Origin: a virus | Virus record (IMG/VR): IMGVR_UViG_3300047546_000312 | Location: 1-24,824 of that record | DNA: 24,824 bases | Reading direction: 5' to 3' (one strand) | Shown: positions 1 through 24,824 of the stretch, in pieces | How positions within the stretch are numbered: the stretch's first letter is position 1 | How the letters are laid out: each line of letters opens with the position of its first letter | Made by a program: the position numbers and the translations under genes | The notes under the pieces: generated by a model | What the model saw: the letters and a program-made list of their open reading frames with translations, nothing else | The model's database searches: none | Told to the model about the DNA's origin: nothing

Positions 1-131
1 CCCTATGCCCATTGTATTCCTGAGAGACTACCCCCTGGCTACCGGGGACAAGGGGGGTTAGGGGCTCTTACCTTAATTGAATCACACCTCAAGATTTTCT
101 AGCAGAAATTCCACCATCTAGGATTTAGTTC

Positions 132-160
132 TTGACTTTGGTTACAACTTATGATATACT
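132..160 (+). promoter_or_regulatory. Sigma70-type promoter with extended -10
   Basis: TTGACT at 132-137 and TATACT at 155-160 are separated by 17 bases, and a TG at 152-153 gives an extended -10. The expected start of transcription is near 167, leaving a leader of roughly 125 bases before the small terminase start at 294. It points into the late cluster and is the only near-consensus host-type promoter I found in the intergenic spaces. A 13-bp palindrome overlaps the -10, which suggests control by a repressor. Confidence 0.65.
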
Positions 161-168
161 TATAGTAT
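156..168. promoter_or_regulatory. Operator-like palindrome over the -10
   Basis: ATACT-TAT-AGTAT is a perfect 5+3+5 inverted repeat lying across the -10 hexamer and the predicted transcription start. A second copy in inverted orientation lies at 262-274. Position over the promoter is typical of a repressor operator. No repressor gene is visible in this window, so the binding protein is unknown. Confidence 0.4.
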
Positions 169-196
169 GAGCTAAAGGCTCAATACCTAGAGTGCG

Positions 197-238
197 CCTT
201 AAGGTATGAGACTTAAGGTATGAAACCTAAGGTAACTG
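197..238. repeat. Three tandem 14-bp imperfect repeats (CTTAAGGTA type)
   Basis: Three consecutive 14-base units begin at 197 (CCTTAAGGTATGAG), 211 (ACTTAAGGTATGAA) and 225 (ACCTAAGGTAACTG). A further ACTTAAGGTA is at 276-285, and an inverted TACCTTAA is at 69-76. Looser heptamers (GCTAAAG, CCTAGAG) occur at 171-177 and 186-192. The 14-base period and the CCTAAAG-like core recall the heptamer arrays next to the terminal repeats of T7-type genomes, but repressor or activator sites are equally possible. Confidence 0.5.
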
Positions 239-261
239 TAGTAATCCATACCTTTACAAGA

Positions 262-274
262 ATACTATAAGTAA
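262..274. promoter_or_regulatory. Second operator-like palindrome
   Basis: ATACTATAAGTAA matches the reverse complement of the 156-168 palindrome at 12 of 13 bases. The two centres are 106 bp apart, close to ten helical turns. It is followed directly by another small palindrome, AAGTA-A-TACTT, at 269-279. Because the first arm sits at or before the expected transcription start, a DNA-binding role fits better than an RNA stem. Confidence 0.35.
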
Positions 275-293
275 TACTTAAGGTACTTCCCCT

Positions 294-806
294 TTGTCTA
301 CACCTAAAGACCGGTCCAAGTTTAGAAACAGTACCAACGGTCGATACCTCAAGGGACTGTTCTTTGAGCAGACCTTGGCCGACAAGAGTTCTGTCGTCTA
401 CACCCTCAAGGACTGGGATCACCTGAGCTACCCAAGCCTCTATCGTCTCTATATGGAGATGGAGGACCTTACCGAGTACGAGTTTGCTAACGCGTACCTA
501 GACGGTTGGGAGCATTGGGAGATGCTCTGCCAGTGCGAATGGTTCAAGCCATACGTAGAGCGCTGGCGCAAGGAACTTACCCTCAAGATCCAGGCTCGGG
601 CCCTCAAGGCTCTCAGAGCAGAGGCCGAATCCTCCAGCAAGAATGCCTTCGTGGCTAACAAGTTTCTTGTCGATAAGGGTTGGGTCGATAAGTCTGAAAA
701 GGCCCACGGTCGTGGTCGCCCAAGTAAGGACGAGGTCAAGAAGGCAGCTGATGCCATCGCCCTCAGTGACAAACGTCTCGAAGAAGATTTGCAACGCTTG
801 CAGTAA
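294..806 (+). CDS. Terminase small subunit (probable)
   Basis: A 170-aa protein expected to recognise the packaging site and hand DNA to the large subunit encoded downstream. It is largely helical and charged; residues about 95-130 are Lys/Arg/Ala-rich. The C-terminal third carries a GRGRPSKDEVKK segment (about residue 139 on), an AT-hook-like basic stretch common in phage small terminases and DNA maturase A proteins. The start is TTG at 294, since the frame has a stop at 279-281. A TAAGG at 279-283 is the only plausible ribosome site and overlaps the last CTTAAGGTA repeat, so operator and ribosome site may be linked. The assignment rests on position just before the large terminase and on the basic tail; I do not see a diagnostic domain. 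A generic DNA-binding protein is the alternative. Confidence 0.6.
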   Translation: MSTPKDRSKFRNSTNGRYLKGLFFEQTLADKSSVVYTLKDWDHLSYPSLYRLYMEMEDLTEYEFANAYLDGWEHWEMLCQCEWFKPYVERWRKELTLKIQARALKALRAEAESSSKNAFVANKFLVDKGWVDKSEKAHGRGRPSKDEVKKAADAIALSDKRLEEDLQRLQ

Positions 807-828
807 TGCAAGCTAGCACCGAAGGTGC
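796..828 (+). promoter_or_regulatory. Two adjacent small hairpins at the end of the small terminase gene
   Basis: GCTTGC (796-801) pairs with GCAAGC (808-813) around a 6-base loop that contains the terminase stop codon. GCACC (816-820) pairs with GGTGC (824-828) around GAA. An AAAGG ribosome site (832-836) follows for the next gene. There is no T-run, so these are more likely RNA processing or translation-control elements than terminators. The effect is unknown. Confidence 0.35.
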
Positions 829-844
829 GTGAAAGGTTACAGTA

Positions 845-1027
845 ATGAAAAAGGGTTCAATGCACCCCCGTGCCTACCAGGGCATCAAAGGGGACACTAA
901 GCAGGTCCGTGGTCCTGTAACCTCAACTACAGCAGCTGTTCAGCAGATGCTCAAGTCTATTGGCCGTGATGACATGCCAAACGTGACAATTGACGCTCCC
1001 AAGAAGGGCGCCGTTCGTGGCCGGTAA
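845..1027 (+). CDS. Small basic phage protein, unknown function (60 aa)
   Basis: I do not recognise the family. The protein starts with a Lys-rich end and finishes with a PKKGAVRGR tail; 12 Lys/Arg against 4 Asp make it clearly basic. ATG at 845 has a good AAAGG site at 832-836, eight bases upstream. The stop codon overlaps the next gene, which begins by GTG at 1017, so the two are probably translationally coupled. It is the first of three tiny basic genes placed between the terminase subunits. That placement suggests a role in packaging or head assembly, but this is inference only. Confidence 0.7.
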   Translation: MKKGSMHPRAYQGIKGDTKQVRGPVTSTTAAVQQMLKSIGRDDMPNVTIDAPKKGAVRGR

Positions 1028-1196
1028 GAACTGGATCAAGAGCGCCACTAAGAATAAGGGTGGCCTACATCGCTCCCTGGGTATTCCAGAAGGCAAGAAG
1101 ATCCCAGCCAAGACTCTCCAGGCTGCAGCTAAGAAATCTGGCAAGGTTGGAGCTCAGGCTCGCCTCGCTCTCACACTCAAGAAATTAGGTAAGTAA
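1017..1196 (+). CDS. Small highly basic phage protein (59 aa)
   Basis: Begins with GTG at 1017, preceded by AGAAGGG at 1002-1008. A longer reading from TTG at 990 exists but lacks a matching ribosome site and overlaps the upstream gene more. The product has 13 Lys and 2 Arg against a single Glu. The central GLHRSLGIPEGKKIPA is a pattern I recall from small conserved proteins in many tailed phages, usually near terminase and portal genes and without known function. No membrane segment is present. It overlaps the preceding gene by 11 bases and ends one base before the ATG of the next one. Confidence 0.75.
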   Translation: MAGKNWIKSATKNKGGLHRSLGIPEGKKIPAKTLQAAAKKSGKVGAQARLALTLKKLGK

Positions 1197-1197
1197 C

Positions 1198-1332
1198 ATG
1201 GCCAAGAAACCCTCGAAGATGTCCGCCTACGAAAAGAAAGATATGGCTAAGGACAAGAAGATGGGCATCAAGGAGAACTCCAAGCGGGATCTCAAGATGG
1301 ACAAGAAGGCCATGAAAAAGGGCAAGAAGTAA
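1198..1332 (+). CDS. Very short lysine-rich protein (44 aa)
   Basis: A 44-codon frame runs from ATG at 1198 to TAA at 1330-1332, starting one base after the previous stop codon and with TTAGG at 1185-1189 as a weak ribosome site. Seventeen of 44 residues are Lys, spread in KK pairs over the whole length, with only four Asp and two Glu. No domain is recognisable. It fills what would otherwise be a 146-base gap between the 59-aa gene and the large terminase, and its tight junction supports it as real. It could neutralise or bind DNA during packaging; that is a guess from charge and place. Confidence 0.6.
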   Translation: MAKKPSKMSAYEKKDMAKDKKMGIKENSKRDLKMDKKAMKKGKK

Positions 1333-1342
1333 TTCCCACCCT

Positions 1343-2902
1343 ATGACACCTGCAGAGAAGAAGCAGGCAATCCGAGAAGCAGCAGAAGCCGACCTCGAGA
1401 AGTTTATTACCCTGATCCACCCCAACCGTGTGTTGGGTAACGTCCACCGGGACGTCATCAGATGGTGGGGCAGGGAAGAGGCCAAGAGCCACCAGCTGCT
1501 CCTGATGCCTCGAGATCACCAGAAGTCAGCTCTCATTGCCTACCGAGTAGCTTGGACGATTACCCGTAATCCAGCCGTTAGAATCCTGTACATCTCCAGT
1601 ACGGCTAACCTGGCTACCAAGCAGCTCAAGTTTATCAAGGACATCCTCACCTCGGACATCTACCGGTTCTATTGGCCGGAGATGGTTCACCCGGATGAGG
1701 GCAAGCGCGAGAAGTGGACAGAGTTCGAGTTCTCTGTCGATCACCCCAAGCGCAAGGCTGAAGCGGTACGTGACCCCACGGTCTTCACTGCCGGCCTTAC
1801 AACCTCAATCACTGGTCTCCACTGTGACGTGGCGGTCCTGGACGACGTGGTCGTTAGGGAGAACGCCTACACCCTGGATGGCCGGGAAAAGACCAAGCAG
1901 CAGTACTCGCTGCTGTCGTCTATCGAAGGGGCTGATGCCCTGGAATGGGTAGTCGGCACACGGTACCACCCCAAGGATCTGTATAACGACATGGTCGAGA
2001 TGCAGGTCGATCTCTTCAACGACGAAGGGGAGATCATTGACACCGAGCCTCTGTACGAGAAGTACGAGTGCCAAGTCGAGAACAGAGGGGACGGCACCGG
2101 CGAGTTCCTGTGGCCACGCCAGCAACGAGGCGATGGCAAGTGGTTCGGCTTTGACGAGAAGATCCTGGCCAAGAAACGGGCCCAGTACCTCGACAAGACC
2201 CAGTTCCGAGCCCAGTACTACAACGATCCTAACGACTCCTCGAGTGCCAGCATTCCACGGGAGTCCTTTCAGTACTACGACCGCAACCACCTCACTCGGT
2301 CTAGCGGCTTCTGGTACTACAAGAACAGACGGCTTAACGTCTTTGCTTCTATCGACTTTGCCTTCAGCTTGGCTAAGTCGGCTGACTACACATCCATTGT
2401 CGTCTTAGGCGTGGATGGGGACAACAACTACTACGTCCTCGACATTGATCGCTTCAAGACCAAGCTCATCAGCGAGTACTTCGACCGCATCCTTCGTCTC
2501 CACCAGAAGTGGGACTTCCGGAAGCTCCGGGCCGAAGTCACTGTCGCTCAGTCAGTGATCGTCGAAGACCTCAAGCAGAACTACATCCGTAAGCACGGCC
2601 TGGCCCTGGCAATTGATGCGTTCAAACCAAACCGTCACATGGGCTCCAAGGAAGAGCGGTTAGAGGCAACTCTCCAACCACGGTACGCCAATCGTCAGAT
2701 CTGGCACTACGTCGGTGGAAATTGTCAGACCCTCGAGGAAGAACTGGTCCTACAGAATCCTCCTCACGACGACGTCAAGGACGCCCTAGCGTCTGTAATC
2801 GAGATTGCAGTGCCACCCAGCCGAATGAACCATTCACCGGTAGGGGCCATGCGTAGCAGTCAAAACCAATACGGCTCTAGCCGGTTCGGCGGGATAAGAT
2901 AA
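1343..2902 (+). CDS. terL: Terminase large subunit (packaging ATPase-nuclease)
   Basis: The motor that drives DNA into the prohead through the portal and cuts it to length. The 519-aa product has the two expected domains. In the ATPase, a deviant Walker A is PRDHQKSA (residues 56-63), Walker B is VAVLDDVV (163-170), and a coupling motif GTRYHP is at 205-210. In the RNase H-like nuclease, acidic residues occur in FASID (D338), RAEVT (E398) and HDDVKDA (D476, D477, D480). Both domains look intact. The ATG at 1343 has only a distant AAGAAG upstream, so translation may depend on the lysine-rich gene ahead of it. The stop is one base before the portal start. Length and motifs are as expected for podovirus terminases. 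Confidence 0.95.
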   Translation: MTPAEKKQAIREAAEADLEKFITLIHPNRVLGNVHRDVIRWWGREEAKSHQLLLMPRDHQKSALIAYRVAWTITRNPAVRILYISSTANLATKQLKFIKDILTSDIYRFYWPEMVHPDEGKREKWTEFEFSVDHPKRKAEAVRDPTVFTAGLTTSITGLHCDVAVLDDVVVRENAYTLDGREKTKQQYSLLSSIEGADALEWVVGTRYHPKDLYNDMVEMQVDLFNDEGEIIDTEPLYEKYECQVENRGDGTGEFLWPRQQRGDGKWFGFDEKILAKKRAQYLDKTQFRAQYYNDPNDSSSASIPRESFQYYDRNHLTRSSGFWYYKNRRLNVFASIDFAFSLAKSADYTSIVVLGVDGDNNYYVLDIDRFKTKLISEYFDRILRLHQKWDFRKLRAEVTVAQSVIVEDLKQNYIRKHGLALAIDAFKPNRHMGSKEERLEATLQPRYANRQIWHYVGGNCQTLEEELVLQNPPHDDVKDALASVIEIAVPPSRMNHSPVGAMRSSQNQYGSSRFGGIR

Positions 2903-2903
2903 C

Positions 2904-4730
2904 GTGGCAGGCAAAACCTTAGACATCCGTTCACTTGGTATCAACCCTGACCGTCTTGGGGTTGAAATTGCCCGTAAGTTTGCTGAGTGGCAGTCGTTTC
3001 GTCAGGTGAAGATCAGCGAGTGGAATGAGATCCGTCGCTACATCTTTGCTACCGACACGACCGAGACAACCAACTCCAAGCTTCCGTGGAAAAACAAGAC
3101 CACGATTCCTAAGCTTTGCCAGATCCGTGACAACCTCAATGCCAACTACATGGCATCGCTGTTTCCCAAGCGCAAATGGCTTTACTGGCAGGGCGACGAC
3201 CAGGACAGTGAACAAAAGAAGAAGCGTGACGCAATCGAGTCCTACATGGAATGGGCGATTGATCGAAGCGACTTCAAGAATGAAGTAGCCAAGATGGTGT
3301 TGGACTACATCGACTACGGCAACTGCTTTGCTACGGTTGAGTGGATTGACAACACAAAGCTGCTCAAAGACAAACAGCAGGTTGGATACGTAGGCCCTAT
3401 GCCCCGCCGTATCTCGCCATTGGATATCGTCTTTAATCCAATCTCGTCTACCTTTGAGTCATCGCCAAAGATTGTCCGTACGCTGTTGTCACTTGGCGAG
3501 CTTAAGAAGCTCCTGGAGCAGCAGACGCCTCCAGACATGGCTGACGAAATTCAGAAGATTTACGAATACCTCCTGAAGTACCGTACAGGTTCTAAGGAGT
3601 ATCAGCCGTCGTTTGACCTGGCTGAAAAAGATTCCTACCTGCACGTTGACGGCTTCACCAACTACCACCGCTATCTGAACAGCGGCTATGTCGAAGTCCT
3701 CACGTTCTACGGCGATATGTACGACGTAGAGAATGACGAGATTCTCCAGAACCACGTCATCACTGTCGTCGACCGCCACAAAATCATTTCCAAGAAGCCT
3801 AACGAAAGCTACTTTGGAAACGCACCTATTTTCCACGCAGGCTGGCGTGTTCGCCAAGACAACCTGTGGGCAATGGGTCCCCTCGATAACCTCGTGGGTA
3901 TGCAGTACCGCATTGACCACCTTGAAAACCTCAAGGCTGACGTCATGGACCTCACGGTCTTCCCACCGATCCGTATCAAGGGCTACGTGGAAGACTTCGA
4001 GTACGGCCCCATGGAACGTATCTACATGGGTGACGATGGTGAAGTAGAACTTCTATCGCCCAATACGGCAGCGCTTCAGGTTAACACTGAAATTGCTACG
4101 ATTGAGCAGAAGATGGAAGAGATGGCCGGTAGCCCCAAAGAAGCTATGGGCATCCGTACGCCAGGCGAAAAGACGGCCTACGAAGTCCAAAGACTCGAGA
4201 GTGCTGCTGGCCGTATCTTCCAGTCCAAGATCTCTCAGTTTGAAGAGCAGGTCGTAGAACCCGTTCTCAACGCTATGCTTGAACTTGCACGACGTAAGAT
4301 GGGTCAAACCACTATTCGTGCGTTCAACAGCGAGTTCAAGTTTGCCACGTTCTCCACGCTCATGGCAGACGATCTTACTGGTCAAGGCCGGCTGCGTCCT
4401 CTTGCAGCTCGTCACTTTGCTGAGAAAGCTGAGGTCATTCAAAACCTCACGTCATTTTTTGGTTCGGCTCTTGGTCAGGATCAAAGCGTCAACGTTCACT
4501 TCTCCGGTATGCGACTGGCGGAGATGGTCGAAGAGCTCCTCAACCTTGAGGACTACAAGATTGTCGAACCGTTTGTCCGTCTCAGTGAACAGGCTGACTC
4601 ACAACGTCTTGCTAACAGCCACCAAGAACAGGTTGGCATGGAAGCAATGACACCTTCAGGTATTGCCCAGGATGACTCAACCCTGCCAATGCCTCCAATG
4701 CCTCCTGAGGCAGCACAACAGCAGCAGTAA
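2904..4730 (+). CDS. Portal (head-tail connector) protein
   Basis: Forms the ring at one vertex of the capsid through which DNA enters and leaves, and which the terminase and tail proteins bind. The 608-aa protein has the features of the podovirus portal family: an N-terminal charged helical region with a FPKRKWLYWQG segment near residue 87, and a later wing/stem section with DHLENLKADVMDLTVFPP near residue 338. The conserved GIRTPGEKTAYEV is at about 416-428 and is followed by a long helix. The C-terminus is a low-complexity Pro/Met/Gln tail. The start is GTG at 2904, one base after the terminase stop, with GGGA at 2891-2894. The stop overlaps the next ATG as TAATG. Confidence 0.93.
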   Translation: MAGKTLDIRSLGINPDRLGVEIARKFAEWQSFRQVKISEWNEIRRYIFATDTTETTNSKLPWKNKTTIPKLCQIRDNLNANYMASLFPKRKWLYWQGDDQDSEQKKKRDAIESYMEWAIDRSDFKNEVAKMVLDYIDYGNCFATVEWIDNTKLLKDKQQVGYVGPMPRRISPLDIVFNPISSTFESSPKIVRTLLSLGELKKLLEQQTPPDMADEIQKIYEYLLKYRTGSKEYQPSFDLAEKDSYLHVDGFTNYHRYLNSGYVEVLTFYGDMYDVENDEILQNHVITVVDRHKIISKKPNESYFGNAPIFHAGWRVRQDNLWAMGPLDNLVGMQYRIDHLENLKADVMDLTVFPPIRIKGYVEDFEYGPMERIYMGDDGEVELLSPNTAALQVNTEIATIEQKMEEMAGSPKEAMGIRTPGEKTAYEVQRLESAAGRIFQSKISQFEEQVVEPVLNAMLELARRKMGQTTIRAFNSEFKFATFSTLMADDLTGQGRLRPLAARHFAEKAEVIQNLTSFFGSALGQDQSVNVHFSGMRLAEMVEELLNLEDYKIVEPFVRLSEQADSQRLANSHQEQVGMEAMTPSGIAQDDSTLPMPPMPPEAAQQQQ

Positions 4731-4987
4731 TGTCAAAAGCACTTGCTACTGCCTGGACCAAGGCAGCTAAAGACCCTGAAAAAAGAAAAGCCCTCGAAGA
4801 CGCAATCCGTAACAGCACGACAGCGTTAGGACGTCTCAAGGACATACTGATTGAGGAAGACAAAGTCCTCAGCAACTCCCAGATAGCGGCTCCTGACAAA
4901 GATCCCTCCTGGGCCCTAAACCAAGCTCACATTTCTGGTGAGCGACTGCGGATCAAAAAGATCCTTGATCTGCTGTCTTTTTTCTAA
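4730..4987 (+). CDS. Small head-module protein, unknown (85 aa)
   Basis: Not recognised. It is predicted to be mostly helical and charged, with Lys-rich N-terminal residues (about 12-20) and a hydrophobic end (KKILDLLSFF). ATG at 4730 overlaps the portal stop in a TAATG junction, indicating translational coupling to the portal. No membrane span or enzyme motif is visible. Its place between portal and scaffold is where podoviruses often carry a small conserved assembly protein, so a head-assembly role is plausible but unproven. Confidence 0.8.
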   Translation: MSKALATAWTKAAKDPEKRKALEDAIRNSTTALGRLKDILIEEDKVLSNSQIAAPDKDPSWALNQAHISGERLRIKKILDLLSFF

Positions 4988-5002
4988 CGGAGACCAATAA
5001 GA

Positions 5003-5824
5003 ATGGCGACGGAAGATGACCTCTTTGCGTCTAATGACGGTGCCCCATCACAGGCACCTATCTTCGAAGATGATGGCGGTGAACGTCCCATCGTTGTCGA
5101 CCCCAACAAGGACTACCTCAGCGAATACGTAGGCGAAGGCAAGAAGTTCAAGACTCCTGCTGAACTTGCAAAAGCTAAGGCTCACAGTGACGCCTTCATC
5201 GAGCGTCTCCAGCGGGAGCAAGCCGCTCTCCGCACTGAACTAAATACGCGGGTTAAACTAGAGGAACTTATGGACCGCATGAGTACCGGTAAGAATACCA
5301 ACGGGAACGTCAGTAGCCAGCCCACACAAACGGATGGTGACAACGGCCACGAAGGGACCGCTACAAAGAACTTTTCACCTGAAGACATTGAAAAGGTCGT
5401 TGAGCAACGTCTCGCAAAGCGCGAGCAGGAAGCTCGAGTCAATAACAATGTCCAGATGGTCAAGGACCGTCTGAAGCAGGCGTATGGCGACAATTACGTC
5501 GCTGAACTTGACAACCGTATCAGTGAACTCGGCGTTTCCCGTGAGTTTGCTGCCGACATCGCCAAGCGTGAGCCCAAGGCTCTGTTTGCATTGCTCGGCA
5601 TCGAAGGACAGGGAAGGCCACAGAACCAGCAGAACAACGACCTCTTTAACACTCCCCCCCGTGCATCCGTGAATACGGCTAGCTTCGGTATAAAGGATAC
5701 AGAAAAGAAGTTCGCTGACTTTGAGAAAATCCGCAAGGAAGATCCAAGTCGCTACTGGTCTGCAGCAGTACAGAACGAGTTGCACAAGCAGGCTTCAAAA
5801 TTGGGTGAACGGTTCTATTCCTAA
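5003..5824 (+). CDS. Capsid scaffolding protein
   Basis: Directs assembly of the major capsid protein into a prohead and is lost before or during DNA filling. The 273-aa product is acidic at the N-terminus. It has a short conserved-looking KDYLSEYVGEGKKFKTPAEL segment (about residues 36-55), then long helical, coiled-coil-like stretches (about 57-95 and 125-160), a Gln/Asn-rich region near 203-215 and a helical charged C-terminus. This composition and the position directly before the major capsid gene are the main evidence. Homology of scaffolds is generally weak. A GGAG site at 4989-4992 lies upstream of ATG 5003. Confidence 0.82.
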   Translation: MATEDDLFASNDGAPSQAPIFEDDGGERPIVVDPNKDYLSEYVGEGKKFKTPAELAKAKAHSDAFIERLQREQAALRTELNTRVKLEELMDRMSTGKNTNGNVSSQPTQTDGDNGHEGTATKNFSPEDIEKVVEQRLAKREQEARVNNNVQMVKDRLKQAYGDNYVAELDNRISELGVSREFAADIAKREPKALFALLGIEGQGRPQNQQNNDLFNTPPRASVNTASFGIKDTEKKFADFEKIRKEDPSRYWSAAVQNELHKQASKLGERFYS

Positions 5825-5863
5825 CCTAACTTAATCGTAACTAACTAAAAGGAATAGGCCCAA

Positions 5864-6811
5864 ATGGCTGGTTTTTCTACAACCTCGAACGATCATCTGA
5901 TTCGTTCCAATCTCTGGTCCAACCAGATCAAGGAAGTGCTCCTCGACGAGCTCTTTGCTACGAAGTACGTAGACATGATCACCGACTTCCCGGACGGTGA
6001 CACTCTCAACATCCCGTCAATCGGTCAGGCTGAAGTCAACGACTACTCGGAAGGCCAGGCTGTCCGTTACACGGGTCTCGATACCGGTAACTTCACCTTC
6101 ACGATCAACAAGTACAAGAGCTCGGCTACGTTCATCACCGAGAAGATGAAGCAGGACTCATTCTACATGAGCCGCCTCGTCGCCTCGTTCGTTCCGAAGC
6201 AGCACCGTGCTATTGCGAAGGCTATGGAAGTCGACATCCTTGACCTTGCTCCTTCGGCTCAGACTTCAGCTTCGACCAACGCCATCAACGGCGCTGCTCA
6301 CCGCTGGATCGGTTCAGGCACGAACGAAGTGATTGCTCTTGCAGACTTTGCCAAGGCACGTTACGGCCTCCAGAAGGCAAACGTTCCGATGACGAACCTT
6401 GTCGCAATCGTCGACCCCTCGGTTGAATACACGCTCTCGACCCTCACGAACCTCGTCAACGTTTCGAACAACCCGCGCTGGGAAGGTATCGTTTCGTCTG
6501 GCATTTCAACGGGCATGAAGTTCATCTACAACATCTACGGCTTTGACGTGTATGTTTCGCAGAACCTCAAGACCAGCGTGAATGAAACAATCGGTGGCGT
6601 GACCTCGGGTGCGGGTGTTGCGAACCTCTTCTTCTCGGCTGCTCCGGACGTTCTTCCGTTCGTTGGCTCGATCCGTCAGGCTCCTAAAGTTGACTCCGAG
6701 TACAACAAGGACATGCAGCGTGAAGAATATGTCACGACCTGCCGCTACGGCTTCAAGCTGTATCGTCCTGAGAACATGGTGGTCGTCATCACCGACACCG
6801 ACCAAGTCTAA
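5864..6811 (+). CDS. Major capsid protein
   Basis: The shell subunit, 315 aa, almost certainly of HK97 fold. The N-terminus (NLWSNQIKEVLLDELFATKY) and the following DGDTLNIPSIGQAEVNDY and FTFTINKYKSSATFITEKM strands match the pattern I know from major capsid proteins of podoviruses. The C-terminal region (DSEYNKDMQREEYVTTCRYG) is typical of the P-domain to C-terminus strand. It follows the scaffold gene and has a strong AAAAGGA site ahead of ATG 5864. The reading frame is rich in C- and G-ending codons compared with the ejection genes, as expected for a highly expressed product. No protease-cleaved delta domain is apparent. Confidence 0.92.
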   Translation: MAGFSTTSNDHLIRSNLWSNQIKEVLLDELFATKYVDMITDFPDGDTLNIPSIGQAEVNDYSEGQAVRYTGLDTGNFTFTINKYKSSATFITEKMKQDSFYMSRLVASFVPKQHRAIAKAMEVDILDLAPSAQTSASTNAINGAAHRWIGSGTNEVIALADFAKARYGLQKANVPMTNLVAIVDPSVEYTLSTLTNLVNVSNNPRWEGIVSSGISTGMKFIYNIYGFDVYVSQNLKTSVNETIGGVTSGAGVANLFFSAAPDVLPFVGSIRQAPKVDSEYNKDMQREEYVTTCRYGFKLYRPENMVVVITDTDQV

Positions 6812-6837
6812 TCGGTAGTCACCTAACCACTATTTTT

Positions 6838-6846
6838 AAGGAGATA
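6838..6846 (+). promoter_or_regulatory. Strong ribosome binding site like that of T7 gene 10
   Basis: AAGGAGATA follows a T-run and lies eight bases before ATG 6852. The arrangement TTTTTAAGGAGATACATCT-ATG closely resembles the known T7 gene 10 leader, which combines a T-rich stretch with AAGGAGATATACAT. This predicts very high translation of the following capsid-associated gene. The similarity may be convergent. Confidence 0.65.
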
Positions 6847-6851
6847 CATCT

Positions 6852-7385
6852 ATGGGTTCTTCCGTAAACGCAGACGGCCTCTTTGTGCGCTATGGCACAA
6901 GCGAAGCCACCGTCGCTAAGGGTGGCTCGAAGCCCCTCATTAACGGCGCACACGAAGTTGAGTTCGACCTCAGCTACTCGGACGTTCAGTCCGCTACGGC
7001 TGGCATTCCTGGTTCAGATGCTTTCGGCATCGTGATCCCCAAGGGTGCTCGTATCGAAGAAGTTGAAACGGTTGTCACGACTGCATTCACGTCTTCGGGC
7101 ACGATTGGCTCGTCCACTCTCGTCCTCGGCCTCAAAAAGGCTTCGGATCGTTCGACAGATTTGTCGACGACTGCCTTCACGACAACCTCGGCAACCGGTA
7201 CTGTCCTCGGTCTTGCGACTGTTGGTAACAAGGTTACGACCAAGGTTGGCTCGACGGGCGCTGGTGCGTACCTCGGCACGACAATCTCGGAAAACGGCGT
7301 TGTTGCAGTGGCCAACTCGGCTCACTCGACCAACCCGTTCACCGCTGGTGCACTGAAGGTTCGTATCCGCTTCTTCTATCCGTAA
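6852..7385 (+). CDS. Capsid-associated structural protein (possible head decoration)
   Basis: A 177-aa protein without Cys or membrane segments, rich in Thr, Ser, Gly, Ala and Val and apparently all-beta. It begins with a short flexible end and closes on an aromatic KVRIRFFYP. The very strong ribosome site, the position right after the major capsid gene and the bias toward C- and G-ending codons like that gene all point to a copy number close to that of the capsid. A decoration or cement protein is the simplest reading; a minor head-tail joining protein is an alternative. I do not recognise a named family. A hairpin at 7415-7440 follows, ending the high-expression head block. Confidence 0.72.
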   Translation: MGSSVNADGLFVRYGTSEATVAKGGSKPLINGAHEVEFDLSYSDVQSATAGIPGSDAFGIVIPKGARIEEVETVVTTAFTSSGTIGSSTLVLGLKKASDRSTDLSTTAFTTTSATGTVLGLATVGNKVTTKVGSTGAGAYLGTTISENGVVAVANSAHSTNPFTAGALKVRIRFFYP

Positions 7386-7414
7386 TCATTAGATTACTTA
7401 GAAGCTATGGAACT

Positions 7415-7440
7415 TGGGGGGTCACTTTGGTGGCTCCCCA
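7415..7440 (+). terminator. Terminator-like hairpin after the capsid genes
   Basis: An 11-bp stem is formed by 7415-7425 and 7430-7440 with two G-T pairs and a TTTG loop. The stem is G/C-rich (six Gs facing CCCC and neighbours). There is no immediate T-run; the nearest T-rich stretch (CGTTTGTTTGTT) starts about 30 bases on. It sits where T7 has its late terminator, between capsid and tail genes, so it may be a leaky terminator or an RNA 3'-end stabiliser that sets capsid mRNA above tail mRNA. Confidence 0.5.
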
Positions 7441-7481
7441 CTTCCACAATCCCCTGCATTCGTTTGTTTGTTGAGAGTTAA

Positions 7482-9677
7482 ATGGCTAAAATTACCCTCA
7501 CAGATCTGACTTCTCTGACAAACGAAATTACTGCTATTGCGGCTATCAACGCTAACAATGCTGCCATTGTAGCTGCACTCGAGAAGACGCTGTCACGGGA
7601 TGGGACCTCGCCCAACTCGATGGACGCTAACCTCGACATGAACAGCAACCGGATTCAGAATCTCCCGGCAGCTGTTGACTCGACCGAACCTGTCCGTAAG
7701 GCAGAGTTTGACGGCCTGATCAATCAGGTCACGACTATCTACAACAACACGGCTACCCTGTACGACAACTTTGATGATCGTTATCTGGGAGCAAAGACAT
7801 CCGATCCTGCCCTGGATAATGACGGCAATGCCCTCATTTCTGGGGCTTTGTATTTTAACAGCGTAGGCAACCGCCTGAAGACCTACAACGGTTCTTCGTG
7901 GGACTTCATCTCATCCAAGTGGTTGACTGGCTCTGGCACTCCTTCTGGGGGCACTGGCGCTGACGGAGACTTCTACCTCCGTTCCAATGGCGACGTGTAC
8001 CAGAAGTCTGGTGGTGGCTGGGGCAGTGTGCTGTTCTCAATCAAGGGTGCTCAGGGTGACGCTGGTCCTCAGGGTGCTCAAGGCCAGGCTGGTCAAACAG
8101 GTCCTAAGGGCGACAAGGGTGATACCGGTGCAACTGGTGCAACGGGTTCAACCGGCCCCACTGGTGCGACTGGTGCAACCGGTCCTGCAGGCACAGCTGC
8201 TACCATTGCTGTCGGCACCGTAACAACGGGTGCTGCCGGCTCAAGCGCTACGGTCACCAACTCTGGTACCTCAGCAGCTGCTGTATTTGATTTTTCAATC
8301 CCTAAGGGTGACAAAGGTGACACCGGAGCTACTGGTGCCACTGGTCCTCAAGGCCCTAAGGGTGACACAGGTGCTACGGGCGCTACAGGTGCCACAGGTC
8401 CAACTGGTCCTACGGGTGCAACTGGAGCCACAGGCGCTACTGGTCCTGCCGGTCCAGGTGTTCCCACAGGCGGTACCACTGGCCAGGTCCTGAAGAAGGC
8501 ATCCAACACTGACTACGACACAGTGTGGGGCACAGGCGGTGGTGGTGGAGCATCCGTTCTAGATGATCTTACTGACGTTGTTATTACGTCTGCCGCTACA
8601 GGTAACCTGCTTCGGTTTGACGGTACCAACTGGGTCAACTACGCAGACTCAAACTACGCTTCGTCGTCACACACGCACACCTTTGCGTCACTGACTTCTA
8701 AGCCGACCACAATCAGTGGCTATGGCATCACCGATGCCTACACCAAGACTGAAGTGGACACGGCTCTTGCAGGCAAGTCAGACACAAGCCACACGCACAC
8801 ATTTGCTTCGTTGACGTCTAAACCTACAACTCTTGCAGGTTATGGCATTACGGACGCTGCTTCCTCGACCCACAATCACACGGTCGACAGCCTTAGCAAC
8901 GTTACGATCACTTCCAAGGCTACCAACGATCTTCTCCGTTGGAACGGCACTGCCTGGGTAAATTATCCTGACAGCAACTACGCCGCAGCTTCGCACACGC
9001 ATACGGCTTCTCAAATCAGCGACAGCACAGCTGCTGGCCGGGCATTGCTTACCGGAGCTGACGCAGCTGCTCAACGTACGTCTCTTGGTCTTGGTTCGTT
9101 GGCTACCAAGTCAACGATTACCTCCAGTGACATCACGGACGGTACGATTGCTACGGCTGATATTGCAGACTCGGCTATTACAACAGCCAAGATCAATGCT
9201 GGTGCAGCTACGCTTGCCAAGCTTGATACCACGGGTACCTCTGGTTACGTGCTGACAGCCCAAGGCTCAGGCTCTGCTCCAGTCTGGGCAGCTGGTGCTG
9301 GCATGACATTGCTGGGTACTTTGACTACTACGTCAGGTACAACGCAAACATTGTCAAGTCTAACGCTGACTGGTTACAAATACCTCTATATTGTAGCAAA
9401 CGGCATTTCTCATAGTAACGGTGCGCAAAATGCAGCGCCAGTATTTGGTGGAAACAGTCTGTCGTCCAACAGAGCAAATACTGTAACCGTTAATTTAATT
9501 ATTATTGCAGATTTGCTTACTGGGTCGTTTCTTTACGGCGTTGCTTCAAGTGACGCTTACAACGCATCAAACTGTTATTCTGGTGGCCCGACTACTGCAT
9601 CTACTAGCGTTTCATTTAGCTGGACCAACAGCTCCTCCTTTGATGCTGGTTCAATTAAGATCTATGGGGTTTCGTAA
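7482..9677 (+). CDS. Tail fibre with collagen-like stalk and HxH repeats
   Basis: A 731-aa fibre that should form a trimer for receptor binding. The first 190 residues look like an attachment and shaft region ([20 protein letters not shown] near 48-67 is a common fibre motif). Gly-X-Y triplets run at about 189-237 and 276-326, split by a beta segment. Two related modules follow: [10 protein letters not shown]...GYGITDA at about 401 and 441, and a [22 protein letters not shown] pair about 110 residues apart. Four HxH motifs lie at H397/H399, H437/H439, H464/H466 and H505/H507, as in fibres that bind iron on the trimer axis (T4 gp37 tip). The last 120 residues are encoded by clearly more AT-rich DNA and probably form the exchangeable tip. 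In T7 the fibre gene lies after the ejection genes; here it precedes the tail tube genes. Confidence 0.88.
8046..8459 (+). repeat. Two blocks of collagen-like Gly-X-Y coding repeats
   Basis: Near-perfect 9-base periodicity of the type GGTGCNACN, encoding [12 protein letters not shown] triplets, covers 8046-8192 and 8307-8459. They are separated by 114 bases coding a non-collagen beta segment. Such repeats expand and contract easily and give long open frames on the other strand and in the second frame, which are artefacts. Confidence 0.85.
8571..9005 (+). repeat. Internal duplication in the tail fibre shaft
   Basis: At protein level residues about 364-400 and 472-508 are copies of one module (ITS-AT-LLRFDGT/WNGT-WVNY--SNYA---SHTHT). 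The segment [20 protein letters not shown] occurs twice, 40 residues apart. The DNA copies have drifted at third positions, so the duplication is old and kept by selection on the protein. Confidence 0.75.
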
Positions 9678-9950
9678 ATGGAGCACGTAATTGTTAATGC
9701 AACTACGGGTGAAACCACAGTAGTTCCTTTTACATCTGAAGAACTTGCAGAAGCTAATGCAAAAATCTTGGAGCTAGCTTGGAAGGAACTTAGAGACGCT
9801 AGGAATTCACTGTTAGCCTCCTCAGATTGGACTCAAGTTAAAGACGCTCCGGTAGATCAAGAAGCGTGGGCTGTATACCGTCAAGCTCTTAGAGATTTGC
9901 CCAGCAATACACAAGACCCTCTTAACGTAATTTGGCCGAGTACTCCATAA
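9678..9950 (+). CDS. Tail fibre assembly chaperone-like protein
   Basis: A 90-aa protein directly after the fibre gene (its ATG touches the fibre stop). The C-terminal half follows the pattern of tail fibre assembly and tail assembly chaperone families: LRDARNSLLASSDWTQVKDAP, then WAVYRQALRDLP and a final WPSTP. These small proteins help fold or attach the fibre and usually travel with the fibre tip. In keeping with that, the gene shares the AT-rich composition of the fibre's last 120 codons. A GGGG at about 9666 is the only ribosome site candidate, so translation may be coupled to the fibre. The stop overlaps the next gene as TAATG. Confidence 0.78.
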   Translation: MEHVIVNATTGETTVVPFTSEELAEANAKILELAWKELRDARNSLLASSDWTQVKDAPVDQEAWAVYRQALRDLPSNTQDPLNVIWPSTP

Positions 9951-10303
9951 TGCTAGAAGAACTTATCTGTAGAACATTCTATACACGTAACGAAGCTCAC
10001 CTTGCTCATTGGCGTACAAAGAGTTTTGCCGAGCACAAGGCTCTTGATGAGTTCTACAACGGTGTGATCGAGACAATCGACGAGATTGTTGAGGCGTACC
10101 AGGGCTCGTTTGGCATCATTAAGGAGCTGCCTGAGGAAGAGTACAAGGATATGGAAATCCTTGAGCGTCTTCAGGACGACGCCAAGTGGATTAACAAGAA
10201 CCGCTCCAAGATTGCCCGTAACGTTCCGTCCCTTGAGAACCTGGTCGACGAACTGACCGATCTCTACCTGACGACAATCTACAAGCTCAAATTCCTCAAG
10301 TGA
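9950..10303 (+). CDS. Small Dps/ferritin-like helical protein with ferroxidase ligands
   Basis: A 117-aa, all-helical protein. Residues 17-48 read like the first two helices of Dps: AHLAHW, then H29, D33, D44 and E48. The spacings H29-(+4)-D33-(+11)-D44-(+4)-E48 equal those of the Dps ferroxidase site (H63, D67, D78, E82 in E. coli Dps). H20 before Trp21 corresponds to H51, with the intervening loop three residues shorter. Two more helices (about 62-82 and 92-115) complete a four-helix bundle, giving a protein some 50 residues shorter than Dps. It recalls small phage ferritin-like proteins (DUF5856, from memory). I chose ATG 9950, overlapping the previous stop, over TTG 9932. DNA protection or iron binding is inference; a structural role is the alternative. 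Confidence 0.65.
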   Translation: MLEELICRTFYTRNEAHLAHWRTKSFAEHKALDEFYNGVIETIDEIVEAYQGSFGIIKELPEEEYKDMEILERLQDDAKWINKNRSKIARNVPSLENLVDELTDLYLTTIYKLKFLK

Positions 10304-10311
10304 GATAACAA

Positions 10312-10800
10312 ATGGCCGCTCCCTGGCTTGAGGTAGCCACCAGGCTCCTCAACACTAAGGAGCTACCTGGATCTGCCAACTCCCCCATCATCCTTTCCTG
10401 GGCTCAGAAACTTGGTGGTTGGGTAGCATCCTTCTACAAAGAAGATTCCGTCCCGTGGTGTGGGTTGTTTGTAGCCCACTGTCTCAGTGAGGCAGGTATC
10501 CCAGGACTGCCAAAGAACCCTCTCAGCGCCCTTGCGTGGAAAGACTGGGGTAGCCCTACCGATCCAAGAGAAGGGGCCCTGTTGGTCTTCCAAAGGCCAG
10601 GAGGAGGCCATGTAGGATTCTACGTCGGTGAAAGATCCGATGCCTACAGGGTCAGAGGTGGAAACCAGAGTGACTCGGTGTGTGACACCTGGGTTGCCAA
10701 AGACAGACTGGTTGGCTGTCGGTGGCCCATTGGGACCCCAGTCTTCGGTAACAAGATAATCCTCACCGACAAGGGTGAGCTCTCCAAAAACGAGGCATAA
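10312..10800 (+). CDS. Endolysin, CHAP/NlpC-P60-like (TIGR02594 type)
   Basis: A 162-aa cysteine hydrolase expected to cut peptidoglycan amide bonds at lysis. The papain-like triad is visible: C50 in VPWCGLFVAHCL, H100 in GGGHVGFYVGE and N118 in VRGGNQSDSV. The wider pattern (SVPWCGLFVAHCL..., then GALLVFQRPGGGHVGFYVG) fits the TIGR02594 family of phage amidases or endopeptidases. No signal peptide is present, so export depends on the holin encoded next. The ATG at 10312 has a weak GAG site. The next gene starts one base after the stop. Confidence 0.85.
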   Translation: MAAPWLEVATRLLNTKELPGSANSPIILSWAQKLGGWVASFYKEDSVPWCGLFVAHCLSEAGIPGLPKNPLSALAWKDWGSPTDPREGALLVFQRPGGGHVGFYVGERSDAYRVRGGNQSDSVCDTWVAKDRLVGCRWPIGTPVFGNKIILTDKGELSKNEA

Positions 10801-10801
10801 C

Positions 10802-11209
10802 GTGGCCGGCTTAATCGACATCAGCAATGCTCTCCTGCCGGTCATCAACCGGGTGTTGGACCTGATCCCTGACCCTGCTGCCAAGCAGAAGGCTCAGTTG
10901 GAGATGCAGGCCAAACTCATTGAAATTGTGACCACGGAGTCTCAGAACCAGGCAGAAATCAACAAGATCGAAGCCGGTAATACCAACCTGTTTGTTTCTG
11001 GCTGGCGTCCAATGATTGGATGGGTATGTGCCGTGAGCTTTGGTTGGTTCTACATCGGTGCCCCGTTAGCCGTGTGGATCATGTCCATCTTTGGCGTACA
11101 CACCGATCTTCCCATCTTCGATAAGAATAGCCTCATGGAGCTGACGTTTGGAATGCTTGGCATGGGTGCTCTTCGCTCCTTTGACAAGTGGAAAGGCACA
11201 GCCAAATGA
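10802..11209 (+). CDS. Holin, 3-TM GTA type
   Basis: A 135-aa inner-membrane protein that should form the lesion releasing the endolysin. An N-terminal amphipathic part (DLIPDPAAKQKAQLEMQAKL) precedes a linker. GWRPMIGW at about residue 67-74 leads into hydrophobic segments (about 71-98 and 111-126). This arrangement, with the GWRP motif, is characteristic of the holin family first noted in gene-transfer agents. I set the start at GTG 10802 with GAGG at 10792-10795, instead of an upstream ATG at 10775 inside the endolysin gene. The end overlaps the next gene by ATGA. Confidence 0.83.
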   Translation: MAGLIDISNALLPVINRVLDLIPDPAAKQKAQLEMQAKLIEIVTTESQNQAEINKIEAGNTNLFVSGWRPMIGWVCAVSFGWFYIGAPLAVWIMSIFGVHTDLPIFDKNSLMELTFGMLGMGALRSFDKWKGTAK

Positions 11210-11409
11210 AAACTCTAATACTCTCAATATGGATGTTGCTCCCTAATTGGGAGATGAAACACGAAGTAATGTCTGTAATGGAATGCCCAACAAACGAAGA
11301 GGTTCAGAAGCAGTTTAAGCGACTGGAAGACTCTAACCAGATCGTAGGCTGGCATGCCATTTGTCAGGAAGTTGTGGCTGTTCCGGAAATCTCGGACAAG
11401 AAGTTGTAA
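11206..11409 (+). CDS. Small exported lysis-module protein (67 aa)
   Basis: Not a family I can name. The N-terminus MKTLILSIWMLLP is a short signal-peptide or membrane-anchor-like stretch. The rest is soluble, with Cys in MECPT and HAICQ that could form a disulfide in the periplasm. The start codon ATG overlaps the holin stop in ATGA; a longer reading from 11188 overlaps the holin gene further and loses the exported N-terminus. Its place between holin and a second membrane protein suggests a lysis accessory or spanin-like role, but it lacks a lipobox or long coiled coil. Confidence 0.68.
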   Translation: MKTLILSIWMLLPNWEMKHEVMSVMECPTNEEVQKQFKRLEDSNQIVGWHAICQEVVAVPEISDKKL

Positions 11410-11418
11410 GAGGCCGAG

Positions 11419-11631
11419 ATGAATGACCTTATTGATGCTCGGGATTTTGGCCGACTAGAAGCTGAAGTATCTCAATTAAAGACCATCATTGAAGAGATGC
11501 GCAGCGACATGAGAGACATGAAAGCTGATTGGGACACTGCCAAAGGTGGCACCAAGGTGCTGTTCGTAGTTGCGTCCATTTTAGGAACCGCAGTTGCTGC
11601 TTTTGGCCATTGGTTGTTGGGAAAGCTCTAA
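11419..11631 (+). CDS. XhlA-like membrane protein, holin accessory
   Basis: Seventy residues: an N-terminal heptad-type coiled coil (about 10-40, RLEAEVSQLKTIIEEMRSDM), a GGTK turn, then one hydrophobic span (about 46-68) and a short basic end. This is the layout of XhlA-type hemolysin and holin accessory proteins. The gene follows a GAGG site and ends directly against the next ATG. It could tune holin timing or be a second holin; no spanin pair is otherwise evident in the cassette. Confidence 0.65.
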   Translation: MNDLIDARDFGRLEAEVSQLKTIIEEMRSDMRDMKADWDTAKGGTKVLFVVASILGTAVAAFGHWLLGKL

Positions 11632-12396
11632 ATGAAATATACTTTGCTCGAGATGACGCAGAAGATCCTGTCCTCCATGGACAGTGACGCTGTGAACTCC
11701 ATCAGCGACACGGCGGAGTCTGCCCAGGTCGCTGACATCATTCGCACGACCTACAACGACATCATCTCAAGCTTGAATTTGCCTGAGCACTATGAGCTGT
11801 TTGAGCTTACGGCTTCGAGCTCTTCTACACCGACTGTCATGACTCTCCCGAGCAACGTGACGGACCTGGTGTGGCTCAAGTACGACAACAAACTTTCGAC
11901 CGACACAGGCAAGCAGTACAAGGAATGCGTCTACTGGCCGCTCAAGGACTTCATGGACTCGATGCACGGCCTTAACGGTGCTGACTCGACCGTCACAACG
12001 TTCACTTTGACGACCAACGGCAGTGATTCCATGGACATCATGTGCCGTAACAACGCTTTCCCGACTCGCTACACGACTTTCAACGACAACACATTGATTT
12101 TTGATGCCTACAAGTCGTCCGAAGACTCGTATCTACAGAAAAACAAGACAATGGGGTGGGGCCAGACGATCCCGTCATGGACTCACACCGATAATTTCAC
12201 CCCGGACCTTGATCCCAAACAGTTCACACTGCTTTTCAACGAGGCAAAAGGCCAGGCATTCATCGAGCTGAAGCAGGCGGTAAATGCCAAGGCTGAAAAA
12301 CGTGCTCGCCGTGGGTGGATCAACGTCTCCAGAGACAAATTTAATTTTCCCTCTGGGTATGACCAACGTAACAAGACCAACTATGGAAGAAAGTAA
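11632..12396 (+). CDS. Tail tubular protein A (T7 gp11-like)
   Basis: The adaptor that binds under the portal ring and builds the upper part of the short tail. The 254-aa protein begins with a helical segment (TLLEMTQKILSSMDSDAVNSISDTAESAQVADIIRTTY) that is the hallmark of gp11-type gatekeeper and tubular A proteins. A mainly beta centre follows, with VMTLPSNVTDLVWLKYDN, and then a C-terminal helical region ending in a basic tail. It is longer than T7 gp11 (about 196 aa). ATG 11632 directly abuts the preceding stop. Confidence 0.88.
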   Translation: MKYTLLEMTQKILSSMDSDAVNSISDTAESAQVADIIRTTYNDIISSLNLPEHYELFELTASSSSTPTVMTLPSNVTDLVWLKYDNKLSTDTGKQYKECVYWPLKDFMDSMHGLNGADSTVTTFTLTTNGSDSMDIMCRNNAFPTRYTTFNDNTLIFDAYKSSEDSYLQKNKTMGWGQTIPSWTHTDNFTPDLDPKQFTLLFNEAKGQAFIELKQAVNAKAEKRARRGWINVSRDKFNFPSGYDQRNKTNYGRK

Positions 12397-12398
12397 TC

Positions 12399-12674
12399 GT
12401 GCTCGAAGACCATTTCGATCCGGAAAAGGATTATCCTCGCGTTCAAACCATTGAGTTAGACAACAACAAGCTGGTGATGAAACGAACCGACCCATACGGG
12501 TTCATTTACATCAGTTTTGAACGTGGACAAGTTCCAGAGCACCTCAAAGGTGCATACACAACGTGGGAAGCAGCTAAGTCTGCAATCAATGGGTACCTGG
12601 CAGATAAAGGTCGGGAAGAAGTAAAACCCAGCGAAGAACCCGCTCCAGTGGCTCTCAAAAAGAAGATTGCATAA
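12399..12674 (+). CDS. Small conserved-looking tail-module protein (91 aa)
   Basis: Function unknown. The middle (DPYGFIYISFERGQVPEHLKGAYTTWEAA, about residues 37-65) reads as a compact folded domain, followed by a helix and a Lys/Glu/Pro-rich tail. The start is GTG at 12399 with GGAAGA at 12385-12390, two bases after the tubular A stop. Placement between tubular proteins A and B, with tight spacing on both sides, suggests a structural or assembly role in the tail. Confidence 0.78.
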   Translation: MLEDHFDPEKDYPRVQTIELDNNKLVMKRTDPYGFIYISFERGQVPEHLKGAYTTWEAAKSAINGYLADKGREEVKPSEEPAPVALKKKIA

Positions 12675-12678
12675 CTAA

Positions 12679-14937
12679 ATGGCCCGTAACTCCCAGATCT
12701 CTGCTGAAAACGGATTCATCCGTGGTCTTGTATCTGAGGCCACGGGCCTTAATTTTCCTGAGAAAGCAGCGACAGACACTCTTGACTGTCTCTTTGAGCA
12801 GACCGGGATTGTCTCTCGCCGTCTCGGGTTCAACTATGAATCAGGTTACTCAACTGCTTCAGTAACCCGTGACAGTTCCGTAGTGCGTGAATACATGTGG
12901 GAAGCTGTTGCCGGTACTGGTACGACCAATTTTGTCGTCGTCCAGATGGGAAGCGTACTTCACTTTTACAACATTGGTACGACGTCAACACTCAGCACCA
13001 ACAAGAAAAGCTTTACGATTAACCTGACGACCAAGAAGGTTTCTACGGTCACTGATGCAGCTGTCGCTTCTAATTTCTGTCAGTTTGCTGCAGGCTTTGG
13101 TCAGCTGTTTGTGGTGCACCCTTTCTGCGATCCGTTCTACGTTGAGTATGATCCGGTAGGCGACACAATTACCAGCGCCACAATCAACATCACTATTCGT
13201 GATTTTAAAGGTGTTGACGATGGTTTAGCTGTTGATAACCGGCCATCAACCTTGAGCGTTGAGCACAAATACAACCTGTTTAACCAAGGTTGGTTTGTTG
13301 AAAGCGTTTCGACCACTAACTTTGGTGCAGGTGATACCAACCCGCTGTGGGCATGGGATCAGGGCAAAGGTAACTTCCCAAGCAATGCGGACGTTTGGTG
13401 GCTGTCTAAAGACGCGAATAACGACTTTAACAAAAGCTGGATCAACAAATTTGACCCAGGCACAACCCCGGCCCCCAAGGGACACTTTGTTCTAAACGTA
13501 TTCTATCAGCGTCGTGGTAAGTCAAAGATCACTACGTCGTCTGCCTCAGCTGGTACAGTGACGGTTACGACTGAATTGCCGCATATGCTAGTGCCTGGCA
13601 CGACAGTCAAGATTGAGAACTGCAACATTGCCGGCTACAACAACACATTTACTGTAGCAAGTGTTCCTGCTCACGATCAATTTACATTTAGCTCGGCTAC
13701 CACTGGTACGGCTACCACCGGTGACGTTTATCCAAACACACTGACAATTACGTCCTCAGGTCTAAATCGTCCGTCTGCAGTGGCGTTCTACGCTGGCAGA
13801 GTGTTTTACAGCGGTGTCAATGCTCACGAGTATAACAACTTTGTGTACTTCACCAAGATCCTCGAGGACGACAAAGACTACGGCTACTGCCAGCAGGTGA
13901 ACGACCCTACGTCTCAGGAGAACAGCGATCTGCTCCCTAGTGACGGTGGATACGTCAACATCCCTGAAATGGGTAACTGCATCCGTATGGTTCCGGTAGG
14001 CACTGACCTGTTGATCTTTGCAACCAACGGCATCTGGGCAATCTCAGGCGGCAAAGGTTTGAGCTTCACAGCTAACGACTATGCCGTTCGTCGCCTGTCG
14101 ACTGTTCCTGCAATTAGCCCGACGTCATTTGTGGTGGTCGATGGCTACCCAATGTTTTGGAACAATAATGGCATCTACGTCGCCAAACCTGACCAGATGG
14201 GTGAGCTGTCGATTCAGAGCATTACGGACTCTACGATCCGTACGTGGTTCATGAACATTCCTGCGGAGTCTAAGTTTTACGCCAAGGCAATGTACGACCC
14301 ACTCAAGCGCATTGTGTCCTGGCTCTACAGATCGTCTGCAGCATCAGGTGCTGACAACAAGTTTGAATACGACCGTATTCTGAACCTCAACGTTTTGACT
14401 GGTGCGTTTTATCCGTATTCAGTTCAACAGTCGTCAGGGTATCCGACAGTCAACGGTGGTGTGGTGATCAGCTACGCTGGCAATTACGCTCCGGTGCCTA
14501 AGTTCCTGACTACAAAGCTGACCTCTGGCACGACCTACACAATGACCTGGAGCGAGCTCCGGGCTACGACCTACAAGGACTGGGACGTTACAGGGACAGG
14601 GTTGGACTACACCAGCTACGTCAACACCGGCTTCAAGGTGCTCGGTGGTGCGGTGACCAAGTTCCAGCAGAACTACGTTCTGGTGTACTGCAAGGCCGAC
14701 AGCAATGCCTCTTTGAAACTCCGGGGCAAGTGGGACTTCAGTAACAGCAGTAACAGCAACCTGTGGACTGCCAATCAAGAAGTCTACATTCATCAAAGCA
14801 ACAGAGACTACCTCTCCCGCCGTATCAAAATCAGAGGGCAGGGGCTTGCGTGTCAGCTGGCATTTACCAGCACTACGGGCAAGCCGTTCTACCTCATTGG
14901 CTGGGGTGTTGCAGAGTCTGGGAATACTCAACCGTAA
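12679..14937 (+). CDS. Tail tubular protein B (T7 gp12-like nozzle)
   Basis: The nozzle of the podovirus tail, 752 aa (T7 gp12 is 794). The N-terminus (GFIRGLVSEATGLNFPEKAATDTLDC) and the phrase LNRPSAVAFYAGRVFYSGVN near residue 370 are typical for the family. So are the repeated beta-propeller-like blocks (IRMVPVGTDLLIFATNGIWAISGG; SPTSFVVVDGYPMFWNNNGIYV). The protein is mostly beta with few charged helices. It follows tubular A as in T7, and its stop overlaps the next start as TAATG. No strong ribosome site is seen before ATG 12679. Confidence 0.9.
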   Translation: MARNSQISAENGFIRGLVSEATGLNFPEKAATDTLDCLFEQTGIVSRRLGFNYESGYSTASVTRDSSVVREYMWEAVAGTGTTNFVVVQMGSVLHFYNIGTTSTLSTNKKSFTINLTTKKVSTVTDAAVASNFCQFAAGFGQLFVVHPFCDPFYVEYDPVGDTITSATINITIRDFKGVDDGLAVDNRPSTLSVEHKYNLFNQGWFVESVSTTNFGAGDTNPLWAWDQGKGNFPSNADVWWLSKDANNDFNKSWINKFDPGTTPAPKGHFVLNVFYQRRGKSKITTSSASAGTVTVTTELPHMLVPGTTVKIENCNIAGYNNTFTVASVPAHDQFTFSSATTGTATTGDVYPNTLTITSSGLNRPSAVAFYAGRVFYSGVNAHEYNNFVYFTKILEDDKDYGYCQQVNDPTSQENSDLLPSDGGYVNIPEMGNCIRMVPVGTDLLIFATNGIWAISGGKGLSFTANDYAVRRLSTVPAISPTSFVVVDGYPMFWNNNGIYVAKPDQMGELSIQSITDSTIRTWFMNIPAESKFYAKAMYDPLKRIVSWLYRSSAASGADNKFEYDRILNLNVLTGAFYPYSVQQSSGYPTVNGGVVISYAGNYAPVPKFLTTKLTSGTTYTMTWSELRATTYKDWDVTGTGLDYTSYVNTGFKVLGGAVTKFQQNYVLVYCKADSNASLKLRGKWDFSNSSNSNLWTANQEVYIHQSNRDYLSRRIKIRGQGLACQLAFTSTTGKPFYLIGWGVAESGNTQP

Positions 14938-15395
14938 TGCAAATTTCACTAGCGACACGAGATGACATTCCCGTTCTTGTTAAACTTGCTGAAGATCTGA
15001 TCAAAACAACCAAATACAGTATTCTTCAGTTTTCTGCTGACAAAGTCGAAAAAGCGCTACTTGGCACCTTTGAACAAGGTCAAACAAAGTCTGTATGTTT
15101 GGTTGCTAAGAAAGACGGAAAAATTGTTGGGTCGATCATTGGCTACAAAGATCAAACCCCATTTTCAGAAGATCCAGTTGCTTTTGAATTTTTATGGTGG
15201 TGTCAGCCAGGAACCAGTAAGCGTCAACTCCTTAAACTCTACGAAGGATACGAGTACTGGGCAAAGAACGTAGCTAAATGTAAAGCGTTACTTGTCGGTC
15301 AGTTGCATTTTAAACATGCACCTGAAAACTACTGGACAAGACAGAATTTTGTAAAGTGTGAAGAGTACTACTTAAAGGACTTATCATGGGAATAG
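14937..15395 (+). CDS. GNAT-type acetyltransferase-like protein (T7 gp13 position)
   Basis: A 152-aa protein with a GNAT-like plan: an N-terminal strand and helix (ISLATRDDIPVLVKLAEDL), then a strand pair VCLVAKKDGKIVGSIIGY (about 53-70). FEFLWWCQPGTSKRQLLKLYEGYEYWAK follows where the acetyl-CoA loop normally lies, and there is a late strand. The usual Q/R-x-x-G-x-G/A loop is degenerate (PGTSKRQ), so catalysis is uncertain. In T7-like genomes the gene after tubular B is gp13, often annotated as an acetyltransferase, and this matches that slot. The ATG at 14937 overlaps the tubular B stop; a longer reading from 14763 runs inside that gene and is rejected. The DNA is AT-richer than the flanking genes. 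The end overlaps the next gene by 10 bases. Confidence 0.72.
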   Translation: MQISLATRDDIPVLVKLAEDLIKTTKYSILQFSADKVEKALLGTFEQGQTKSVCLVAKKDGKIVGSIIGYKDQTPFSEDPVAFEFLWWCQPGTSKRQLLKLYEGYEYWAKNVAKCKALLVGQLHFKHAPENYWTRQNFVKCEEYYLKDLSWE

Positions 15396-15817
15396 AAACA
15401 GCATTAGCTATTACAGCAGCTGCCACACTCGTGGGAACTGGTGTGCAGGTGGCTGGTATGGCCAAACAGGAAGCTGCTCAGGAAAAAGCTGAAAAAGCTC
15501 GTGAGCAGCAAATGAACCTTGATATGCAACGCAAGCGTCGTGAGACAATGCGTCAGGCAGTCCTTGCACGTTCTACAGCCCTTACTAACGCTAACGCCCA
15601 GGGTGCTCAACAGGGTAGTGGCTTACAGGGTGGCTTGGCTCAAATTACTGGAGCTGAGTATCGTAACGTTGGTGGCCTTAGGCAAGATCAGGCTCTGGGT
15701 AAAGAAGTTTTTGAAGCCAATCGTGATTACGCTTTTGGTCAGATGATTACTGGTTTTGGTAGTGCCATGACCAATTCAGCATCAGCCATGGGCCGTCTTG
15801 GTGCAAAAATTTCCTAA
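15386..15817 (+). CDS. Internal core/ejection protein (T7 gp14-like)
   Basis: A 143-aa virion core protein expected to be ejected early and to form a pore in the outer membrane. A hydrophobic Ala-rich N-terminal segment (ETALAITAAATLVGTGVQVAGMA) precedes a long basic helix (about 28-65, EKAEKAREQQMNLDMQRKRRETMRQ). A Gly-rich turn (AQGAQQGSGLQGGLAQITG) and a helical end follow. This layout matches T7 gp14 (196 aa), as does its position after the gp13-like gene and before the giant ejection proteins. AAAGGA at 15374-15379 gives a good ribosome site for ATG 15386, which lies within the end of the previous gene. Confidence 0.82.
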   Translation: MGIETALAITAAATLVGTGVQVAGMAKQEAAQEKAEKAREQQMNLDMQRKRRETMRQAVLARSTALTNANAQGAQQGSGLQGGLAQITGAEYRNVGGLRQDQALGKEVFEANRDYAFGQMITGFGSAMTNSASAMGRLGAKIS

Positions 15818-15838
15818 GTCCAATTTGGAGTAAGTTAT

Positions 15839-18800
15839 TTGGAAGATCTGTTGGACCTCAACACCCTCCCGCTTGATGTAGGAGGTGAGAAGCTGAACCT
15901 TGATCCGCACTACGTTAAGGGAGCATCGCTCTCTAACGACGTGCTGGATAATCGTTCCATGAAATATCACATGGCTCTTGGCAACGATTCTCCAGGTCCG
16001 GAGAAGATCAAGTCGTCAATCCAGGCTGGGACAGAAGATCAGCTGCGTAATTACGCGGCCAACAATGAATACCTTAAGGACAAAGCCGTACGTGCATCGC
16101 TTATGGGCATGTACGCGGCTCAACGTCCTGAGGGTGAGCTTCAGCCTGGTGAGCGTGAATTTCTTGACTCATTGTCGACGGCGGAACTTCACGACTCCAA
16201 GACTGTATTTGAGAAGCTGTACGGTAATAAGGTTGTTACAGCAACTATGGCTGACTCGGTAGATCAGGTCCAAGAAGCTGTCGACGTCAATGCTAGCGCT
16301 GTGGACGCTGCTCACAAAGCTTCAGCTGACTCTATTGCTAAGGGTGAATTGTGGCGTGCTCTGGCTGAAGAAGCGGATGCCATGTCGGATACTAATACGT
16401 GGTATGGTCTCTACAGCACAGCCAAGACATTTATTCCATTTAGGTCTTGGTACGGTGAGACAAACCTCACACCTGATGACGTCAAAAGTGACTCGTTTTT
16501 TAAGGGTGACTCTATTGCCAATCAGGTGCAGATTCTTAAAGGACGTACCGTAGACGAAAACAGTACAATCATAGCTGACATTCGCAAACGTATGCAGGAT
16601 GGCACAGTGAACCCTGCTGACGTTGCTGCGTTTGCAAAAGCTGCTCAGGGGTATTCCTACAGCGACCGTTGGATGGGTAACTTTTCCTCTGGCGTTGACG
16701 CGCTGGACCTCGTTCCTGGTATTGGAGTATCAGGTTCTATTATTTCTGGCGTAGGAAAGGGTGCTCTTCGTTTTGGCACCAAAATTGCAGCCAAACGTGC
16801 TGTCGTAAAAGGCATTGCTGAGGCGGAAGCTGAGACAGCTGCTACGGCAATTGCTAGAGATGCGCCTCGTGCTCAACACATCTACGGTGCTTCGTACGAC
16901 CCCAACACAGGTGTTGGTTACACAATTAACGGCCAAAAGTTTAACGTTGTTGAAAAAGACAGCATTAAGTCTAGTAAGAGTGGTCGAGAAGTTGGTGCTC
17001 GGGTTGTTTATCGTAATGAGGCTAATGGTGTTTCAGACCACGTTATTGAAATCAACCCTAAAAAGATTGCACAGGATTTTCAAGATAAAGCTTGGACAAA
17101 GCCTAAAGTTGAAGGTGTCAAAGTTTTTCCCGAGGATGCGTTTAAGACAGAGCAGGAGTGGAAGGACTTTGTAATTCACCACGAGGCTGAGCACTTGTAT
17201 GTCCGTAGGGCAGAAGGTCAGAGCCTTGCTGAGTACGAAAACCTGATCAACGAACGTGCTATGAAAAAGTTTAAGGTGGAGAACTCTAAAGCTCCTCCTA
17301 GCAATAATACTTTTGGCAAAGAGGTTGTCGATCCTAAGACCGGCAACGTAGACATTGTTGATATTCCAGATACACCGGAGAACCGTGTAGCTGCAATTGC
17401 TGATGCCGGCGTTGATAACGCTGAACGTAACACGCTTGACCCAGTAGCAATTCACACAACCAACGGCAGACTCAACCAGGCAGCTGCTCACAGCATCATT
17501 GAAGATGCCTCAGGCATGAAGCTGTCAACAGACGAAAAGACTTTGTTTAAGCGCATGGGTCGTGTGCTTGATGGGTTCTTTAACCCTGAGCGTCGGATTG
17601 CCGGCGTAGCTACAAACATGTCCAACAGGGCAAAAGAAAACATGCTTGCGGCTCTTGCTAACAGCCGTAATGCAGCTCTGCGAGCTCTGTTTGAAGGTGC
17701 TCAGGCTAACCGTATTTCTATTGATCAGCTCGAGCGTATGATGCCTGAGATCCAGGCAGAAGTACGTCGTCAAACGTCAACGCCACAGAATGCAATCCTT
17801 GAAACAAAGTGGGGATCAATTCACGAGTCCACAAATATTGAAGGCGTCAACTACATTGAGTACGGCATTGGTAAGTCAGACGGTACAATGTTTGGCTCAC
17901 GCAATGCTGCAGATGACGCTGCTGTAAACCTGTATGGTCTTGAACCTGGAACCTACAAAATTATTACGCAGGGCAGTGGCTCGTTCATTAAGATGCGTAA
18001 AGCTATTGACGAAGTTGCTCCCAAGTTCCGGGACATGCTTCTCGATGCCAATACGACTGCCCCAGTTCGTACCCATACACTGTTCTCTAGGTTCCTTGCC
18101 AGCGGTGACACTTTTGTCAGTGACGCGGCCAAGAAAGCTCGACTTGTAGCTACGCATCAAGCGTCAAAAATTCATGACGCTATGTACAATGCTGCCAAAG
18201 ACATTGGACAGATCTCCAAGCGAGAAGCTACCAACCTTGAAGCCATCCTTGAAATGAACCGTGACACCGAGTTTGGTGTTGCAGGAACCTCAAGCTACCA
18301 GCGTGGCTTCTGGTACGACAACGTTGGGGCTTTTGAACAAGCCTACAAACGTATGTTTCCAAATGATGGTTTTCCGAGCGAAAAAGTTACAAGAGCTTAC
18401 TTTACATATCGAAACCTAATGGATGCGGATTACCTTGCCCGTAACATGCGTCTGTACCGTGAGAAGTCACGCCTTGGCTTTAACACGTTTAATTTTGCTA
18501 TTCCTGTAGCGGCAAACATTGACGGTACAACTGAAAAAACCATGCAGATGATGGGACACCGTGTCGAAGGCAAATTTGTTGACGACATCATTCAGGACGG
18601 TACCGACAAGCGTATCTTGATTATCGACAACGAGAACGTAGAAACGCACTATGTTCGGTCTAAATCGGACGGTATGGCCCTTCCTATGGATTATCAAGCT
18701 AAGGGCTACAAAATGGTCATGCTTGCCAATCCGAATGTTCGTCCGCTTATGAATTTGACAGGCAATGACAATCTGATTCAGTACGTCCTGGTAAAGAACT

Positions 18801-21256
18801 TTGAGACTCGTCCGATGGACTTTGTGCAGATCCCGTACCGCCCTGGTGGTCACGTTGTGGTCTCTGCCAACTGGAAGGTCTCACAGCCGAGGATTGTCAC
18901 GACAAGTGATGGCTCACGCATTCACGTAGGCGACAATCACTTTACATTTGTGTCGTCTCGTAAGGAAGCTCAAGTGTGGGCAGAACGTATGGAGACAGCC
19001 CGTAAGATGTTGGTTGCCGGCGACTACAAAGCGCTTGGTAAGTACATCACGGACAAGAACCTTCCATACAATTCTCTCAACGAGTTTATTGCTTTGTTTG
19101 AACCCCGAGTGGTTGACGGTGAACAGGTTGAAGCCACGTTCCTAAAAGACTCCCCGTTTGTGGAAGTGGCTGATGCAGACGGCACCAACGATGCTGCCAA
19201 GACCTACGCCAGAGATCGACTGTCTGTGCATTTCAATGGCGTTGAGGACACTCTCGACATGCCTGAGAACTTGTACAAGTTAATCGACAAGGAATTTGCC
19301 GGTACTCGTAACGAGGTGGCTCGTACGGTTGTGCAGAACGGTCCTGACTGGGCTTTTGAAAAGGCACGTCACCTGTCGCCTATGCAGACGCTCCAGGACA
19401 GTATCTCGCGTGTCATGCGTAGCACGGCTTTAGACAATTACCAGACCCATGCTGCCGAGAACTTTGTCGAACAGTATGCAGACACGATGCTGACTCCTAA
19501 GGACGTCATGCGTCAGAATGTGCTTGAGCATTTGATGAACCCTGATTGGAACCCCAAGGCTGATCCTGTTCGTCTTGCTGCGGCTAAAGCCAATCGTATG
19601 GCTACCATTCAGTTCCTTGGAATGCGTGACCCTACAGCCTCAGCGTTGGATTGGGTCAAGGACAAGCTGTTGGATTCAGTCTACAATGCTGGTGGCAAAG
19701 CCCGTGCTGATTGGGTTGATGCTCATCTGCTGCCCTATGTCAAAGACCCCAGCGTGTACCTTCGCTCTGTTGGGTTTCATCTGAAGCTTGGTCTGTTCAA
19801 TCCTCAGCAGTTGTTTATCAACTCGCAGACAATGTTTCATGCCATGGCCATCAGTGGCGATCCCAAAGCCGTGATGAGATCTACAGCTGCTACGACGCTC
19901 ATGTCTGCAGGCCGTATGACTGAACGTCCTGAGGTCCTTTTCAAGATTGCTCAGATCTCCACCAAGTTTGGCTGGAAGGCTAATGAGTTTAAGGAAATGT
20001 GGGCCATCTACAAAGAACAAGGCATCGGCATTGTTGGTGGTGAAGTTGGTAGCTTGGACAATATCTTTGCTCCCAAGGTGTTCACTGGCGCCGTAGGCAA
20101 ATTCCTCGATAAGGGGACAATGTTCTTTCAAGAGACTGAACGTGCTGTCCGAGCCAATGCCTGGGCTCTTGCATATCAGGAGTTCCGGAAAGCAAATCCG
20201 ACCAAAGTCATTAATGCCGATGACATTGCCTCAATGATGCGGCGTAGCGATACGCTGTCCGTCAACATGACCCGTGCATCAAACGCTGCATGGCAGCACG
20301 GTGTATTCTCAATCCCTGCTCAGTTTAGCGGCTATCAAGCTCGTATTATGCAGCAGATGCTTGGCAAAGAACTTACGTTGGCTGAGAAGGCTCGTGTGTT
20401 CACAATGTACTCAGCTCTCTACGGTTTGCCCGTAGGTGTCGGTGCAACGGGTCTTACAGCTGGTTATCCGGTTGGTGAAGACATTCGTCAGGCAGCATTG
20501 GCTCGTGGCATCAAGCTCGATGAGGGTGCTACCGGCCTTTTGATGAATGGCATGATCAACGCTGTGCTCAAGGCTGCAACTGGCAGTGATTATAACGTTG
20601 GTCAACGTGTTGGTCCTGGTGGTCTTGAGCCACTGCGGCAAATGCTCAACGGAGACAAGACTGCTTGGCAGATCATTGGTGGTCCGTCAGCAACAATCGT
20701 AAGCGATGTGATGTCTCGGGCATTTCCAGCTATTCACGACATACTCACGCTCGATATCAACAGTTTGAAGCAAGTTGATTTCATGAACTCGTTTCAAGAA
20801 GTGTCGACTGTGTCTAACGTGACGAAGCTTTATTACGCACTACAAGCTCACAAGCTTCTGTCAAAGAACGGTACGCCGCTTGGTCACATGAATACGCAAG
20901 AAGCGTGGATCATGGCTGTCACAGGTTTGACCCCTCAGCACATTGCTGATGCGTACACTAAGCTGAATGAAATGAAAGACATGAAGGCTATTGAAGCAGA
21001 TCAGAACAAAGCGTTCTTGACCTACTTCCGAAAGGCTCTTGAGCTCAAAGAAGGAAGTCCAGAACGCAGGGATCTGATTGCCAAGGCAAAGTCTTTTATG
21101 ATCAATCGTGATCCTACAGATACCAATACTTTGATGATGCAAGCATTTGGTAACAAGACAGTTGAAGACACCGCTAATGAACAGTTTGCCAAAGGCGGTC
21201 CTACCAATACTCGTCAGGCTCGTAAAAACCTTACCCTTGAAAGCACGGAACAGTAA
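15839..21256 (+). CDS. Giant virion ejection protein with zincin-like HExxH motif
   Basis: At 1805 aa this is the largest gene, in the T7 gp15/gp16 position. It probably travels with the DNA into the host envelope. A hydrophobic LVPGIGVSGSIISGVG stretch (about 290-305) could contact membrane. HHEAEH at 447-452 is a perfect HExxH, with YENLINERA (466-474) downstream as a possible third zinc ligand and helix; this region is AT-rich and looks inserted. Residues about 650-1150 contain segments resembling large-polyvalent-protein-associated domains (for example FGSRNAADDAAVNLYGLEPG). From about 1310 on, a long helical section with LFNPQQLFINSQTMFH is common to large phage ejection proteins. The TTG start at 15839 is supported by GGAG at 15827-15830. 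Protease activity is inferred from the motif only. Confidence 0.83.
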   Translation: MEDLLDLNTLPLDVGGEKLNLDPHYVKGASLSNDVLDNRSMKYHMALGNDSPGPEKIKSSIQAGTEDQLRNYAANNEYLKDKAVRASLMGMYAAQRPEGELQPGEREFLDSLSTAELHDSKTVFEKLYGNKVVTATMADSVDQVQEAVDVNASAVDAAHKASADSIAKGELWRALAEEADAMSDTNTWYGLYSTAKTFIPFRSWYGETNLTPDDVKSDSFFKGDSIANQVQILKGRTVDENSTIIADIRKRMQDGTVNPADVAAFAKAAQGYSYSDRWMGNFSSGVDALDLVPGIGVSGSIISGVGKGALRFGTKIAAKRAVVKGIAEAEAETAATAIARDAPRAQHIYGASYDPNTGVGYTINGQKFNVVEKDSIKSSKSGREVGARVVYRNEANGVSDHVIEINPKKIAQDFQDKAWTKPKVEGVKVFPEDAFKTEQEWKDFVIHHEAEHLYVRRAEGQSLAEYENLINERAMKKFKVENSKAPPSNNTFGKEVVDPKTGNVDIVDIPDTPENRVAAIADAGVDNAERNTLDPVAIHTTNGRLNQAAAHSIIEDASGMKLSTDEKTLFKRMGRVLDGFFNPERRIAGVATNMSNRAKENMLAALANSRNAALRALFEGAQANRISIDQLERMMPEIQAEVRRQTSTPQNAILETKWGSIHESTNIEGVNYIEYGIGKSDGTMFGSRNAADDAAVNLYGLEPGTYKIITQGSGSFIKMRKAIDEVAPKFRDMLLDANTTAPVRTHTLFSRFLASGDTFVSDAAKKARLVATHQASKIHDAMYNAAKDIGQISKREATNLEAILEMNRDTEFGVAGTSSYQRGFWYDNVGAFEQAYKRMFPNDGFPSEKVTRAYFTYRNLMDADYLARNMRLYREKSRLGFNTFNFAIPVAANIDGTTEKTMQMMGHRVEGKFVDDIIQDGTDKRILIIDNENVETHYVRSKSDGMALPMDYQAKGYKMVMLANPNVRPLMNLTGNDNLIQYVLVKNFETRPMDFVQIPYRPGGHVVVSANWKVSQPRIVTTSDGSRIHVGDNHFTFVSSRKEAQVWAERMETARKMLVAGDYKALGKYITDKNLPYNSLNEFIALFEPRVVDGEQVEATFLKDSPFVEVADADGTNDAAKTYARDRLSVHFNGVEDTLDMPENLYKLIDKEFAGTRNEVARTVVQNGPDWAFEKARHLSPMQTLQDSISRVMRSTALDNYQTHAAENFVEQYADTMLTPKDVMRQNVLEHLMNPDWNPKADPVRLAAAKANRMATIQFLGMRDPTASALDWVKDKLLDSVYNAGGKARADWVDAHLLPYVKDPSVYLRSVGFHLKLGLFNPQQLFINSQTMFHAMAISGDPKAVMRSTAATTLMSAGRMTERPEVLFKIAQISTKFGWKANEFKEMWAIYKEQGIGIVGGEVGSLDNIFAPKVFTGAVGKFLDKGTMFFQETERAVRANAWALAYQEFRKANPTKVINADDIASMMRRSDTLSVNMTRASNAAWQHGVFSIPAQFSGYQARIMQQMLGKELTLAEKARVFTMYSALYGLPVGVGATGLTAGYPVGEDIRQAALARGIKLDEGATGLLMNGMINAVLKAATGSDYNVGQRVGPGGLEPLRQMLNGDKTAWQIIGGPSATIVSDVMSRAFPAIHDILTLDINSLKQVDFMNSFQEVSTVSNVTKLYYALQAHKLLSKNGTPLGHMNTQEAWIMAVTGLTPQHIADAYTKLNEMKDMKAIEADQNKAFLTYFRKALELKEGSPERRDLIAKAKSFMINRDPTDTNTLMMQAFGNKTVEDTANEQFAKGGPTNTRQARKNLTLESTEQ

Positions 21257-21261
21257 TTAGA

Positions 21262-24042
21262 ATGGCTAGTTTTAATCCAGAAACGCAAGACGTCGGTACC
21301 CAGCATTACATTGGCTACAGCCAACGTGCTAGGGGTGAAAACATTTGGGGTACTTTGTTTGAAGGTGTCGTGAATACTGCTGACGCGGTTGTTGGTGGTA
21401 TGGCTGAAAAAGAGTCTAAGGACGCGGTCAATAAGATTTCCAACGACTACTTTGGTACAAAGGATTTCTCAGACAAGTTTCTGAGCAAGCCACCTCAGGT
21501 AGCTGACAATGACGCTGCGGCTAAGGACACAACGACTGCAACTGACGCAAATGTTCCTAATCCAGTGAAGGATGGTGTTAGCCGTATTGATACGCTCACG
21601 CAGGCTAAAGACGCAGGAAAGCTTTCTGAAAAGAACTTTGCTGGTCAGTTGGATGCTACAATTCGTGAGATCAAGGCTAAGTACCCTGGCTACGAAGATT
21701 ACATTGACAAGGCTGTGTCTCGTGCGTTGAACCAGCCTACGGCCAATATGCTTCGCAATGCCATCATTGATGATTGGAACCGTAAAGCTTCAGCTGCTTC
21801 AGATGAGGTCAAAGCTAACCGCAGATTTGCTGATGACGCTCTTAGTAATGGTTACATTTCTGCAGACACCTACAAAAAGATTTATGCAGGTGAAATGAAT
21901 GCTGACGAAATTCTTGAGGTTAAGGCCAAGGCTGGAACTCTTGCAGCCAAGGATGCGAAGACTCAAAGTGAAATTCGAAATGCAGACTTAATAAGTAAAA
22001 ACAGGGCAAATGGTCAAGCTACTGTTGAGCAAGAGCAAAACGCTCAAGCCGATGCTACATCTGCTAGTGTTGATCAATTGTTTAGCAACACTTACTACAA
22101 GCTTGCTGGTGACACTGGTAAAGACTGGGAAAACTTTCAAGCTAAAATCAAAAAGTATCAGAGCGCGGATAGCGCAGGTGGTACGGCAATTGATCCTACT
22201 GAAATGCAAGATCTTATCAATACAACCCAGACTATTGATGCTACTATGCGTAAAACTTACGCTAATATGATTGGACGTATAACGGATAGTGGTAAAACCG
22301 TTCGAGAAGTTATTGGAACGGATCGTGCTAAAAAGATTGACGATTTGTTTGAAGCTCGCATGGAGCCCATCAAAAAGATTATGAATGGTGACAAGGACGC
22401 TCTGTCGTACCTTAACTGGAATATGCTTCTTCAAAAGGCAGACGACAGTTCTCGTATGAGTCGTATTCTTCAGACCAACATTGGCCAGATCAACGCTAAC
22501 GTTGGTGCGCTTTCTAAACTGAGCAATGGTGCTTTGAATCCAATCTTGCTAACAGCCGCAGGTAACGAAATGGCTGATGGCGGTCGGTCAAGCATGAAAG
22601 ACGCTCAAGACGCTATTGTTCTTGGTGCTGTGTCTCAAGGAATTGTTGAAGGCAAACAAGTAGGTGCTCAGGTTGATGACGCTAAAAAATCAACTGATCC
22701 CAAGACAGCCGCTGCTATTACCTCGGACATCATTGACAAGAACACCAAGATTATTCTTGCGCCTACCGTAGATGACGAAACAAAGGCTAAATCTTTTAAG
22801 TCAATGTACGATCCGTCGTTGTTGAGCAAGATGAACCCACAGTCTGCTCAGATGGTGTACCGTAAGCTTGTCAATCCAACAATGGCTAAGACCATTGCAA
22901 AGCTTGCCGAAAGCGATCCTGCTATTGCTGAACAGTATCAGCAGTTCATCATGACTCAAGGCAAAGCCCTTCGCAGTGAGACTGAAGCAGACGTACAAGA
23001 AGCAATTACGTTCTTTGACAAGGGTAACATTGTTGTCGACAAGGATGGCAGCTTCCACGTCCGTCTTGATCCCAAGGCGTTCAAGGATCCTGAGGCGGCT
23101 CTTGAGTTCCTTCGTGGTGGTGGGCAGGTTGTTGCTGGCAAGGGTGGTGCTATTCGTTCAATGAGTGCGGAAGACCGTAAGCAGCTCGATCTCTACCGTT
23201 CTGCTCAAAAGGCAGCTGGTGAGATGAACTTGTACCTTGACGGTATCCGTGTGTGGATGGATGCTCGTGGGGTAAAGGACGAACAGGCTCGTGCTGCTAC
23301 GCTTCAGCAAGCCATTGGTAACATCAACTTCAACGCTCCTAAGCAAGACACTTGGATCAAGGGTTTCAATAAGGCGTTGGATAACTTCTTCACAATTAAC
23401 CGTGACACCAGCGACACAGGCATAGGTAAGTACACGCTTCCTGATATTGGCCTTCGCATTGGTAAGCCTGGTGAACCGGCTCTTACCTTTGCTGCACGGC
23501 CAGCAGGTCCGACACCTGATGAAATTCGTGCTAAAAACCGTCAGGCTGAACTTGAAAAGAATGCTGATGCCCTAAAGGATTTCAAACTCAGCAACACTTT
23601 TGAGCCTGGCACTGAGACCCCTGTAAAACGGTCAACCCTTATGACACGGCTTGTAGAGGAGCAGGGACTTCCTCCTGTGGCTGCAGCGGGTGTTGTCGGT
23701 AACCTGATGCACGAGTCTGGCCTTAAGCCTGGAGCTGTTGGTGACAGTGGCTCATCCATTGGCTGGGCACAGTGGCACGCAGACCGTAAAGATGACTTCA
23801 AGGTGTGGGCTAAGTCCAACGGTTTGGATCCCAATACCGATGAGACCAACTACGCTTACCTCATCCATGACCTAGAAACAAACTACCCTGAGGTCTTGGC
23901 AAAGTTGAAGAAAGCCAAGAGCCACGAGGAAGCTTCGGACATCTTCATGGAAGAGTACGAGCGTCCTGGAATCAAAGCTCGTAGTTCCCGTATTGGCAAC
24001 GCCAAGTCGGCACTGGACGCCTACCAGGGTGCCTCTCAGTAA
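21262..24042 (+). CDS. Virion ejection protein with C-terminal phage tail lysozyme
   Basis: A 926-aa protein. The first 780 residues are helical and Ala/Lys/Asp-rich; the start (QDVGTQHYIGYSQRARGENIWGTLFEGVVNTADAV) resembles internal virion proteins of podoviruses. Residues about 787-925 form a phage tail lysozyme-type domain: VAAAGVVGNLMHESGL with likely catalytic E818, then GDSGSSIGWAQWHADR, and a final helix pair. It should cut glycan strands during DNA entry. In T7 the transglycosylase is at the N-terminus of gp16; here it closes the last protein of the module. Bases 21950-22330 are more AT-rich than neighbouring parts. Only a weak site precedes ATG 21262, five bases after the preceding stop. 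A strong terminator follows. Confidence 0.88.
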   Translation: MASFNPETQDVGTQHYIGYSQRARGENIWGTLFEGVVNTADAVVGGMAEKESKDAVNKISNDYFGTKDFSDKFLSKPPQVADNDAAAKDTTTATDANVPNPVKDGVSRIDTLTQAKDAGKLSEKNFAGQLDATIREIKAKYPGYEDYIDKAVSRALNQPTANMLRNAIIDDWNRKASAASDEVKANRRFADDALSNGYISADTYKKIYAGEMNADEILEVKAKAGTLAAKDAKTQSEIRNADLISKNRANGQATVEQEQNAQADATSASVDQLFSNTYYKLAGDTGKDWENFQAKIKKYQSADSAGGTAIDPTEMQDLINTTQTIDATMRKTYANMIGRITDSGKTVREVIGTDRAKKIDDLFEARMEPIKKIMNGDKDALSYLNWNMLLQKADDSSRMSRILQTNIGQINANVGALSKLSNGALNPILLTAAGNEMADGGRSSMKDAQDAIVLGAVSQGIVEGKQVGAQVDDAKKSTDPKTAAAITSDIIDKNTKIILAPTVDDETKAKSFKSMYDPSLLSKMNPQSAQMVYRKLVNPTMAKTIAKLAESDPAIAEQYQQFIMTQGKALRSETEADVQEAITFFDKGNIVVDKDGSFHVRLDPKAFKDPEAALEFLRGGGQVVAGKGGAIRSMSAEDRKQLDLYRSAQKAAGEMNLYLDGIRVWMDARGVKDEQARAATLQQAIGNINFNAPKQDTWIKGFNKALDNFFTINRDTSDTGIGKYTLPDIGLRIGKPGEPALTFAARPAGPTPDEIRAKNRQAELEKNADALKDFKLSNTFEPGTETPVKRSTLMTRLVEEQGLPPVAAAGVVGNLMHESGLKPGAVGDSGSSIGWAQWHADRKDDFKVWAKSNGLDPNTDETNYAYLIHDLETNYPEVLAKLKKAKSHEEASDIFMEEYERPGIKARSSRIGNAKSALDAYQGASQ

Positions 24043-24062
24043 AAGAGGTGCATAACAAAAAG

Positions 24063-24095
24063 AAACCCCCGGCTCATCACCGGGGGTTTTTCTTT
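24063..24095. terminator. Bidirectional intrinsic terminator
   Basis: A perfect 10-bp stem (AAACCCCCGG at 24063-24072, CCGGGGGTTT at 24080-24089) with a 7-base loop CTCATCA is followed by TTCTTT. Upstream, the run AAAAAGAAA gives a T-run on the other strand. It lies between the convergent + strand late genes and the minus-strand trio, and should stop transcription from both sides. Confidence 0.92.
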
Positions 24096-24097
24096 GG

Positions 24098-24316
24098 TCA
24101 GTCCTGAGATATCTCTAGTAAGAACTGTTGAGCTAACTCGAGGTTGAAGTAGTTCGTAGACACCTCTGAATGGTTGGAGGCTACGTACAACTCCCCTGTG
24201 TCCTTCATGACACCAACAATGATGACTTGTTCCAGCTTCTCTTTGGCGGATTCAAGTACCTTGTCAGGGGGAATGTCCAATATAGTCAAACCAGTAAAGT
24301 TGACGACGTTGGTCAC
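24098..24316 (-). CDS. Small conserved phage protein (72 aa)
   Basis: A 72-aa protein with GLTILDIPPDKVLESAKEKLEQVIIVGV followed by TGELYVASNHSE and a helical end. I recall this layout from short conserved proteins in many aquatic phages; no function is known. The start is GTG at 24316, overlapping the stop of the gene before it by four bases (GTGA), with AAGGA upstream. It is the last gene before the terminator on this strand. Confidence 0.78.
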   Translation of the reverse strand: MTNVVNFTGLTILDIPPDKVLESAKEKLEQVIIVGVMKDTGELYVASNHSEVSTNYFNLELAQQFLLEISQD

Positions 24317-24642
24317 TTCTTTTTGTCCTTGGCATTGTGGTATCGCTCGAGGAGACGCTTGCCCTTGCTGACGGCACTGGCCTTGTCACCACTGTGGCCC
24401 CACGCTTCAAGAGAAAGCTTCAGTCGCGTCTTTTCGCCATCCTTGTAAAGTGGTCCAGCAGCTGATCCCATCCTGACGAGAAACGAACCCTTACGTTTCA
24501 TCTCCTCCGGACCGCTCGGTGTTCCCTTCACTGGCGCCTTCAGGTTCGAGCCCTGTGCCTTCGCTGACGCTCTGCCCTTTGCGTTCAATCCACCCTTCGG
24601 ATTCTGTCCCTCTTTCCGTTGCCATGCTGGTGTCTTCGGCAT
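24313..24642 (-). CDS. DUF6321-like phage protein (109 aa)
   Basis: A basic 109-aa protein. The N-terminus TPAWQRKEGQNPKGGLNAKGRAS and the later RKGSFLVRMGSAAGP, TRLKLSLEAWG follow the DUF6321 pattern, a family known only from phages and with no assigned role. I took ATG 24642 with AAAGGA six bases upstream; the longer frame from 24765 begins with a sequence unlike the family and overlaps the neighbouring gene. Its first 152 bases overlap the end of the upstream minus-strand gene in another frame. The Lys-rich ends suggest nucleic acid contact, which is inference. Confidence 0.78.
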   Translation of the reverse strand: MPKTPAWQRKEGQNPKGGLNAKGRASAKAQGSNLKAPVKGTPSGPEEMKRKGSFLVRMGSAAGPLYKDGEKTRLKLSLEAWGHSGDKASAVSKGKRLLERYHNAKDKKK

Positions 24643-24824
24643 CTTCAATCCTTTCGATTCTAAAGCCTTTGAGTATGAGATAATTAAATGCACCTTCGAG
24701 ACCCTTGGCCATGGTCTCTGCGGCCTGCTCGACAAGGATCTTCTTGTCATTCTTTGCCTGTGCAATGGTCACCGTACCCTTGGTGACTGCACTGTTGATC
24801 TGGCCTTCGATGGTTGCCAGGAGC
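24491..24824 (-). CDS. Partial gene, unknown, cut by the window end
   Basis: The frame is open from the right edge to the TAA at 24491-24493 and reads as ordinary protein over its first part (TIEGQINSAVTKGTVTIAQAKNDKKILVEQAA, then a helical segment with FNYLILKGFRIERIED). A GTG at 24772 with AAGGG upstream could be an internal or true start giving 93 aa. The last 50 residues are Glu/Gly/Ser/Thr-rich and low in complexity and lie over the DUF6321-like gene in another frame. They are probably an overprinted tail, not a conserved domain. Function unknown. Confidence 0.5.
   Translation of the reverse strand, partial: LLATIEGQINSAVTKGTVTIAQAKNDKKILVEQAAETMAKGLEGAFNYLILKGFRIERIEDAEDTSMATERGTESEGWIERKGQSVSEGTGLEPEGASEGNTERSGGDET

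Follow-up and report, generated by a model that had tools for sequence, protein, structure and literature searches.

A 117-residue DUF5856 protein of a podovirus late gene cluster is probably a divergent, shortened viral Dps with an inter-subunit metal site

Dps is a bacterial protein that takes up iron and protects DNA. Its ferroxidase motif reads H-x11-H-x3-D-x10-D-x3-E, and its ferroxidase site is formed between two antiparallel subunits. In a stretch of viral DNA of 24,824 nucleotides (IMG/VR record IMGVR_UViG_3300047546_000312, positions 1 to 24,824; the whole stretch is called the window below), an open reading frame for 117 amino acids raises the question of whether a virus has kept such a site in a shorter protein, which we call mini-Dps. 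The original prediction, made from the letters alone, had aligned H20, H29, D33, D44 and E48 of this protein with the five Dps ligands.

The window is a podovirus late region that carries genes for a portal-like head-tail connector, the capsid, a tail fibre, fibre assembly, mini-Dps, a hydrolase, a holin, tail proteins and a tail lysozyme. The features around and within the mini-Dps gene are as follows.

7482..9677, plus strand: tail fibre with collagen-like repeats, a neighbour
9678..9950, plus strand: tail fibre assembly protein, a neighbour
9948..9952, plus strand: TAATG, in which the stop of the upstream fibre-assembly gene overlaps the mini-Dps start
9950..10303, plus strand: mini-Dps gene (DUF5856 / PHROG 858), 117 amino acids, predicted four-helix bundle
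9998..10000, plus strand: codon of H17, three residues before H20; His in 79 of 81 non-redundant members
10007..10009, plus strand: codon of H20, equivalent to H51 of E. coli Dps; 81 of 81
10034..10036, plus strand: codon of H29 (Dps counterpart H63); His in 81 of 81
10046..10048, plus strand: codon of D33 (Dps counterpart D67); not conserved, Asp in 9 and Glu in 5 of 81
10079..10081, plus strand: codon of D44 (Dps counterpart D78); Asp in 81 of 81
10091..10093, plus strand: codon of E48 (Dps counterpart E82); Glu in 81 of 81
10312..10800, plus strand: peptidoglycan-hydrolase-like protein, likely an endolysin; tail-lysozyme end of PHROG 1259, weak CHAP match
10775..11209, plus strand: holin with three transmembrane segments (PHROG 3427, GTA_holin_3TM)

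Translation of 9950-10303 gives 117 amino acids from the ATG at 9950, and the position of this start codon is the same in relatives. The TAATG overlap likely reflects translational coupling within one late operon.

The family to which the protein belongs was clear. In Pfam it matched DUF5856 (PF19174) with an E-value of 6e-20 and 72.5 bits against a cut-off of 34.6, and the match covered the whole model (positions 1-94 of 94). It also fell into PHROG 858 (E 1.2e-20), and no Pfam assignment to Ferritin (PF00210) was obtained for it. The earlier statement that related phage families are annotated only as of unknown function was correct for Pfam, which gives no function, but not for PHROG 858 and RefSeq, which carry the label 'starvation-inducible transcriptional regulator', nor for one relative that has been modelled as ferritin (PMC10892097).

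With tblastn, relatives were found in 1,302 phage records and no match was found to plasmids; a scan based on alignment detected a family member on at least 595 IMG/VR contigs. DUF5856 occurred in 2 of 398 cellular genomes of one bacterial phylum, and 9 loci, mostly on metagenome-assembled contigs, were found in 84,980 species genomes. From these counts we rejected the idea of a host or plasmid gene. One of the very few cellular members lies in a bacterial isolate genome, on a contig of Microvirga alba (L104), and is probably a prophage gene. Another member, in MW202711 (L190:4001-4354), carries the label 'alkyl sulfatase dimerization', which is almost certainly wrong.

The motif of mini-Dps reads H20-x8-H29-x3-D33-x10-D44-x3-E48. 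That is, the order and spacing of the five residues agree with those of the Dps ligands, as originally claimed, except that the A-B loop is three residues shorter; the HMM alignments place the deficit in this loop. We then compared 81 members with pairwise identities below 80%, the most distant of which share 20% identity with the window protein. The sole fully invariant columns in all 81 were H20, H29, D44 and E48. In a larger set of 107 sequences these four residues were present in all 107, and H17, at a position where many Dps also have His (LHNxHW), was present in 106. Among about 10,300 open reading frames the four-ligand pattern was found in only a handful of frames outside the family, and the chance that four random columns of the 117 would be exactly these four is about 1.3e-7. 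The rarity of the pattern in these reading frames, together with its invariance in the 81 members, indicates that it did not arise by chance.

The claim of a five-ligand site stood only in part. All five residues are present in the window protein and four of them are invariant, but D33 has an acidic counterpart in only 14 of the 81 members: the column holds Gly in 34, Asn in 20, Gln in 10, Asp in 9, Glu in 5 and other residues in 3. The T4-type RI.-1 protein keeps Asp there. Columns 33 and 37 (window 10046-10048 and 10058-10060) are one helical turn apart. Among 31 members, both columns were acidic in 3, only column 33 in 8, only column 37 in 15 and neither in 5, so that the two acids tend to exclude each other (Fisher p 0.02, before phylogenetic correction). 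This exclusion suggests that the fifth ligand may have shifted by one helical turn, and we regard a relocation from 33 to 37 as a lead only, drawn from aligned sequences.

The A-B loop is longer in six members. Five of them, namely RB49 (HFGVTGPGSYAKH) and the members at loci L034, L042, L051 and L086, have the exact Dps spacing and a Dps-like loop. The rI.-1 gene of RB49 (L182:1405-1803) encodes a full-length Dps A-B loop, HFGVTGPGSYAKHKALEEFY, with the exact Dps spacing and Glu at the fifth position, and the best NCBIfam match of its product is Dps, although this match falls short of the cut-off (E 0.008). Because a full-length Dps-like loop is found in these five members, the short loop of most members looks like a later deletion.

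A single-sequence search against PDB sequences was uninformative, and profiles were required. The best match of the family HMM was HP-NAP (8e-4), followed mostly by Dps proteins; the HMM of a wider alignment matched a Dps-family protein at 2.4e-4, HP-NAP at 5e-4 and MrgA at 1.5e-3. When the family was aligned by hhalign with 31 Dps sequences, the value was 91.8% with a score of 43.9, and it was 93.1% for the wider family. In contrast, reversed Dps gave 0.3-0.5%, 30 column-shuffled Dps profiles reached a score of at most 18.5, and ferritin and bacterioferritin each gave less than 1%, for which reason membership in these two groups, whose di-iron site inside the bundle is marked by ExxH motifs, was rejected. 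Thus the predicted relationship to Dps was found as a specific profile match. The profile alignments placed H20, H29, D44 and E48 onto H51, H63, D78 and E82 of Dps, and left exactly three residues of the Dps A-B loop unpaired.

The predicted fold agreed with this match. An AlphaFold2 monomer model built with 54 relatives (mean pLDDT 95.6, pTM 0.88) has helices at residues 2-22, 26-54, 70-83/85-88 and 93-115, which is the four-helix bundle that had been expected. In Foldseek, the first 18 matches in the PDB were all Dps with probabilities of 0.99-1.00, and the top match was MsDps2 (probability 1.00, TM 0.76 by query length); the E-values of these matches start at 0.026 and, at about 0.02-0.05, are weak by themselves for a helical bundle. 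A second model, of the T4-type RI.-1 with 46 relatives, had a pLDDT of 93.4 and its PDB matches were also mostly Dps. Taken together, the profiles and the models support the view that mini-Dps shares the Dps/ferritin-like fold and has a specific relationship to Dps at the profile level.

The model also shows what has been lost. The BC helix of Dps is absent from it, and residues 55-69 form a helix-free loop. In Dps this helix lies between helices B and C and helps to form the dimer. Since it is missing, a Dps-type assembly of mini-Dps is uncertain, and the assembly may differ from a dodecamer.

The family thus resembles Dps (E. coli Dps, HP-NAP, MrgA, Listeria Dps, MsDps2) in the predicted four-helix bundle, in the two His and the Asp/Glu that lie in register, in the His of the LHNxHW type that is often present, and in the full-length V/A-x-G-x-G/N loop of some members. 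It differs from E. coli Dps in being about 50 residues shorter and in having neither an N-terminal tail nor a BC helix, and from Dps in general in being viral, in the A-B loop that is three residues shorter in most members, and in the usual loss of the D67 equivalent.

We therefore think it probable, from the sequences and the predicted models, that the gene encodes a divergent, shortened viral Dps with an inter-subunit metal site, which would be made late and would be associated with the virion in some phages. That the conserved residues form a metal site is well supported by their pattern of conservation; that this site would use iron, have ferroxidase activity and sit in a shell is our inference. 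In the model, H17, H20 and H29 would lie toward one end and D44 and E48 toward the opposite end of one helix (residues 26-54). H29 and D44 are 15 residues apart, which corresponds to about 22 Angstrom by the standard helix rise, and because of this distance the His group and the acid group cannot meet within one subunit. We suppose that two antiparallel subunits, arranged as in Dps, would each contribute one half-site and that Fe(II) would be bound there. The fifth acid (the D33 equivalent) is mostly replaced in the family, perhaps by the acid at 37 or by H17. The protein would be synthesized late alongside the virion and lysis proteins, and it would bind and probably oxidise iron, so that newly made genomes or virions would be spared Fenton chemistry. 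It may reside in the particle in some phages, and DNA binding would not be required.

The name given by RefSeq and PHROG suggests a different role, that of a DNA-binding or transcription regulator, and DNA protection by binding had also been considered originally. E. coli Dps is acidic overall and yet binds DNA by a Lys/Arg tail. The window protein is acidic as well (pI 5.0, net charge about -7), but no basic N-terminal tail is seen in the model, where helix A begins at residue 2, and the protein has no DNA-binding domain. The proposal of DNA binding was not supported. The name was probably inherited from similarity to Dps and is misleading; a DNA-binding regulator is without support on these grounds, and we consider it highly improbable.

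Next we considered the virion. LIMEstone1 ORF78 has been reported as a 'confirmed structural protein' on the basis of 3 peptides and 28% coverage (PMC3296691), Sajous1 gp217 was detected with 10 spectra in CsCl-purified phage and was assigned to ferritin by a Phyre2 model (PMC10892097), and phiR1-37 g280 is annotated as structural. The suggested virion association is supported for relatives by the first two reports, where each detection rests on few peptides and carry-over is possible. Both proteins, from Ackermannviridae, belong to the same family; they come from contractile-tail virions unlike that of the window phage, have G33 instead of D33, and are encoded next to virion-protein and primase genes, not lysis genes. 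As relatives have been found in particles, the presence of the window protein in its virion is plausible by analogy.

These detections could also be explained if the protein were an accessory virion protein derived from Dps, in which a metal such as Zn or Fe is only structural and stabilises the oligomer, and which has no ferroxidase or protective role. The frequent loss of D33, the missing BC helix and the position of the gene among tail, portal and terminase genes would fit such a protein. However, strict invariance is confined to the four ligands of the Dps ferroxidase site, for which selection on redox-iron chemistry is a better explanation than a structural ion, and DUF5856 members occur across very different virion types. 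We therefore consider a purely structural metal unlikely. For Sajous1 gp217 an aid to entry was proposed, the 'Ferrojan horse', in which an iron-loaded tail protein exploits bacterial iron uptake (PMC10892097). In the same study, infection efficiencies were similar on tonB, feoB and tonB feoB strains, and Dps-type proteins keep iron inside and do not display it; this explanation seems to us scarcely credible.

The lysis genes beside mini-Dps raise another possibility, namely that it is an accessory of lysis timing like T4 RI.-1, which would modulate the holin or antiholin, possibly in response to iron or peroxide. When T4 rI.-1, a gene of the rI operon, is over-expressed, lysis inhibition collapses slightly later (Golec et al. 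2010, as cited in PMC6832632). Linkage of rI and rI.-1 was seen in all five Straboviridae inspected (T2, RB49, Merlin, PMBT1 and Aeromonas L9-6), and a family member adjoins lysis genes in the window, in Caulobacter phage GB2A, in ctfPj964 and in P19250A. In 29-31 environmental loci, however, tail, portal, terminase or scaffold genes made up most of the neighbours, and lysis genes were rare; RaK2 has an RI.-1-like protein without the T holin or RI (PMC3622015); and the effect in T4 was slight and came from over-expression. A general linkage to lysis, which had seemed strong in the window, GB2A, ctfPj964, P19250A and T4, was dropped to a minor alternative because of this tally of neighbours, and we consider it improbable. 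Tail, portal and terminase neighbours, for their part, say little about iron.

Three observations on the surrounding genes are added here. In the inspected Straboviridae (L017, L182-L185), the gene for the rI antiholin overlaps rI.-1. The hydrolase at 10312-10800 matches the C-terminal end of a tail-lysozyme/baseplate-hub family and is a putative endolysin or virion enzyme. At 14841-15395, directly after a tail appendage gene in the late structural cluster, there is a gene for a GNAT-type acetyltransferase (PHROG 1249, 3e-12).

Gut and Lactobacillus phages encode full-length Dps; these proteins were assigned to the Dps enzyme family, and a role in coping with oxidative stress was suggested for them (Benler et al. 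2021, PMC8008677). Compared with those proteins, DUF5856 is shorter and much more widespread in lytic phages, and it is not named in the Dps passages of that paper. Phage-encoded Dps is thus already known from gut and Lactobacillus phages (PMC8008677), and a ferritin model of one DUF5856 member has been published (PMC10892097). In the openly accessible literature we found no mention of DUF5856, and no report that describes DUF5856 or T4 RI.-1 as Dps-like with a metal site. The family includes T4 RI.-1 (MobD.6), and the window protein, a full-length member from a podovirus, is one that retains D33. With a viral Dps, a very common phage protein would gain a concrete and testable biochemical identity, and so would T4 RI.-1, which is encoded in the best-studied lysis-regulation operon and has so far lacked a mechanism. 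Should members of the family oxidise or store iron, ordinary lytic infections, and some virions too, would involve iron and peroxide chemistry. The invariant four-residue set offers a guide to informative T4 mutants.

We may go one step further and speculate, doubtful as it is, that these proteins form a virus-born branch of Dps, spread over T4-type phages, podoviruses, huge phages and perhaps algal and amoebal giant viruses. Its inter-subunit iron site would be re-arranged (H17/H20/H29 with D44/E48 and an acid that slides between 33 and 37), and it would act inside or on the virion, or couple the timing of lysis to the iron or peroxide state by way of RI.-1, encoded in the T4 rI operon. In BFVD, the mini-Dps model matches predicted structures of Pithovirus LCPAC404 and Fadolivirus, and a prasinovirus clade has been reported with the same PHROG-type name (PMC11408933); on these Foldseek matches and the annotation in one paper, the family may extend to giant viruses. 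BFVD also contains phage proteins of 432-754 amino acids that match at full query coverage and carry the labels prohead protease, NUDIX hydrolase, ParB/sulfiredoxin or Dps, which suggests fusions or misjoined models.

Follow-up and report, generated by a model that had tools for sequence, protein, structure and literature searches.

Results

The window (the whole stretch of viral DNA analysed here, 24,824 nucleotides) exhibits a long uninterrupted ORF on the + strand (15839..21256), with a TTG start and a GGAG sequence upstream, which encodes a giant protein of 1805 aa. The conserved C-terminal region of this protein (residues 1302-1669; 19742..20845, + strand) matches the internal virion protein family phrog_12003 (E-value = 9e-32), and in tblastn searches the Zobellviridae homologues SIO1 gp26 and ICP2 gp6 cover its C-terminal third. 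The window and Zobellviridae also have a gene order in common: tail protein, tail appendage, small protein and internal virion protein. On sequence homology and gene order, the ORF product is a podophage internal virion (ejection) protein, like those of the T7 gp16 type and of Zobellviridae with respect to phrog_12003 and gene order. This homology makes packaging in the virion and ejection into the host probable. T7 gp16 has a transglycosylase, whereas a domain search found neither this domain nor a lysozyme domain in the 1805-aa protein; several other proteins carrying the domain described below are likewise without a lysozyme domain in such a search. The next virion protein (926 aa; 21262..24042, + strand) exhibits a C-terminal phage lysozyme domain (PF18013 Phage_lysozyme2, residues 793-921, E-value = 7e-29). 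The peptidoglycan hydrolase is thus located on a separate protein. Antisense ORFs across the region were not counted as genes. Elsewhere in the window, a weak CHAP match (E-value = 4e-5, below cut-off) at 10312-11209 adjoins a GTA_holin_3TM gene, forming a probable lysis cassette amid the tail genes, and positions 7482-9677 probably encode a tail fibre that contains long stretches of collagen-like GXY repeats.

Residues ~335-529 of the 1805-aa protein (16841..17425, + strand) constitute an inserted module, the boundaries of which are approximate and were set where the homologue matches stop. Its zincin-like core spans residues 358-483 (16910..17287, + strand) according to the elements of the AlphaFold2 model, the profile match covering residues 364-483 (E-value = 3e-37). 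A preliminary description of this DNA had noticed HHEAEH at residues 447-452, followed about 15 residues on by YENLINERA, and had read them as a gluzincin-like active site in a segment of AT-rich, differently styled DNA between ordinary ejection-protein flanks. Both motifs are borne out by the sequence. HEAEH occupies residues 448-452 (17180..17194, + strand), with His448 and His452 as predicted zinc ligands and Glu449 as predicted general base; Glu467 in YENLIN (17237..17239, + strand), the predicted third zinc ligand, lies 15 residues after His452. Another sequence common to the family alignment, the signature DKAWTKPKVEGV (residues 416-427; 17084..17119, + strand), was used for independent scans. 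The AT-richness is real but mild: the GC content of 16870-17350 is 0.437 against a mean of 0.501, which falls in the lowest 4.4% of 481-bp windows. The flanks are indeed of the ordinary ejection-protein kind, given the phrog_12003 match and the alignment of both of them to relatives without the insert.

A HExxH motif alone is weak evidence, since 3.1% of shuffles of the 1805-aa protein contain one by chance. The motif could accordingly be fortuitous, in a helical structural protein harbouring no zincin, and all 7 cultured homologues of the protein, unlike the window protein, lack HExxH. Such a coincidence is nevertheless largely refuted by the family profile, the predicted fold and the independent conservation tests presented below, and we regard it as extremely improbable.

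The preliminary description had asked for the presence or absence of the insert in homologues. Relatives with the same backbone were drawn from IMG/VR via their terminase and then aligned to the 1805-aa protein, and the insert proved to be absent from several of them, with 0-7 residues at the site. The alignment gives 5 residues in G019 where the window has 196, and 7 versus 205 in G011; the matches on either side meet directly or overlap in G014 and G043, leaving no residues at the insert site. Low-complexity linkers of 58-71 residues are found there in three other relatives (G025, G007 and G038), and G005 exhibits a diverged copy of the domain at the same position, with HELAH and the Glu aligned. 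In G022 (L096, L111), 266 unrelated residues are located at the window's insert junction, a point at which various inserts may preferentially enter. G043 (L109:463-5103, IMGVR 3300033067_000159) lacks an insert at the position used in the window, but exhibits, where window residue ~1240 would align, another HExxH stretch (HEMGHAVDF...NRAEWFAEETSKW) of ~230 residues. The same backbone may thus have acquired a zincin a second time, independently.

AlphaFold2, supplied with the family alignment, predicted a compact alpha/beta structure with pLDDT values of 94-98 over most of residues 364-483 and of 82-84 in two ten-residue blocks. The model has four strands followed by three helices, of which the second carries HExxH and the third the Glu. 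HExxH (448-452) is located on a helix of 15 residues (model positions 106-120) and Glu467 on the next helix (model positions 131-151). The model of a second member, L140 (pLDDT 92.9, pTM 0.86), exhibits the same order of elements. The motif is thus part of an alpha/beta domain with the Glu on the next helix, and not of a long coiled helix devoid of a third ligand, the outcome that the preliminary description had named as fatal to its reading. The VIA-align neighbours of the window model are mostly zincins, with YbeY at Z = 8.0 and 7.7. Those of the L140 model are the YbeY-like 1oz9 (Z = 6.9), IrrE (3dte, Z = 6.1), PprI and selecase, and further Wss1, abylysin, the catalytic domain of anthrax lethal factor, deuterolysin and ArdC. 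Since single Z values are middling and Foldseek returned no match in the PDB at 0.001, the structural weight lies in the consistent list of zincins and in the placement of the conserved residues. Against BFVD, Foldseek matched five unnamed phage proteins (E-values of 2e-7 to 3e-4); the BFVD entry A0A6J5N5Q0 resembles the window domain (42% identity over 81 columns, rmsd 1.1) and bears no functional name. The features of a gluzincin-type (clan MA) peptidase, namely HExxH on a helix, a Glu on the following helix and a beta-sheet zincin fold, were all identified. The predicted fold, the zincin neighbours and the conserved HExxH and Glu together support the gluzincin-like arrangement proposed earlier.

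First scans, which demanded exact peptides, retrieved nothing, or G005 alone. A DNA pattern for HExxH-x13-YExxIN found at least 119 stretches in IMG/VR, nearly all of which, among the matches listed, lie in long ORFs and share one consensus. The same HExxH...YExxIN pattern yielded 20 stretches in 257 Gb of prokaryote genomes, none with the domain consensus, so that these off-family stretches also gauge the chance background of the pattern. Because this pattern imposes the HExxH/Glu motif, two control scans of IMG/VR were run. When HExxH was left free (KAWTxP + YEN), 37 of 38 stretches exhibited it in register, the sole exception being L238 with HEAEN. When the Glu was left free (KAWTxP + HExxH), the Glu motif was present in 66 of 67 stretches (65 of the strict form E-x-x-[ILMTVA]-N-x-x-[ACSTG] and one more of the near form YENRINISVL), mostly 15 residues past the second His, with a range of 7 to 29. 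Loss of the motif in homologues that keep the domain, likewise named beforehand as a refutation, is therefore not what these scans show. The stretches fetched contain at least 96 non-redundant copies of the domain. A profile built without the window and without G005 detects the 1805-aa protein at E = 2.2e-33 and G005 at 7.8e-20, its best score against 1000 shuffles of the window protein being 0.19. Judged from the sequences, the whole domain is not due to chance.

With the domain masked, 140 carrier ORFs (among the matches listed) and the window protein fall into 15 groups by single linkage, an approximate count, some carriers being incomplete at contig ends. Besides its own group, 12 others include, among the matches listed, members that the window domain matches (E <= 1e-3). 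The window backbone matches none of those 12 groups, and the domain reaches 53% identity with copies on unrelated backbones. Its identity to the G005 copy, which shares the same backbone, is 33-37%, below that to the unrelated-backbone copies. The largest group (85 carriers among the matches listed) includes the phrog_342 internal virion proteins L190, L213 and L124, and the L247 carrier matches a virion structural protein. The median length of the complete carriers among the matches listed is 1333 aa, and the position of the domain in them varies from the first tenth of the protein to its end. Sequence comparison indicates that the domain is a mobile cassette, for it occurs in ~12 groups of giant phage proteins whose backbones are unrelated, T7-gp16-like internal virion proteins among them, and yet is absent from several relatives with the same backbone. 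One locus (L219:4682-14338) encodes a polypeptide of at least 3219 aa in which this zincin domain is accompanied by a PD-(D/E)XK nuclease domain.

Tblastn found no match of the window domain in cultured phages. Three representatives, searched by tblastn against 50,697 cultured phage records, revealed one carrier, Pelagibacter phage EXVC031P (L259:3612-7355, WDQ27578.1). Its domain (E-value = 1e-16) keeps the Glu motif and has KKEVY in place of HExxH; the domain can thus persist without HExxH. One representative gave no match in plasmids at the sensitivity of tblastn, and all absences in the distribution hold within what tblastn and exact patterns are able to detect.

No model of Pfam, NCBIfam, PHROG or PADLOC covers the domain at the curated cut-off. 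Weak matches below cut-off were obtained with DUF4344, a putative metallopeptidase (7.8e-4), MPTase-PolyVal and M78. A PADLOC match to Lit (0.039) is too weak to use, and a sequence search of the PDB returned PCI-domain proteins only (E >= 0.3), which were rejected as unrelated. The peptidase-family search suggested at the outset thus assigns the domain to no curated family, its fold neighbours being zincins.

In the polyvalent proteins that accompany phage and plasmid DNA into the host, zincins are the commonest domain and form 12 clades, and either self-processing or host targeting has been proposed for them (Iyer et al. 2017, PMC5512222). The polyvalent MPTases (PMC5512222; PF18818; ArdC 6sna) resemble the present family in placing HExxH and a Glu on consecutive helices, and are likewise found at variable positions in very large proteins among virion genes. 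ArdC (6sna) is a structural neighbour (Z = 4.2, rmsd 3.5, 82 aligned). The PF18818 (MPTase-PolyVal) cut-off was not reached, with no match in the window and a best value of 0.034, in 1 of 43 members. Where the common phage MPTase clade has an Asp three residues after HExxH (PMC5512222), 67 members of this family exhibit F, N, Y, M or others. The family has its own signature, DKAWTxP...YENxIN, with HExxH and not HExxxH. Unlike the polyvalent MPTases, it was unseen in plasmids (one representative) and among the prokaryote-genome matches. The IrrE/PprI and ImmA-type peptidases (PF06114, M78) share HExxH and a downstream Glu (3dte: Z = 6.1, rmsd 2.7, 79 aligned); the best PF06114 value, below cut-off, was 0.097 in 1 of 43 members, and no link to a repressor or regulator was seen. 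The minigluzincins (abylysin 4jiu, jannalysin 4jix, selecase 4qhg) and Wss1 appear similar in size and fold (Z ~5, rmsd 3.5-4.9, with 4.7-4.9 for the minigluzincin fold), whereas they are free-standing or eukaryotic proteins and exhibit no sequence match to this domain. The family appears to be new and of an already predicted kind, the virion-delivered zincins; it departs from PF18818 and from the one phage-clade marker described in the text of that study, yet may be one of the 12 clades. Our literature search found no paper that describes ejection proteins or internal virion proteins with a metalloprotease, and the text of a review on ejection proteins (PMC8954989) contains neither 'protease' nor 'peptidase'.

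Discussion

The signature, the confident predicted fold, the conservation of the catalytic residues, the absence from same-backbone homologues and the recurrence elsewhere make it very likely that a zincin-type metallopeptidase domain resides in this internal virion protein, a likelihood that covers the type of enzyme and its carrier, not its target. The domain would be a small gluzincin-type metallopeptidase of ~125 residues, made of a beta sheet, the HExxH helix and the Glu helix, binding zinc through His448, His452 and Glu467 with Glu449 as the general base, and would have entered a podophage internal virion protein as a cassette. Packed in the virion, the protein would enter the host envelope or cytoplasm alongside the DNA, and once inside the host the domain would cut a protein. 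Being optional in one backbone and moving between backbones, it resembles an accessory effector more than a general assembly step. Owing to this fit, an early host target is the role that we tentatively favour for such a zincin, above the three other roles considered here.

The same class of enzyme might instead act on another substrate, cutting its own polypeptide or the ejection proteins that are its partners. This could take place prior to packaging, inside the head or in the course of ejection, and would release or reshape parts of the machine. Such self-processing has been proposed for the zincins of polyvalent proteins, and DdrB of P1 is processed before packaging (Iyer et al. 2017, PMC5512222), although the N4 virion RNAP with its MPTase is packaged unprocessed (PMC5512222). 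The location of the domain within a multidomain protein, with low-complexity linkers on either side, is consistent with this role. However, no cleavage site was identified, and close homologues of the same backbone manage without the domain, which argues against a general assembly step; we hold self-processing to be somewhat less likely than a host target. Still less likely is a periplasmic action on peptidoglycan peptides or envelope proteins that would clear the DNA tunnel, the domain standing in for the N-terminal transglycosylase of gp16. In T7, the N-terminal part of gp16 is located in the periplasm and bears a peptidoglycan hydrolase that is phage-specific and swappable (PMC8954989). The lack of a lysozyme domain in the window protein and several carriers would accord with such a replacement, whereas a lysozyme is already provided by the next virion protein. 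Against it stands also that peptidoglycan peptidases are, to our knowledge, rarely of such a HExxH type. The zincin-like fold may finally have been retained as a non-catalytic binding or structural module, as the KKEVY of EXVC031P in a domain otherwise kept (E-value = 1e-16) and the HEAEN of L238 would suggest; yet HExxH (37/38) and the Glu (66/67) are the most conserved positions in the carriers, and we consider this the least probable of the four roles.

Returning to the host-directed role, we propose with due reserve an undescribed zincin family, here in phages only, which would pass as a cassette between unrelated ejection proteins and serve as a virion-delivered, host-directed protease at the onset of infection. 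What was an isolated motif is now a domain family that can be delimited and recognised by its signature, that has a predicted active site, and that Pfam, NCBIfam and PHROGs do not contain. A construct of 160 residues, together with a single point change, makes it possible to ask by experiment whether zincins in phage proteins that are ejected act on themselves or on the host. If active, the members of this family would represent a set of small virion-delivered proteases.
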